64,000 nucleotides of DNA from a bacterium HR40 (GCA_002898275.1 BEIQ01000001.1:799899-863898); one strand, 5' to 3'. Positions 1 to 64,000 are shown, numbered from the stretch's first letter. Notes: generated by a model from the letters alone, not told the origin. Numbers and translations are program-made.

Positions 1-493
1 GACGCAGATGGCGCGGAATGAGATGCAGGGGCTGTTCCTGCATCGGACAGCCGTCGATGGCGAAAATGGGATCGAGCTCCTCGAGCCCGCGCTTGAGGCG
101 CTCCACCAGCGAGCTCTTGCCCGAACCCACTGGCCCCATGAGATAGAGGACTTGACGACTCTCTTCTCCCCCCATCGCCGCCGAATGGAAGTAGCGCACG
201 ATCTTCTCGAGGGTGCGCTCCATGCCGAAGAATTCGTCGGCGAAGAAATTGTACACCTTGACCGGCCGGTCGCCGAACAGACGCTTGACGCGCGGATCGC
301 TCTCGCTGTCGAGTTCGCGGACGCCTTTGGACACGATCATATTGTAGATGCGCCGGTGCGCGAGATCGGCGAGAGACGGATCGGCCTTCACCAGCTCGAG
401 ATAGTCGAGCAGCGTGCCGCGCCATTCCTTCTTCTGCCGCTCGCTGCGATCCTGCTCGATCAGCGTCGCGAAGTCGCGCCTGCTTTCCTGCAT
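1..493 (-). CDS. prkA: PrkA-type AAA+ serine protein kinase, N-terminal part (cut by window edge)
   Basis: The reading frame opens at the ATG read from 493 downwards (MQESRRDFATLIEQ) and stays open to the left edge, so only about 164 N-terminal residues are visible. They show the PrkA/YeaG pattern: an acidic helical start with DYLELVKADPS, then RIYNMI, the block VKVYNFFADEFFGMERTLEKI, and a Walker A loop LYLMGPVGSGKSSLVERL. PrkA proteins are cytoplasmic AAA+ kinases tied to stress and stationary-phase responses, usually followed by DUF444 (YeaH) and SpoVR genes; those partners would lie outside this window. A 448-bp non-coding stretch with two inverted repeats lies upstream, consistent with its own regulated promoter. 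The family call is secure; function in this organism is inferred. Confidence 0.93.
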   Translation of the reverse strand, partial: MQESRRDFATLIEQDRSERQKKEWRGTLLDYLELVKADPSLADLAHRRIYNMIVSKGVRELDSESDPRVKRLFGDRPVKVYNFFADEFFGMERTLEKIVRYFHSAAMGGEESRQVLYLMGPVGSGKSSLVERLKRGLEELDPIFAIDGCPMQEQPLHLIPRHLR

Positions 494-564
494 TCCGTTC
501 CACCTCGTCCACCGGCCCCGACGACCGTTCCGAGACTCCGCCCTCGGGGGATCGAAAGCATTCC

Positions 565-574
565 TAACATGTTA
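565..574. promoter_or_regulatory. Palindrome TAACATGTTA upstream of prkA
   Basis: A perfect 10-base palindrome in a locally AT-richer patch about 72 bp before the prkA start, inside the 448-bp gap (494-941) between the M48 peptidase gene and prkA. It could be an operator or part of the prkA promoter; no regulator is identified. I saw no convincing gene in this gap. Confidence 0.3.
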
Positions 575-620
575 CGTCGAAAATGCAAGCACCGATCGAT
601 TCCGTCCTCTGCGGTTCAGA

Positions 621-641
621 ACTGTAGAAAGGAATTACAGT
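621..641. promoter_or_regulatory. Inverted repeat ACTGTA-N9-TACAGT upstream of prkA
   Basis: Perfect 6-bp arms separated by 9 bases, about 130 bp upstream of the prkA start. The shape is typical of a dimeric repressor or activator site. It superficially resembles the enterobacterial LexA box, but the CTGT/ACAG spacing is 11, not 8, so a LexA call is not supported. Role unknown. Confidence 0.35.
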
Positions 642-941
642 CGCACCCGTAAATCGTCGGGTCGCGCAACGAAAAGATTGCAATGTGGGACATTCAGTGC
701 CCGGAACCGAATAATGGCACCACAAGGCAGACGCATGCGACGGCGGCACGCAACGCACCCCGGTCGCGGGCGCTGCCAACGCTACCCCCACTGGGCGGGC
801 CACCCCTGCCCGCGGACAGGGCCCGAACGGAGCTGTGCCACCGGAGATGATCGTAAGTCGCCGCGCCTTCAGGTCAACGGCCGACGGCCGCAATGGATGC
901 GGATGTCGCCCCGGCGCCCGCTCGCCCGCGACGATCCGCGC

Positions 942-2405
942 TCAGGACCGCGTCACCAGCTTGACCGCACGCCCTGGCACGCCATCGGCGGGTCCGGCGT
1001 AATCGTTGAGGATTTGGAACAGCTCGAGCGCACCGCTCTCCACCTCCATCCGGGCGGCGAGCTCGGTCGCGCTCTCCCCTCCCGCCAGCCGCTCGACGCG
1101 GATGCGCAGTGGCCGGAACTGCGCCGCCTCCGCCGGCTCGAGCCGGCGGTAACTCGAGGTGGTCTGCCGTACGAACTGCCAAACGCCGTCGTCGCTTTGC
1201 GGCGCCACCAGCCGCCATCGCTTCAGCGTCTCCTGCCCGTCGTCCACGATCGCGGCCACACCGAAAATCGGGCCGCCTCGGAAACGGGCGCGGAAGGGAG
1301 TCGCGAGCACCGGGAGACCGTCGGCGGTGTGCCAACGTTCGAGCCCACCCGTGGAGCGGCCGAAATACAGATCGGTGAGCAGATGGTCTTCGAGCGTCCG
1401 TCCTGGCGTCGGCCGCACCAGGTCGAAGACGAGAAACGTCTCGTCCGACGCGCGCGCGAGCAGGTATTGGGGGCTATTGCGGATGGCAAAACCTTCGGGC
1501 ACCTCGAACCGGAAGCCGAGCTCGGGATGGACGAACTGCCGCGCCAACACCAACCCGTGCCGAGGGCTATCGCCGAAGATCATGCCGTCGATAAGGGCGA
1601 GATAGGCGTCCCGCCGTCGCTCGCCCGCCGCATCTACACTGGCGGCTTGCTTCGTCGCTTGACGCGCGCGAGCGTCGGGACTCGGGTGGCTGGCGAGCCA
1701 GCTCGGTGTCTGTTCCGACTCGTCCTTGAAGACACGTTCCCATTGCTCGAACGCGGTGAGCAGGCTCGCTACGGCCGTGGGGTCGTACCCCGCCCGGGTG
1801 AGATAGCGGATCCCCAGCTCGTCGGCCTCGAGCTCTTCTTCTCGCGAGAACATCCGCATCCAGGCGGTCGCGAGCTTCTCGATCGGGCGCACGCCCATTT
1901 CGCCGAGGTACAGATACGCCAATATGCCCAAGCTCATGAAGGCGATCTGGGTGTGCACGGTCCGGTCGTAGCGCTTGGCCACGTGCCGGGCGGCGATATG
2001 GCCGATCTCGTGACCGAGCACTCCCGCGAGCTCCGCCTCGTCGTCGGCAAGCGCCAGCAACCCGCGGGTGACGTAGACATAGCCGCCGGGCAGGGCGAAG
2101 GCGTTGACCTTCGGGCTGTCGAGCAGGGTGAACGTGAAGGATGCGCCGGGAAGCTCGGACACCGCCACCAGCCGTTCGCCGATCTCCCGCACATAGGCCT
2201 GCAGCCGCGGATCCTCGTAGGCGCCGCCGTAATGGGCCAGCACCTTGGAGTGTTCCTCGCGGCCGATCTTCGCCTCTTCCTCGGGGTCGAGGAGCGTGAA
2301 GTCGAGGTTCCCGGTAACCGGATTGCGCACCGGCGTACAGGCCGCAAGCCAAAGCGGCAGGCCCGCACAGCCGTAAAGAAAGGCACGGCGGCAGCAGGCA
2401 CTCAC
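942..2405 (-). CDS. M48 family zinc metallopeptidase, predicted lipoprotein
   Basis: A 487-residue protein starting at a GTG that overlaps the stop of the upstream gene (GTGA), implying translational coupling. The N-terminus is a signal peptide with a lipobox (LAAC, Cys23), so it is probably anchored in the membrane facing the periplasm. The zinc site HEIGH lies at residues 132-136 and the third ligand is in the downstream ELEADELG motif, as in BepA/LoiP-type M48 peptidases that act in envelope protein quality control. The C-terminal ~100 residues, after a non-catalytic middle domain, resemble the LysM-like tail seen in many proteobacterial M48 lipoproteins. The open frame continues upstream, but that part is antisense-like low-quality sequence over the neighbouring gene, so the GTG start is preferred. 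Confidence 0.88.
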   Translation of the reverse strand: MSACCRRAFLYGCAGLPLWLAACTPVRNPVTGNLDFTLLDPEEEAKIGREEHSKVLAHYGGAYEDPRLQAYVREIGERLVAVSELPGASFTFTLLDSPKVNAFALPGGYVYVTRGLLALADDEAELAGVLGHEIGHIAARHVAKRYDRTVHTQIAFMSLGILAYLYLGEMGVRPIEKLATAWMRMFSREEELEADELGIRYLTRAGYDPTAVASLLTAFEQWERVFKDESEQTPSWLASHPSPDARARQATKQAASVDAAGERRRDAYLALIDGMIFGDSPRHGLVLARQFVHPELGFRFEVPEGFAIRNSPQYLLARASDETFLVFDLVRPTPGRTLEDHLLTDLYFGRSTGGLERWHTADGLPVLATPFRARFRGGPIFGVAAIVDDGQETLKRWRLVAPQSDDGVWQFVRQTTSSYRRLEPAEAAQFRPLRIRVERLAGGESATELAARMEVESGALELFQILNDYAGPADGVPGRAVKLVTRS

Positions 2406-3169
2406 GGCTGCACCTCGAGTTGCAGCGCATTCACAATATCCATCATACCACCGCCCGCTTCGGAGATCCAGCCGCGAGCACAGACCGCGCGGCCAGCGAG
2501 GCGAGCCGGATCGAGGCCGTCCCGGTGCAGGAGTCGGGCGATCTCGCGCGACAAACGAAGGGTGAAATCCTGTCCCCGACGCGGGCCGAAATTGAGATAG
2601 GTCCAGGAATGCAGCGCATGCGCCCCTTCCACCCGGCCGCAGACCAGGCGAAAGCGGAGGGGTGCAGGGGCGACCGCCTCCGCCGGTTCCATCAACCCTC
2701 CCTCCGCGCGCCAGATGCCGAGGCCCTGCTGTCGCGCTCGCCGCTCCACCTCGAGCCAAGCGGCGATCCGCCCTTCCGGTCCGCTCAGCGGATCCACCAG
2801 AGCGAGGCCGCGCTCGAGAAGCAGGCTCTGGAGATCGGGACCGGCGAGCTGCCGGACCGCGACGAGCGGTCTCTGCCAGCGATCGCTGCCGAGGATCTCC
2901 ACCCTCAGATCGATGGCAGCCAAAAACGCCCTTGCGATCTCGAGCGCGGCCGCGCACCAGTGCTCCCAACTCCGCTCGTCTTCGCGGCAGCCGGGGACTT
3001 GCAGCCCGGCGAGGATGGCCTCTCGATCGTCGGCGAAGTGCAGAAGGAACCGGGAGTCCACTCGTGCCGGAAGCGCGGGCGGGGTGGTCGATGGCGCTGC
3101 CGCGACACCGCCGGCGGTCGTGGTCAAGAGCAAGTGGAGGAAGAGGACGGAGCTTGTCGCGCGTCGCAT
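2402..3169 (-). CDS. Thermonuclease (SNase)-like exported protein
   Basis: A 255-residue protein with an N-terminal signal peptide (VLFLHLLLTTTAGGVAAAP). The middle resembles a staphylococcal-nuclease fold: DDREAILAGLQVPG in place of the usual RL-GIDAPE segment, then SDRWQRPLV, LLLERGLALV, and an EVERRARQQGLGIW ending typical of bacterial thermonuclease-family proteins. Some canonical catalytic positions look replaced, so nuclease activity is uncertain. The C-terminal third (PLRFRLVCGRVEGA to the end) looks like an OB-type domain that reports on cell-wall or RNA binding in similar proteins; I do not assign it. It is translationally coupled (GTGA) to the M48 lipoprotein gene, suggesting a shared envelope role. 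Confidence 0.6.
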   Translation of the reverse strand: MRRATSSVLFLHLLLTTTAGGVAAAPSTTPPALPARVDSRFLLHFADDREAILAGLQVPGCREDERSWEHWCAAALEIARAFLAAIDLRVEILGSDRWQRPLVAVRQLAGPDLQSLLLERGLALVDPLSGPEGRIAAWLEVERRARQQGLGIWRAEGGLMEPAEAVAPAPLRFRLVCGRVEGAHALHSWTYLNFGPRRGQDFTLRLSREIARLLHRDGLDPARLAGRAVCARGWISEAGGGMMDIVNALQLEVQP

Positions 3170-3191
3170 GGCTCCGATATAGCACCGACAG

Positions 3192-3268
3192 GCGCCCGTA
3201 GCTCAGCAGGATAGAGCATCGGATTCCTAATCCGAGGGTCGTGGGTTCGAGTCCCGCCGGGCGCACCA
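3192..3268 (+). tRNA. tRNA-Arg (anticodon CCT)
   Basis: A 77-nt cloverleaf. The acceptor arms GCGCCCG and CGGGCGC pair fully, the D arm is GCTC/GAGC, the anticodon stem TCGGA/TCCGA encloses loop TTCCTAA (anticodon CCT, reading AGG), the T arm carries GGTTCGAGTCC, and CCA is encoded. It sits just upstream of, and divergent from, the SNase-like gene. Confidence 0.95.
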
Positions 3269-3599
3269 GCCTTCACGCGCCGAGCGACGCCTCGTCCGGG
3301 CGACGGGCTCGGGCGAGGCAGGGAATGGATCCTCGGCTCGCAGGCTGGCCTCTGGGGCGAGGGCGGTGGTTGTCGTCGACCACGACCATGCCCACGGGGG
3401 GAGAACAGGATCGGCTGCGAGAAATCGGGACAGCGGCTCGATCGCCGCGTCGGGCCCGGTTCATGGGCTGGCAGGCTTTTCCGATATGCCGCTCGGGATC
3501 GAGCTGGCGGCACCTCGGAGGGATCGCGGCAATCCCCGTCCGTCCGACCAGGGGCACGACACTTCGCCCCGCAACTCCAGGGACGGCACGGCAGCATGG
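3269..3599. other. Non-coding spacer between convergent tRNA-Arg genes
   Basis: 331 bp between two inward-pointing arginine tRNAs. No credible gene is visible: open frames here run through the tRNAs and give the familiar spurious peptides of tRNA antisense translation (GGTRTHDPRIRNPMLYPAEL; VAQLDRASDYGSEGWGFESS). Confidence 0.6.
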
Positions 3600-3676
3600 T
3601 GGCGCGCCCGGGAGGACTCGAACCCCCAACCCTCAGATCCGTAGTCTGATGCTCTATCCAATTGAGCTACGGGCGC
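3600..3676 (-). tRNA. tRNA-Arg (anticodon ACG)
   Basis: A 77-nt cloverleaf on the minus strand: acceptor GCGCCCG/CGGGCGC, D arm GCTC/GAGC, anticodon stem TCAGA/TCTGA with loop CTACGGA (anticodon ACG, normally deaminated to ICG by TadA to read CGU/CGC/CGA), T arm GGTTCGAGTCC, and an encoded CCA. It shares its acceptor stem sequence with the tRNA-Arg(CCT) at 3192-3268 and points towards it. Confidence 0.95.
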
Positions 3677-3769
3677 AACACGGTGACGCCGGGTCGGCCT
3701 GTCGTCGCTTCCGGCGGGCCCGCAAATAGGAGAAGCCGAGGCCGCTGACAAGCCCCAGCAGCGATCGCC

Positions 3770-4753
3770 TCACGCCCCCTCCTCCGCCCCGTCGCACCGG
3801 AGTCGCGCCCCGCGGTTGCGGCCGGCCACGACGAGGACCTCGAGCTCCGCTCGCCGAGCGCCGAAGCGCCGACGGACTTGGGCTGCCAAGCGTGCGGCGG
3901 AGACCTCGTCCGGTACCAGGGCGAAGGCCGTCGGTCCCCACGAACTCTGCCCGATCCCTTCGAGCCCCTGAGCCTTGAGCCAGGCCACCACCTCGGCCAC
4001 CGCCGGGCTCGAGAAGGCGCTTCCGCCCTGCACTGGCGCGTACCACGCACCGAGCAGCTCCTGGATCTCGCCGAGGCCGCGACTCGCCGCGCCGAAGTCG
4101 GCCCGCGCCACACCGGGCAAAAGGCGCAAAAGCGCGAGGCGGCAGAGCTGGGCCGACCATTCGCCGGGAAACGGTGCGAGGCGCGCGAAAGCTTGCCTTT
4201 CCGCCTCGCCGGCGAGACCGGAACGCGCCCGGTCGAGCACCAACAAGAGCCGCCAGGCGGGCGGGAACTCCAGTCGCGCCAACACCGGCGGCGGCTCGCC
4301 CTCCTCTCCTCGCCCACCGTCGAGGACGAAGCCTCCCGCTTCGAAGACAGCAATACCGATGCCCGAGCGCGAACCGCGGCCGGCGATGGCGGCGATCGCC
4401 GCGGTCCCGACATCGATCCCCGCCACAGTCGACAGGGCGCGCCCGAGGGCGAGCGCGAGCTGGGTACCGGAGCCGAGCCCGGCATGAGCCGGAATGGCCC
4501 GCACCACCTCGATCTCTACCGGCGGAAGGCGCCAGACGCCCGCGAAACGCGCGAGGAGCGCGCGAACCCTCGCACTTTCCGGACCCCTGACGCAGGAGCG
4601 GCTCGCCGCTTTCAGCCGCAGCTCGGTGGCTACCCCCTCGATCGCCAGCCCGAGCCCGGCAAACCTTCGCCCGAGCCCGCCCGACGGGTCGAGAAAACCG
4701 AAATGGAGCCGGGCAGGGGCCTCGATCTCGACGGCCGCGGAGGCCCGCGCCAC
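3770..4753 (-). CDS. mptG: Beta-ribofuranosylaminobenzene 5'-phosphate synthase family (GHMP kinase fold)
   Basis: A 327-residue cytoplasmic protein with GTG start and a GGGAG ribosome site. It opens with EIEAPARLHFGFLDP and carries the GHMP-type loop PAHAGLGSGTQLALALGRAL near residues 88-107, followed by SRSGIGIAVFEAGGFVLDGG and, near the C-terminus, GIGQSSWGPTAFAL. This set is characteristic of beta-RFAP synthase, which condenses PRPP with 4-hydroxybenzoate or p-aminobenzoate in the first committed step to (tetrahydro)methanopterin. In bacteria the family occurs in methylotrophs and a few other H4MPT users. No other H4MPT gene adjoins it here. The family is clear; a role in formaldehyde oxidation is inferred from the amine dehydrogenase locus elsewhere in the window. 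Confidence 0.85.
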   Translation of the reverse strand: MARASAAVEIEAPARLHFGFLDPSGGLGRRFAGLGLAIEGVATELRLKAASRSCVRGPESARVRALLARFAGVWRLPPVEIEVVRAIPAHAGLGSGTQLALALGRALSTVAGIDVGTAAIAAIAGRGSRSGIGIAVFEAGGFVLDGGRGEEGEPPPVLARLEFPPAWRLLLVLDRARSGLAGEAERQAFARLAPFPGEWSAQLCRLALLRLLPGVARADFGAASRGLGEIQELLGAWYAPVQGGSAFSSPAVAEVVAWLKAQGLEGIGQSSWGPTAFALVPDEVSAARLAAQVRRRFGARRAELEVLVVAGRNRGARLRCDGAEEGA

Positions 4754-5030
4754 CGCGCTCCCTGCCTCTCGCTGCCCCTTTCCCCCGCCCGCGACCGCGA
4801 CGACCGATCCCGAAATGGCGCGCTCCCGAAAAGCCGATACCGGCGAAAACCTTTGGCGTCCCCTACCTGCCAGCAGCCGCCCGCTCCGTCCAGAGGGATC
4901 GCACGCCCGTCGGCCGAGCGAGGGCGCCGCTTTCGCCCGAGGGGAAAGGCGAGGATGCTGGCGCTTCCGTTGTCTTGCGCGCTCTTCCTGCTAACTCGTG
5001 AACGCGATAGGCTTGCACGGACATGCGGAG

Positions 5031-5960
5031 ATGATGGGGAGCAGTGCGGCACGCCTAGCCGGGCGCACCGTCATCGCCCTCGAGGGAGAAGAGGCTTCGG
5101 ATTTCCTCCAGGGTCTGGTGACCGTCGACCTGCGAGAGCTCGGCCCGAGGCGAAGCCTGTGGGGCGCGCTCCTCAATCCCCAGGGCCGCTATCTCTTCGA
5201 TTTCTTTCTCTACTACGATCGTCCCGGGCGGCTTCTCATGGAGTGCGAGAGCCAGCGCGCTCCCGACCTGCTGCGCAGGCTGCAGCTGTACCGGCTGCGG
5301 CGCCAGATCGCGATCGCGGAAGAACCTGGGCTCGCGGTACTGGCGAGCGACGCCCCCCCGTCCCGCTTCGGCCTCGGGGAACAGCGCGGGGAAAGCGGCC
5401 GTGCGCAGGACGCGATCGTGGCCGTCGACCCTCGCCTCGCCTCCCTCGGCCTGCGCCTTCTCCTCCCGCCCGCCGCCGTCGCTGCGTTCCTCGCCACCTA
5501 CGGTCTGCGCGAGGTGCCGGCCACCGTCTTCGAGCGTCGCCGCCTCGAGCTCGGTGTTCCCGAAGGCTCGTCCGATCTTTTGCCGGAGCGGTCGTTGCCA
5601 CTCGAGTGCAACTTTGCCGAACTCGGCGGCATCAGCTTCGAGAAGGGCTGTTACGTCGGCCAGGAAGTGACCGCCCGCATGCATTTTCGCGCCCGACCGC
5701 GGCGCCGACTGTTGCCGGCCCGCTTTCCCGCTGGCGCTCCGCAGCCGGGTGCGATCGTCGAGACCGCGGATGGCATGCAGGCGGGGAGCGTGGTGCGGGT
5801 CGCGAGCGATATCGGTCTCGTGCTGGTGCGGGTGGAGCATCTCGGCCGTCCCGACGCTCAGCCCTTGCGCGCCGATGGACGGGAAGTCGAGCCATGGGTT
5901 CCTCCCTGGCTCGGTCTCAAGGAAAAAATTCCTTTACAGGGCGACGCCGATGAGGCATAA
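5031..5960 (+). CDS. ygfZ: YgfZ/GcvT family folate-binding protein (Fe-S cluster maintenance)
   Basis: A 309-residue protein with the GcvT-like fold. The diagnostic motif KGCYVGQEVTARMHFR lies at about residue 205, and the N-terminal ALEGEEASDFLQGLVTVDL segment matches the folate-binding domain. YgfZ/CAF17 proteins assist Fe-S enzymes, notably the MiaB/RimO radical-SAM methylthiotransferases; a rimO gene is present at 47315. Start choice is uncertain: a GTG at 4998 is also in frame but has no better ribosome site, and the ATG fits the family's N-terminus. The gene diverges from beta-RFAP synthase. Confidence 0.85.
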   Translation: MMGSSAARLAGRTVIALEGEEASDFLQGLVTVDLRELGPRRSLWGALLNPQGRYLFDFFLYYDRPGRLLMECESQRAPDLLRRLQLYRLRRQIAIAEEPGLAVLASDAPPSRFGLGEQRGESGRAQDAIVAVDPRLASLGLRLLLPPAAVAAFLATYGLREVPATVFERRRLELGVPEGSSDLLPERSLPLECNFAELGGISFEKGCYVGQEVTARMHFRARPRRRLLPARFPAGAPQPGAIVETADGMQAGSVVRVASDIGLVLVRVEHLGRPDAQPLRADGREVEPWVPPWLGLKEKIPLQGDADEA

Positions 5961-5990
5961 GGAGGGCGAGGCCGCTGGCCTCGTTCTCCT
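5960..5990. terminator. Strong hairpin between convergent ygfZ and meaB
   Basis: A 14-bp stem (AGGAGGGCGAGGCC / GGCCTCGTTCTCCT, with two G-U pairs in the RNA) and a 3-base loop, starting at the last base of the ygfZ stop codon. No T-run follows on either strand, so it may work with Rho or simply protect 3' ends; the position between convergent genes suits a bidirectional terminator. Confidence 0.5.
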
Positions 5991-6944
5991 CCCTGACCGT
6001 CGCTCCTTCGTTCCTGCCTCCTCCGCTCCGGGTGACCGTCGTCCGCCGCCAAGCGGGCGACGGTCACCGCGGCGGCAGGACCGCCTCGAAGCAACGGGCA
6101 AAGCGCGCGAGCAGCGTGAACGGTCCGTCGTCGGGGAAGCGCTGGCGAAACGTGCGAAAGCAGGCACAGCCGATGCGGCCGTAGCGCTCGCGCACCCAAT
6201 GTTCGAGCCAGCGCGGGGGATGCTCGGGGGGGCCGTCCGCGCTCGCCAGCAGCCGTCGGACGAGGGCGAAGAGCTCGGCCATTCCCTGTCCCTCGAGAGC
6301 CGACACGAGATGGACGGGTGGCGCACTGCCAGCGCTGTGAGCGAGCGCCGCCTGCAGTTCGCGGAAGGCTCGCTCGGCTGGCGGCCCGAGATCGGCCTTG
6401 CCGACCACCACCAGATCCGGGATCTCGAGGATGCCGGCCTTCATGAACTGGAGCATGTCGCCGGAGGCAGGCTGCACGAGCAGCAGCACCCGGTCCGCGA
6501 GATCGCGGATCTCGGTTTCCGACTGCCCCACTCCGACCGTCTCCACCACCACTCGGTCATAGAGGGCGCGCGCGAGCGCCACCGCTGGCCAGGTGAGCTC
6601 GGCCACTCCGCCGAGGCGGTCGCGGGCCGCCATGGAGCGCACGAAGATCCCGTCGTCCTCGGGGTCGAAGGCGAAGCGCGCTCGGTCGCCCAAGAGCGCA
6701 CCGCCGGACTTGGGCGAGGAAGGGTCGACGGCGATCACCGCGACCCGCAGTCCGTCCGCCCGGAATCCCTGCACGATGGCCGAGATCAGGGTGGACTTGC
6801 CGGCACCCGGCGGGCCTGTCACACCGAGGACCCGCCCGTAGGACGCAGCATGGGCAGCGTCCAAGAGCGCGACAGTGGCCGGCGCCCAAGGCGCCGCCTC
6901 GATCTCGGCGAGCGCCCGGGCGAAGGCGGGCTTCCCCGCCTGCC

Positions 6945-9641
<2,697 letters not shown>

Positions 9642-9678
9642 GGCCACACCCTGTCCCATCGCATTCCGCTGATCCGCC

Positions 9679-11757
9679 TCACCCCGTCTCCTCGATCACC
9701 GACAGATCGGCGATCGTCTCGAACACCGCCCGCAGCCGGCCGAGAAGCCGCAGCCGGTTCCCTCGCAGCTCGGGGTCCTCGACATTCACGCGCACCCGCT
9801 CGAAGAACGCGTCGACGGCCGGCCTGAGGCCGGCGAGAACGCGCATGGCGCGCTCGAAATCCTCCGCCGCGAGGGCACGGGCGATGACCTCGGCGGCCAC
9901 CTCGAGCTCGGCGGCAAGCCGCTGTTCCGCGGCTTCGACGAGGCGCGCGGGATCCACTCCGCCGCTATAACTGCGGCCGTCCCGCCGCTCCTCGATGGCG
10001 ACGATATTGCGCGCCCGCCGATAGGCAGTGAGCAAGTCCCGGCCGTCCTCGCTCATTAGGAAGGCTTCGAGGGCGCGCACCCGGGCCAACAGGCGCAGGA
10101 GGTCGTCCTCCTCGACCGCCCCGAAAATCGCCCGGATCCGGTCATGGCGGACACCTTCGGCCCGCAAGTGCACGGCGAGCCGTTCAGCCAGGAAGTCGAC
10201 GAGGCTGCGCACGAGCCGCCCGCGATCGACGGTGGCGAAGCGTTCACCATAGCCGTCGACGGCCGCTCGGAAGAGAGGAGCGAGCGCGAGGCGCAGCTGG
10301 TTCTCCAACACCAGGCGGACGATCCCGAGGGCGGCCCGCCTGAGGCCGAAGGGATCCTTGGTCCCGCTCGGAGTGATGCCGGCAGCGAAGAAGCCGGAGA
10401 GGGTATCGATGCGGTCGGCGAGGGCGACAACCACCGACTCCGGCGCCCGCGGGCAGCGATCGCCCGCCCCCTGCGGCCGATAGTGCTCGGCGATCGCCCG
10501 CGCCACCTCCTCCGGCTCCCCCTGCACCCGCGCATAGTGGCCGCCCATGATCCCCTGGAGTTCGGGGAATTCGCCGACCATGCCGGTGACGAGGTCGCAC
10601 TTGGCGAGCAGGGCTGCACGCTCGGCCCGCGAGCGGTCCGCGCCCGGGATCGCGGCGGCCAGCAGACCGGCCAAGGCCACCAGCCGCTGGGTCTTCTCGC
10701 CGAGGCTGCCGAGGCGCGCGTGGAAGACCACCCGTTCCAGTTCGGGCAAGTGGGCTTCCAAGGGTTTTTTCCGGTCCGTCTCCCAGAAATAGCGGGCGTC
10801 CCACAGCCGCGCCCGCAGCACCCGTTCGTTGCCGGCCACGATCGCCGCGCCGCCATCGCGGGCGACAGTGTTGGCCACCAGCACGAAGCGCGGGGCAAGC
10901 CGGCCGCTCCGGTCGACCAGCGCCAGATAGCGCTGGTGCGTGCGCATGCTCGTCACCACCACCTCGCGCGGCAGATCCATGAAATCGGGATCGATCCGGC
11001 CGACCAGCACCACCGGCCATTCGACGAGACCGCGAAGCTCCGCCACGAGCTCGGGATCCTCGGCCGGTACCAGATCCTCGGCGGCGGCCAGCCGGGCGAC
11101 CTCGGACGCTATCACCCGCTCCCGTTCCTCGGGGTCGATCAGCACGAAAGCTTGCCGCAGGCGCGCCTCGTAGTCGGCGAAGTCGCGCACGCGGATCGGC
11201 CCCGGCGAGAGGAAGCGATGGCCGTAAGTGATATCGCCGCTCTCGACATCGCCGAGACGGAAGGGGACGACTTCGCCGTCGAAAAGACACAGCACCGCGT
11301 GCAGCGGTCGCACCCAGCGCAGCTCGCCCCATCCCCAGCGCATCGACTTCGGCCAAGGGAAGCGAGCGAGCGCCTCCGGCAGACGCTCGGCCAGCCGCTC
11401 CCGGGTGGCACGTCCGGCTTCGCGGACGAGGGCATACCACACCCGCCCCTTCTTCTCGTCGCGCTCGACGAGTTCGTAGTCGAGCCCCTCGAGACTGCGC
11501 AGAAAGCCCTCCCGAGCCTGCTCCGGGGCATCGACCCGCGGTCCCCGTCGCTCCACCAGCCGATCGGCCTGTTGCCGCGGCAAACCGTCGACGACCGCCA
11601 CCAGCCTTCGCGGGGTGGCGAAGGCCCGCGCCCGGGAAAACCCCAATCCCTCCTCGCGCAGCACACCTTCGAGCAGGGCCAACAGATCCCGGCGCGCGCC
11701 GTCCTGCATGCGCGCCGGGATCTCCTCGGAGAAGAGTTCGAGCAAAAGCTCAGCCAT
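9679..11757 (-). CDS. glyS: Glycine-tRNA ligase beta subunit
   Basis: A 692-residue protein with the typical start [18 protein letters not shown]. It contains the GlyS hallmarks LVNATVARDGG-like ([10 protein letters not shown]), [27 protein letters not shown] and [27 protein letters not shown]. It forms an alpha2beta2 enzyme with GlyQ and charges tRNA-Gly. The start overlaps the end of glyQ by 8 bp, so the two are translationally linked. Confidence 0.98.
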
Positions 11758-12652
11758 CGGTGCGTTCCCGGTGGCCGCGAGAGGCGAGCCAGGCCTCGGC
11801 GCAGGCCCGCGCGAGGGCCCGCACCCGCGCGATGAACGCCTGGCGCTCGGTGGCGCTGATCACCCCGCGAGCATCGAGGAGATTGAAGAGGTGACTGGCT
11901 TTGAGGCACTGATCGTAGGCAGGCAGCGGCAGCCCGCGCGCCAGGATGCGCTGACACTCGCGTTCAGCGTCCGCGAAATGGCGGAGCAGCATCTCGGTGT
12001 CGGCGATCTCGAAATTGTAAGCGGAGAATTCCCGCTCCGCCTGGAGGAAGACGTCACCGTAGGTGAAGCCGCGACCGTTCCAGTCGAGGGCGAAGACATT
12101 CTCGACCCCCTGCACGTACATGGCCAGGCGCTCGAGGCCGTAAGTGAGCTCGCCCGATACCGGGCGGCAGTCGATACCGCCGACCTGCTGGAAATAGGTG
12201 AACTGCGAGACTTCCATCCCGTCGCACCAAACTTCCCAGCCGAGCCCCCAAGCACCGAGCGTCGGACTTTCCCAGTCGTCTTCGACGAAGCGCAAATCGT
12301 GAAGGGCGGGATCGATGCCGAGAGCGTAGAGACTACGCAGATAGAGCTCCTGGATGTCCGGCGGGGAAGGTTTCAGGATGACTTGAAACTGGTAGTAATG
12401 CTGCAGTCGGTTCGGGTTCTCGCCGTAGCGCCCGTCGGTAGGTCGTCGCGACGGTTGCACATAGGCGGCGTTCCACGGCTCGGGACCGAGGGCGCGCAGC
12501 GTGGTCGCCGGATGGAACGTGCCGGCTCCCACTTCCATGTCGTAGGGCTGCAGCAGCACGCAGCCCCACGATGCCCAATAGTCTTGCAGGCGCAGGATCA
12601 GCTCCTGAAAGGACCGCGGCGGCGGAGCGACGTTCACCGGCTCGAACCCCAT
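11750..12652 (-). CDS. glyQ: Glycine-tRNA ligase alpha subunit
   Basis: A 300-residue class II aminoacyl-tRNA synthetase subunit. [18 protein letters not shown], the ATP and amino-acid site block [39 protein letters not shown] and [13 protein letters not shown] are near-invariant GlyQ segments. It precedes glyS with an 8-bp overlap. Length is normal. Confidence 0.98.
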
Positions 12653-12706
12653 ACCGGGAAATGCTGTTGTGCGGTGCGAAAACGCTAGACGCCCGGCCCC
12701 GGGCGG

Positions 12707-12976
12707 TCAAGCGCGAGCGGCTGGCGGCCCGCCATTTCCGGCGAAGCGGCACTCCGTGGTGCTCCGGCATGGCGCGGCGTCATGCGGCACATAGGTGCCG
12801 CAGAGGGGACAAGCGACGAGGTCGACCGGCCGGGCGACCGCGTGGGATCGGCGACCCGTCCTCGGCGCGGGACGCGCGCGCCGGTCTTTCGCGCGTTGGA
12901 ACAGGGCGAACCCGCGCCAGACGACGACGGCGAGGACCAGCAGCAGGAGCAATTCGCCCAAGGACAGGCCGAACAT
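12707..12976 (-). CDS. Small membrane-anchored zinc-ribbon-like protein
   Basis: An 89-residue protein: one N-terminal transmembrane helix (LGELLLLLVLAVVVWRGFALF), a basic Arg-rich linker, then a C-terminal CPLC...C...C arrangement (VACPLCGTYVPHDAAPC and a final Cys in ECRF). This resembles PP0621-type small proteins with a short metal-binding tail. It lies between the S49 peptidase and glyQ in the same direction, 26 bp after the peptidase. Function unknown. Confidence 0.7.
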   Translation of the reverse strand: MFGLSLGELLLLLVLAVVVWRGFALFQRAKDRRARPAPRTGRRSHAVARPVDLVACPLCGTYVPHDAAPCRSTTECRFAGNGGPPAARA

Positions 12977-13002
12977 GCGCTTCCATCCCTCCTGCGCTCG
13001 AT

Positions 13003-13818
13003 CTAGAGGCCGAAGCGGGCGCGGGAAAGCCGTTCCTCGAGGAGCGCCAAGAGGTCCACGGCGAGATCCTCCGTGGCCCGCCCCGCGAGTCCGCGCCAGA
13101 GGCCTGTCCGCGGAGGATTGACGAAACGGACGCGGACTCGCTCGCCGAAGCGCTGACGCAGCACGGTCCGCAGCTCCCCCGTGCCGTCGATGAGACCGAG
13201 CCGTACCGCATTCTCTCCCGTCCACACCCGCCCGCTGCCGAGTTCCTCGTCGCTGAGAGCGAGGTGGCGACCGCGGCGCTCGCGCACATAGGCGAGGAAG
13301 CGAGCGTGGAGTTCCGCCTGGATCTGCTCGAGCACCTCGACATGGGCGGGGTCCTCGGGACGGAAGGGATCGAGGAAGTCCTTGAGAGGCCCGCGCGCGT
13401 GGACCCGTCGATCGATGCCGAGCCGAGCGATCGCTCGATCGAAACCGAAGCCGGCGGAGATCACGCCGATGCTGCCGATGAGCGAACTGGAATCGGCCCA
13501 GATCTCGTCCCCGGCGCAGGCGATCCAATAGCCGCCGGAGGCGGCCACGTCCTCGACGAAGGTGAGGACCGGCCGGCCGGTGCGTCTGGCGAGCTCCCGG
13601 ATGCGACCAGCGATGAGGGAGGCCTGGACGGGCGAGCCGCCGGGGCTGTCGACCAGCAGGGCTACGGCCGGCGCACCGGCGCTCGCAAATGCCGCCTCGA
13701 GGTGGCGGTCGAGGCCGCGCAGCGTCAGACCGCGGCGGGCGAACGGCAGCCCGCCGATCATCCCGCACAATCGGACGACCGGCACGACAGGCGGTGCGAA
13801 CGGCAAACGGAGCTGCAT
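13003..13818 (-). CDS. S49 (SppA/SohB-like) serine peptidase
   Basis: A 271-residue protein. The Ser-Lys dyad is visible: Ser94 in AASGGYWIACAGDEI and Lys146 in GPLKDFLDPF. Other S49 landmarks are VDSPGGSPVQA and SLIGSIGVISAGFG. Unlike SppA it lacks an obvious N-terminal transmembrane anchor, so membrane location is uncertain. The family digests signal peptides or membrane-protein fragments. Its ATG overlaps the trmN6 stop by one base (TGATG). The single-domain length is usual for alphaproteobacterial S49 peptidases. Confidence 0.9.
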   Translation of the reverse strand: MQLRLPFAPPVVPVVRLCGMIGGLPFARRGLTLRGLDRHLEAAFASAGAPAVALLVDSPGGSPVQASLIAGRIRELARRTGRPVLTFVEDVAASGGYWIACAGDEIWADSSSLIGSIGVISAGFGFDRAIARLGIDRRVHARGPLKDFLDPFRPEDPAHVEVLEQIQAELHARFLAYVRERRGRHLALSDEELGSGRVWTGENAVRLGLIDGTGELRTVLRQRFGERVRVRFVNPPRTGLWRGLAGRATEDLAVDLLALLEERLSRARFGL

Positions 13819-14609
13819 CACCCCCTCTCTCTCGTCGCGCGACGGGGTGCCACGGGGCTGGCCAACGCGGCGATCGCGAGGCCCTCGCGCAGCACGGCTT
13901 CGGCCTCCTCGGTGAAGCGCCCATCGGCGCGGTGCAACACGAGGCCGCGGAGCAGATGCGCTTCGCCTCGCACGCCTTTGCGGGCCGAGAGGATCACCCG
14001 CTTGGCCTCGGCCGAGTGGGCGAACGGCCACAGCGGGAACAGCCGGAGCTCGCCACAGCCGCCGGCGAGATGGGCGACGAGCGCGTCGAGGCGTCCGGCG
14101 CGGTGAATGGCGACCAGCCGGCCGCGCGGTGCGAGACGACGCAGACACGCATCGAACCAGCTCTTCAGATCGACGCTCTCGACCACCGCCCCGGTTCGCT
14201 GCGGATCGGGCGACAGGGTCCCAGCGCCGCGCGGCAAAAAAGGCGGATTGGTCAGCACGAGCGAGAAGCTCTGCCGGGATATCGTCGGCGGCGGTTTCAG
14301 CAGATCGCCCTGAACCGGTTCGATCTCGGCACGCGCACCGTTGCGTTCGACATTGCGACAAAGACAGGCGAAGAGGCCGGGGTCGCGCTCGAGGGCAACG
14401 ATGCGCAGACCCGGCACCCGCGCCCGCAGGCACAAGCTCACGGCGCCGCTGCCGGCACCCGCGTCGAGGACCACATCCCCTGGGCGAGCTGGTGCTGCTG
14501 CCGCCAGCAACACGGGATCCACCGCGACCCGGTAGCCGCGCACCGGCTGCTCCAGCAACACCCGTCCGCCGAGCAACCGGTCGATGCGAGTCGGGCTCGC
14601 TTCGCTCAT
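13818..14609 (-). CDS. trmN6: TrmN6-like tRNA (adenine-N6) methyltransferase
   Basis: A 263-residue class I SAM methyltransferase. The SAM loop is DAGAGSGAVSL (about 49-59) and the N6-adenine catalytic motif is NPPF at 121-124. The pattern DRLLGGRVLLEQPVRGYRVAVDPVLLAAA at the start is typical of the TrmN6/YfiC group that modifies A37 of tRNA1(Val) and of alphaproteobacterial relatives. Its start overlaps the stop of the DUF2007 gene by 4 bp. Confidence 0.88.
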   Translation of the reverse strand: MSEASPTRIDRLLGGRVLLEQPVRGYRVAVDPVLLAAAAPARPGDVVLDAGAGSGAVSLCLRARVPGLRIVALERDPGLFACLCRNVERNGARAEIEPVQGDLLKPPPTISRQSFSLVLTNPPFLPRGAGTLSPDPQRTGAVVESVDLKSWFDACLRRLAPRGRLVAIHRAGRLDALVAHLAGGCGELRLFPLWPFAHSAEAKRVILSARKGVRGEAHLLRGLVLHRADGRFTEEAEAVLREGLAIAALASPVAPRRATRERG

Positions 14610-14812
14610 CCGCCCTCCCGCGGTCCGTCGGCGTCGAGCTCGGCGAGCGCCCGTTCGACCAGGAGCGGCGCCGAGACGACATCGTCCTCGGCCGCTGCGC
14701 GGCGAAGCGGGAAGACGCCGAGCGCCCCTTCGACCGCATGCCTGGGGACGTCCAGGACGCAGCGCTCGATGCCGGCGGCGGCGAGCGCGGCGCGCGCCCA
14801 GGACAGCCGCAC
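14606..14812 (-). CDS. DUF2007-like small protein (start uncertain)
   Basis: The frame encodes about 68 residues from a GTG, and homology to DUF2007 proteins (family pattern NDPVLISxxEALLxxxGI...LGVLPRRVMV) seems to begin roughly ten codons earlier (TLDPVRLSWARAALAAAGIE... GALGVFPLRRAAAEDD). No ATG, GTG or TTG lies at the expected place upstream, so either translation begins at the internal GTG, a rare start is used, or a base error is present. The gene sits between the divergent polyprenyl synthetase and trmN6, its usual position in alphaproteobacteria. Function unknown. Confidence 0.6.
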   Translation of the reverse strand: MRLSWARAALAAAGIERCVLDVPRHAVEGALGVFPLRRAAAEDDVVSAPLLVERALAELDADGPREGG

Positions 14813-14954
14813 GGGGTCGAGGGTGCGCGGCGCTTCCCTCGCGGCCGGGCGGCGAAATCGCGCGCCTTCGGCAAATTGAACCTCCGTCTGTCGCGTGTTA
14901 GCTGGAGTCCGGGAGGGCGCCGGCAACCGGCGCCGACGGGATGGGAGCAGCCGT

Positions 14955-15977
14955 TTGCCGCCGTTGCCACGCACCGACGAACGATCCGAAAAGCGGCACC
15001 GTAGCGGATTCGAGCGGGCGCGGGCGTTGGTCGCCGACGACCTCGCCGAAGTCGATGCCCTCATCCTCGAGAAGATGCAGTCCGAAGTCCCGCTCATTCC
15101 CCAGCTCGCCCGCCACCTCATCGCCGCCGGCGGCAAGCGCATCCGCCCGATGCTCACGCTGTTGGCGGCGCGCCTGTGCGGCTACCACGGCCGGCGCCAC
15201 ATCGGGCTCGCCACTTGCGTGGAATTCATCCATACTGCGACTCTATTGCACGACGACGTCGTCGACGACAGCGAACTGCGTCGAGGCAGCCCGTCGGCCA
15301 ACGCGATCTTCGGCAACAAGGCGCCGGTGCTGGTGGGCGATTTCCTGTTCTCGCGGGCCTTCCAACTGATGGTCGCGGACGGCAGCCTCGAGGTGCTGCG
15401 CATCCTTTCGGAGGCGTCGGCGATCATTGCCGAGGGCGAAGTCGCGCAGCTCGTGACCGCGAACGACACGAGCAGCACGGAGGAGGATTATCTCCGGGTC
15501 GTTCGGGCGAAGACTGCGGCCCTGTTCCGCGCCGCCTGCGAGATCGGCGCGGTGGTGGCCGGTCGCTCGGCGATGGAAGCGGAGGCGCTCGCCACCTATG
15601 GGGAACATCTCGGCATCGCCTTCCAGCTCGTCGACGATGCGCTCGACTATGCGGCGGACGAGCGGGTTCTGGGCAAGGCCGTGGGCGATGACTTCCGCGA
15701 CGGCAAGATCACGCTCCCGGTGCTGCTCGCCTTCCGCGACGGCAGCGAGGAGGAGCGGGCGTTTTGGCGCCGCACGCTCGAGCGGCTCGAGCAGCAACCG
15801 GGCGATCTCGCTCAGGCGATGGAGTTGCTCGCGCGCCATCGGGCGATCGAGCGCACGCTCGAGCAGGCGCGCCGCTTTGGCGACACGGCCCGGCGGGCGC
15901 TTGCGGTGTTCGCGCCCTCGGCCCACCGCGAGGCCCTGCTCGGCCTCGTCGACTTCTGTCTCGAGCGCGACCACTAG
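14955..15977 (+). CDS. ispB: Trans-polyprenyl (octaprenyl) diphosphate synthase
   Basis: About 340 residues. The first aspartate-rich motif DDVVDD follows FIHTATLLH (about residues 100-105) and the second, LVDDALDYA, is near 230; GGKRIRPML and GDFLFSRAFQLM complete the IspB pattern. It builds the isoprenoid tail of ubiquinone from IPP and an allylic primer. The TTG at 14955 has a GGGAG sequence 7 bases upstream and gives the normal family length; a GTG at 14895 would add 20 residues of poor quality. Confidence 0.92.
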   Translation: MPPLPRTDERSEKRHRSGFERARALVADDLAEVDALILEKMQSEVPLIPQLARHLIAAGGKRIRPMLTLLAARLCGYHGRRHIGLATCVEFIHTATLLHDDVVDDSELRRGSPSANAIFGNKAPVLVGDFLFSRAFQLMVADGSLEVLRILSEASAIIAEGEVAQLVTANDTSSTEEDYLRVVRAKTAALFRAACEIGAVVAGRSAMEAEALATYGEHLGIAFQLVDDALDYAADERVLGKAVGDDFRDGKITLPVLLAFRDGSEEERAFWRRTLERLEQQPGDLAQAMELLARHRAIERTLEQARRFGDTARRALAVFAPSAHREALLGLVDFCLERDH

Positions 15978-16007
15978 ACCGTCCAGGCCGGAGCGGAAAG
16001 GTCCGAC

Positions 16008-17237
16008 ATGCCCGCCCCCTCCGTCTCCTCTCGCCGCTTTGTCGCGAACGTCGTCACTCTCGCCAGCTGCCACGCCCTGTTCTTCGTCGCCAACACTCTG
16101 ACCATCGGCACCTCCCCGCTCGTGGGACTGCAGTTGGCGCCTACCCCCGCGCTCGCCACCCTGCCCTTTGGCCTGCAGTTCCTCGCTGTCATGGCCACCA
16201 CGCTGCCCGCTTCCTTCTTCATGCGGGCGCATGGCCGGCGCGCCGGCTTCGTTCTGGGCGGGATCGCTTCCACCATCTCCGGGCTGCTCGCGGCCTTCGC
16301 CATCCACAACGCCGCCTTCTGGTTGTTCTGCCTGTCGAGCGCCCTCTACGGGATCTTCTCTGCCTTCGCCCAGTACTATCGCTTCGCCGCCGCCGATGCC
16401 GCCGATCTCGAAGAGCGGGAGCAGGCGGCGGCCCGCCGTGCCCGCGCCGTCTCTTGGGTGCTCGCGGGCGGGGTAGTGGCCGGCGTGCTCGGGCCGGAAC
16501 TCGCGCGACTGACCCGCGATCTCTTCCCACCCTATCTCTTTCTCGGGAGTTACCTCGTCGTCGCCCTGCTGGGGCTCGCCACCCTCGCGCTCCTCCCTGG
16601 GCTCGTCATCCCTCGCGAGCGGAGCGCGGGGCTGCAGTCCTCCGCTCGTCCCCTCGCCGACATCCTGCGCACACCCGGGGCGGCGACCGCCGTCCTTGCC
16701 GCGATCGCTGCCTATGTGACGATGAACCTCCTCATGACCACGACGCCCCTTGCCATGATGGTCTGCGGCTACGCCTTCGCCGACACTGCCCGGGTGCTGC
16801 AGGCGCATGTCGTGGGCATGTTCGCTCCGAGCTTCGTGACCGGCTCGCTGATCGCCCGCTTCGGCGCCCGGCAGGTGATCGCGGCTGGCGCGCTCCTGCT
16901 CGTCCTTTGCTTGCTGGTCGCGGCGACCGGGATCGAGCTTTCGCGGTTCGTGCTCGCCCTTTTCGTCCTCGGTGTCGGCTGGAACTTCATGTTCATCGGC
17001 GCCACCGCGCTCCTCACCGCCTGTCATCGCCCCGAAGAAAAGGCCAAGGTGCAGGGTTTCAACGATTTCCTCCTGTTCACGAGCGTCGGTCTATCGGCCA
17101 CTGCCGCCGGCCTCCTGCACGATATCGTCGGCTGGCAGACGCTGAACCTGCTGCTGCTTCCCGTCCCCGCGCTGGTGATGCTCCTGGTGCTGGCGTCCTT
17201 CCGCCGTCAACCGGTCGAAGTCGGAGGCGCATCGTGA
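16008..17237 (+). CDS. MFS transporter
   Basis: A 409-residue protein of about 12 hydrophobic segments, with an AAGG/GGAG-like ribosome site. Cytoplasmic loop signatures are weak (RAHGRRAGFVLGG; FGARQVIAAGALLL). The substrate cannot be told from sequence. Its stop overlaps the GTG of the gamma-glutamyltransferase gene (GTGA), so it may move a substrate or product of that enzyme; that link is inference. Confidence 0.85.
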   Translation: MPAPSVSSRRFVANVVTLASCHALFFVANTLTIGTSPLVGLQLAPTPALATLPFGLQFLAVMATTLPASFFMRAHGRRAGFVLGGIASTISGLLAAFAIHNAAFWLFCLSSALYGIFSAFAQYYRFAAADAADLEEREQAAARRARAVSWVLAGGVVAGVLGPELARLTRDLFPPYLFLGSYLVVALLGLATLALLPGLVIPRERSAGLQSSARPLADILRTPGAATAVLAAIAAYVTMNLLMTTTPLAMMVCGYAFADTARVLQAHVVGMFAPSFVTGSLIARFGARQVIAAGALLLVLCLLVAATGIELSRFVLALFVLGVGWNFMFIGATALLTACHRPEEKAKVQGFNDFLLFTSVGLSATAAGLLHDIVGWQTLNLLLLPVPALVMLLVLASFRRQPVEVGGAS

Positions 17238-18799
17238 CCGCGATCGCGGCGTCCGCCCTCGCTCCCGTCCAATTGCGCAAACCGGCCGCGCGCGGCAAGC
17301 GGGGCGCAGTGGCGACGCAAAACGGCAAGGCCAGCCGGATCGCCCTGGACGTTCTCGACGCCGGCGGCAACGCGTTCGATGCCGCGATCGCCGCGGCCTT
17401 TGCCCTGGGCGTCGCCGAGCCATGGATGAGCGGTCCGGGGGGCGTGGGCTGCGCCCTCCTGTTCGAGGCGTCCTCGGGGCGGACCTTCGCCCTCGACTTC
17501 GGAGCCCGCGCCTCGCGGTATCTCGATCCGTCCGCCTATACCCTTTCGGGAAAGCCGCCAACGGACCTGTTTCCCTGGCCCGGGGTCGTCGAAGACCGCA
17601 ATCTGCGCGGCCCCCTCGCCATCGCCGTGCCAGCCGATGTCGCTGGCCTCGGGTTGTTGCATCGTCGCTTCGGCAGGCTGCCGTGGCGGGACCTGCTGGC
17701 ACCGGCCGTCGCTCTGGCCCGACAAGGGCTCGAGATCGACTGGTACGCCTGTCTCGTCATCGCCGCGCACGCCGGCGAGCTCCAGCGCTTTCCTGTAACC
17801 GCCGCGGTCTTCTTGCCGGATGGACTGCCCCCGCGGCCGGATCCGGGAGCTGGCCGCGTTCTTCTCCCTCTGCCGCGGCTGGCCGACAGCCTCGCGCGAC
17901 TGGCCGAGGCGGGGGCCGAGGATTTCTATCGCGGCGATATCGCCCGCGAGCTGCTCGCCGATCTCGCCGAGTTCGGCTCGCCGATCGCCGCCGACGATCT
18001 GGCCGCTTGCCGCCCGCGCCTGTGCGAGCCCCGCCGCTTCCGCCGCCATGGCCACGACTGGCTGGCCATGCCCGGACTCTTCGCCGGCGAGACCCTGGGA
18101 CGCACGCTCGCGCGCATGGAGGATGCGGTGCTCGGTCCCGGTGCGCGCGAGGCGATAGGCTGGCAACGCCTCGCGCGTTCCCTCCTCGACGCCTGGGCGG
18201 AGCGACTCGCGACCATGGGCGATCGGGGAGTGGAGGCTTGCACGAGCCATCTCTCGATCGTCGATGCCGAGGGCAATATGGTGAGCCTCACGCGCACCTT
18301 GCTCTCGGTCTTCGGCAGCCACCTCCTCCTGCCCCGCACCGGCATTCTCGCCAACAACGGCATCTATTGGTTCGATCCGCGGCCGGGCGGACCCAATGCC
18401 ATCGCTCCCGGCAAAAGGCCGCTCTCGAATATGTGCCCGCTTCTCGTCACCGGTGACCGCTCGCGGCTTGCCGTCGGAGCTTCGGGCGGCAGGCGGATCC
18501 TCGCGGCGGTCCTGCAGGTGGCGCTCTTTGTCACCGAGTGCGGCATGGGTCTCGAGGAGGCGATCCACGCCCCCCGCATCGACGTCTCGGGAGACGCCTG
18601 CATCTTCGTCGATCCGCGTCTGCCGCAACCGATCCGCACCGGGCTCGCCGAGGTGGCGCCCACCGTCGACCGCCCGGCTGGCATCTTTCCTTTGGGCTAC
18701 GCCTGTCCCACAGCCGTCCTCGCCAATGTCGCCGCCGGCGAGCGGATCGCCGCTGCCGAGCCGTTCCAGCCCTGGGCGACACCCCTCGCACAGTCCTGA
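17234..18799 (+). CDS. Gamma-glutamyltransferase family protein
   Basis: A 521-residue Ntn-hydrolase precursor. GKRGAVATQNGKASRIALDVL, GGNAFDAAIAAAFALGV and MSGPGGVGCALLF form the large-subunit core. The autoprocessing nucleophile is Thr337 in ACTSHLSIVDAEGNMVSLTRTLL, which would leave a small subunit of about 185 residues. No signal peptide is evident, so the enzyme may be cytoplasmic, unlike classical periplasmic GGT. It could hydrolyse gamma-glutamyl amides, glutathione or an unrelated acyl substrate (cephalosporin acylase-like members exist). It begins at a GTG overlapping the MFS stop. Confidence 0.88.
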   Translation: MTAIAASALAPVQLRKPAARGKRGAVATQNGKASRIALDVLDAGGNAFDAAIAAAFALGVAEPWMSGPGGVGCALLFEASSGRTFALDFGARASRYLDPSAYTLSGKPPTDLFPWPGVVEDRNLRGPLAIAVPADVAGLGLLHRRFGRLPWRDLLAPAVALARQGLEIDWYACLVIAAHAGELQRFPVTAAVFLPDGLPPRPDPGAGRVLLPLPRLADSLARLAEAGAEDFYRGDIARELLADLAEFGSPIAADDLAACRPRLCEPRRFRRHGHDWLAMPGLFAGETLGRTLARMEDAVLGPGAREAIGWQRLARSLLDAWAERLATMGDRGVEACTSHLSIVDAEGNMVSLTRTLLSVFGSHLLLPRTGILANNGIYWFDPRPGGPNAIAPGKRPLSNMCPLLVTGDRSRLAVGASGGRRILAAVLQVALFVTECGMGLEEAIHAPRIDVSGDACIFVDPRLPQPIRTGLAEVAPTVDRPAGIFPLGYACPTAVLANVAAGERIAAAEPFQPWATPLAQS

Positions 18800-18894
18800 G
18801 GCGAAGGATTGGCGGACCGACCGACGCGGCGGTCACGGCGGTACCGCCGGCTCGCGCGGAGCGCTAGGATGGCCAGGCAAGCGGAGACACGAAC

Positions 18895-20319
18895 ATGCGT
18901 TTCGAGGAATATCGGTCGCGCGATGCCACGGCCCTTGCAGCGCTCGTCGCCGAGGGTGCGGTGACCGCGGGCGAACTCCTCGAGATCGCCGTGGCTCGGG
19001 CGGAAGCGGTGCAACCGCTCGTCAACGCGATCGCCATCTTCGACCTCGAGGAGGCGGAGCGACGACTGGCCGCTCCTTTGCCCGCCGGGCCCTTCCGCGG
19101 GGTGCCGTTTTTGTTCAAGGATCTCTATGCCTTCCTGGAAGGCACCGCGCTCTCCAACGGCAGCCGGCTCACCCGCGATCTCCGGGCGAGCTTCACCTCG
19201 ACCTTCGTTCATCGCTGTTTGGCTGCGGGTTTCGTGCCTTTCGGCAAGACCAGTTCGCCAGAATTCGGACTGAACGTCACGACCGAGCCCGTGCTGCATG
19301 GTGCCACGCGCAACCCGTGGAACCCCAGCTTCAGCGCCGGCGGTTCTTCCGGAGGTGCCGCTGCGGCCGTCGCAGCCGGGATCGTGCCGCTCGCCCATGC
19401 CACCGATGGCGGCGGCTCCATCCGTATTCCGGCGTCCCACTGCGGGCTCGTCGGATTGAAGCCGAGTCGCGCTCGGACACCGGTCGGCCCGCTCGTGGCG
19501 GAGGCGTGGAACGGGCTGGCGACGGGACTTTGCCTCGCCCGCAGCCTCCGCGACGTGGCGGCTTTTCTCGACGCCGTGCACGGCCCGGAAACCGGCGACT
19601 TCTACGCCGTACCGCCCCCCGCGGGGTCGTTTCGCGCCGCCATCGAGCGCGCGCCGCGGCGACTGCGGATAGGCATCCTGCGCCGTCCGCCCGATGGCCC
19701 CGCGGTGCATCCGGAAAACGCCGCCGCGATCGAACGTACCGCTAACCTCCTCGCTGGCCTCGGTCACCATCTCGAGGAGACGGCGATCCCGGTCGACGGC
19801 GAGCGGCTGTCGGCCGCCTTCCTGACCCTCGTCGCCGTCCATTGCGCCCGCGACCTCGACTCTTGGAGCCGCATCACCGGCCGACCGGCGGACGAGCATC
19901 ATCTCGAGGCCTGCACGCTGCTGCTCGCCGAACGCGGGCGCGAGATTTCCGCCGTCGCGTTCCTCGAAGCCCTCCACACCGTCCAGGCGACAGCCCGCGT
20001 CTTCGGCCAGATGTTCGAGCGTTTCGACGTGCTGCTCTCGCCCACCTGCGCCGAACCGCCGCCGCGTCTCGGCGACATCCGCCAGGATGTCGCCGATCTC
20101 GAGGCCTTCCTCGCCGCCAACCGGCCCTATGTCGCCTTCACCCACCTCTACAATGCCTCGGGCTGCCCCGCTTTGTCGCTGCCCCTGCACACGACCGCCG
20201 AGGGACTTCCCATCGGGGTGATGTTCGGCGCGCCTTTCGGCCAGGAGGAAAGGCTCTTGGAGCTCGGAGCGGAGCTCGAGCGGGCCGCACCCTGGTTCCA
20301 TCGGATCCCCCCTGTCTGA
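18895..20319 (+). CDS. Amidase signature family enzyme
   Basis: A 474-residue protein with the Ser-cisSer-Lys triad: Lys in VPFLFKDLYAF, the glycine/serine loop FSAGGSSGGAAAAVAAG and the nucleophile in DGGGSIRIPAS. The C-terminus (YNASGCPALSLPL...GLPIGVMFGA) is typical. Substrate unknown; aliphatic or aryl amides and 6-aminohexanoate-type oligomers are all possible. A GGAG site precedes the ATG. Being 95 bp downstream of the gamma-glutamyltransferase gene in the same direction, it may belong to the same amide-degrading set. Confidence 0.88.
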   Translation: MRFEEYRSRDATALAALVAEGAVTAGELLEIAVARAEAVQPLVNAIAIFDLEEAERRLAAPLPAGPFRGVPFLFKDLYAFLEGTALSNGSRLTRDLRASFTSTFVHRCLAAGFVPFGKTSSPEFGLNVTTEPVLHGATRNPWNPSFSAGGSSGGAAAAVAAGIVPLAHATDGGGSIRIPASHCGLVGLKPSRARTPVGPLVAEAWNGLATGLCLARSLRDVAAFLDAVHGPETGDFYAVPPPAGSFRAAIERAPRRLRIGILRRPPDGPAVHPENAAAIERTANLLAGLGHHLEETAIPVDGERLSAAFLTLVAVHCARDLDSWSRITGRPADEHHLEACTLLLAERGREISAVAFLEALHTVQATARVFGQMFERFDVLLSPTCAEPPPRLGDIRQDVADLEAFLAANRPYVAFTHLYNASGCPALSLPLHTTAEGLPIGVMFGAPFGQEERLLELGAELERAAPWFHRIPPV

Positions 20320-20339
20320 GCGCGAGGAGGTCGAAGTCG

Positions 20340-20744
20340 GTGCTCGCTGCCTTCCCCCTGCTCACCCTCGTCGTGGTCCTCTACAATCTCGCGGTGCTGC
20401 TCTCTGGCGGACCGCCCGACGGAGTGGCCCTCGTCGTCGATATGGTGTCGGGTGCGAGCCTGTTGCTCACCTGGGGCGAGCTCGTACAGATCCTCGGCCT
20501 GGTGCTCCTCTATGTCGAGATGGTCAAGGCGACGCGCACCGCAGCGAGCAGCATCGCCGATCACCTGCTGTCGACCTTGCTCTTCGTCATTTGCCTGCTC
20601 GAGCTCGTCTCCCTTCCCGCCTTTGCGACCGGTACTTTCCTTCTCCTCACCCTGATGACGCTGTTCGATCTCGTGGCCGGCTTCACGGTGACCATCACCG
20701 CCGCTCGCCGCGACATCGCCGTTGGCGATCGCGAGCTGCCCTGA
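20340..20744 (+). CDS. Unknown four-helix integral membrane protein
   Basis: 134 residues from a GTG preceded by a good GAGGAGG site. Four hydrophobic segments are visible (LLTLVVVLYNLAVLL; LVQILGLVLLYVEMV; LLSTLLFVICLLELV; TFLLLTLMTLFDLVAGF), with little soluble sequence. No family recognised. It starts 20 bp after the amidase stop. Confidence 0.7.
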   Translation: MLAAFPLLTLVVVLYNLAVLLSGGPPDGVALVVDMVSGASLLLTWGELVQILGLVLLYVEMVKATRTAASSIADHLLSTLLFVICLLELVSLPAFATGTFLLLTLMTLFDLVAGFTVTITAARRDIAVGDRELP

Positions 20745-20761
20745 GTGGCGCGGCCGCGGTC

Positions 20762-20787
20762 GCCGAGGGGCGCGGTCGACCCTCGGC
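20762..20787. terminator. Perfect 8-bp hairpin before terC
   Basis: GCCGAGGG and CCCTCGGC form a perfect 8-bp stem with a 10-base loop, 18 bp after the membrane-protein stop and 52 bp before terC. There is no T-run, so it may be a Rho-assisted terminator or a leader structure. Manganese (yybP-ykoY) riboswitches often precede TerC genes, but I could not match that consensus. Confidence 0.35.
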
Positions 20788-20838
20788 AAGCCGGTTGCGC
20801 CGTGCTAATCGCCGGCACGACCTGGGAAGGGCGGAGAG

Positions 20839-21495
20839 ATGACGGTCGAGCTCGACCCCTTGCTCGTGAGTCAGCTGACGGCCTTCGTGTCCGTGGTGCT
20901 CATCGACATCGTGCTCGCTGGCGACAATGCGGTGGTGGTGGGAACCGCGGCAGCCGGATTGCCGCCTCACCGCCAGCGGCAGGTGATCGCCATCGGCGTC
21001 GCCCTCGCGCTCGTCGCCCGCATCGCCTTCGCGCTCGTCGCCGTGCAGCTGCTCACGGTGATCGGCCTCGTCTTCGCCGGCGGCCTGCTGCTCTTGTGGG
21101 TCGCTTGGAAGATGTGGCGGGAGATGCACCCACCGACGATGCCTTCGACCGTCGAGGCCGAGAGCGCCGAAGAGATCTTGCCGCCGCGCGAGGGGCCGGC
21201 CAAGACCTTCGGCTCGGCGGTTCTGCAGGTGACGGTGGCCGATATTTCGATGTCGCTCGACAATATTCTCGCAGTGGCCGGGGCAGCCCGGGAACATCCC
21301 TACATCATGGCCTTCGGGCTGTTGCTGTCGATCGCCCTCATGGGCGTCGCCGCGGGTTACATCGCTCGTCTCATCGATCGGTACCATTGGGTGGCCTACG
21401 TCGGCCTGGCGATCGTGGTGTGGGTGGCTCTCGACATGATCTGGGAAGGCGGCCTCGAACTGTGGCACGCCGGCGTCGCCGCCGGTCTCTTGTGA
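20839..21495 (+). CDS. TerC family integral membrane protein (YjbE type)
   Basis: A 218-residue protein of seven hydrophobic segments. The acidic in-membrane motif IDIVLAGDNAVVVG and its second copy ISMSLDNILAVAGAA are the paired TerC hallmarks, thought to coordinate a divalent metal. Relatives are implicated in manganese export or in loading exported enzymes with metal. A second, distinct TerC gene lies at 40386. It ends 113 bp before the amine dehydrogenase operon. Confidence 0.9.
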   Translation: MTVELDPLLVSQLTAFVSVVLIDIVLAGDNAVVVGTAAAGLPPHRQRQVIAIGVALALVARIAFALVAVQLLTVIGLVFAGGLLLLWVAWKMWREMHPPTMPSTVEAESAEEILPPREGPAKTFGSAVLQVTVADISMSLDNILAVAGAAREHPYIMAFGLLLSIALMGVAAGYIARLIDRYHWVAYVGLAIVVWVALDMIWEGGLELWHAGVAAGLL

Positions 21496-21608
21496 ACGCC
21501 CGCGGCCCGGATCGCGCTGTCAGCGCTTGCATGGCCTGGTCGGGGCTGGCATGCTCCGGCGCCAGCAGGGCCCGGTGGGGGTGCAGCGCGTGGTGGGAGG
21601 CGCCTGAG

Positions 21609-22784
21609 ATGCGCAGCAGCTTGGCGGTGGCGGTGTCGATCCTGGCCCTCGCCACGGGAGTGGGCCAGGCGCAACAGGCAACCCAGGCACCGCCCGGTCA
21701 GGAGCGGCTCGACGTGACCGAGGAATGGTCCACGGTCACCCTGCCAGAAGCGAGCCCGCACTGGATCTGGGTGCTCGATGTCGCCTTCGACAATCTGATC
21801 GCGTCGCGCATCAACATCTTCGATGGCGACAGCGGCAAATTCCTCGGAGTGGTCCATTCCGGCTTCGTCCCCAATCTCCTGCTCTCTCCCGACAAACGCG
21901 AGATCTATGTCGACGAAACCTATTGGTCGCGCGGTTCCCAGGGCGATCGAGTCGACGTGGTCTCGATCTACGATGCGCGCACGCTCCTGCGCACCGGCGA
22001 GGTGATCCTGCCGCAGGGTCGAGCGCTCATCGTGCCCAAGCTGCCGACCGCGCAACTGAGTCCCGATGGCCGTTTCCTGTTATCGTTCAACATGAACCCG
22101 GCCACCAGCGTGTCGCTCGTGGACATTCGCGAACGCCGCTACGTCGGCGAGATCGAGACGCCGGGCTGCAGCTTTGTCTATCCGACCGGGCCGCGCAGTT
22201 TTTCGCTGTTGTGCCCGGACGGCTCGTTCGCCGACGTGACCTACGACGACTCGGGCCGGGCCCAGATCGCCAACAACCAACCCTTCTTCGACGCCGAAAG
22301 CGATCCGGTCTTCGAACATGCGGCGATCGATGTCGCCGGCGGCCGTGGCTACTTCCTCTCCTATGAAGGCATGTTCTACGAAGTCGCTTTCGAAAACGGC
22401 CGCACGCGCGTGACCGACCGCTGGTCGCTCACCACCGCCGAGGAAAAGGAAGACGGTTGGCGCCCGGGCGGCTGGCAGCTCGTCTCCTGGCACCCTGGGC
22501 TCCGCCGGGCGTTCGTGCTCATGCACCGCGGGCCGCGCTGGAGCCACAAGCAGCCAGGGGAGGAAGTCTGGGTCGTCGATCCCGAGGCCAACGCCATCGT
22601 CGACCGTTTCGCCCTCGAGGAGCCCTCGATCTCGCTCCTCGTCACCCCCGATGCCGAGCCGCTGCTCGCCACGCTGACCGACACTGGCGTCGTCGGCATC
22701 TACGATCCCGAGAGCGGCGAGCACCTGCGCAGCATCGACGGCACGGGAGTGACCCCCTTCCTGCTGCATGCGGCGGGCGGCTGA
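21609..22784 (+). CDS. mauB: Quinoprotein amine dehydrogenase, large (heavy) subunit
   Basis: A 391-residue periplasmic protein with a Sec-type signal peptide (ending near VGQAQ) and a seven-bladed YVTN-type beta-propeller. RINIFDGDSGKFLGVVHSG, YWSRGSQGDRVDVVSIYD, EEKEDGWRPGGWQ and the final DPESGEHLRSIDGTG match methylamine dehydrogenase heavy chains, while NPATSVSLVDI recalls aromatic amine dehydrogenase, so the amine substrate cannot be fixed. With the TTQ light chain it oxidises primary amines to aldehyde and ammonia. A GGGAGG site precedes the ATG. First gene of a tight B-E-D-A-cytochrome operon. Confidence 0.9.
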   Translation: MRSSLAVAVSILALATGVGQAQQATQAPPGQERLDVTEEWSTVTLPEASPHWIWVLDVAFDNLIASRINIFDGDSGKFLGVVHSGFVPNLLLSPDKREIYVDETYWSRGSQGDRVDVVSIYDARTLLRTGEVILPQGRALIVPKLPTAQLSPDGRFLLSFNMNPATSVSLVDIRERRYVGEIETPGCSFVYPTGPRSFSLLCPDGSFADVTYDDSGRAQIANNQPFFDAESDPVFEHAAIDVAGGRGYFLSYEGMFYEVAFENGRTRVTDRWSLTTAEEKEDGWRPGGWQLVSWHPGLRRAFVLMHRGPRWSHKQPGEEVWVVDPEANAIVDRFALEEPSISLLVTPDAEPLLATLTDTGVVGIYDPESGEHLRSIDGTGVTPFLLHAAGG

Positions 22785-22806
22785 GCGCCGGCGGGGAGGC
22801 CCACCG

Positions 22807-23340
22807 ATGATCGATCCGATCGTCTCCTGGGTGGCGCGGCTCCTCCTCGCCTCGATCTTCGCCACCGCAGCGACGGCGAAGCTGGCGGCGATGGGGCCCT
22901 TCGAGGGCATCGTGCGCAACTATCGCATCCTGCCGGAGCCACTCATTTCGCCCTTCGCTCGCGGCCTACCCTTCGTCGAGCTCGCGGCGGCCCTAGGCCT
23001 GCTCTTCGAGCCCACTCGGGAGGTCGCTGCCGGTGTCTGTGGCGCGCTGCTTTTGGCGTTCGCCATCGCGATGGCGATCAACATCCGGCGTGGCCGTACC
23101 GACATCGACTGCGGCTGCTTTGTCGGCCGCAGCCGGCAGCGCATCGGTTGGCCCCTCGTGGTACGCAATCTCCTGCTCCTTTTCGTCGCCGGCGTGGCTC
23201 TCGCGGAGCCGGCCGCGCGGCCGCTTTCGATCTTGGACTTCGCCGCCCTGATCGGTGCCACCCTGACACTGGTTCTCGTCTATCTCGCGCTCTCCCAGCT
23301 CCTCGAGCTCGCCCCTGTGAGGCGGGAGCGTACCCCATGA
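22807..23340 (+). CDS. mauE: MauE: membrane protein for amine dehydrogenase light-chain maturation
   Basis: A 177-residue inner-membrane protein of four or five helices of the MauE/DoxX-like group (WVARLLLASIFATAATAKL at the start; TDIDCGCF with two cysteines in a central loop). MauE and MauD are known to be needed for transport, folding or disulfide formation of the light chain. It begins 22 bp after mauB and its stop overlaps the mauD start (ATGA). Confidence 0.9.
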   Translation: MIDPIVSWVARLLLASIFATAATAKLAAMGPFEGIVRNYRILPEPLISPFARGLPFVELAAALGLLFEPTREVAAGVCGALLLAFAIAMAINIRRGRTDIDCGCFVGRSRQRIGWPLVVRNLLLLFVAGVALAEPAARPLSILDFAALIGATLTLVLVYLALSQLLELAPVRRERTP

Positions 23341-23978
23341 TGGAAGCCCTCGTCGTTTCGCAGATCTTGCTGTGGGTCGCTTTCGTCCTGCTGGCACTCG
23401 CGCTCTTTGCCCTCACCCGCCAGATTGGCGTGCTTCACGAGCGCATCGCACCCCTGGGCGCGCTCATGATGGATGGAGCCGTCGAGGTCGGCGACGCCGC
23501 GCCGAGTTTCGCCGTGCGCACGATCGACGGTCGGCCGGTCACTGTCGGGGGGGCGCGGGCCGACGGCAAGGCGCAACTCCTCCTTTTCGTCTCCCCGACC
23601 TGCCCGGTATGCAAGAAGCTGCTCGGCATTCTCCGCCCGTTCGCCAAGAGCGAAGGCGGCGCGCTCGAGATCGTGCTCGTCGGCGATGGCGAGCGGAGCG
23701 AACAGGAACGGATGATCCGCGAGCACCGGCTCGAGGGGCTCACCTATGTCATCGCCCCCGAGATCGGCATGCGATTACAGGTGGGGAAGCTGCCCTATGC
23801 CGTGCTGATCGACGAGCGCGGCATCGTGCGAGCGAAGGGGCTCGTCAATTCCCGCGAACATCTCGAGAGTCTGCTGGTCGCCAAGGAAACCGGCTATGCC
23901 AGCATCCAGGAGTATCTGTCGGCCCGCGGTGCCTCACCGGACGGCCAACCGGTGATGGCCGGCAAGCGGACCGCGTGA
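23337..23978 (+). CDS. mauD: MauD: thioredoxin-like protein for light-chain disulfide formation
   Basis: 213 residues: an N-terminal membrane anchor (about 8-28) then a periplasmic thioredoxin fold with the redox pair Cys89-Pro-Val-Cys92 (VSPTCPVCKKLL) and the cis-Pro loop near KLPYAVLIDERG. MauD is thought to form or rearrange the many disulfides of the TTQ subunit. Here the client has 14 cysteines in its predicted mature part. It overlaps mauE by 4 bp. Confidence 0.92.
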   Translation: MMEALVVSQILLWVAFVLLALALFALTRQIGVLHERIAPLGALMMDGAVEVGDAAPSFAVRTIDGRPVTVGGARADGKAQLLLFVSPTCPVCKKLLGILRPFAKSEGGALEIVLVGDGERSEQERMIREHRLEGLTYVIAPEIGMRLQVGKLPYAVLIDERGIVRAKGLVNSREHLESLLVAKETGYASIQEYLSARGASPDGQPVMAGKRTA

Positions 23979-24002
23979 GCATCGAGCGAGGGGGAAACCG
24001 AC

Positions 24003-24536
24003 ATGCAGCGCGAGACCGTCCTCGACCGGTGGATCGAGCGCCTGAGCCGGCGATTCGCCCAGCGCAGCTCGCGTAGGAGCCTGCTTGCGCGCCTCGGGGT
24101 GGCGCTCGTGGGAGGAGCTCTGCTGCCGCTCTTGCCGGTGGACCGCAGCGGCCAGTTCCGGCGCGCTCGGGCACAAGCATTCTTCGAGAACGCCCAGGCC
24201 GAGGACGACACCCAGTGCAACTACTGGCGCTATTGCGCCATGGACGGCTATCTCTGCACCTGCTGCAATGGCGGCGTCACCGCCTGTCCGCCAGGTGCCG
24301 AGCCCTCGCCCACCTCCTGGGTCGGCAGCTGCGTCAACCCCCAGGACGGCAACACCTACCTCATCGCCTACCGGGATTGCTGCGGCAAGGAGGTCTGCGG
24401 GCGCTGTCCGTGCCTGTCGACCGAGGGAGAGATGCCCGTCTACCGGCCGCAGCTGTCGAACGACATCGACTGGTGCTTCGGCGCCCGCAGCATGGTCTAC
24501 CACTGCACCGGCGCTGGCATCGTCGGCCGGGCATGA
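24003..24536 (+). CDS. mauA: Quinoprotein amine dehydrogenase, light (small) subunit with TTQ site
   Basis: A 177-residue precursor. A long leader with a twin-arginine motif (SSRRSLLARLG) ends near residue 58, as in known light chains. The residues that form tryptophan tryptophylquinone are present: Trp106 (PTSWVGSC) and Trp157 (NDIDWCFG), with the catalytic/maturation aspartates Asp81 (MDG) and Asp125 (AYRDCC). There are 14 cysteines, against 12 in Paracoccus-type methylamine dehydrogenase; the two extra ones sit where aromatic amine dehydrogenase has them (CTCC and EVCGRC). The second half (LSTEGEMPVYRP) is methylamine-dehydrogenase-like. Its stop overlaps the next start. Confidence 0.95.
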   Translation: MQRETVLDRWIERLSRRFAQRSSRRSLLARLGVALVGGALLPLLPVDRSGQFRRARAQAFFENAQAEDDTQCNYWRYCAMDGYLCTCCNGGVTACPPGAEPSPTSWVGSCVNPQDGNTYLIAYRDCCGKEVCGRCPCLSTEGEMPVYRPQLSNDIDWCFGARSMVYHCTGAGIVGRA

Positions 24537-25012
24537 GGCGACTTCCCGCCCTTCTCCTCGCCCTCCTCCCCTTCACCGGGCTTCCCGCGAGGGCGGAGCC
24601 GCGAGCTGTCACCTCGGTCACCGGCGTTGCCGAAGACTATGCTCGCAACTGCCAGGGCTGTCATCGCGAGGACGGCATGGGGGCTTTTCTCTCCGTGCCG
24701 CGGCTCAAGGACTTCGTCGGCCTGTTCGCCCATCTGCCCGAGGGTCGCGACTATCTGATCCGCGTACCCGGGGTGGCGTGGGCCATGCTCGACGACGAAC
24801 GGCTCGCCCGAGTGGTCAACTGGACCCTCCTCACCTTCAGTCGCGGCCAGCTGCCGGCGGAGTTCCGCCCCTATACCGCCGCCGAAGTCGCCAGGGCTCG
24901 TCGGCAGCCTCTCGTCGCGGTGCAAGCCACCCGTGCCCGGCTGATCGCGGCGCTCCAGGCGCGCGGTCTTCTGCCGCCGGGCGAGGACGGTCTGGTCTCG
25001 GCGAGACGCTGA
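24533..25012 (+). CDS. Monohaem c-type cytochrome, likely electron acceptor of the amine dehydrogenase
   Basis: 159 residues with a cleavable signal peptide (LLLALLPFTGLPARAEP) and one haem-binding site Cys40-Gln-Gly-Cys43-His44. Several Met residues downstream (for example in GMGAF and WAMLDD) could be the sixth ligand. It overlaps mauA by 4 bp (ATGA), so it is made with the enzyme. It occupies the place of the small monohaem cytochrome (orf-2) I recall in the Alcaligenes faecalis aromatic amine dehydrogenase cluster. No amicyanin or azurin gene is nearby, so this is the best candidate electron carrier. Confidence 0.85.
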   Translation: MRRLPALLLALLPFTGLPARAEPRAVTSVTGVAEDYARNCQGCHREDGMGAFLSVPRLKDFVGLFAHLPEGRDYLIRVPGVAWAMLDDERLARVVNWTLLTFSRGQLPAEFRPYTAAEVARARRQPLVAVQATRARLIAALQARGLLPPGEDGLVSARR

Positions 25013-25018
25013 CCCTCT

Positions 25019-26203
25019 TCAGCCGGCGAGCAAGCCCCGCGCTGCCAGATTGTGCAGCAGCGCTCCCGCGCCAAAGGTCCAAGGCGGAATGCGGTCGCAG
25101 CGCTCGACCCGGTTGACCAGCCGGCCGAGCCGCGGCGAATGGATCTCGACCACGTCGCCGACATGATGGGTGAAGCCGGCTCCGGGCGCGTCGCGATCCT
25201 CGGTCGGTGCGAACATGGTGCCGCACATCAGGACGAAACCGTCCGGGTATTGGTGCTGCGGGCCGATCGTCTGGGCCACGAGGTCGGCGATATCGCGGCT
25301 GATCTCGCGCATGGAACTGCAACCTTCGAGCCGGAAGCCGTCGTCCGCCCCCTCCACCTGCAGCCGCACCTCTGCCTGTCGCACATCGTCGGGATCGAAA
25401 TGCTCGTCGAAGAGACGGATGAACGGGCCGATGGCCGCCGAGCCGTTGTTGTCCTTTGCCCGCCCGAGCAGCAATGCGCTGCGTCCCTCGAAATCGCGCA
25501 GATTGACGTCGTTGCCGAGGGTCGCACCGCGCATGCGCCCGCGACTGTCGACCACCAGCACCACCTCGGGCTCCGGATTGTTCCACGCACTCTCCGGGTG
25601 TATGCCGATCTCGGCACCGTGACCGACCGCCGCCATGGGCTGGCATTTGGTGAAGATCTCGGCATAGGGCCCGAGCCCCACCTCGAGATACTGCGACCAA
25701 GCGCCGATGGACCGGAGATGGTCGCGCAGTCGTTCGGCCTCGAGCGAGCCGGGCCGAATGGCGGCGAGCGATCCGCCGATCCGCGCCTCGATCTCGGCTC
25801 GCACCGCCGCTGCCCGTTTCGGATCGCCCCGCGCCTGCTCCTCGACCACGCGCTCGATCAGGCTCTTGGTGAAAGTCACCCCTGCCGCCTTCACCGCTTG
25901 CAGATCGCACGGAGCCAGCAGATGCGGTCGCGCGAGCGTCCGCCGATCCCAGCGAGAATGGGCGACGAGCTCCTCGAGGCTGCACAGACGCGGCGCCGCC
26001 GCGTGGCGCGCGATGGCCACCGCGTCTTCGCGCTCGCAGAGATCCCGCACGGTCGGGACGATGGCCGTGAGGTCGACGACCTCGTCGCCCCGCACGGCGA
26101 TCACCGCCGGACCCTCGGGCTGCGAGGCAATCCAGGCACGCCCGATCAGGGTGGCCCGCTCCGCATCCTCGGGCAGCGTTGCGCGAGCCGTGAATTCCAC
26201 CAT
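25019..26203 (-). CDS. Fumarylacetoacetate hydrolase family protein
   Basis: A 394-residue protein. The C-terminal half has the FAH fold metal and substrate segments PEPEVVLVVDSRGRMRGATLGNDVNLRDFEG and CSSMREISRDIADLVAQT. Members cleave C-C bonds in fumarylacetoacetate or acylpyruvates, or decarboxylate/isomerise dicarboxylic intermediates; the substrate is not evident. The longer N-terminal region (about 150 residues) marks the subgroup. It follows the acyl-CoA ligase gene by 29 bp and converges on the cytochrome gene with only 6 bp between stops. The open frame runs far upstream as an antisense artefact; the ATG at 26203 is used. Confidence 0.85.
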   Translation of the reverse strand: MVEFTARATLPEDAERATLIGRAWIASQPEGPAVIAVRGDEVVDLTAIVPTVRDLCEREDAVAIARHAAAPRLCSLEELVAHSRWDRRTLARPHLLAPCDLQAVKAAGVTFTKSLIERVVEEQARGDPKRAAAVRAEIEARIGGSLAAIRPGSLEAERLRDHLRSIGAWSQYLEVGLGPYAEIFTKCQPMAAVGHGAEIGIHPESAWNNPEPEVVLVVDSRGRMRGATLGNDVNLRDFEGRSALLLGRAKDNNGSAAIGPFIRLFDEHFDPDDVRQAEVRLQVEGADDGFRLEGCSSMREISRDIADLVAQTIGPQHQYPDGFVLMCGTMFAPTEDRDAPGAGFTHHVGDVVEIHSPRLGRLVNRVERCDRIPPWTFGAGALLHNLAARGLLAG

Positions 26204-26232
26204 CCTCCTCCCCCTTCGTCTGCCCTGCCGGC

Positions 26233-27894
26233 CTAGAGGGTCTTCGCCCGTTCGCGCAGAACGAACTTCTGGATCTTGCCGGTCGAGGTCTTGGGCAGCG
26301 GCCCGAAAACGATGTATCTCGGCACCTTGTAGCGCGCGATCTGGGTGCGCAGGAATTCCATCAGCTCTTCCGCCGTCACCGTGGCCCCTTCGCGGAGGGT
26401 GACGAAGGCGCAGGGGGTCTCGCCCCATTTCTCGTCGGGTTTGGCCACCACTGCCGCCTCGAGGACATCCGGATGGCGGTAGAGAGCGGCTTCCACTTCG
26501 ATGCTCGAGATGTTCTCGCCGCCGGAGATGATGATGTCCTTGGCGCGATCCTTGATCTCGACATAGCCGTCCGGGTGCATCACCGCCAGATCGCCGGTGT
26601 GGAACCAGCCGCCGGCGAAGGCCTCGGATGTCGCTTTCGGGTTGCGCAGGTACCCCTTCATGACGATGTGACCGCGCATCATGATCTCCCCGAGAGTGGC
26701 CCCGTCCGCCGGAACCGGCTGCATGGTCGCCGGATCCATGACCTCGAGACCCTCGAGCACCGGATAGCGCACGCCCTGGCGGGCGAGCCGCTCGGCCCGC
26801 TCGCGCGGCGCGAGGGCGCTCCACTCCGGCTTGACCTCGCACACCGTGGCCGGGCCGTAGACTTCGGTGAGGCCATAGACGTGGGTGACCTCGATCCCGA
26901 GCGCTGCCATCTTTTCGAGCACCGCGGGCGGCGGCGCCGAGGCCGCCGTCATCATGTGCACCTTCTGGCCGAAGGGCTGGCGCACTTCCTCTGGCGCGTT
27001 GACGATCATGCCCATCACCACCGGCGCGCCGCAGAGATGGGTCACACCATGGTTGGCGAAGGCGTCGTAGATGGTCCGACTGTCGACCCGGCGCAGACAG
27101 ACGTGAACCCCCGCCTGCAGCGTCACCGTCCAGGGGAAGCACCAGCCGTTGCAATGGAACATCGGCAACGTCCAGAGATAGACGGGAAAATGCGGCATCT
27201 GCCAGACGAGGACATTGCCGATGGCGTTGAGGTAGGCGCCGCGGTGATGATAGACGACACCCTTGGGATTGCCGGTCGTGCCGGAGGTGTAATTGAGGGC
27301 GATCGCCTGCCATTCGTCGGCGGGGAAATACGGGAGAAAATCGGGATCGCCGCTTTGCAGGAATTCCTCGTAGGTGACATCCCCCAGTCGCTCGTGCGGA
27401 CCGGAAAAGGCCTCGTCGAGAATGTCGACGACGAGCGGCCGTTCCGGCAGCCGGGCGAGTGCCTCGCGAATCACCGGGGCATATTCGGTGTCGGTGAGGA
27501 GCGCGCGGGCGCGGCCATGTTCGAGGATGAAGGCGATGGTGGCGGGATCGAGCCGCACGTTCAGGGCGTTCAACACCGCCCCGGCCATCGGCACGCCGAA
27601 ATGAGCTTCGAGCGCAGCGGGGATGTTGGGCGCCATGACGGCCACCGTGTCGCCCGGGCGGATGCCGGCTCGTTCCAGCGCCGAGGCCAGTCGGTGGCAG
27701 CGCTCGCGCAGTTCGCCATAGGTCCAGCGGCGCGCGCCATGGATCACCGCCAGCCGCTCCGGGTGGACGTCGGCCGTGCGCTCGAGGAAGGTGAGCGGTG
27801 TGAGCGCCGCATAGTTCGCCTCGTTGCGATCGAGGTCGAGGGTGTAGGGATTGCCTTGGGGGTGCGTGCACAGCCTCGGTTTCCGGCGTAGCAT
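26233..27894 (-). CDS. AMP-forming acyl-CoA synthetase
   Basis: 553 residues of the ANL superfamily. The P-loop-like motif is NYTSGTTGNPKGVVYHHRG, followed by YGLTEVYGPATVCEV, GWFHTGDLAVMHPDGYVEIKDRAKDIIISGGENIS and the catalytic lysine segment KTSTGKIQKFVLRERA. It activates a carboxylic acid via an acyl-adenylate; the group includes medium-chain and methylmercaptopropionate ligases, so chain length is open. The ATG at 27894 has a GGAGG site; the frame opens earlier at 27972. It is probably cotranscribed with the FAH-family gene. Confidence 0.92.
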   Translation of the reverse strand: MLRRKPRLCTHPQGNPYTLDLDRNEANYAALTPLTFLERTADVHPERLAVIHGARRWTYGELRERCHRLASALERAGIRPGDTVAVMAPNIPAALEAHFGVPMAGAVLNALNVRLDPATIAFILEHGRARALLTDTEYAPVIREALARLPERPLVVDILDEAFSGPHERLGDVTYEEFLQSGDPDFLPYFPADEWQAIALNYTSGTTGNPKGVVYHHRGAYLNAIGNVLVWQMPHFPVYLWTLPMFHCNGWCFPWTVTLQAGVHVCLRRVDSRTIYDAFANHGVTHLCGAPVVMGMIVNAPEEVRQPFGQKVHMMTAASAPPPAVLEKMAALGIEVTHVYGLTEVYGPATVCEVKPEWSALAPRERAERLARQGVRYPVLEGLEVMDPATMQPVPADGATLGEIMMRGHIVMKGYLRNPKATSEAFAGGWFHTGDLAVMHPDGYVEIKDRAKDIIISGGENISSIEVEAALYRHPDVLEAAVVAKPDEKWGETPCAFVTLREGATVTAEELMEFLRTQIARYKVPRYIVFGPLPKTSTGKIQKFVLRERAKTL

Positions 27895-27975
27895 GGGTCC
27901 TCCCTGCCTCGGCCGCGGGGCCGCCCGCGCGGACGTCGACATCCGCGCAGGTGATGGGACGCGCGGTTCCACGCG

Positions 27976-29067
27976 TCAAGCGGAAGCGCGGGCCTGTTCC
28001 CCTGCCCTGCCGGCTCGTGCGAGCTCCTCTTCGTTGACGAGACGGTCCTCGACATCCCGGACCACCACCCGATTTCGGCCGCCCTGTTTGGCCTCGTAGA
28101 GGGCGGAATCGACACGCCGGAAAAAGCGATCGAGGGGCTCGCCCGGACAGTAGGCGCTGAGCCCGATCGACAGGGTCACCATGCCGAGATCGCGCCCGTC
28201 TTCGCGCGACCGCAGGCGGCGACCGGCGACCGTCGCGCGCAGCCGCTCGGCGACCGCGGCGGCCTCCGCGAGCTCGACACCCGGCATCAGCACGGCGAAT
28301 TCCTCGCCGCCGAAACGCGCCACCACGTCGTTGTCGCGCACGCCGCGGCGAATCACGCCCGCGACGAGACGCAGCACCACATCGCCGACATCGTGGCCGA
28401 ACGTGTCGTTGAAGCGTTTGAAGTGATCGATGTCGGCGAGCATCATCGAGAGCGGCGTGCCGTCCTCGAGACTGCGGGCAGCGAGCCGCTTGAGGGCAAC
28501 GTCGAAATGTCTGCGGTTGCCCACACCGGTAAGCGGATCGGTTTCGACTTCTCGTTGCATCCGCTCGAGATGGCTCTGCAGCTCGGCCACCTCGCGGCTG
28601 CTGCGCTGCAGCTCGCAGCCCAAAGTGCGGGTCTCGGCCGCCATCCGCCGCGCCTCGGCATCGAGCGCGACCACGACCCGCCTGATCTCCTCGAGGCCGC
28701 AAGTGGTCGCCAGCGCGCGCGCAGCCGCTTCGAACCGCGAGCTCGCCCGCGCGCTCTCCTCGCCCGAATGGGCGAGAAGGTCGCCGAGCCGCTCGGTGAG
28801 ACCTTTGATTCGGTCGGTCGCCTCGGCGAGCGTTCGCTGCATGTCGCTGCGCAAAAAGTAGCGGGCATAGAGCTCGCGACAGCGCTTGGCGTCGAAGCTG
28901 TCGCGGTTCTGCTCGAGCAGGCGGATCATGCGACTGAGGGCCGGATTTTCGCCGGCCAGATGGGTGTACCACACGAGGTAGTTCTCGGGAGACGGAAGGA
29001 TACCCCGCTCCCGCAGCGCCGCGAACGCCCGTTCGCCGATCTGCACGATTCGGGTCTCGTCGTTCAT
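27976..29067 (-). CDS. GGDEF-domain diguanylate cyclase
   Basis: 363 residues. An N-terminal helical region (about 1-190), including a long coiled coil (LQRSSREVAELQSHLERMQREVE), is followed by a GGDEF domain starting DPLTGVGNRRHFD. The active-site loop is FGGEEF and the metal/nucleotide residues ADIDHFKRFNDTFGHDVGD are intact, so c-di-GMP synthesis is expected. No classical I-site RxxD precedes the loop that I can identify with confidence. No transmembrane segment, so it is cytoplasmic. Unrelated to the two metabolic genes downstream as far as can be seen. Confidence 0.92.
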   Translation of the reverse strand: MNDETRIVQIGERAFAALRERGILPSPENYLVWYTHLAGENPALSRMIRLLEQNRDSFDAKRCRELYARYFLRSDMQRTLAEATDRIKGLTERLGDLLAHSGEESARASSRFEAAARALATTCGLEEIRRVVVALDAEARRMAAETRTLGCELQRSSREVAELQSHLERMQREVETDPLTGVGNRRHFDVALKRLAARSLEDGTPLSMMLADIDHFKRFNDTFGHDVGDVVLRLVAGVIRRGVRDNDVVARFGGEEFAVLMPGVELAEAAAVAERLRATVAGRRLRSREDGRDLGMVTLSIGLSAYCPGEPLDRFFRRVDSALYEAKQGGRNRVVVRDVEDRLVNEEELARAGRAGEQARASA

Positions 29068-29253
29068 CCTGGCCGCGATCCCGTTCTTGCCGGTGGACCC
29101 GTTTCTACGACCGGTTTTCGAACAATTCGTTAAAGCTATCGCCCTGGGCGAGAGCACCATGGGATTACCCGCAACCTCGTCGCGCTGGTCGACCACCGGC
29201 GGACGGGCTATGCAGGGTCATCCTTGACTGCGTGCGTGGAAGAGTCCCAACCG

Positions 29254-30645
29254 ATGCCGCATCCGAGCTTCGATGATGTCCATCCCGTGGTCCTCGCCGG
29301 CGGTTCCGGCACCCGTCTGTGGCCACTGAGCCGGATCGGCCGTCCGAAGCATCTCGCCCCCTTGCTCGGCGAGCGGTCGCTTTTGCGACACACCGTCGAG
29401 CGGCTGCTCGCTCTGGTGCCAGCCGACCGCATCATGACCGTCGGGGCGGCGGCGCAGGCGGAACTGCTTGCCCGGGAACTCGAGCACATCGACGCGGACC
29501 TGCTCTCCGGCCTTTTGCTCGAGCCCGTGGCGCGCAACACGGCCGCCGCCGTCGGGCTTGCCGCTGCTGTGGTGGCCGAGCGGCTGGGCGGCGAGCGCGT
29601 GCTCTGGGTGTGTCCGTCCGATCACCTCATCCAGCGGCCCGACGTGCTCCGCGAGGCGGTCGTCACGGCTTTGCCGGCGGTGCGCGAAGGCGCCCTCGCC
29701 ACCTTCGGCATCCGGCCGTCCCGCCCGGAGACCGGCTTCGGGTATATCCGCCTCGGGCCGCCGCTCGCCGGTGGGAAGGGCGTCCATCGAGTGGCCGCCT
29801 TCGTGGAAAAGCCGCCGCGGGAGCAGGCGCAGGCGATGCTGCAGACAGGCGATTGGCTGTGGAACAGCGGCATTTTCCTGTTCCGGGCCGACTCCTTGCT
29901 GGCCGAGCTCGGTCGTTTCGCTCCGGCGATCGGCGAAGCGGTGCAGGCTGCAGCGAGAGCCGTCCGCTCCGGCTCTCTGCCGCGGCCGCCCTCGGACCTC
30001 TATGCGCGCATTCCCGAGCAGCCGATCGACAAGGCGGTCATGGAGCGCTCCCAGCGGCTCGTGGTCGTGCCCTGCGATCCCGGCTGGTCGGATCTGGGGT
30101 CGTGGCAGGCCCTTTGGGAAATCGCCGACCGCGACGACCAGGCCAATGCGTTCTCGGGCGAAGTGACGGCAGAAGCCGTCCGCGGCTGTCTGGTGCACGC
30201 CTCCACTCGTCTCGTGGCGCTCGCCGGGGTCGAGGACCTCGTGCTGGTCGACACGCCCGATGCGCTGTTCGTCGGTCGCCGCGACGGCAGCGAGCCGCTC
30301 AAGCGGCTGGTCGCACGGCTGGCAAAAGAGACCCGGCCGGAAGTGCTCGAGCCCTTCGCCCATACCGCTCCCTGGGGCGAGGAACGGCTGGTGGCTCGGC
30401 TGGATGGCATGGAGCTGCGGGTGCTGCGGCTCGTCCCCGATGCCCCCGCCTACCCTGCCGAGGACCCGAATGTCGTCTGGACCGTGGTCGAGGGCGAGGT
30501 CGAGCGCAGCCGCGATGGCCAGGCGCTGCGGGCAGGTCGCGGCGAGGGTTTTCTAGGCGAGCGCGGGCTTTGGTTACGGTGCGCCGGCAGGGGCGATGCC
30601 CGTCTCGTCAAGATCTGTCCGACACCGACTCCGTCGCTGGAGTGA
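29254..30645 (+). CDS. manC: Mannose-1-phosphate guanylyltransferase with degenerate isomerase-like tail
   Basis: 463 residues. The nucleotidyltransferase half is complete: VVLAGGSGTRLWPLSR near the start, ARNTAAAVGLAA, VCPSDHLI and FVEKP. It makes GDP-mannose from GTP and mannose-1-phosphate for polysaccharide synthesis. In bifunctional ManC/CpsB proteins the C-terminal cupin carries a histidine-rich metal site (QxHxHRxEHW); here the corresponding region (APWGEERLVARLDGMELRVLRL to VVWTVVEGEVE) keeps the fold pattern but lacks those histidines, so isomerase activity is unlikely. The ATG at 29254 is chosen over a TTG at 29224. A strong terminator follows. Confidence 0.9.
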   Translation: MPHPSFDDVHPVVLAGGSGTRLWPLSRIGRPKHLAPLLGERSLLRHTVERLLALVPADRIMTVGAAAQAELLARELEHIDADLLSGLLLEPVARNTAAAVGLAAAVVAERLGGERVLWVCPSDHLIQRPDVLREAVVTALPAVREGALATFGIRPSRPETGFGYIRLGPPLAGGKGVHRVAAFVEKPPREQAQAMLQTGDWLWNSGIFLFRADSLLAELGRFAPAIGEAVQAAARAVRSGSLPRPPSDLYARIPEQPIDKAVMERSQRLVVVPCDPGWSDLGSWQALWEIADRDDQANAFSGEVTAEAVRGCLVHASTRLVALAGVEDLVLVDTPDALFVGRRDGSEPLKRLVARLAKETRPEVLEPFAHTAPWGEERLVARLDGMELRVLRLVPDAPAYPAEDPNVVWTVVEGEVERSRDGQALRAGRGEGFLGERGLWLRCAGRGDARLVKICPTPTPSLE

Positions 30646-30683
30646 GGGAGCCGCCCGGACGGCGATCCGCTTCGCAAGAACGA

Positions 30684-30717
30684 GGAGCCGCGGTCGAGCC
30701 GCGGCTCCCTTTTTCTT
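30684..30717 (+). terminator. Rho-independent terminator of manC
   Basis: A perfect 10-bp stem GGAGCCGCGG / CCGCGGCTCC with loop TCGAG, followed directly by CTTTTTCTT, 39 bp after the manC stop. This is the clearest intrinsic terminator in the window. It lies between manC and the convergent RRM gene. Confidence 0.92.
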
Positions 30718-30735
30718 AACGGTCGGACAGGCTGC

Positions 30736-31071
30736 TCAGAAGCGGTGGCCACCGCCCCGGCCGCCGGGGAACCGGCCGCCGCCGCGATTCCCGAAGCCGC
30801 CACCGCCGCCGCGTCGCGGGCCACCGCGATCCTCGGCCTCGCGCACCGCGAGCGGCCGGCCACCGAGATCGACGCCGTTGAGCGCCCGGATGGCGTCGGC
30901 TGCCTGCTGCTCGGTGCCCATCTCGACGAAACCGAAGCCGCGCGAACGGCCGGTCTCGCGATCGGTGGCGATCTTCGCCGAGACCACCTCGCCGTGCTGT
31001 TCGAACAGCTCGGTGAGATCCTCGGCGGTGGTGTTGTAGGGGAAGTTGGCGACGAAGATCTTCCGCGTCAT
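30736..31071 (-). CDS. RRM-type RNA-binding protein with glycine-rich tail
   Basis: 111 residues: one RNA recognition motif with RNP2 (KIFVANF, about 4-10) and RNP1 (RGFGFVEM, 44-51), then a Gly/Arg-rich tail (GGPRRGGGGGFGNRGGGRF). Similar small bacterial proteins act as cold-inducible RNA chaperones. The ATG at 31071 gives the normal family start; the frame opens further up at 31179. About 230 bp separate its start from the end of the MFS gene behind it, enough for a long leader. That stretch shows no gene. Confidence 0.92.
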   Translation of the reverse strand: MTRKIFVANFPYNTTAEDLTELFEQHGEVVSAKIATDRETGRSRGFGFVEMGTEQQAADAIRALNGVDLGGRPLAVREAEDRGGPRRGGGGGFGNRGGGRFPGGRGGGHRF

Positions 31072-31300
31072 GACCTGCTCCAGGGTCGAAAGACAAAACA
31101 TCGGCCATCCCGCCGGGAGGCTGACGTTCTGTCCGTCTTTCGGCCCTGAGGTGAGGAAACGACGCGGCGGAGACGACACGGAGATCGGCGCCGGACGTAG
31201 TCCCGGGAAACGCGGAGAACCCGCACCGACGTTACGGACAGAAGTGAGCGCCGGACTCCGTGAAGCGGAACAACCTGGTGGAGAGGTAGCGCATCCCCTG

Positions 31301-32602
31301 TCAGGAATCGAGAGGAAAATAATCCTTGTCTCGCCGCGCCCCGGTCGGCTCCTTCCCTTCCGGCGTGGCTGTCCCTTCCGCTGCCGTGCCGCAGGCGAGC
31401 TCCAATCCGACCGGCGTCGTCTGCGGCAGAGCCACCCAGGGGCTGCGTTCGGTGGCTGGCACCGGCGGCCGGACCGTGCTGCGGTAGATCCCGAAGATGG
31501 CGATCGCCAGGTTGACCGCGGCGACGAAGGCGACGAAGCCGCCGGGCCCCAATGCGTCGAGAACGAAGCCGCCCAGGCTCGGGCCGAGGGTGGCGCCGAT
31601 ACCGTTGGCGAGCAGGATGGCGCTGCTCGCCGCCACCATCTCTTGCGGTCGCAGGAAGTCGTTGGTGTGAGCCACGCTCAGGGAGTAGAGCGGATAGGTG
31701 AACCCCGAGAACAAAAAGAAGCACAGGTACAAGAGCCAACGGTGGACGCCTTCGGCGAGATGACCGAGGACGATCCACAGAGCGGCGCCAGCAGCCGCGG
31801 CGATGAGCACATAGCGCCGGTCGGTGTGGTCGGAAATGCGGCCGAACGGCCACTGCAGCACGGCACCCCCGACGGAGAGGAGAGACATCAGGAAGGTGAT
31901 CTCGAACACCTCGAGCCCGATCGCGCGGCCGAAGAGCGGCCCGATGCCGAGCACCGCACCCAGAGTCACCCCGACCCCGACGATGGCCACGCAGCCGAGC
32001 GGCGAGGTCCGATAGAGTTCGCCGAGACCGAAGCGAGCGGGAGCCGAGAGCGAAGGTGTGGGGACAGCGGTGAGGAGCATGGGCACGACGGCGAGCGAAA
32101 GGGTCACCGACACCCAGACAAACGGTTCGAAACTGGCGGGATCGGTGAAGTTCAGGAGCAGCGGGCCGATGGCAAAGCCCAGAGTCTGCAAGGCCATATA
32201 GACCGACAGCAGACGCCCGCGGGTGTCGTTCGTGGTGCTGGCGTTGAGCCAGCTCTCGGCGACGATGTAGATGCCGGCAAAACAATAGCCGGTGACGATG
32301 CGCAGGACGAGCCAGGCAAAGGGTTCGACCACCAGCACGTGGAAGAGGATGGTGGTCGAGGCGATGGCTCCCATGGCCGCGAACACTCGCACATGGCCCA
32401 CCCGCGAGATCAAATGCTGGACGGTGAGCGAGCCGGCGAGAAGGCCGAGGAAATAGCCCGACAGCACGATCCCGGCGAGGCCGGTGGGAAAGCCAGCGAT
32501 CGCCGTGCCGAGGCTGAGAAGGGTTCCCTGGAGCCCGTGTCCGATCATGAGGACGAGGATGCCGAACAGCAGGGCCCAGTTGCCGGCGATGAGGGCAACC
32601 AT
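31301..32602 (-). CDS. MFS transporter (YfkF/UMF-like group)
   Basis: 433 residues of about 12 helices. LLFGILVLMIGHGLQGTLLSLGTAIAGF at the start, AESWLNASTTNDTRGRLLSVYMALQ after the fourth helix and the loop FGRISDHTDRRYVLIA match the alphaproteobacterial MFS subgroup that includes YcaD-like proteins. Substrate unknown. It is divergent from the HyuA-like gene with 166 bp between starts, so they may share regulation. The ATG at 32602 is preceded by GGGAGG. Confidence 0.88.
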   Translation of the reverse strand: MVALIAGNWALLFGILVLMIGHGLQGTLLSLGTAIAGFPTGLAGIVLSGYFLGLLAGSLTVQHLISRVGHVRVFAAMGAIASTTILFHVLVVEPFAWLVLRIVTGYCFAGIYIVAESWLNASTTNDTRGRLLSVYMALQTLGFAIGPLLLNFTDPASFEPFVWVSVTLSLAVVPMLLTAVPTPSLSAPARFGLGELYRTSPLGCVAIVGVGVTLGAVLGIGPLFGRAIGLEVFEITFLMSLLSVGGAVLQWPFGRISDHTDRRYVLIAAAAGAALWIVLGHLAEGVHRWLLYLCFFLFSGFTYPLYSLSVAHTNDFLRPQEMVAASSAILLANGIGATLGPSLGGFVLDALGPGGFVAFVAAVNLAIAIFGIYRSTVRPPVPATERSPWVALPQTTPVGLELACGTAAEGTATPEGKEPTGARRDKDYFPLDS

Positions 32603-32768
32603 GCATCCTCCCACACCAACCTGCACCTCCGCCCCACATTGAAGCGATTCCCGCTTGCTTCGCCTCTTTGGAAGCGGCACCGCCGTTGCCACCGCGACAT
32701 GCGCCACCTGGACCGGCCGGTCCATCGTCGCGCGCTTCGCGGCTCGCATCGAAAAGGGCCTGACGGGG

Positions 32769-34766
32769 ATGGTACTGCGACTTGGCATCGACACCGGCGG
32801 CACGTTCACCGATGCGGTGCTGATCGACGACAAGGAACAGGTGATCGCTGCCGCCAAGGCCGAGACCACCCACGCCGATCTCGTGGTGGGTATCGGGCAT
32901 GCGGTGCGCAGGGTCCTCGCTGCAGCCGATCAGCCGATCGGGCTCGTGGGGCTGTCGACGACGCTCGCCACGAATGCCATCGTCGAAGGACGCGGTGGTC
33001 GCGCCGCGCTCGTCCTCATCGGCCTCGAGCCGTCGCTGCTCGAGCGCGCGCAGTTGCGCGCCGCCGTCGCGGATGCTCCCGTCGTCACGCTCGCTGGAGG
33101 ACACGATGCCTTCGGCCGCGAGCTCGCCCCCCTCGAGCTTGGCGCTCTCGAGCGGGCATTCTCCGAGCTCGTCGGCCAGGTCGAGGCCGCCGCGGTGGTG
33201 AGTCAGTTCGCGGTCCGCGAGCCCACCCACGAGCTCGCCGCAGCGGCGTTTTTGCGCGAGCGCTTCGCCCTTCCCGTGACCTGCTCCCACGAGCTCACGA
33301 GCCGCATCGATGCGGCGCGACGAGCCCTGACCACTTTCCTCAACGCCCGCCTACTGCCGGAAATCGACCGCCTGCTGCGAGCGGTCGGTCAGCTCATGGG
33401 CGAGCTGGCGATTGCCGCGCCGCTCATGGTGGTGCGCGGCGACGGCTCCCTCATCCCGGCCGAAGCTGCCCGCAAGAAGCCTGTCGAAACCATCCTCTCG
33501 GGACCGGCGGCAAGCGTGGTCGGCGCCATCCATCTCGCCCGGCTCGCCGATGCCGTGGTGGTCGACGTCGGCGGCACCACCACCGACATCGCCGCGGTCG
33601 AGAACGGCCGGCCCCGGCTCGCTCGGCGCGGCGCCCGGATCGCCGGCTACGAGACCATGGTGGAGGCCGTCGAACTGGAGACCACCGGTCTCGGCGGCGA
33701 CAGCGAGGTGCGGCGCCAGACCGAGGGCCGACTCTCGGTCGGCCCCACCCGAGTCGTCCCGATCGCCGCCCTGGCCATGCGCCATCCCCCGGTGCTTGCC
33801 ATCCTCGAGCAGCAGATCGCGCGCCCATCGCGCGAGCACGACGCCCGCTTTGCCGTGGTGGCGGGAGAGCTGACCTCCGCTCTCCTCGACCGCCGCGAGC
33901 GGCGTCTGGCCGAATTGCTCGCTCAGGGACCGGTCCCGCTCGAGACCATTGTCGACCGCGAGGTGCTGGGCTCGGCTCTGCGACGCTTGGAAGGGCGCGG
34001 GCTCGTCCGCCGGGCGGGCTTCACCCCTACCGATGCGGCGCACGTCCTCGGTCGCCAGACCACCGGTTCGGTCGAGGCGGCGCGCCTCGCCGCCGCGCTC
34101 GAGGCGCGGAAGCCCGTTGCCGGACGATATCCCGAAACCGGCCCGGTCGAACTCTTCGCGCGTCAGGTGCTGGAGGCAGCGGAGCGGGCGATGACCGCGG
34201 CCCTCGTGCGAGCCGCCCTCGCTCGGCAGGGCGAGGCCGGCGACTGGCTCGAGGGGGGACAGCTCTCGGCCACGGTCGAGCGCGCCCTCTCCCCGTCCGC
34301 ACCACGCTGCGGTCGACCGCTTGTGGAAATGCGATTGCGTTACATGCGGCCTCTCGTCGGGGTGGGCGCACCGGCCGCCCTGCTGCTGCCCCGCCCCGCC
34401 GTCCATCTCGACACCGCCCTCGTCGTTCCGCCGCACTATGCGGTGTGCAACGCCGTGGGTGCGGTGGTCGGCGAAGTGATCGAGCGGGTCGAGGTGCTGA
34501 TCGGTCGCGACGAGGAGGAGCGCTTCCTCGTCCACCTGCCGGACGGTACCCGGGTGGTCGACGATTTGGCGACCGCGCGGGCCCTCGCTGGGGCGGAGGC
34601 AGCAAAACGGGCGCTCGCTCGTGCAAGAGAAGCCGGTGCGGTGGAGGCTGCGGTGGCGATCCAGGAAGAGGTGCGCAGCGTCGAGACGGCGGACGGCGGC
34701 AGCCTCGTCCTGGACGTGCGGGTGGTGGCCACCGCGCACGGCAGACCGCCCGTGACTCGGGAGTGA
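32769..34766 (+). CDS. HyuA-like hydantoinase/oxoprolinase family protein
   Basis: 665 residues. The N-terminal domain opens LRLGIDTGGTFTDAVLID, and the second domain has PVETILSGPAASVVGAIHLA and VVVDVGGTTTDIAAV, the actin/Hsp70-like phosphate loops of the HyuA family. Members act as ATP-dependent hydantoinases or 5-oxoprolinases, or as subunits of acetone/acetophenone carboxylases, nearly always with a HyuB partner; none is present here. Its stop overlaps a possible GTG in the amidase frame, so the amidase gene is probably cotranscribed. Confidence 0.85.
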   Translation: MVLRLGIDTGGTFTDAVLIDDKEQVIAAAKAETTHADLVVGIGHAVRRVLAAADQPIGLVGLSTTLATNAIVEGRGGRAALVLIGLEPSLLERAQLRAAVADAPVVTLAGGHDAFGRELAPLELGALERAFSELVGQVEAAAVVSQFAVREPTHELAAAAFLRERFALPVTCSHELTSRIDAARRALTTFLNARLLPEIDRLLRAVGQLMGELAIAAPLMVVRGDGSLIPAEAARKKPVETILSGPAASVVGAIHLARLADAVVVDVGGTTTDIAAVENGRPRLARRGARIAGYETMVEAVELETTGLGGDSEVRRQTEGRLSVGPTRVVPIAALAMRHPPVLAILEQQIARPSREHDARFAVVAGELTSALLDRRERRLAELLAQGPVPLETIVDREVLGSALRRLEGRGLVRRAGFTPTDAAHVLGRQTTGSVEAARLAAALEARKPVAGRYPETGPVELFARQVLEAAERAMTAALVRAALARQGEAGDWLEGGQLSATVERALSPSAPRCGRPLVEMRLRYMRPLVGVGAPAALLLPRPAVHLDTALVVPPHYAVCNAVGAVVGEVIERVEVLIGRDEEERFLVHLPDGTRVVDDLATARALAGAEAAKRALARAREAGAVEAAVAIQEEVRSVETADGGSLVLDVRVVATAHGRPPVTRE

Positions 34767-34891
34767 GCGCGATCGGCGCCGGGAACGAAGGGAAAGAACG
34801 CCCGGACGGAGCTGTCGCCCCGTCCCAGCACTTGCCGACCGCTTCCAGACATGCCAACGGTGGCTCGGTGGAAGCTGAGCCGGAGGCATCG

Positions 34892-36319
34892 GTGGCGAGC
34901 GCGGAACTCGTGCGGCTTCCCGCGCGGGAGGTGGTGCGACTGCTTGCCGAGCGGGAGATCTCGCCGCTCGAAGCGATCGACGCGGCGATAGCGCGAATCG
35001 AAGCGGTGGATCCGGACGTGAATGCCGTACCCACCTTGTGCATCGAGCGCGCGCGCCAGCACGCGCGCCGCCTGGAAACAGCGCTGCCACCCGAAGACCG
35101 GCGCGGCTGGCTCGCCGGCCTCCCCATCCTCGTCAAGGATCTGACCGATGTCGCCGGAGTCCGGACGACCTATGGCTCGCCGATCTTCGCCGAGCATGTG
35201 CCCGAGCGCTCGGACATTCTGGTCGAGCGGCTGGAGGCGCGCGGGGCGATCGTCCTCGGCAAGACCAACACCCCCGAGTTCGGGGCCGGCGCCAATACCT
35301 TCAACGAGGTCTTCGGTGCCACGCGCAATCCCTGGAATACGGCCTTAACCTGCGGTGGCTCCTCGGGCGGCTCGGCGGTGGCCCTGGCCACCGGGATGGC
35401 CTGGCTGGCAACCGGGTCGGATCTCGGCGGCTCGTTGCGGACCCCCGCCGCCTTCTGCGCCGTGGTCGGGCTGCGCCCATCCCCCGGACGGGTGCCGCAC
35501 GGCCCCTCCCTGACCCCTTTCCAGACTCTTTCCGTCGAAGGACCGATGGCGCGCGATGTCCGCGACCTCGCGCTGTTCCTCGACGCCATGAGCGGCTTCG
35601 ACCCCCGCGACCCGCTGAGCTTCGAGTCGGGACGCAGTTCCTTCACCGATGCCGTCGGCTGGCCGCCGAAGCTCCGGCGCGTGGCCTTCAGCCCCGATCT
35701 CGGCGGCATCACCCCGGTCGACCCTGAGATCGCCCACATCTGCCGCGAGGCGGCGGGACGCTTTCGGGAATTGGGCGCGGACATGGTCGAGAACGCGCCC
35801 GATCTGTCGCCGGCGGTCGAAGCCTTCACCGTGCTGCGCGCCGAACATTTCGTGACGGCCCGTGCGCCGCTGCTCGAGGCGCATCGCGCTCGGCTCAAGC
35901 CCGAGGTGGTGTGGAATATCGAACACGGCTTGCGGCTGACCGCCGCCGACATCGGTCGCGCCGAGCGGTTGCGCGCTGCCATGTTGCAGAACACGGTACG
36001 GTTCTTCGAGGATCACGACTTGCTCCTCTGCCCGGCGGCGGTGGTGCCACCTTTCCCGGTGGAGATCCGCTGGATCGAGGAACTCGCCGGTCACCGTTTC
36101 CCCTCCTACGTCGACTGGCTCACCATCACCTACGCCATCACCCTCACCAGCTGTCCCGCCATCTCGGTACCCTGCGGCTTCACGGCGAACGGCCTACCGG
36201 TCGGGCTGCAGATCGTTGCACCCCTTCGGGGCGAAGCCCTGCTCCTGCGAGCGGCGGTCGCCTTTGAGGATCTCATCGGTATCGCGAGCCAGCTGCCGAT
36301 CGACCCGCGGGCGGGATGA
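34892..36319 (+). CDS. Amidase signature family enzyme
   Basis: 475 residues from a GTG with GGAGG five bases upstream; an in-frame GTG overlapping the HyuA stop (34763) would add 43 poorly conserved residues. The triad is intact: Lys in [30 protein letters not shown], and Ser in GSDLGGSLRTPAAF. The C-terminus ISVPCGFTANGLPVGLQI is typical. Cleaves an amide of unknown identity. Paired with the HyuA-like gene and possibly the divergent MFS transporter, it could be part of a pathway for a cyclic amide or ureide; this is inference. Confidence 0.88.
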   Translation: MASAELVRLPAREVVRLLAEREISPLEAIDAAIARIEAVDPDVNAVPTLCIERARQHARRLETALPPEDRRGWLAGLPILVKDLTDVAGVRTTYGSPIFAEHVPERSDILVERLEARGAIVLGKTNTPEFGAGANTFNEVFGATRNPWNTALTCGGSSGGSAVALATGMAWLATGSDLGGSLRTPAAFCAVVGLRPSPGRVPHGPSLTPFQTLSVEGPMARDVRDLALFLDAMSGFDPRDPLSFESGRSSFTDAVGWPPKLRRVAFSPDLGGITPVDPEIAHICREAAGRFRELGADMVENAPDLSPAVEAFTVLRAEHFVTARAPLLEAHRARLKPEVVWNIEHGLRLTAADIGRAERLRAAMLQNTVRFFEDHDLLLCPAAVVPPFPVEIRWIEELAGHRFPSYVDWLTITYAITLTSCPAISVPCGFTANGLPVGLQIVAPLRGEALLLRAAVAFEDLIGIASQLPIDPRAG

Positions 36320-36371
36320 GTGGCGGTCGGCGGTGGCCCTTTGGCGGCCATCGCGCTGCTCCGGCGCGTCG

Positions 36372-37208
36372 CTACCGCCGGCTGCCGGTATCGGCGTCGC
36401 AGCGGGCGGCGGGCGTGAAGGCTCGCTCATCACCGAGTCGGAAGGCAGCGATGGCGGCCTGCCCCTCCGGCGATACCAGCCAGTCGCGAAAGCTCCGCGC
36501 CTCGGCAAAACGCACCCTTGGATGGCGCTCGGGATTGACCAGGGCGATGGCGTAGAGGTTCTCGAGACGGGGGTCGCCCCGCACCAGCTCTTCGAGTTCC
36601 CTGCGGTGGGAAAAGGCGAGGAAGCTCGCACGGTCGGTGAGAGTGTAGGCGGAGAGATTGGCGGCGATCGTCAGGGTTGCCGTCATCCCCGAGCCGACCT
36701 GGCGATACCAGCTGGTGTCGGCAACCCCGAGCTCGATACCGGCTTGCCGCCATAACGCCTGTTCGCGGCGATGCGTGCCCGAGTCGTCGCCGCGCGAGAC
36801 GAAGAGAGCTCGGCTATGGGCGATGCGGCGAAACGCGTCGACGACATCGTCTAAACCCCGGATGCCGGCTGGATCGTTGCGCGGCCCGACGAGGACGAAG
36901 TCGTTCCGCGCCACCTCGCAGCGCAGCACTCCGAAGCCCTCGCGGACGAAGGCGCGCTCGGCCTCGGGATCGTGCACCAGCACCGCGTCGCCATCGCCGT
37001 TGCGGGCGTGGTAGAGGGCCTGGCCAGTGCCCACTGCCACTACCCGCACCTGGATGCCGGTCTGGGCGGTGAAAAGCGGCAAGATGTGTTCGAGCAGACC
37101 GGAGTTCTGGACGGACGTCGTCGACTGCAGGACGAAGTAGCGTTCGCCAGCTTGCACCGGCGTGGCCGCGCAAAGGAGGAGGAAAAGGCCCGAGAGGGAC
37201 GGTTTCAT
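36372..37208 (-). CDS. tupA: Tungstate ABC transporter, substrate-binding protein
   Basis: 278 residues with a signal peptide (SGLFLLLCAATPVQA). The mature start FVLQSTTSVQNSGLLEHILP, VRVVAVGTGQALYHARNGDGDAVLVHDP and NDFVLVGPRNDPAGIRG are TupA landmarks that distinguish it from molybdate-binding ModA. It captures tungstate in the periplasm. Its ATG overlaps the tupC stop by 4 bp; gene order is tupB-tupC-tupA. Converges on the amidase gene. Confidence 0.92.
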   Translation of the reverse strand: MKPSLSGLFLLLCAATPVQAGERYFVLQSTTSVQNSGLLEHILPLFTAQTGIQVRVVAVGTGQALYHARNGDGDAVLVHDPEAERAFVREGFGVLRCEVARNDFVLVGPRNDPAGIRGLDDVVDAFRRIAHSRALFVSRGDDSGTHRREQALWRQAGIELGVADTSWYRQVGSGMTATLTIAANLSAYTLTDRASFLAFSHRRELEELVRGDPRLENLYAIALVNPERHPRVRFAEARSFRDWLVSPEGQAAIAAFRLGDERAFTPAARCDADTGSRR

Positions 37209-37957
37209 GTCGGGAGCTCCCCGGCGAGACACAGGAAGGCTTCGCGCGTCGCCGGCCGGGTAAAGAACACCGAAGCCGGTGCCTCTTCGAGCACCCGGCC
37301 GCCGTGCAGGAAGATCACGCGATCGGCGAGGCGCCGAGCCTGCGCCACGTCGTGCGTGACGAGGAGCAGATGCGTGCCCTCTGCCGCCGTCCGCCGCAGC
37401 AGATCCTCGATCACCAGCGTCGCCGCAGGATCGAGGCTCGCGGTTGGTTCGTCGAGCAGCAGGAGCTCGGGCTCGAGGACGAGCGCTCGCGCTAGGGCCA
37501 CCCGCTGTTGCTCGCCCCCGGATAGTCCGCGGGCTGGACGATCCGCCAACGCCTCGAGTGCGAAGCGGGCGAGAATGGCCGCTAGCCTCCGCTGCCGCTC
37601 CCCTCGCGCGAGGCCGCGGGGGCGCAACGCAAAGACGAGATTGCCGACGACCGAGCGGCGCAGCAGGAGCGGCCGCTGGAAGACGAGGGCCTGGCGGCTG
37701 AGCACGTCCGGTCCGAACGGTCGGCCGTTCCACCGCATCTCGCCCGCCACCGGCTTCACCAGGCCATGGAGGGTGCGCAAAAGCACGCTCTTGCCGGCAC
37801 CGTTGGGGCCGAGCACCACCGTCGTGCCCTGGCCGGCAATGGTCAAGGAGACCCGGTCGAGCACACGCCTTCCGCCGATCTCCACCATGAGGTCGCGCAC
37901 CTCGAGCGGCAGAATCGGCTGACCGAGGGCCACGGTCCCTCCCCGGTTCTCAGCCAT
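37205..37957 (-). CDS. tupC: Tungstate ABC transporter, ATP-binding protein
   Basis: 250 residues: Walker A GPNGAGKSVLLR, Q-loop LVFQRPLLLRRSV, signature LSGGEQQRVALARAL, Walker B LLLLDEPTASLD and the switch His in LLVTHD. It energises TupB. ATG 37957 is 8 bp inside the tupB 3' end. The QRPLLLRRSV segment is usual in TupC-like ATPases. Confidence 0.92.
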   Translation of the reverse strand: MAENRGGTVALGQPILPLEVRDLMVEIGGRRVLDRVSLTIAGQGTTVVLGPNGAGKSVLLRTLHGLVKPVAGEMRWNGRPFGPDVLSRQALVFQRPLLLRRSVVGNLVFALRPRGLARGERQRRLAAILARFALEALADRPARGLSGGEQQRVALARALVLEPELLLLDEPTASLDPAATLVIEDLLRRTAAEGTHLLLVTHDVAQARRLADRVIFLHGGRVLEEAPASVFFTRPATREAFLCLAGELPT

Positions 37958-38657
37958 AGGCAAGGCGCATCGCCGCCTGACGGAACAGGGCGACCAGAAG
38001 ATTGACGGTAAAGGCGAGCACGAGCAACACCAGGCCGAGGGCAAGCGCCTGGGCGATCTCGCCCTTCGCTGTCTCGAGAGCGATGGCCGTGGTCATGACC
38101 CGGGTGAGATGGGCGATGTTGCCGCCGACGATCATCACCGCGCCGACTTCGGCGATCGCCCGCCCGAAGCCGGCGAGCAGCACGGTGACGAGCCCGAACC
38201 GCCCCTCCCACAGCAGGGTAGCGAGGACGGCAGCCGGCCGCAGGCCGAGGGAGCGGAAGAGCTCGTCGTACTCCTCGTGCAGCGACGACAAGAGTTCGTG
38301 CGCAAGCGCCACGACGATCGGCATCACCAATACGGTCTGGGCGATCACCATGGCGCTCGGGGTGTAGAGGAGACCGAGGGCGCCGAGCGGCCCGCTGTTC
38401 GAGAGCAACAGATAGATGAAGAGACCGACCACCACCGGTGGCAGCCCCATGAGGGCATTGACGGCGACGATCATGACCCGCCGTCCGGGAAAACGCAGCG
38501 CCGCGAGGACCGCCCCGAGCGGCAGGCCCAAAAGAGCGGCGATCGTCACCGCAGAGAGGCTGACCAAAAGCGACAGCGCCACGATCTCGAGGAGCGCCGG
38601 ATCGGCCCCGAGGATCAAGGCCGCGGCACCGACGAAGGCGGTCGTCAACTCGTCCAT
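37950..38657 (-). CDS. tupB: Tungstate ABC transporter, permease
   Basis: 235 residues with about five transmembrane helices and the EAA-like loop DELFRSLGLRPAAVLATLLWEGR. MGLPPVVVGLFIYLLLSNSGPLG and FGRAIAEVGAVMIVGGNI are typical of TupB. First gene of the three-gene operon. Tungstate uptake implies a W-enzyme such as formate dehydrogenase or aldehyde oxidoreductase elsewhere in the genome. Confidence 0.92.
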   Translation of the reverse strand: MDELTTAFVGAAALILGADPALLEIVALSLLVSLSAVTIAALLGLPLGAVLAALRFPGRRVMIVAVNALMGLPPVVVGLFIYLLLSNSGPLGALGLLYTPSAMVIAQTVLVMPIVVALAHELLSSLHEEYDELFRSLGLRPAAVLATLLWEGRFGLVTVLLAGFGRAIAEVGAVMIVGGNIAHLTRVMTTAIALETAKGEIAQALALGLVLLVLAFTVNLLVALFRQAAMRLAYG

Positions 38658-38715
38658 TCCGGCGTCGCATCCGGCGAGAGGTCCGAGCGTGTTATAGAAT
38701 CGACCCCTGGTCGCT

Positions 38716-39699
38716 TCAACCGTCTCGCGAGCCAGGACCGGCGCCGAGTTCGCGCACGAAACAGTCGAGACCTTGCGCGCGCGCTCGCGCGCAGAGCCCC
38801 GAGGCTTCCCGGCGGTCGGCGAAGGGGCCGAACAGCACCCGCCAGAACGTGCCCTTGCCGGCGATCTGCACCGGCTGCGGCGGCAGCGGGTCGAGGGGGC
38901 GAAGAAAGTCGTGGCGCTGCTTCAGCTCCCGAGCTGCGGCACGCGCCGCTCCTTCCGACGTCATGGAAGCCAGGTGCACGGCATAGCCGGCGACCGGGAT
39001 GCCGGCCGACTGCGGGCTTCGCACCGTCCTCTGCTGGCCGCGTTCGTACGCGCCTCGAGCCACGGCGCTGCGAATGCGCTCGATGTTCTGCTCGAGGACG
39101 CGGATCTGTGGATGGTCGGCGGGAAGGCCGCGCCTGGCGAGCTCGAGGGCCCGCCGCTCCAGTTCGAGAGCAGCCTGCGGTTCGCCACGCGCGAGCTTCA
39201 GCATCGCCCAGTTGTTGAGCAGGCGCGCGAGGTCGGGATGGTTCGGCCCGAGGTTCCCCTCGAGCAACTGCAGCGCCTGTCGATAGAGGTCCTCGGCTTC
39301 CTCGAAACGTTTCTTGGCGCGGTAGAGCAGGGCCAAATTGTTGAGAGTCGTCGCGGTTGCCCCGGGGTCGGCCGACCCCCGCTGACGGTCGAGGGAGAGA
39401 GCTTCGAGATAGAGTTTCTCGGCCTCCTCGAGCCGGCCGAGCAGGCGATAGACCTCGGCCAGATTGTTGAAATCCGTGGCGAGACGAGGATCGCCCTCGC
39501 CGTAACGCTCGCGAGCCAGAGCGAGAGCCCGCTCGAAATGCCGCGCTGCCGCCTCGAGGTCGTCGGCGCGATAGGCGCGCATGCCCGCATCGTAGGCCTC
39601 GCGGAGTGGATCCGCGCTCTGGGCCGAGACGGCCATGGCAACGGCAATCGCAAGGAGCCAGAACAGGGCTCCGAGCCGTGCGGCACGGGCGATGGCCAT
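38716..39699 (-). CDS. Exported TPR protein with C-terminal SPOR domain
   Basis: 327 residues with an N-terminal signal/anchor segment (LGALFWLLAIAVAMAVSAQ). Residues about 35-180 hold four tetratricopeptide repeats of the NLA type (DFNNLAEVYRLLGRLEEAE; TTLNNLALLYRAKKRFEEAE; LLNNWAMLKLARGEPQAALE). After a linker, the last ~75 residues (GYAVHLASMTSEGAARAA... FWRVLFGPFADRREA) form a SPOR domain, which binds denuded peptidoglycan at the division site. A periplasmic scaffold role is likely. A good AGGAG site precedes the ATG. Confidence 0.85.
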   Translation of the reverse strand: MAIARAARLGALFWLLAIAVAMAVSAQSADPLREAYDAGMRAYRADDLEAAARHFERALALARERYGEGDPRLATDFNNLAEVYRLLGRLEEAEKLYLEALSLDRQRGSADPGATATTLNNLALLYRAKKRFEEAEDLYRQALQLLEGNLGPNHPDLARLLNNWAMLKLARGEPQAALELERRALELARRGLPADHPQIRVLEQNIERIRSAVARGAYERGQQRTVRSPQSAGIPVAGYAVHLASMTSEGAARAAARELKQRHDFLRPLDPLPPQPVQIAGKGTFWRVLFGPFADRREASGLCARARAQGLDCFVRELGAGPGSRDG

Positions 39700-39858
39700 C
39701 GCAGCCTGCTCCTTTCGCCAGCGTCCTCGGCACCCTCTGCTATCAGCCTGCGAGGCAGGAATCGAGCCGCTCGCGCGGAGCCGGAGCTGGCACCTTCGCC
39801 GCTGGGCCCGCCGAGGGCTTGAGTCCGCTGGCACATCATGGCAGGAGGCGCGGGGCGG

Positions 39859-40350
39859 ATGGCGGAGACACGGATGGGCCTCGTACCCGACCTGTGGTTC
39901 GAGAATTTCGTCGTGGGTCAGCGGTTTACCACCCGCGGTGCCACCCTCAGCGAGGCACAGATCCTCGAATTCGCGTTGCAGTGGGATCCCCAACCGTTTC
40001 ACCTCGACAAGATCGCCGCGGCCCGCAGCCCGTACGGGGGGCTCATCGCCAGCGGCTTTCAAACCCTCCTTGTCGCCTTCCGGCTGCTCTACCAGGAGCG
40101 GGTAATCAATGCCGCTTCGCTCGGCGCCCCGGGCATCGACGAAATGCGCTGGCATGTGCCCGTCCGACCCGGGGATACCCTCCGTGTCGAGGGAGAGGTG
40201 GTGGAGGTTCGCCCATCCCGCAGCCGAGCCGACCGGGGCACCGTGACCATCCAATATTCCGTGTTCAACCAGCACGGAGAAAAGGTGATGAGCTTTCGGG
40301 TGCCTCATCTCATGCAGCGGCGTCCACCGACCACTGACGAGCCGGCCTAG
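39859..40350 (+). CDS. MaoC-like hot-dog dehydratase
   Basis: 163 residues. The motif LWFENFVVGQRF at the start and the hydratase-type segment WDPQPFHLDKIAAARSPYGGLIASGFQT carry the Asp and His expected of (R)-specific enoyl-CoA hydratases. DEMRWHVPVRPGDTLRVEGEV follows. It may hydrate an acyl-CoA or be a mesaconyl/methylfumaryl-type homologue. ATGs at 39838 and 39871 are also possible; the chosen one has AGGAGG ten bases upstream. Confidence 0.87.
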   Translation: MAETRMGLVPDLWFENFVVGQRFTTRGATLSEAQILEFALQWDPQPFHLDKIAAARSPYGGLIASGFQTLLVAFRLLYQERVINAASLGAPGIDEMRWHVPVRPGDTLRVEGEVVEVRPSRSRADRGTVTIQYSVFNQHGEKVMSFRVPHLMQRRPPTTDEPA

Positions 40351-40385
40351 GATAGGCGAGTCTTTTCGTAGCGGAGCCTGCAGTT

Positions 40386-41117
40386 ATGGAACTGCTCTTC
40401 CAGCCCTCGACCTGGGCGAGCTTCGTGACGCTCGCCGCGCTCGAGATCGTTCTCGGAATCGACAACATCATTTTTCTCTCTATCGTCACGAGTCGCTTGC
40501 CCCCGCACCAACAGGCCTTCGCCCGCCGCTTCGGTCTCGGGCTCGCACTCCTTCTGCGCATTCTGCTGCTGCTTTCGATTTCGTGGATCATCGGGCTTAC
40601 CGCTCCGCTCGTGACGATCGCCGATCACACCGTGTCATGGCGCGATCTCGTGCTCGGGGCTGGCGGGTTGTTCCTGCTCGTCAAAGCGACGATGGAGATC
40701 CACCACACTCTCGAGGGCGGCGACGGCGCGAAACACCCACGCACCGTTTCGCTCACCGGCGCGGTGATCCAGATCGCCCTCATCGACGTGGTGTTCTCGC
40801 TCGATTCGGTAATCACCGCGGTCGGCATGGCCGAACATGTCGAGGTGATGGTAGCGGCAGTGGTGGTGGCCATCCTCGTCATGCTGGTGGCAGCGGAGGC
40901 GACGAGCCGTTTCGTCAACCGGCATCCGACGGTGAAAATGCTCGCCCTCTCCTTCTTGTTGTTGGTCGGCGTGGCGCTGGTCGCCGATGCGCTGCACTTC
41001 CACATTCCGCGCGGCTACCTCTACTTCGCCATCGCCTTCTCCGCTCTGGTCGAGGCGCTCAATCTGATCGCCCGGGCTCGGCGCCACCGACCCGCACCGC
41101 CGCAGGAAGGGGAGTAG
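40386..41117 (+). CDS. TerC family integral membrane protein
   Basis: 243 residues of seven hydrophobic segments with the paired acidic motifs LEIVLGIDNIIFLSI and IDVVFSLDSVITAVGMAEH. It belongs to the longer TerC/YkoY-like branch, distinct from the YjbE-type copy at 20839. Probably handles manganese or another divalent metal at the membrane. It starts 35 bp after the MaoC gene. Confidence 0.92.
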   Translation: MELLFQPSTWASFVTLAALEIVLGIDNIIFLSIVTSRLPPHQQAFARRFGLGLALLLRILLLLSISWIIGLTAPLVTIADHTVSWRDLVLGAGGLFLLVKATMEIHHTLEGGDGAKHPRTVSLTGAVIQIALIDVVFSLDSVITAVGMAEHVEVMVAAVVVAILVMLVAAEATSRFVNRHPTVKMLALSFLLLVGVALVADALHFHIPRGYLYFAIAFSALVEALNLIARARRHRPAPPQEGE

Positions 41118-41235
41118 GGCCGAATTCCCGCCTTGCGACTCTCGGTGTCGCGCCGACGCGCGAGCGCCAGCGGGTGGCGGGATAGGGGATTGGGGACGCG
41201 GCGACGACCGCGCGGGCGAGAGGATTGGAGGTCGC

Positions 41236-42762
41236 ATGAGCCGGGAAGGACGCCGGGGCGGACGCGACGCGCGCCGCAGCGAGCGGATGCGTTTCGAGAT
41301 CCGCGCCCTGCCACCGCTCGAACGGCGGATTCCGGTTTTCCAGGTGCTCGACGGCGAGGCCGAGGAGCGCATCCACCACGCCGCGATGGGCATCCTCGAG
41401 GAGATCGGCATCGACTTTCACTATCCGCGGGCGCTCGATCTCTGGCGCGGGGCCGGGGCTCGGGTGGACGGTTGGCGGGTGCGCATCGACCGTGGCCTTT
41501 TGCTCGAGCTGGTCGCCAAGGCACCCGAGCGCTTCCGCATCCGCGCCCGCAATCCGCAGCGCGATATCGAAATCGGCGGCTCCTGCACGGTGTTCTTCCC
41601 GACCTACGGCTCGCCTTTCGTGCGGATGTTCGACGGGCAACGCCGCTATGGGACGCTCGTTGATCTCGAGCTCTTCCACCGCCTCGCCTACATGGCGCCG
41701 GCACTCCACGGCACCGGGTCGATCACCTGCGAGCCGGTCGACGTGCCGGTGCCGAAGCGACATCTCCACATCACGGCAAGCGCCATCCGCAACTCCGACA
41801 AGGTCTTCATGGGCCCGGTGACAGCGCCCGAACGGGCGGAGGACGCGATCCGGATGGCGGCGCTCGTGTTCGGCGAGGAGGTCGCGCGCAACGAGCCGGT
41901 CATGGTGTCGCTCGTGAACTGTAACTCGCCCCTCGTCTGGGACGAGACCATGCTCGGCGCCCTCGACGTCTACGCCCAGAACAACCAGCCCGTGATCGTC
42001 TCCCCTTTCACCATGGCCGGCGCCAACACCCCGGCCTCGCCGCCCGCGACCGTGGCCCAGCTGATCGCCGAGGCCCTTGCCGGCATCGCCTTCACCCAGC
42101 TGGTGCGGCCCGGCTGCCCCATGATCCTCGGCAATTTCCTCTCCGCCGTGTCGATGAAGTCGGGCGCGCCGATGGCGGGAACCAGCGAGCTCGCCCTCAT
42201 GAACTTCATGATCGGCCAGATGGCCCGCCGCTACCGGCTGCCCTGGCGGTCCTCCGGCATGCTCACCGGATCGAAGATCGTCGATGCCCAGGCTGGCTAC
42301 GAGAGTGCCTTCAACATGCTGCCGATCCTTTTGGCCGGGTGCAACCTCGTGATGCACACCGCCGGCTGGACGGAGGCCGGACTCACCGCCAACATCGCCA
42401 AGTTCGCCCTCGATGCCGAGCAAATGGAAATGCTCTGGCGGCTCGGCCGCGGCGTGAACTTCGCCGATTTCGACGAAGCGCTGCGCGCCATCGCCGAGGT
42501 CGGGCCAGCTGGACATTTCTTCGGCACCGCCCACACCCAAGCGCATTTCCGCGATGCCTTCTTCATGTCCGAGCTCTTCGACAACAACAGCTTCGAGCAG
42601 TGGCAGCTCGAGGGCGAGAAGGACGCTGCGGCGCGCGGCCTCGAAGCCGCTCGCCGCATGCTCGAGGCGTGGGAAAAGCCGCCGCTCGACCCCGGCATCG
42701 ACGAGGCGATCCGCGACTTTGTCGCCCGACGCGAGCGCGAGCTGCCCGACGCGGCGATGTGA
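41236..42762 (+). CDS. MttB-family (trimethylamine methyltransferase-like) protein without pyrrolysine
   Basis: 508 residues; the ATG follows GGAGG. MGILEEIGIDFHYP, YGTLVDLELFHRLAYMAPALHG, MGPVTAPERAEDAIRM and GSGMLTGSKIVDAQAGYES are family signatures. True trimethylamine methyltransferases read through an in-frame amber codon as pyrrolysine; this frame is uninterrupted, so it is a non-Pyl member. Characterised ones demethylate glycine betaine, proline betaine or carnitine onto a corrinoid protein. No corrinoid protein or activating enzyme gene adjoins it. The substrate is unknown. Confidence 0.9.
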   Translation: MSREGRRGGRDARRSERMRFEIRALPPLERRIPVFQVLDGEAEERIHHAAMGILEEIGIDFHYPRALDLWRGAGARVDGWRVRIDRGLLLELVAKAPERFRIRARNPQRDIEIGGSCTVFFPTYGSPFVRMFDGQRRYGTLVDLELFHRLAYMAPALHGTGSITCEPVDVPVPKRHLHITASAIRNSDKVFMGPVTAPERAEDAIRMAALVFGEEVARNEPVMVSLVNCNSPLVWDETMLGALDVYAQNNQPVIVSPFTMAGANTPASPPATVAQLIAEALAGIAFTQLVRPGCPMILGNFLSAVSMKSGAPMAGTSELALMNFMIGQMARRYRLPWRSSGMLTGSKIVDAQAGYESAFNMLPILLAGCNLVMHTAGWTEAGLTANIAKFALDAEQMEMLWRLGRGVNFADFDEALRAIAEVGPAGHFFGTAHTQAHFRDAFFMSELFDNNSFEQWQLEGEKDAAARGLEAARRMLEAWEKPPLDPGIDEAIRDFVARRERELPDAAM

Positions 42763-42768
42763 GCCGAT

Positions 42769-43152
42769 TCAGGCGCAGGCGCGCATCCCGTCGAGATCGC
42801 TCTTGGCACAGTAGAGGTGGTAGAGAGTGGCGATGATCGCCTCGACCTCCGGCGAGGCCAGCGAATAGAAGATCTGTTGGGCCTGCCGCCGGGTGCGCAC
42901 CAGCTGATCTCGCCGCAACCGGGCGAGATGCTGGGAGAGCGCCGACTGGCTCAGCCCGATGAGGCGTACGAGCTCGCTCACCGACCGCTCCCGCCCGACG
43001 AGCTGGCAGAGGATCAGCAGGCGATGCTCATTGGCCATCGCCTTGAGCAGACGGCTCGCATCGCGAGCGCTCTCGTAGAGGCGCGCGAAATTCGCTTCGT
43101 CCGCCTCGGCCAGCGAGGTCGTCGGCTTTGCCGGAGCTGTCTTGACGCTCAT
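42769..43152 (-). CDS. ArsR-family repressor, BigR/SqrR-like persulfide sensor
   Basis: 127 residues with a winged helix (GLSQSALSQHLARLRRDQLV). Two cysteines, Cys49 in HRLLILCQLV and Cys115 in ATLYHLYCAKS, sit where BigR, YgaV and SqrR have the thiol pair that forms a tetrasulfide bridge when reactive sulfur is present. A further Cys126 is near the end. It probably represses the upstream YeeE-type gene, with which it overlaps by 4 bp (ATGA), and is thus made from the same mRNA. Confidence 0.85.
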   Translation of the reverse strand: MSVKTAPAKPTTSLAEADEANFARLYESARDASRLLKAMANEHRLLILCQLVGRERSVSELVRLIGLSQSALSQHLARLRRDQLVRTRRQAQQIFYSLASPEVEAIIATLYHLYCAKSDLDGMRACA

Positions 43153-44270
43153 GCAGGATCTCCTGGTTCGCGAGAAACATGCGATCGCGCACCGACGAGC
43201 GGGATGCGGGACAGGGGCACGGACACCAGACGGCCGGTCTCGAGCCAATGCAATGCCGAGCGTGCCCCGAGGACGATGCCGCCCACGGCGAGCAGAGAAC
43301 CGAACGACAGGGTCGACAAGCCCGTCAACCCCTGGCCGACGGTGCAGCCGAGAGCCAGGGTTCCGCCCGTTCCCATGAGCACGCCGCCGACGAGGTGGCG
43401 CAGGAGATCGCGCCGGTCGACGAAACCCTCGGGGCGAAAGCTGCCGGTCAGGCGGGCAGCGGCGAAGGCCCCGGCAAGGGTGCCGAGCGCCAAGGCCGCG
43501 CCGAAGGATGGCAGGCTACCGGCGCCAGCCACGAACCAAAAGAGGGCGCGGGCTGTGGGTCCGACATAACTGAGAGAGGTCGGGCGCACCTCGGCGAAAG
43601 GATCGAGAGCCGCAAGCGCGTTCACCGCCCAGCCAGCCACCACCAGCAGGCCGAGGCCGAGGCCGGCTGCGAGTTCGCGCGACGGCCGGCGCAGGGTCGG
43701 CTCCCTCAAGGCCCACATCAGGAGGGCCACCGCGGCCAGGAGCCCGACGCCGAGGCGTGTCGGGGCGAGGCCAGCTCCCAGCCAGGCCGCCACGAGCTCG
43801 GCAAGGCCTGGCCACGCCAGCTCCGGGGAGACCATGGCCCGCACCCTTTCGTGGAGCGGGGAGAGCAGTCCCGTCATGGTGGCTTGGGCGCTCAATGCCA
43901 CCACCAGCAACACGAAGAGCGAACGCAGACTCCCGGCGCCGGCCCGCGCGAGGCTGCGCGACACACAGCCGCCGGTGAGCACCATGCCGAAACCGAAGGC
44001 GAGGCCACCCAAGGCCAGCGCCCCCACCGCCGTGACCGGCTCGAGATAGCTGGTGCCGGCGAGATCGAGCAGGCCGGCGGCGGCAAGCCCCTGCGTGCCG
44101 ACGACCGCTACCGCCACGGCCAAAGCCCAAGCGCGCAGGCGCCGCGTGCTGCCGAATACAGCCCAGTCGGCGATCGCCCCCATCGCACACCAATGGGTGC
44201 GCTGGAGGAGTACCCCGGCGACAAGGCCGAGGATCAGTCCAGCGACGGCAAGGAAGGTCTCGGGATCCAT
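43149..44270 (-). CDS. yeeE: YeeE/YedE family sulfur-compound transporter
   Basis: 373 residues with many hydrophobic helices in two homologous halves. Conserved cysteines lie in [28 protein letters not shown] and [17 protein letters not shown], which line the uptake path for thiosulfate in characterised YeeE. It likely imports thiosulfate or other reactive sulfur, in keeping with the BigR-like repressor coded after it. The ATG at 44270 is chosen; a GTG two codons earlier is possible. Confidence 0.88.
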
Positions 44271-44299
44271 GGGCACGCGGCACAGCCTGCATCAGAAGT

Positions 44300-44375
44300 C
44301 GCTTGAATTCTAATACGAAACTCCGTGCAGTCAACGGAATTGCCGAGTTTACCTATTGTCGAATGGAAAATGTGG
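44300..44375. promoter_or_regulatory. AT-rich promoter/operator region between yeeE and uvrA
   Basis: Within the 200-bp divergent gap, this stretch is far more AT-rich than its surroundings and contains a GAATTC-centred palindrome (TTGAATTCTAA near 44304). It is the natural place for the yeeE promoter and the binding site of the BigR-like repressor. I could not match the published repressor consensus exactly. Confidence 0.35.
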
Positions 44376-44471
44376 ACGGGGCGGTCGACCTTGCCACCGT
44401 CACACCGGCAACGCATCTTTCGGCAGGTCGGCCCCACCGTCGGTTTTCGTACCGTCCGAGAGCGGCACCGC

Positions 44472-47315
44472 ATGGACTCGTGGATCCGCGTGCGCGGCGC
44501 ACGCGAACACAATCTCAAGAACATCGACGTCGACATTCCCCGCCACCGGCTCGTGGTGATCACGGGGCTTTCCGGTTCCGGCAAGAGTTCCCTCGCCTTC
44601 GACACCATCTATGCCGAGGGCCAGCGGCGCTATGTCGAGAGTCTCTCGGCTTATGCGCGGCAGTTCCTCGAGCTCATGCAGAAGCCCGATGTCGATCACA
44701 TCGACGGGCTCTCGCCGGCGATTTCCATCGAGCAGAAGACGACGAGCCGCAATCCGCGCTCCACGGTCGGTACGGTGACCGAGATTTACGACTACATGCG
44801 GCTTTTGTGGGCGCGAATCGGCATTCCCCACTCGCCGGTGACGGGTCTGCCGATCGAGGCGCAGACGGTCTCCCAGATGGTCGACCGCATCCTCGCCAAA
44901 CCGGCGGGCGCCCGCATCTATTTGCTCGCTCCGTTCGTTCGCGGCCGCAAAGGGGAGTACAAGAAGGAGTTCGCCGAGCTGCAGCGGCGCGGCTTCCTGC
45001 GGGTCAAGGTCGACGGCCGGCTCTACGAGATCGACGAGGTCCCTGCCCTCGACAGGAAGCGCAAGCACGACATCGAGGTGGTGGTCGACCGTCTCGTGGT
45101 GCAACCCGGCATCGCCTCGCGGCTCGCCGATTCGCTGGAAACTGCGCTCGGGCTCTCCGATGGCCTGGTCGTGGTGGAGGATGCCGACAGCGGCGAGCGC
45201 AGCTTGCTGTCGGCGAAGTTCGCCTGCCCCGTCTCCGGTTTCACCCTGCCGGAGATCGAGCCGCGTCTATTCTCGTTCAACAGCCCCTATGGCGCCTGTT
45301 CTGCCTGCGACGGCCTCGGTCGAAAGATCGCCATCGACCCGGAGCTCGTCGTGCCGGATCCGGAGAAGTCGATCGTCGAGGGCGCGGTCGAGCCCTGGGC
45401 CAGCCAGACCATGCAGTTCTACCCGCAGGCGCTGCTGTCGCTGTGCCGCCATCTGGGCGCCGATCCGACGGTGCCGTGGCGCGAGCTGCCGGAGGAGGTG
45501 CGGCGGGTCATCCTGTTCGGCTCCGACGGCATACCGGTGCGCATGGTCTTCGAGGATGGCACCCGGCGCTTCGAGACCAACCGGCCGTTCGAGGGGGTCG
45601 TGCCCAATCTCGAGCGGCGGCTGCGGGAGACCGAAAGCGGTTGGATGCGCGAGGAGCTCTCGCGCTATGCCCGCGAGAGCCCGTGCGAGGCTTGCCATGG
45701 CTACCGGCTCAAGCCCGAGGCCTTGTGCGTCAAGATCGCCGGGCTCCACATCGGCCAAGTGTGCGAGATGGCGATCGACGCGGCGCGCGAATGGTTCTCC
45801 GCCCTGCCGGCAAAGCTCACGAGCAAGCAGAACGAGATCGCCTCCCGCGTGCTCAAGGAGATCCGCGAACGCCTCGGTTTTCTCGTCGACGTCGGGCTAT
45901 CCTATCTCACTTTGGCGCGCGATTCCGGAACCCTTTCCGGCGGCGAGAGCCAACGCATCCGCCTGGCCTCGCAAATCGGTTCGGGCCTCACGGGTGTCCT
46001 CTACGTGTTGGACGAGCCCTCGATCGGGCTCCATCAGCGCGACAACGACAGGCTGCTCGCCACCCTCGAGCATCTGCGCGATCTCGGCAATACGGTGATC
46101 GTCGTCGAACACGACGAGGAGGCGATCCGTGCCGCCGACCACGTGATCGACATGGGTCCGGGCGCGGGCGTGCACGGCGGCTACGTCGTCGCTCAGGGAA
46201 ACCCGGACGAAATCGCCGCCCATCCCGACAGTCTCACCGGCGCCTATCTGTCCGGCCGCCGCCGCATTCCCATTCCGACCCGTCGCCGTCGGCCAGCCGG
46301 CTGGCTCGAGCTCAAAGGCTGCCGCGGCAACAACCTCAAGAACATCGACGTGCGCTTCCCGCTGGGCTGCCTGGTGGCCGTCACCGGGGTCTCGGGTTCC
46401 GGCAAGAGCACCCTCGTCGTCGACACCCTCTGGCCGGCCCTCTGCCGCAGACTGCACGGCGGGCGGCTGCATGCCGCCGATCATGACGAGCTGGTGGGCG
46501 TCGAGCAGGTGGACAAAGTGGTGGACATCGACCAATCGCCCATCGGCCGCACGCCGCGCTCCAATCCAGCGACCTACACCGGCGCCTTTGCGCCGATCCG
46601 CGACTGGTTCGCCAACCTCCCCGAGGCGCGTGCCCGGGGTTACCGCCCCGGTCGCTTCAGCTTCAACGTCAAAGGCGGACGCTGCGAGGCCTGTCAGGGG
46701 GACGGGGTGATCAAGATCGAGATGCATTTTTTGCCCGATGTCTACGTCACTTGCGATGCTTGCAAGGGCCGGCGCTTCAACCGCGAGACCCTCGAGATCA
46801 CCTGGCACGGGAAGTCGATCGCCGATGTCCTCGAGATGACGGTGAGCGAGGCCTCGCAGCTGTTCGCGGCGGTGCCAGCGGTCCGCCACCGGCTCGAAGT
46901 GCTGGAGCGGGTGGGGCTCGGTTACATCGCCCTCGGTCAGCGCGCCACCACCCTTTCCGGTGGCGAGGCGCAGCGGGTGAAGCTGGCGCGGGAGCTCGCC
47001 CGCCGCGCTACCGGTCGGACCGTCTATATCCTCGACGAACCGACGACCGGCCTCCACTTCGAAGACGTGCGGCGGCTGCTCGAGGTGCTCCAGGCCCTCG
47101 TCGACCAGGGCAATACGGTGATCGTGATCGAACACAATCTCGATGTGGTGAAAACCGCCGACTGGGTGATCGACCTCGGCCCCGAGGGCGGCGACGGCGG
47201 TGGCCGCATCGTGGCCGAAGGGACGCCGGAGGAGGTGGCGCGCGCGGCGGAGAGTTGGACGGGCCGCTATCTCGCACGGCTGTTCGCCAAGACTCGCGAA
47301 GGAGCGCTCGCCTGA
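44472..47315 (+). CDS. uvrA: Excinuclease ABC subunit A
   Basis: 947 residues. Two ABC ATPase modules with Walker A loops GLSGSGKSS (32-40) and GVSGSGKST; signature motifs [12 protein letters not shown] and [12 protein letters not shown]; the UvrB-binding region; and the C-terminal zinc module [14 protein letters not shown]...CDACKG. In the first zinc module one of four cysteines is replaced (CPVSGF...CSACDG), a variation I believe is common in alphaproteobacteria. It locates DNA lesions for nucleotide excision repair. The ATG at 44472 gives the family N-terminus; the frame opens earlier. No recognisable SOS box upstream. Confidence 0.98.
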
Positions 47316-48673
47316 TGCCGTCGACCGCGCCACGCAAGGCCCGCCACCATGCGTCCCGCCAGCCGCCGCGGATCGGCCTCGTCAGTCTCGGTTGCCCCAA
47401 GGCCCTCGTCGATTCGGAGCGCATCGTCTCGCGGCTGCGGGCCGAGGGTTACGAGCTGGTCGGCAGCTATGACGAGGCCGATCTCGTCCTCGTCAACACC
47501 TGCGGGTTCCTCGATAGCGCCCGAGCCGAATCGCTCGACGCGATCGGTGAGGCGCTGGCTGCCAATGGTCGGGTGATCGTCACCGGCTGCATGGGGGTGG
47601 AGGCGGACCTCATCCGCGATCGCCATCCCGAAGTGTTGGCCATCACGGGCCCCCACCAATACGAGCAGGTGATCGCGGCCGTCCACGCGCATCTGCCGCC
47701 GGCCCACGATCCCAAGCTCGACCTGGTTCCGCCCGAGGGCCTCAGACTCACCCCGCGGCATTATGCCTATCTGAAGATCTCCGAGGGCTGCAATCACGCC
47801 TGCAGCTTCTGCATCATCCCCAAGCTGCGAGGGCCACTGTGCAGCCGGCCAGCGCGCGAGGTCCTCTACGAGGCCGAGCGCCTCGTGCGCGCCGGCGTCA
47901 AAGAGCTCTTGATCATTTCCCAGGACACGGGCGCCTATGGAGTGGATCTGCGTCACGCCCCGAGCCGCTTCCGCGACCGCGAGGTGCGCGCCCACATCGT
48001 CGATCTCGCCCGGGCGCTCGGTGAATTCGGCGTGTGGGTACGGCTCCACTATGTCTACCCTTATCCCCACGTCGACGATCTCGTGCCGCTCATGAACGAG
48101 GGCGCCATTCTCCCCTATCTCGACATCCCCTTTCAGCACGCGAGTCCGACGGTGCTGCGCGCCATGCGTCGGCCAGCGCGGCAGGACCGGATGCTCGAGC
48201 GGATCCGTCGCTGGCGCGACATCTGCCCCGAGATCGCCATTCGCTCGACCTTCGTCGTCGGCTTTCCGGGCGAAACCGAACGCGACTTCGAACTCCTGCT
48301 GGAATGGCTCGAGGAGGCGGAGCTCGACCGGGTCGGCTGCTTCGCCTATGAGGATGTGGCCGGGGCTGCGGCCAACCATCTGCCCGGGCACTTGCCAGAG
48401 GAGGTCAAGGAGGAGCGACGCGCCCGGCTCATGGCGGTGCAGGAGGGCATCAGCCGCCGGCGACTCGCTCGCCGGGTGGGTCAGGACATGGCGGTCCTGA
48501 TCGACGAAGTGACGAGCGACGGGGCGTTCGGCCGAACCTATGCCGACGCGCCGGAGATCGACGGGCGGGTGTTCGTGGAGGACGGCGAACACCTGAAACC
48601 CGGAGAGATAGTCTGGGTGGAGATCACCGGCTCGGACGCCCACGACCTCGTGGGCGAACTGGCCGAGGAATAG
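47315..48673 (+). CDS. rimO: Ribosomal protein S12 methylthiotransferase
   Basis: 452 residues. N-terminal UPF0004 domain with [13 protein letters not shown] and VNTCGFL, GCMG supplying cluster cysteines; radical-SAM motif CNHACSFC; and C-terminal TRAM domain. [16 protein letters not shown] is specific for RimO rather than MiaB. It adds a methylthio group to Asp of S12. The start overlaps the uvrA stop by one base (TGATG), an unusual coupling of repair and translation genes. YgfZ (5031) is a known helper of this enzyme class. Confidence 0.97.
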
Positions 48674-48771
48674 GCTTCGCTCGCGGTCCTGCCCGGTTGC
48701 GGCGACAGGGCCGCGACACTAGCTTGCGGCCGGCGCTCGAACAGCACGGACCGGATATCCGGAGACATCCC

Positions 48772-49059
48772 ATGGCGCTCGACAAAGCGACCGTCGCACG
48801 GATCGCGCATCTGGCGCGCATCCGCGTCCCCGAGGAGGAGCTCGAGCCCCTGACGCGCGAGCTCGCCCGCATCCTCGACTGGGTGGAGCAGCTGGCCGAG
48901 GTCGACACCGCAGCGGTCGAGCCGCTCAGGAAGGTCATGGACATCCCCGCCCATTGGCGGGAAGACGTGGTGACCGATGGCGGCCGGCCGGAAGCCATCC
49001 TCATGAACGCACCGCGTCGGCACGACAACTTCTTCGTCGTGCCCAAGGTCGTGGAGTGA
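48772..49059 (+). CDS. gatC: Aspartyl/glutamyl-tRNA amidotransferase subunit C
   Basis: 95 residues, [17 protein letters not shown]...[23 protein letters not shown], ending FFVVPKVVE: the standard GatC. It stabilises the GatA-GatB complex. The frame opens earlier, but the ATG at 48772 after GGAGA is clearly the start. Confidence 0.97.
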
Positions 49060-49064
49060 GGGTC

Positions 49065-50549
49065 GTGAACGCCCTCACCCACCTCACCCTCGCCCAAGCG
49101 CGCCGGCTGCTCGCTGCGGGCGAAGTGTCGGCTGTCGAACTCACCGAGGCGCATCTGCGGGCGATCGAGCGCGCTCGTCATCTCAACGCCTTCATCACCG
49201 AGACCCCGGAGCGGGCGCTCGCCATGGCGAGGCGCTCGGACCAGCGGCGGCGCCAAGGCTCGCAGGGACTGCTCGAGGGAATCCCGATCGCCATCAAGGA
49301 CCTGTTCTGCACGGAGGGCATCCGCACCACAGCCGCTTCCCGCATCCTCGACGGCTTCATCCCACCCTATGAATCGACGGTCACGCGCAAGCTGTGGGAG
49401 GCGGGTGCGGTCTGCCTCGGCAAGACCAATCTCGACGAGTTCGCCATGGGCTCGGCCAACGTCACGAGCGCGTTCGGACCGGTGCGCAACCCGTGGACAC
49501 CGCCGGAGGAACCGGTGGCCCGCGTCCCGGGCGGCAGCTCCGGTGGCTCGGCGGCGGCGGTGGCCGCGCGTCTCTGCCTCGGTGCCACCGGCACCGATAC
49601 CGGCGGCTCGATCCGTCAACCCGCGAGTTTCTGCGGCATCGTCGGCCTCAAGCCGACCTATGGCCGCTGCTCGCGTTTCGGCATCGTGGCCTTCGCCAGC
49701 TCCCTCGATCAGGCCGGGCCGATGGCCCGTACCGTCGAGGACTGCGCCATCATGCTGCAGGCGATGGCCGGCTTCGACCCCCTCGACAGTACCTCGGCGG
49801 ATCTGCCGGTGCCCGACTGGGCCGGCGATGCGAGGGGCGAAGTGCGCGGGCTGCGAATCGGTGTTCCCAAGGAGTACCGAGCCGACGGTATGCCCGACGA
49901 GATCGACCGGCTGTGGCAGCAGGGGGCGGCTTGGCTCGCCGCAGCCGGGGCCGAGATCCGCGAGATCTCCCTGCCTCACACCCGTTATGCCCTCCCCACC
50001 TATTACATCGTCGCGCCGGCCGAAGCCTCTTCCAATCTCGCCCGCTACGATGGCATGCGTTTCGGACTGAGGATCGAGGGCGAGAACCTCGTCGACACTT
50101 ACGAGCGCACGCGCGGCGAAGGCTTCGGCCGGGAGGTGCGACGGCGGATCTTGATCGGCACCTATGTGCTCTCGGCCGGCTACTACGACGCCTACTATCT
50201 CAAGGCCCTCAAGGTACGCCGGAAGATCCGCGAGGACTTCGATCGCGCCTTCGAGCACGTCGACGCCATCCTGACTCCCACCGCACCGTCTGCCGCCTTT
50301 CGCATCGGCGAGAAGATGGACGATCCGGTGGCGATGTATCTCAACGATGTCTTTACCGTGCCGGCGAGCCTCGCCGGCTTGCCAGCGCTCTCGGTCCCGG
50401 CAGGTCTGTCGGCGGAAGGGTTGCCGCTCGGACTGCAGGTGATCGGCCGTCCCTTCGACGAGACGACGGTGCTGCGGGTCGGACGCGCCATCGAGGAAGC
50501 CGCCGACTTCCGTCACGTGCCACACGGGCTTGCGGGGAGCGAGGCATGA
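49065..50549 (+). CDS. gatA: Aspartyl/glutamyl-tRNA amidotransferase subunit A
   Basis: 494 residues starting at GTG 5 bp after gatC. Amidase-signature glutaminase: Lys in [26 protein letters not shown], and Ser in [26 protein letters not shown] and [14 protein letters not shown] are GatA-specific. It supplies ammonia to GatB. Overlaps gatB by 4 bp. Confidence 0.97.
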
Positions 50550-51997
50550 GCTGGGTGATCGAGGGCGAGACGGGAAAGTGGGAGCTCGTCTGCGGGCTCG
50601 AGGTCCACGCCCAGGTGATCTCCAACTCCAAACTGTTCTCCGGCGCGTCGACCCGATTCGGCGCACCCCCCAACAGCCAGGTCTCGCCGATCGATGCCGG
50701 CATGCCGGGCATGCTGCCGGTCCTCAATCGCTTCTGCGTCGAGCAGGCAGTCCGCACCGGTCTCGGGCTCCGGGCGCAGATCAACCTGTTTTCGGTGTTC
50801 GAACGCAAGAACTACTTCTATCCCGACCTGCCCAACGGCTACCAGATCAGCCAATATCAGCATCCGATCGTCGGCCGCGGCAGCCTCACGATCGAGCTCG
50901 CCGATGGCACCACCAAGGAGATCGGCATCACCCGACTGCATCTCGAGATGGATGCGGGCAAGTCCCTGCACGACCAGCTGCCGGACGCCACCCTCATCGA
51001 CCTCAACCGCTCGGGGGTGGCGCTCATGGAGATCGTTTCCGAGCCCGACATCCGCTCGCCCGAGGAAGCCGTTGCCTACATGCGCAAGCTGCGGTCGATC
51101 CTGCGCTATCTCGGCACCTGCGACGGCGACATGGAGAAGGGCAATCTGCGCTGCGATGCCAACGTCTCGGTGAGACGGCTCGGCAGTCGCGACTTCGGAA
51201 CACGTTGCGAGGTCAAGAATCTCAATTCCATGCGGTTCATCGCCCGGGCGATCGAGTACGAGGCGCGCCGGCAGGTGGACATTCTCGAATCCGGAGGCGT
51301 GGTGGAACAAGAGACGCGTCTCTTCGATTCCGTGCGGGGGGTCACGCGCTCCATGCGGACCAAGGAAGAGGCCCACGACTACCGCTACTTTCCCGACCCC
51401 GATCTCCTGCCCCTCGAGCTCGAGCCTGCTTTCGTCGAGCGCATCCGAGCCAGTCTGCCGGAGCTGCCGGACGAGAAAAAGGCCCGCTTCATGGCCGAAT
51501 ACGGTCTCTCGGCCTACGACGCCTCGGTGCTGGTGGCCGAGCGGGCGACGGCCGATTGGTTCGAGGAGGCGGCTCGCGGGCGGGATGCCAAACAAGTGGC
51601 GAACTGGGTCATTACCGAGCTCTTCGGTGCCCTCAATCGCACCGGCCGTGACATCGACGCCTGCCCGATCCGCCCCGCCCAGCTCGGCCGCCTGCTCGAT
51701 CTGCTGAACGACGGCACGCTCTCGGGCCGACTCGCCAAGGACGTCTTCCAGATCATGTTCGAGTCCGGCGAGGATCCCGAGACCATCGTCGAGAAGCGAG
51801 GACTGCGGCAGGTGACCGATACCGCCAGCCTCGAGCCCGTGGTCGAGCGGGTGATCGCCGAGAACCCCGCCCAGGTCGAGAAATACCGCAAGAACCCCAA
51901 AGTCATCGGCTGGTTCGTGGGCCAGGTGATGCGAGCGACCGGCGGCCGCGCCAACCCGCAACTCGTGCAGGAGCTGCTCGAACGGCGTCTCCGCTGA
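50546..51997 (+). CDS. gatB: Aspartyl/glutamyl-tRNA amidotransferase subunit B
   Basis: 483 residues: [48 protein letters not shown] and [20 protein letters not shown] are near-invariant in GatB. It activates and amidates misacylated Glu-tRNA(Gln)/Asp-tRNA(Asn). Overlap ATGA with gatA. Presence of the complex suggests glutaminyl-tRNA is made indirectly. Confidence 0.98.
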
Positions 51998-52084
51998 GGG
52001 GCGGGGTCGGGCTCGAGGAGCCTCTTGCCCATGGTCGCAGTCGTCGGGTAACTGCGCGCCGGCTCTCGGCGTGGAGAGAACGCC

Positions 52085-53107
52085 GTGCCGGACTCGGCAA
52101 CGAAGACCTTCGACGTTCTCGGCATTGGCAACGCCATCGTCGACGTGCTGGCGCATGCGGAGGACGAACTTCTCGAGGAACTCGGCCTCGCCAAAGGGGC
52201 GATGACGCTGGTCGATGCCGATCGCAGCGCCTTTCTCTATTCCCGCATGGGACCTGCCCTCGAGGTCTCGGGCGGCTCCTGCGCCAATACCATGGCCGCT
52301 GTCGCGGACCTCGGCGGCCGTGCGGCCTTCATCGGCCGCGTGTGCGCCGACCAGATGGGCGAGGTGTTCCGCCACGATATCCGTGCCGCTGGCGTGCATT
52401 TCACCACCCCTGCCAGCCACGACGGCTCGCCCACCGCTCGCTGCCTCGTGTTCGTGACCCCGGATGCGCAGCGTACGATGGCGACCCATCTCGGCGCCTG
52501 CGCCGAACTCGGGCCGCAAGACATCGACCCGGAGCTGGTGCGGCGCAGCCATATCACCTATCTCGAAGGCTATCTGTGGGACCGTCCGCAGGCCAAGGCC
52601 GCCTGTCTCGAAGCGGCGCGATTGTGCCACGCGGCCGGCAACCGCCTGGCCCTCACCCTGTCCGATCCGTTCTGCGTCGACCGTTGGCGGGACGAACTCC
52701 GCGCCCTCGTCCGCGAGGAGGTGGATATCCTCTTCGCTAACGAGGCGGAGATCACCTCCCTCTATCGCGTCGACAGCTTCCTCGAGGCGCTCGAGCTGGC
52801 CCGCCGCGACGTGCCGCTCGCGGTCCTCACCCGCGGCCCGCGCGGCTCGGTCATCGCCACCCGAGAGGAGGTGCTGTGGGTCGATCCCGTGCCTCCCGCG
52901 CGGGTGCTCGATACCACCGGCGCGGGTGACCTCTACGCCGCCGGCTTTCTGCGCGGGCTGACCGCCGGGCTCGATCTCGCGAGCTGCGGCCGGTTGGCGA
53001 GCGCCTGCGCGGCTGCCATCATCGGCCAATACGGGGCGCGCACCGAGACCTCGCTCCGACCGCTGTTCGACGCCGTAGCCGTCTCGGCCGTGCAGAGGGG
53101 ATCCTAG
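52085..53107 (+). CDS. PfkB-family sugar kinase, adenosine kinase-like
   Basis: 340 residues from a GTG. FDVLGIGNAIVDVLAHAED, VSGGSCANTMAAVADLGG and the ATP/anion-hole motif DTTGAGDLYAAGFL are PfkB landmarks; the N-terminus and spacing match alphaproteobacterial adenosine kinases. Probably salvages adenosine to AMP. It converges on thiI and shares the CTAG of both stop codons. Confidence 0.9.
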   Translation: MPDSATKTFDVLGIGNAIVDVLAHAEDELLEELGLAKGAMTLVDADRSAFLYSRMGPALEVSGGSCANTMAAVADLGGRAAFIGRVCADQMGEVFRHDIRAAGVHFTTPASHDGSPTARCLVFVTPDAQRTMATHLGACAELGPQDIDPELVRRSHITYLEGYLWDRPQAKAACLEAARLCHAAGNRLALTLSDPFCVDRWRDELRALVREEVDILFANEAEITSLYRVDSFLEALELARRDVPLAVLTRGPRGSVIATREEVLWVDPVPPARVLDTTGAGDLYAAGFLRGLTAGLDLASCGRLASACAAAIIGQYGARTETSLRPLFDAVAVSAVQRGS

Positions 53108-54588
53108 GTTTCGCCGAACGCTCGCCGCCACTCCGCCTCGACGGCCCGTTCGACCGCAGCGATACCGCCGCGGAAGGCATAGGCGTCGAAGCCCGCCTGT
53201 TGCATGAGCTCGGCGACGAGCGGCGTGCGCGTGCCGAAGGTACAATAAAGGACGTAGCGCTTGTCACGGTCGAGGCTGCGCCAACGTTCCATCAGTTCGT
53301 CGGCCGGAATGTTGACCGCCCCGGGCACGTGCCAGCGGCGGTATTCCGCCGGGGTGCGGCAGTCGATCACCACCTCGCCCTCGCCGAAGCGGTCGACGAA
53401 CAGATAGGGTTCGCGCAAATCTTCGGCTTTTAGTGCCATGACATCGAGCGTCCGCCGGCTGTCGAGCGCACGCGCCAACATCTCCGGCTCGAGCTTCGCC
53501 AGTTCCGCCTCGAGCTGCCCCACCCGAGCGGCGATGGCCGGCTTCGCTCCCGAAAGCCCGCAGAGCTCCGGCACGCGCTCGGACAGCGGGGCCGTGCCGA
53601 TGCGGCGCGCTTCGGCGACGATTTCGGCCTTGTCGAAGCCGGCGAGCGGGCGCAGCACGGGCACTTCGGCGAAGCGGTCGAGGGTAGCGAGATTGGCGAG
53701 GGTCTGGGAGGAGACCTGGCCCAATGCCTCGCCCGTGACCACCATGTCCGCCCGTTCGATCCGGGCGAGCGCCGACGCCGCCCGATAGAACAGGACCTTG
53801 AGCACCAGCTGCCAATAGGGCCTTGCGGTCCTCCGCTTGAGCTCCTCGACGAGCGGCGCGAAATCGACGAGATAGAGCCGCGGACGGGTGCCGTGGGCCC
53901 ACAGCTCGCAGAGGAGCTTCACCACCTGTACCGCGAGCCGCTCCTGGGCTCGGCCGGCCAGGCTGCAGTGAAGGAAGTGCACTTCCGCCCCGCGCCGCAA
54001 CATCCGCCAAGCCGCGACGGGCGAATCGAAGCCGCCCGAAATCAGCGCCAACACCTTGCCCTGCACCCCAGCCGGCAGACCTCCCGCACCCGCGAGCCGC
54101 TCGCGGGAGAGAAAGGCAGTGTCGCCCACGAGCTCGACCCGCACCGTCACTTCCGGCGCATCCAGGTCGACCTTGGCCAAAGGCGCGAGCGCCGCCCCCA
54201 GCGCCACCTCCACGTCGCGGCTGGTGAAGGGCTCCGGGGTCAGCCTCTTGGCCCGCACGGCGAAGCGCCGGCCGCGCACCGCCTCGGCGAACACCCGGCC
54301 GCCGACGAGAGCGATCTCCCCGGGGTCGGCGCGGCAGACAGCGTCGACCGGACAGATGGCGGCAAGCCCGAAGACGTGGCTGAGCACCGAGGCGGCGGCA
54401 TCGACCGCCGCTGTCTCGACGAGGAAACGGGTGCCCAGACGGCGCAACGCGAAGGTCGAGCCGGCGCGGCTCAGGGCATCGCGCACATTGTGCTCGAGTT
54501 GGGCGATAAAGCGCGTTCGCGTGCGTCGCGACTTCACCACGATATCGGGACCGATGAGCGCGAGCAGCGCGCCCGGCCGTTCGTTCAT
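53104..54588 (-). CDS. thiI: tRNA 4-thiouridine synthase with rhodanese domain
   Basis: 494 residues: N-terminal ferredoxin-like and THUMP domains, PP-loop adenylation motif LISGGFDSPVAAW, the conserved Cys in VPELCGLSGAKP, and a C-terminal rhodanese domain with catalytic Cys in VLYCTFGTRTPLVAELM. The rhodanese part carries the persulfide, as in enterobacterial ThiI; many bacterial ThiI lack it. It thiolates U8 of tRNA and may serve thiamin synthesis. Confidence 0.95.
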   Translation of the reverse strand: MNERPGALLALIGPDIVVKSRRTRTRFIAQLEHNVRDALSRAGSTFALRRLGTRFLVETAAVDAAASVLSHVFGLAAICPVDAVCRADPGEIALVGGRVFAEAVRGRRFAVRAKRLTPEPFTSRDVEVALGAALAPLAKVDLDAPEVTVRVELVGDTAFLSRERLAGAGGLPAGVQGKVLALISGGFDSPVAAWRMLRRGAEVHFLHCSLAGRAQERLAVQVVKLLCELWAHGTRPRLYLVDFAPLVEELKRRTARPYWQLVLKVLFYRAASALARIERADMVVTGEALGQVSSQTLANLATLDRFAEVPVLRPLAGFDKAEIVAEARRIGTAPLSERVPELCGLSGAKPAIAARVGQLEAELAKLEPEMLARALDSRRTLDVMALKAEDLREPYLFVDRFGEGEVVIDCRTPAEYRRWHVPGAVNIPADELMERWRSLDRDKRYVLYCTFGTRTPLVAELMQQAGFDAYAFRGGIAAVERAVEAEWRRAFGET

Positions 54589-54657
54589 CCTGCTGGCTCC
54601 TCGATCCTCTGTCCCGAGCTCGTTCCCGACCGCGCCGCGCCGTCCGCGCCCCGCCTT

Positions 54658-55947
54658 TCAGGTGGCCGCCGCCCGCAGCGCCTGGTCGAGATCGGCGATG
54701 ATGTCGTCCACCGTCTCGATCCCGATCGACAGACGGATGACCTCTGGCCCGGCCCCAGCTGCCCGCTGCTGTTCCGGCGACAGCTGGCGGTGGGTGGTCG
54801 AGGCCGGGTGGATGATGAGCGAGCGGGTGTCGCCGATGTTCGCGACATGGGAAAGGAGCTGGCAATTGTCCACCACCTTGACCCCCATCTCATAGCCGCC
54901 CTTGACCCCGAAGGTGAACACGCCGCCCACGCCCCGCGGACAGTATTTGTCGACCGTCGGCGTGCGGTTTTGCGGCAGCCGCGGATAGGACACCCAAGCG
55001 ACGAGCGGATGGTCGGCGAGAAAGGCGGCGACCCGGTCGGCATTGTGGACGATGCGCTCCATGCGCAGCGGCAGGGTCTCGATGCCCTGGAGGATGAGGA
55101 AGGCATTCATCGGCGACAGGCAGGCGCCGAGATCCCGAAGCCCCATCGCCTTCGCGCGCACGGAGAAGGCGAAACGACCGAAGGTCTCGGCGAAGCGGAG
55201 GCCGTGGTAGGCCTCGCAGGGCTCGGTCATGAGCGGGAATTTGCCGCTCGCGAACCAGTCGAAACGGCCGCTCTCGACGACGATGCCGCCAATCGAGTTC
55301 CCCTGCCCGCCGAGATATTTCGTGAGCGAGTGCACGACGATGTCCGCTCCCCATTCGAAGGGCCGGCAGAGATAGGGCGTGGGCAGGGTGTTGTCGACGA
55401 TGAGCGGGATCCCGTGCGCGTGCGCGATGTGCGCGATGGCCTCGATATCGGCGACGATGCCATCGGGGTTGGAGGCACTCTCGATGAAGATCGCCTTGGT
55501 CCGCGACTCGATGGCGCGGCGGAAATTCTCGGGATCGCGCGGATCGACGAAGCTCGCGCGCCAGCCGAATTGGGGGAAGCTCTGTTTCAGCTGGTTGATC
55601 GATCCGCCGTACATGCGGCTCGAGGCGACGATGTGGTCGCCCGGTTGCATGAGGTTGAAGAAGGCCAGCACCTGGGCGGCGTGACCGGAAGCGGCGGCAC
55701 AGGCAGCGCTGCCCCCCTCGAGCGCCGCTACCCGCTCCTCGAGTACCGCGACCGTGGGATTGGTGAGGCGCGAGTAAATGTTGCCGAACTGCTGCAAGTT
55801 GAAAAGCGAGGCCGCGTGTTCGACATCTTCGAACACATAGGAAGTGGTCTGGTAGATGGGCACCGCCCGCGCGCCGGTCGTCGGGTCCGGCGCGGCACCC
55901 GCATGCACCGCCAGCGTCTCGAATCCGTACCGCCGTTCCTGGCTCAT
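54658..55947 (-). CDS. metY: O-acetylhomoserine sulfhydrylase
   Basis: 429 residues of the Cys/Met PLP family. The cofactor lysine is in VVHSLTKYLGGQGNSIGG. ETLAVHAGAAPDPTTGARAVPIYQTTSY, SRLTNPTVAVLEERVAALEGG and LGACLSPMNAFLILQGIETL fit MetY (length near 430) rather than the ~390-residue MetB/MetC. Makes homocysteine from O-acetylhomoserine and sulfide. It lies 69 bp after... the thiI start in the opposite reading order, both on the minus strand, so metY is upstream of thiI. Confidence 0.95.
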   Translation of the reverse strand: MSQERRYGFETLAVHAGAAPDPTTGARAVPIYQTTSYVFEDVEHAASLFNLQQFGNIYSRLTNPTVAVLEERVAALEGGSAACAAASGHAAQVLAFFNLMQPGDHIVASSRMYGGSINQLKQSFPQFGWRASFVDPRDPENFRRAIESRTKAIFIESASNPDGIVADIEAIAHIAHAHGIPLIVDNTLPTPYLCRPFEWGADIVVHSLTKYLGGQGNSIGGIVVESGRFDWFASGKFPLMTEPCEAYHGLRFAETFGRFAFSVRAKAMGLRDLGACLSPMNAFLILQGIETLPLRMERIVHNADRVAAFLADHPLVAWVSYPRLPQNRTPTVDKYCPRGVGGVFTFGVKGGYEMGVKVVDNCQLLSHVANIGDTRSLIIHPASTTHRQLSPEQQRAAGAGPEVIRLSIGIETVDDIIADLDQALRAAAT

Positions 55948-56085
55948 GCTCGTCGACTCCCTCGCCCATACCGCAGCCGGTTTCCTGTTTGCCGCCGGCC
56001 GCGTCCCGGTTCGCGTGTGGGCGGGTTATAGGGCATCCTGGCGCGGCGGACAGGCGGGCCGGCCCATGGCAGCGCCGGACCGCCC

Positions 56086-56934
56086 CTAGCCGATCCGCTC
56101 GGGCCAGAAGCGCGGTGGGGAGCCGGCGAGCTTTTCCGCCGCCGCGACCAGAGCGAGCTCGTCGGTACCGAGCCGCGCCGTCTCTTCGAGCACCGCGAAG
56201 GTCGCCGAGACCGTGCGCGCGAGGGCGAGAGCGGGCGGGGTGGCAGCGAGCAGCTCGACGAGGAGCCGAGCGGCAAAGACATCGCCGGCACCGGAGGTCG
56301 GGCAACGCAGTCGCGGTGTTTCCACCCAGAACGCAGCCTCCGGCGCCGACCACAGCACCCCGAGGCGGTCAGGAGCGCGCGTCGGCAGGCCGGTGGCGAC
56401 CACGAGACGGGGCCCTCGCGCATGCAGCGCCCGGGCAGCGGCGAGCGCATCTTGCGGGTTGTCCACCGGGCGGCCGGCGAGCCAGGCGAGCTCGAAGCGA
56501 TTGGGCGTCACCACGGCCGCATGCGGCAGGGCTCGCTCCCGCAACAGCTCGGGCAAACCCGACGGCACGTAGAAGCCACGACCTTCTTCCCCCATCACCG
56601 GATCGCACAGCCAAAAAGGGAGACGATTCCGTTGGCGCAGCCCGTCGAGGAACTGGATGACGGCTTCGCCGACGTCGGGGCTGGCGAGATGTCCGGTGAG
56701 GACAGCCGCGAGACGCTCGAGCCTCGCCGCGGCGTCGAGACCCGCGAGGAGGGCGGCGACGGCGGCGGCATCGATCGGCAGCGCCGCCGTTTTGCCGTGC
56801 CCTGGATGGTGGACGAAGAAAAGGGTGGGCACGATCACCGGCTCGAGACCGAAGTGCTCGAGAACGAGGGTGGCAGCTCGGTTGCCGACCCGGCCGCTCG
56901 CCACGAGGGACTGGATGGAGAGGACCTGCTTCAC
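56086..56934 (-). CDS. pdxY: Pyridoxal kinase
   Basis: 282 residues from a GTG. VLSIQSLVASGRVGNRAATLVLEHFG at the start, CDPVMGEEGRGFYV, VTPNRFELAWLAG, and the anion-hole TSGAGDVFAARLL are PdxY/PdxK hallmarks. Phosphorylates pyridoxal or related vitamers. It is divergent from pdxH, so both PLP-salvage genes share a 74-bp promoter region; the adjacent metY needs PLP. Confidence 0.93.
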   Translation of the reverse strand: MKQVLSIQSLVASGRVGNRAATLVLEHFGLEPVIVPTLFFVHHPGHGKTAALPIDAAAVAALLAGLDAAARLERLAAVLTGHLASPDVGEAVIQFLDGLRQRNRLPFWLCDPVMGEEGRGFYVPSGLPELLRERALPHAAVVTPNRFELAWLAGRPVDNPQDALAAARALHARGPRLVVATGLPTRAPDRLGVLWSAPEAAFWVETPRLRCPTSGAGDVFAARLLVELLAATPPALALARTVSATFAVLEETARLGTDELALVAAAEKLAGSPPRFWPERIG

Positions 56935-57008
56935 TCTGGCGTCTTTTCCCGCTGCTTCGCGGCGCTAGAGAAGGAACCGATGGCAGAGACGGCAAGTGGG
57001 AGGAGAGC

Positions 57009-57647
57009 GTGGCCGCAACCGATAGCAGGGCCCGACGAGACTACGATGGGCCGGCACTGCTCGAGAGCGAGGCCGCTGACGATCCCTTCGTGCAATTCGG
57101 CCGTTGGTTCTCCGACATGCTGAAGGCCGGTTTCATCGAGCCGCAGGCCATGGTGCTGGCAACCGCGGATGCCGCCGGAACGCCATCGGCGCGCATGGTG
57201 CTGCTCAAGGAATGGGACCGTTCGGGCTTCGTCTTCTACACCAATTTCGACAGCCGCAAGGGCCGCGAGCTCGCCAACAATCCACGAGCCGCTCTGCTCT
57301 TTTACTGGGATCGGCTGCACCGGCAGGTGCGCATCGAGGGTCGGGTCGAACGGGTGCCGGACGCTATGGCGGATGCCTATTTCGCCGTCCGTCCCTACGG
57401 CAGCCAGATCGGCGCCTGGGCGTCGCGACAGAGCGCGCCGGTGCCGGACCGGGCTTGGCTCGAAGCGCGGGTCGAGGAGCTCAGACAGCGCTATCCTCGG
57501 GAGGTGCCGCGGCCGGCCTGGTGGGGCGGCTTCCGCGTGGTGCCGCATTGGTTCGAGTTCTGGCAGGGTCGGCCGGACCGCCTCCACGATCGCCTCGCCT
57601 ATGAGCGCACCGACGGGGGTTGGCGACGCTTCCGGCTTTCCCCCTGA
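57009..57647 (+). CDS. pdxH: Pyridoxamine 5'-phosphate oxidase
   Basis: 212 residues from a GTG preceded by GGGAGGAG. MVLATADAAGTPSARMVLLKEWD, FYTNFDSRKGRELANNP, FYWDRLHRQVRIEGRVER and the C-terminal RLHDRLAYER...WRRFRLSP are canonical. FMN-dependent oxidation of PNP/PMP to PLP. Confidence 0.96.
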   Translation: MAATDSRARRDYDGPALLESEAADDPFVQFGRWFSDMLKAGFIEPQAMVLATADAAGTPSARMVLLKEWDRSGFVFYTNFDSRKGRELANNPRAALLFYWDRLHRQVRIEGRVERVPDAMADAYFAVRPYGSQIGAWASRQSAPVPDRAWLEARVEELRQRYPREVPRPAWWGGFRVVPHWFEFWQGRPDRLHDRLAYERTDGGWRRFRLSP

Positions 57648-57718
57648 CGCCGTTCCAGCCTTGCCGACGGGGCAGCTGACGCCAGCTTGAGAGTGGCTTC
57701 GCGCCCAGGAGGAGCCCC

Positions 57719-58456
57719 ATGGACGGCGAACGCAGAACAGTCTTCATCACCGGAGCGAGCCGCGGCATCGGCCATGCGACAGCGACCTATTTCGTCCGCC
57801 GCGGTTGGCGCGCCATCACCTGCTCGCGCGAGCCGGTGCCGCCACAATGCCCGCGCAACGAGCGCCACGCCCATATCACCATCGACCTCGCCGATACCGA
57901 ACGGCTGCCCGAGGCGGTGGCACGCCTCGAAGCCCTTCTCGACGGTCAGCCGCTCCACGCTCTCGTCAACAATGCCGGCTATTCGCCCAAGCACCCCGAC
58001 GGCAGTCGCATCGGCTGTCTCGACGGCGAGATGACCCTCTGGGAACGGGTGTTCCGCATCAACTTCTTCGCTCCCGTCTATTTCTCGCGCGCCTGCGCCC
58101 CGCTGTTGGCGAAAAGCCGCGGTGCGATCGTCAATATCACCTCGATCGCTGGCCACCGCGTCCACCCGTTCGCCGGGAGCGCCTACAGCACGTCCAAAGC
58201 GGCCCTCACCGCGCTGACCCGCGAGCTCGCAGCCGACCTCGCCCATCTCGGCATCCGGGTCAACGCCGTCTGCCCAGGGGAGATCAACACCGCCATCCTC
58301 TCCCCTGGTACGGAGGCCCTGGTGGAACGCATTCCGCTCCGCCGTCTCGGCTCGCCCGAAGAGGTCGCTTCGGTGATCTTCTACCTCTGCGGCGAGGAAG
58401 CCTCCTACATCACCGGCGCCGAGATTCCCGTGAACGGCGGCCAGGACGTCTACTGA
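57719..58456 (+). CDS. Short-chain dehydrogenase/reductase
   Basis: 245 residues. NAD(P) motif TGASRGIGHA (about 11-20), NNAG, and the catalytic set Ser...Tyr-Lys in ITSIAGHRVHPFAGSAYSTSKAAL. The end YITGAEIPVNGGQDVY is typical of FabG-like SDRs. Substrate unknown. AGGAGG precedes the ATG. Confidence 0.9.
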   Translation: MDGERRTVFITGASRGIGHATATYFVRRGWRAITCSREPVPPQCPRNERHAHITIDLADTERLPEAVARLEALLDGQPLHALVNNAGYSPKHPDGSRIGCLDGEMTLWERVFRINFFAPVYFSRACAPLLAKSRGAIVNITSIAGHRVHPFAGSAYSTSKAALTALTRELAADLAHLGIRVNAVCPGEINTAILSPGTEALVERIPLRRLGSPEEVASVIFYLCGEEASYITGAEIPVNGGQDVY

Positions 58457-58474
58457 AGCGTCCCCCTGCCCTTG

Positions 58475-58705
58475 CTACGGTTTGCGGCCAACGGCAGCGA
58501 GAAGGACGAAGAGAAGGGCGAGACAGGCCAGCACCAGCCATTCGCCACGCAGGACGATCCCGTGGGTGGCGAGGTCCGAGAGCAGGGTGCTCGCGGGCAC
58601 CGGCCCGCCGGCAAAGCCGAGGCGATCGGCGAAGAGCACGAGCCCGAGCCCGAAGCCCGCAGCCACACCCAAGGTCGCGAGGAGGAGGAGCCAACGCAGC
58701 CACAT
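58475..58705 (-). CDS. Small two-helix membrane protein trailing the pot operon
   Basis: 76 residues with two hydrophobic helices (WLRWLLLLATLGVAAGFGLGLVLFA and EWLVLACLALLFVLLAAVG). The ATG lies 5 bp after the permease stop, so it is probably translated from the transporter mRNA. No family recognised; it could be an accessory or small regulatory subunit. Codon use is consistent with a real gene, but size makes it less certain. Confidence 0.6.
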   Translation of the reverse strand: MWLRWLLLLATLGVAAGFGLGLVLFADRLGFAGGPVPASTLLSDLATHGIVLRGEWLVLACLALLFVLLAAVGRKP

Positions 58706-58710
58706 GGCGG

Positions 58711-59514
58711 CTAATCGCGAATGCCACGAAGCTGCAGGCTGCGACGCCTGAGACCCTCGGCCGCGAAGAGCAACGCCACGGCGAGCAGAACGAGCAAGGT
58801 GGCGGCAGCGAGGATCGTCGGGCTGATGTTCTCGCGAATCCCGTCGAACATTTGCCGCGGCAGGGTGCGCTGGCCGGGCCCCGTGAGGAACATCGCCACC
58901 ACCAGCTCGTCGAAGGAGGTCGCAAAGGCGAACAGCGCCCCGGACACCACCCCCGGGGCGACGAGTGGCAACACGATGCGCCGAAACACGGTCCATGGCC
59001 CGGCGCCGAGCGACAGGCCGGCACGCACAAGGTTGCGATCGAAACCAGCCAAGGTGGCGGAGACGGTGACGACGACGAACGGCGCGCCGAGCGCCGCATG
59101 GGCCAGAGCGAGCCCCAGCAGGCTCCCCGTGAGGCCGAGCCGAAGATAGAAGAAATAGACCCCCGTCGCCACGATCACCACCGGCACCACCATGGGAGAC
59201 AGCAAAAGGCCAGTGAGCAGCCGCCGAAAGCGGAAATCGGCGAGCTCGAGGCCGATGGCGGCCGCCGTGCCGAGCACGGTGGCGATGACCATGGCGGCAG
59301 TGCCGACGACAACCGAATTGACAAAGGCCCGCCACCACAGTTCCGACTGCCACAGCTCGCGATACCAGCGGAGCGATAGCCCGGGCAGCGGAAAACTCAG
59401 AAAAGCACCGGAGCTCAGCGAAAGAGGCACGATCACGAACAAGGGCAGGACGAGGAAGGCGAGGACGAGGATCGCCCAGCTCCAGAGCACGAACCGCCCG
59501 GGTGCGAGGTGCAC
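58711..59514 (-). CDS. potC: Spermidine/putrescine-type ABC transporter permease
   Basis: 267 residues from a GTG, six predicted helices. The EAA loop is RAGLSLGAGPWTVFRRIVLPLVAPGV. SFDELVVAMFLTGPGQRTLPRQMFDGIRENISPTI is typical of PotC-like permeases. Starts 9 bp after the partner permease. Confidence 0.9.
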   Translation of the reverse strand: MHLAPGRFVLWSWAILVLAFLVLPLFVIVPLSLSSGAFLSFPLPGLSLRWYRELWQSELWWRAFVNSVVVGTAAMVIATVLGTAAAIGLELADFRFRRLLTGLLLSPMVVPVVIVATGVYFFYLRLGLTGSLLGLALAHAALGAPFVVVTVSATLAGFDRNLVRAGLSLGAGPWTVFRRIVLPLVAPGVVSGALFAFATSFDELVVAMFLTGPGQRTLPRQMFDGIRENISPTILAAATLLVLLAVALLFAAEGLRRRSLQLRGIRD

Positions 59515-59523
59515 CGTTCCCTC

Positions 59524-60777
59524 CTAGCCCAGCCGCAGACGATCGACACCCACCACCCGGGCAAAGAGCGCATAGAGGGCGAGGGTGACCGCGAACAACA
59601 GGGTGCCGAGGGCGGCTGCCATGCCCCAGTTGACGGTCTGCAAGGTGAAAAAGGCGACGAACCAGCTGATCATCTGATCGTCCGCACCCCCCAGAAGCGC
59701 AGGGGTGATATAGTAACCGATGGCAAGGATGAAGACGAGCAAGCAGCCCGCGGCAATTCCCGGCACGGAGAGCGGCAAGAAGATGCGGCGGAAGGCAAGC
59801 CAAGGGGACGCACCCAGCGAAATGGCGGCCCGGACGTAGCTCGGGTGGATGTTGCGCATGACACTGTAGAGCGGCAGCACCATGAAGGGCAGGAGCACGT
59901 GGGTCATGGCGATGAGGACGCCCGCCCGGTTGAAGACCAGCTGGAGCGGTTGGTCGACGAGACGGAGTCCCTGCAGGATCTGGTTGATGGGCCCCTCGCG
60001 CTGCAGCAGCACGATCCAGGCGGCACTGCGCACGAGGAGCGAGGTCCAAAAGGGCAGCAACACCAGGATGAGGAGCGGATTGGCGTAACGTTCCGGCAGC
60101 CCCGCCAGCAGATAAGCGAGCGGATAGGCGAGCACCAGACAGGCTGCGGTGACGAGGAAGCTGATCCACAGGGTGCGACCGAGGATGCCGAGATAGATGG
60201 CGCGCTCGGGAGCGACGCGGCGGATCTCGCCCTGCTCGCCGCGCTCGAGGTCGAGGGCAGCGAGCAAGTAGAGGTCGGTCCACGGTGCCGCTGCCCGACG
60301 GAGGGCTCCCCAGATCGCCGGCTTTCCCCATTCGGGATCGAGCGCGAGGAAGGTCTCGGTCCAACTGCCCGCCGGGGTTTCCGGGAGGTTGCGGCCGGTG
60401 GCGAGCACCAATGTACGGAACCCGGCGCTCTCCACGTTGAGGCGTTTGGCCAGGCGCGCCAGAGTGCGGGCGGCGTGGGCCGCCCGCATCTCCCGCGCCA
60501 GCACGGCGAGCACATCTTCGGGCGGCATCCCCTCCCCCGACCAGGCGCGGAGCAGAGCGGTCGTCTCGGGGAGCGTGGTGGCGAGCTCGTCGTTGGCCAC
60601 CGACAGTCGCAGCATGCCGAGGATCGGCAGCACGAAGAAGACGAGGAGATAGGCGACAAGCGGTAGGGTGAGCCCGACCGCGGCGAGCCGACGGCGGCGC
60701 CCGCTGCGCCGCACATGGCGGCGCAGCGCCGTCGCCGCGAGGTGCGAAACGGCGGGATGCGCCGTTGCCGCTGTCAC
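59524..60777 (-). CDS. potB: Spermidine/putrescine-type ABC transporter permease with large periplasmic insertion
   Basis: 417 residues, GTG start 4 bp after the binding-protein gene. The core has six helices and the EAA loop RAAISLGASPWLAFRRIFLPL. Between helix 1 (about 30-58) and helix 2 (about 200) lies roughly 135 residues of soluble, probably periplasmic sequence, so the protein is longer than enterobacterial PotB (~275). Such insertions are known in a subset of alphaproteobacterial PotB-like permeases and could contact the binding protein. Confidence 0.88.
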   Translation of the reverse strand: MTAATAHPAVSHLAATALRRHVRRSGRRRRLAAVGLTLPLVAYLLVFFVLPILGMLRLSVANDELATTLPETTALLRAWSGEGMPPEDVLAVLAREMRAAHAARTLARLAKRLNVESAGFRTLVLATGRNLPETPAGSWTETFLALDPEWGKPAIWGALRRAAAPWTDLYLLAALDLERGEQGEIRRVAPERAIYLGILGRTLWISFLVTAACLVLAYPLAYLLAGLPERYANPLLILVLLPFWTSLLVRSAAWIVLLQREGPINQILQGLRLVDQPLQLVFNRAGVLIAMTHVLLPFMVLPLYSVMRNIHPSYVRAAISLGASPWLAFRRIFLPLSVPGIAAGCLLVFILAIGYYITPALLGGADDQMISWFVAFFTLQTVNWGMAAALGTLLFAVTLALYALFARVVGVDRLRLG

Positions 60778-60781
60778 CGGG

Positions 60782-61831
60782 TCACTGAGCCGCCCAGGCG
60801 TTGAAGCGCTCGGTCAGCTTTTCCACCTGGTCGACCCAGAAGTCGCGGTCGAAGAAGAGACCGTAGGCGCGGTTGCCGGGGGTACCGGGAATGTCGTTGC
60901 GCACCGCCTCCGGAATGAGCTCGGCGGCATCGACCCGGGTCGGACCGTAGGGAATGAGCTCGGCCAGCTTGGCTTGTTGCTGGGGCTGGCTGGCAAAAGC
61001 GATGAAATCGAGAGCTTCCTCTTTTTTGTCGGAATTGGCGAGAATCACCCAGCTGTCGATCTGGTACACATAGCCCGCTTCCCAGGCGATGCGGAAGTGC
61101 CGGCCCTCGTTGCGGTTGGCGGCGCTGATTCGGCCGTTGTAGGCGCTCGTCATCACCACCTCGCCCGAGGCGAGCAACTGTGGCGGCTGCGCGCCAGCCT
61201 CCCACCAGACGAGATCGCCCTTGATCGAATCGAGCTTGGCGAAGGCCCGCTGCACGCCCTCCTCGGTGCGCAGCACTTTGTAGACCTGATCGAGCGGCAC
61301 ACCGTCAGCGAGAAGCGCGAACTCCAGGGCCTGCCGGGGACCGCGGCGCAGGGCGCGCTTGCCCGGATACTTCTTGGTGTCGAAGAAATCCGCCCAGCTC
61401 TTGGGTGGATTGTCCTTGAAGCGGTCACCGTCGTAGGCGAGCACGGTAGCCCAGATGATGTTGCCGACACCGCACTCGTGTACCGCTTCGGGCAGGTAGC
61501 GGTCCTTGCCGCCGAGCTTCGCCCAATCGAGGGGAACGAGAATGCCCTCTTCGCAGCCGAGCACGAGCTCGTCGGTCTCCACCTGCACCACATCCCAGGT
61601 CGCCGGACCTTCGGCCTTGGCCCGCAGCGCCCCGATGCCGCCGTTCCAGCTGTCCTCGACCAGAGCCTTGCCCGTGGCTCGCTTATAGGGTTCGAAGACG
61701 GCCTGGCGCTGAGCATCCTGATAGGAGCCACCCCAAGAGACGACGGTGAGATCGCGCCCGTCTGCCGGCCCACCGGCGGCGGCGAGCGCGAGACCGAGCG
61801 CCCCCGACAGGGCGAGATGGCGAAGCTGCAT
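60782..61831 (-). CDS. potD: Spermidine/putrescine-type ABC transporter substrate-binding protein
   Basis: 349 residues with signal peptide (LALSGALGLALAAAGGPADG). DLTVVSWGGSYQDAQRQAVFEPYKRATG is a common start of PotD/PotF-like proteins; TSAYNGRISAANRNEG and DFIAFASQPQQQAKLAELIPYGPT follow. The ligand may be a polyamine or another cation such as a betaine; binding residues were not resolved. Confidence 0.9.
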   Translation of the reverse strand: MQLRHLALSGALGLALAAAGGPADGRDLTVVSWGGSYQDAQRQAVFEPYKRATGKALVEDSWNGGIGALRAKAEGPATWDVVQVETDELVLGCEEGILVPLDWAKLGGKDRYLPEAVHECGVGNIIWATVLAYDGDRFKDNPPKSWADFFDTKKYPGKRALRRGPRQALEFALLADGVPLDQVYKVLRTEEGVQRAFAKLDSIKGDLVWWEAGAQPPQLLASGEVVMTSAYNGRISAANRNEGRHFRIAWEAGYVYQIDSWVILANSDKKEEALDFIAFASQPQQQAKLAELIPYGPTRVDAAELIPEAVRNDIPGTPGNRAYGLFFDRDFWVDQVEKLTERFNAWAAQ

Positions 61832-61932
61832 GCGGACCCTCCCTCGGACTGACGGCCGGCACTCCCACCGGCCGGCCCCCGCGCTTGATGCCACGCCCGA
61901 GCGGCAGGCGCCAGAGCCGTCTGCGACCCCCT

Positions 61933-63033
61933 TCAGGCATCGAGCGCCCGACAGTCCTCGACCCGCCATCCCACCACGAGCTCGGTGCCGCGCGCGAGGG
62001 TGTCCGCCATCCCGGGGCGGTTGGGCAGTTTGACGATGAACGCATCGCTGCCGAGAAGGGCCAGTCTCAACCGCAGATGGTCGCCGTGATAGACCGTCTC
62101 CAGCAGGCGGCCGGCAAACCGGTTCGGCAGGTGGTGGGCCGCTTCGCCCGTCACCACCCGCTCCGGGCGCAACGAGAGAGTCGTGGGTTTGCCGATCCCG
62201 GCGACGTTCACCGCCAGTGCCCGCACCTCCGCCTCGCCCACTCGCACCCGGCACACTCCCCCCTCGATCCCCTCGACGATACCGCGGAATCGATTGTTCT
62301 CGCCGATGAAACGAGCCACGAAGGCGTTCTTCGGCTCCTCGTAGAGCTCGCGCGGGGTAGCGAGCTGCTGGATGCGGCCCGCCTCGAAGACCGCGACCCG
62401 GTCGGACATGGTGAGCGCCTCGGATTGGTCATGGGTGACATAGACCACCGTGAGCCCGAGTTGCTCGTGGAGCTGGGCGATCTCGTACTGCATGCTCTCG
62501 CGCAACTGCTTGTCGAGGGCGCCGAGTGGCTCGTCCATGAGCACGAGCTTGGGCTCGAAGACCAGCGCCCGGGCGAGCGCTACCCGCTGCTGCTGGCCGC
62601 CCGAGAGCTGCGCTGGCCTGCGATGCTCGAAGCCAGACAGGCGCACCATGGCGAGGGCACGCCGCACCCGCTCCTCGATCTCGGCCCGGCCCAGGCGGCG
62701 GACCTCGAGCGGAAAAGCGAGGTTTTCCGCCACCGTCATGTGCGGGAAGAGGGCGTAGCTCTGGAACACCACACCGATGTCGCGACGGTGCGGCGGCACC
62801 CGCGACAGGGGCCTGCCCTCGAGACGGATCTCGCCCGCCGTCGGTTGTTCGAAGCCGGCCAGCATCATGAGACAGGTCGTCTTGCCGGAACCCGAGGGAC
62901 CGAGCAGGGTGAGGAACTCGCCGCGCGCGATCTCGAGGTCGAGGTGGTCGACCACGAGATGGACCCCGTCGTAGCTCTTCGTCACACCCTCGAACCGCAC
63001 GAACGCGTCGTCGGCCCTCGGCATCGGCGCCAT
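61933..63033 (-). CDS. potA: Spermidine/putrescine-type ABC transporter ATP-binding protein
   Basis: 366 residues: Walker A GPSGSGKTTCLMM, Q-loop VFQSYALFPHMTV, signature LSGGQQQRVALARALV, Walker B VLMDEPLGALDK, and a C-terminal TOBE domain (LSLRPERVV). First gene of the operon potA-potD-potB-potC-small membrane protein. About 100 bp separate it from potD. Confidence 0.92.
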   Translation of the reverse strand: MAPMPRADDAFVRFEGVTKSYDGVHLVVDHLDLEIARGEFLTLLGPSGSGKTTCLMMLAGFEQPTAGEIRLEGRPLSRVPPHRRDIGVVFQSYALFPHMTVAENLAFPLEVRRLGRAEIEERVRRALAMVRLSGFEHRRPAQLSGGQQQRVALARALVFEPKLVLMDEPLGALDKQLRESMQYEIAQLHEQLGLTVVYVTHDQSEALTMSDRVAVFEAGRIQQLATPRELYEEPKNAFVARFIGENNRFRGIVEGIEGGVCRVRVGEAEVRALAVNVAGIGKPTTLSLRPERVVTGEAAHHLPNRFAGRLLETVYHGDHLRLRLALLGSDAFIVKLPNRPGMADTLARGTELVVGWRVEDCRALDA

Positions 63034-63143
63034 CCCTCCCCTGTCGGCCTGACCGCGGCCTCAGCTAGAGACCGGCGATCGCGCGGTAAAGACCTCGACC
63101 GCCCCCCTTGAGCTCGCCCGCGAGGGTACCTATCGAGCGGTTC

Positions 63144-63216
63144 GGGCCCGTAGCTCAGCGGTGAGAGCGGACCGCTCATAACGGTCTGGTCGCAGGTTCG
63201 AATCCTGCCGGGCCCA
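63144..63216 (+). tRNA. tRNA with CAT anticodon, probably tRNA-Ile2
   Basis: Acceptor GGGCCCG/CGGGCCC, D arm GCTC/GAGC, anticodon stem GACCG/CGGTC with loop CTCATAA, T arm GGTTCGAATCC, discriminator A. The variable region TGGTCGC and acceptor pattern resemble lysidine-modified tRNA-Ile(CAT) more than elongator tRNA-Met, though Met cannot be excluded. The template continues CCG, not CCA, so the 3' end needs the CCA-adding enzyme, unlike the two arginine tRNAs here. Confidence 0.9.
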
Positions 63217-63354
63217 CCGACCGACCGCGCCGTTCTCCACCCGTCTCGCCCATCCTCAGCCGCAGATGCGAATCGAATCGGTGGGCGTCGGCCGTGTTGC
63301 CGCTTTGCAACGCTATTTCGCTCGACAGAGCCCTAGCATCGAGATACAAAATCC

Positions 63355-63371
63355 CTGAACTGATGTTTCAG
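63355..63371. promoter_or_regulatory. Inverted repeat CTGAA-N7-TTCAG before the XRE gene
   Basis: Perfect 5-bp arms, ending 2 bp before the ATG of the XRE regulator and replacing any visible ribosome site. A dimeric XRE protein bound here would block its own expression and that of the overlapping downstream gene. Inferred operator only. Confidence 0.35.
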
Positions 63372-63373
63372 AC

Positions 63374-63655
63374 ATGATCACAGGACGTCAGATGCGTGCC
63401 GCCCGCGCCCTGCTCGGCTGGGATCAGCGCCAGCTCGCCGAAGCGGCCGGCCTGTCGCTGCCGACGATCCAGCGCATGGAGGGCTGCGAGGGAACAGTGC
63501 GAGGCAATGTGGAATCGCTGATGAGGGTGGTGGAGGCTCTCGAGCGTGCCGGTATCGAACTCATCCGCGAAGGCGACGTCAGCCGCGACGGAGGCCGCGG
63601 AGTGCGCTTGAAGCGGCCGTCCAGCGGCGAGAGCAGCGGGAGCAGCAACCCGTGA
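63374..63655 (+). CDS. XRE-family small transcriptional regulator
   Basis: 93 residues. Helix-turn-helix of the Cro/C1 type: MRAARALLGWDQRQLAEAAGLSLPTIQRMEG at residues 7-37, then a VVEALERAGIELI helix and a basic Ser/Gly-rich tail. Its stop overlaps the GTG of the downstream membrane-protein gene (GTGA). Confidence 0.88.
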   Translation: MITGRQMRAARALLGWDQRQLAEAAGLSLPTIQRMEGCEGTVRGNVESLMRVVEALERAGIELIREGDVSRDGGRGVRLKRPSSGESSGSSNP

Positions 63656-64000
63656 GCGCTCTCGCGATCGAGCTGGTCGTGGCGGCGGTGCAGGGCACGG
63701 TTGGGCTGCTGGCTGCCGCGAGTCGTCCCGGAAGGGGATGGGCTTTCTTCGTCTACGGCGCGACCGCGGTGGCCTCGGCCATCGGCTTTCTTACCGTCCT
63801 CGTCTTCCTGTCGTCCGGGTCGCCACCGGCCGCGGTGGTCCTGCCGCTCGGACTGCCGTGGATCGGCGCGCACCTGCGACTGGACCCGCTGGCCGCCTGG
63901 TTCTTGCTCGTCCTCCATCTCGGATCGGCGGCAGCCAGTCTTTTCGCCCTCGGTTACGATGCCGAGCCGCCACGGCCGCGGGCCGTGCTGCCCGCCTATG
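63652..64000 (+). CDS. HyfB/NuoL-like proton-conducting membrane subunit, N-terminal part (cut by window edge)
   Basis: The frame opens at a GTG overlapping the XRE stop and runs off the right edge (116 residues visible). It has hydrophobic segments, and LPLGLPWIGAHLRLDPLAAWFLLVLHLG is the typical early segment of hydrogenase-4 component B and related NuoL/M/N-like antiporter subunits. The full cluster (hydrogenase-4/formate hydrogenlyase-like or a quinone-linked complex) would lie outside the window. Confidence 0.8.
   Translation, partial: MSALAIELVVAAVQGTVGLLAAASRPGRGWAFFVYGATAVASAIGFLTVLVFLSSGSPPAAVVLPLGLPWIGAHLRLDPLAAWFLLVLHLGSAAASLFALGYDAEPPRPRAVLPAY

Follow-up and report, generated by a model that had tools for sequence, protein, structure and literature searches.

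The DNA analysed here (the window) is a stretch of 64,000 nucleotides from bacterium HR40 (BEIQ01000001.1:799899-863898), and positions are counted from its first letter. Between positions 21,609 and 25,012 its plus strand carries five genes that overlap or nearly so, as had been claimed in the initial annotation and as is borne out by their coordinates and family matches. The first gene, B (21609..22784), encodes the heavy chain of a TTQ amine dehydrogenase and possesses a Sec-type signal peptide and the heavy-chain beta-propeller domain (PF06433 Me-amine-dh_H, 192 bits against a cut-off of 21, 1.3e-56). It is followed by E (22807..23340), coding for a MauE-like membrane protein (PF07291 MauE, 108 bits, 4e-31) whose preferred start is MIDPIV at 22807, with the earliest possible one at 22768; it is the single MauE copy of the whole genome. 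D (23337..23978) overlaps E by 4 bases and specifies a MauD-like, membrane-anchored thioredoxin-fold protein with a CPVC motif, which scores above the cut-off of TIGR02661 (229 bits) and is recognised by Pfam as thioredoxin-like. The light chain is encoded by A (24003..24536; PF02975 Me-amine-dh_L, 174 bits, 2e-51; TIGR02659, 231 bits versus a cut-off of 197). With an overlap of 4 bases (ATGA), it is succeeded by C (24533..25012), the gene for a small periplasmic c-type cytochrome with the haem motif C40-Q-G-C43-H44 (CQGCH) and a weak match to Pfam Cytochrome_CBB3; the remaining gaps within the operon are about 25 bases long. This order, proposed earlier to be aau-like, equals that of the annotated aauB-mauE-mauD-aauA-cycA-cycA genes on a P. 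aeruginosa plasmid (LT969519). Convergent genes for an FAA-hydrolase-family protein and an acyl-CoA ligase-like protein come after the operon (25019-27972 of the window) and may serve aromatic acid breakdown.

The light chain A contains the TTQ pair Trp106 and Trp157, which our alignment places 51 residues apart as in methylamine dehydrogenase (MADH), keeps the catalytic Asp125 at +19, and has a twin-arginine signal and 14 cysteines. Two of these, at about Cys88 and Cys132, are extra relative to MADH, making an additional disulfide possible; 14 cysteines are likewise present in the second light chain of this genome (L001:2520-3080). From these genes, the product of the operon is predicted to be a periplasmic TTQ amine dehydrogenase of the aau-like type. 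Compared with PDB entries, the heavy chain B matches those of MADH (2.7e-56) and of aromatic amine dehydrogenase (AADH; 2.8e-52). As it is no nearer to the A. faecalis AADH than to MADH, an aromatic substrate is unsupported by the score, and the term aau type refers to the gene layout. Like the P. aeruginosa aau cluster, the window's cluster presents B-E-D-A and then a cytochrome, both TTQ tryptophans and the aspartate, and none of the mauFGLMN genes; unlike that cluster, it has one cytochrome instead of two, and another B-A pair, in stripped form, lies elsewhere in its genome. The B, E, D, and A genes are also homologous to those of the mau cluster of P. denitrificans. The window's cluster differs from it, however, in being devoid of mauC, mauJ and napGH-like (mauM/mauN) genes, in belonging to a genome without mauF and mauG, and in a heavy chain that remains far below the cut-off of the MADH equivalog TIGR02658 (194 versus 454 bits).

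TTQ is formed from two tryptophans of the very enzyme that uses it. MauG is the textbook TTQ synthase and, to our knowledge, the sole enzyme known to build this cofactor; nor do we know of an answer to the question how MauG-less enzymes make TTQ. The initial annotation had noticed that no MauG is encoded near the operon, and had left two alternatives: either the maturation genes are elsewhere, or another enzyme crosslinks the tryptophans. It had suggested a genome-wide search for MauG, the di-haem peroxidase family and mauF, which we have run on the complete genome (2.89 Mb, 8 contigs, 100% complete, 0.08% contamination) and which recovered none of them. PF03150 (CCP_MauG) and TIGR03791 (TTQ_mauG) each had zero matches in the whole genome, although both searches gave hits in E. 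coli, the positive control, and no MauF was found in a search that detected it in all four methylamine-dehydrogenase control genomes and in the relative G282. A location elsewhere is thereby ruled out for MauG, the di-haem peroxidase family and MauF; what remains is another crosslinking enzyme, for which the neighbouring cytochrome C is a concrete candidate. The bare absence of mauG is nothing new, because the A. faecalis aau cluster was reportedly noted, by Chistoserdov in 2001, to be without mauFGLMN. The new point is the cytochrome C without a Met loop, while the layout itself is ordinary.

A profile built from 57 C proteins matched Thermus cytochrome c552 (1.4e-21) in two blocks. Its positions 17-57 align with residues 10-50 of the c552 chain, and 64-119 align with 75-130, with 6 residues of C replacing 24 in between. 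The stretch missing from C, about 18 residues, covers Met69, the axial ligand of c552. Outside the CxxCH motif, no His, Met or Lys is conserved in half of the 57 C homologues at any position; two Cys positions just reach half of the sequences, in one part of the family, and two Tyr positions accept Phe. A conserved distal acid/base pair was not recognised in C. The AlphaFold2 model of C (pLDDT 93.7) found its best fold matches by VIA-align in c552 structures (Z 10-11.5), and no PF03150-type chain was among the VIA-align matches listed. C thus resembles the c552 of Thermus thermophilus in its fold, the CxxCH and GRxYL motifs and a C-terminal extension, but is devoid of the loop holding the axial Met69. 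Set against the c552-like class I cytochromes c, C has the fold and the CxxCH motif without the axial Met loop; set against the MauG family, it has one CxxCH and not the two present in the CCP_MauG domain. Since the axial-Met loop is lost and no other ligand residue is conserved, its sequence suggests that the haem of C is probably open, as in MauG, although another residue or a partner protein could supply the sixth ligand.

Other cytochromes adjoining these clusters have kept the Met. In six of the clusters (from Acetobacter, Asaia, L120, P. aeruginosa, Cupriavidus, and Paracoccus) a Met-bearing c552 paralogue is located between A and C, and C is still present there. Ferruginivarius sediminum (L015:10519-11421) has a Met-bearing c552 domain fused to a Met-less C domain, resulting in a two-haem protein that is encoded immediately behind the light chain, in a reading frame that begins where A has its stop codon. 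The Acetobacter and Asaia loci (L063 and L083) also have a second MauD-like gene, on the opposite strand and just behind the cytochromes.

Our scan of named genomes yielded 80 loci, added to later, and most of the scanned loci display the order B-E-D-A-C; the notion that the layout is a rarity was rejected as this is the common form. Counted by its haem motif, C is present at 84 loci, or 82 after two duplicate views were dropped, and mauG was found at none of these 82 distinct clusters. Conversely, mauG occurs without C at 11 loci (L036, L050, L072-L075, L080, L085, L118, L128, and L132), of which L128 is that of P. denitrificans with an annotated MauG, while the gene at L132 is annotated just as a cytochrome c peroxidase. 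Clusters with both C and mauG were not encountered, and six loci have neither: a gene pair on contig C4 of the window's own genome (see below), L013, L014, L016, L017, and L069. L014 and L069 depart from the rule that light chains are accompanied by C or MauG. The former belongs to a draft MAG in which a B-A pair occurs without C and without PF03150. The latter, from the isolate Hyphomicrobium sp. D-2, has the methylamine-type arrangement mauF-B-E-D-A-amicyanin-J; its locus is devoid of mauG, and its genome does not encode any protein of MauG grade. The position of C directly after A is the one held by MauG in Methylobacillus, and C is retained where E and D do not adjoin (L028, L045, L049, and L054). 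When we sought maturase candidates, no neighbour beyond the five operon genes was found to recur across all lineages.

PF03150 is absent from 16 of the 43 other genomes with C-type clusters, and seven of these 16 are isolates (Marinimicrococcus flavescens, Sandarakinorhabdus oryzae, Novosphingobium sp. FKTRR1, N. nitrogenifigens, Sphingomonas spermidinifaciens, S. adhaesiva, and S. oleivorans). Not one of the 27 C-cluster genomes that do have a PF03150 protein reaches the MauG cut-off; the four genomes that exceed it each have mauG beside their cluster. C was not found in nine methylamine-type (MADH) genomes. Both systems co-exist in G282, a relative from the window's own family, which carries a C cluster (L121) and, on a separate contig, a mauF-B-E-D-A-J-mauG cluster without C (L118). 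Among 385 alphaproteobacterial genomes drawn evenly, a light chain exceeded its cut-off in 12, belonging to six families, and a strong match to C was present in the identical 12 and in no others; PF03150 is absent from six of them. The C profile scores in these 12 genomes range from 96 to 175 bits with the next best at 35 bits; the first look covered at most ten candidates per genome, by which weak C homologues elsewhere may be missed. Completeness ratings cover the genome of the window and the drawn ones, but not those reached via named loci.

A tree of B, which was computed with a quick method, has some long branches and is unrooted, unites all mauG clusters and L069 in a single clade (support 100). 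The remaining lineages, among them a Binatota MAG and that of the annotated aau cluster, either possess C or belong to the clade of stripped B-A pairs, the sister clade of the window's group. Because the mauG clusters form one clade, the complementary pattern of C and mauG amounts to essentially one evolutionary switch. The C form is thus the widespread one, and the two systems were swapped about once, in a direction that the unrooted tree leaves undecided.

The second B-A pair of this genome (G000), which is without E, D or C, lies on contig C4 at about 239156-240906 (L001:1330-3080), so that the genome contains two light chains and two heavy chains, and one MauE and one C. The light chain of the C4 pair is 71% identical to that of the window and its heavy chain 53%, and the TTQ residues are kept in the light chains of both. 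The pair is divergent from adjoining PaaA/PaaC-family genes for phenylacetate degradation, which hints at phenylethylamine-like substrates. Such phenylacetate-type oxygenase genes were dismissed as a maturase, as they are absent beside the other B-A pairs. Stripped B-A pairs are also present at four related MAG loci (L013, L014, L016, and L017), and for three of these relatives a full C cluster is found in the same assembly (L006/L016, L009/L013, and L011/L017).

From the distribution of C, its missing Met loop and the absence of MauG, we infer that C may be the maker of TTQ. The explanation that we tentatively put forward, as a serious possibility that falls a little short of being probable, is that of a periplasmic aau-type dehydrogenase whose TTQ is built without MauG and in which C replaces this enzyme. 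The light chain A would be exported via its twin-arginine signal, and D and E, by analogy with MauD and MauE, would supply disulfides and fold the Cys-rich light chain, which would then pair with B. C would be exported as well and subsequently be fitted with its c-type haem, whose iron, to judge from the protein's sequence, is most likely five-coordinate and reactive with H2O2 or O2. A ferryl-type C could then act through the protein on the pre-TTQ tryptophans of A, oxidising them and completing both the hydroxylation and the Trp106-Trp157 crosslink in the manner of the five-coordinate haem of MauG. Where a Met-bearing c552 paralogue or fusion partner exists, it might act as an electron relay, akin to the six-coordinate haem of MauG. 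The window's E, D, and C proteins would also serve the C4 pair and mature it in trans. The likeness to MauG hence would consist in the proposed role, in one open haem and, for the A-c1-C tandems and the L015 fusion, in a two-haem arrangement. It does not extend to the architecture: C is a single-haem protein of the c552 fold, a fold that MauG does not have.

The distribution would also fit C having taken the place of another electron acceptor, and the main rival to our proposal is that C receives the electrons of the dehydrogenase as its physiological acceptor, or relays them to it, with TTQ being made by an unlinked and unrecognised enzyme. C is, after all, a c552-fold class I cytochrome, operons often carry an acceptor gene, e.g., amicyanin in P. 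denitrificans, and the window's cluster contains neither an amicyanin nor an azurin gene. The family-wide loss of the Met loop would, however, be unusual for an electron carrier; moreover, C is kept beside a Met-bearing c552 paralogue that is seemingly fit for electron transfer, and the other neighbouring cytochromes retain their Met. We therefore regard this alternative as unlikely, but it still stands because the switch between C and mauG happened about once. P. denitrificans has its own mauG, and in work from 2005 attributed to Hothi, recombinant aauBEDA expressed there with orf-2, coding for a monohaem cytochrome that may or may not be C, reportedly gave a TTQ enzyme. This result is compatible with C as the maturase and does not decide the matter.

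Two further alternatives would leave C without a part in the chemistry or assign it an accessory one. We know of no enzyme identified as adding the first hydroxyl group in MADH. An enzyme encoded elsewhere, be it a flavin monooxygenase of the QhpG/GoxB kind or some unknown oxygenase, might complete TTQ, and the related CTQ cofactor is indeed built by flavoproteins (PMC7876137). Yet QhpG works inside the cytoplasm, while in MADH the making of TTQ comes after the light chain has been exported to the periplasm (PMC7876137), and only B, E, D, A, and C recur beside the clusters across all lineages; we consider this route improbable. Other quinone cofactors such as TPQ are made by self-processing, and TTQ might equally form by itself in these light chains through O2 or H2O2, perhaps aided by stray haem, with D and E responsible for folding only. 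The light chains of L014 and L069, which are without C or a MauG-grade protein, would fit such a process. It is nevertheless a very improbable one, given that C accompanies every light chain in the even draw and that MADH light chains with the same TTQ residues require MauG (PMC6405878; PMC7876137).

Returning to C as the TTQ maker, the proposal might reach beyond this bacterium. With somewhat more reserve than for the window itself, we suggest that outside one methylamine-dehydrogenase clade TTQ may be completed by a small c-type cytochrome devoid of the Met loop, in some cases paired with a Met-bearing sister or joined to it in one chain, as a MauG-like two-haem machine that arose by convergence, and that MauG would then be the exception. 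If this is true, a protein of about 15 kDa oxidises another protein by several electrons, which is a demanding reaction, and an electron carrier would have been turned into a catalyst by the deletion of one loop.
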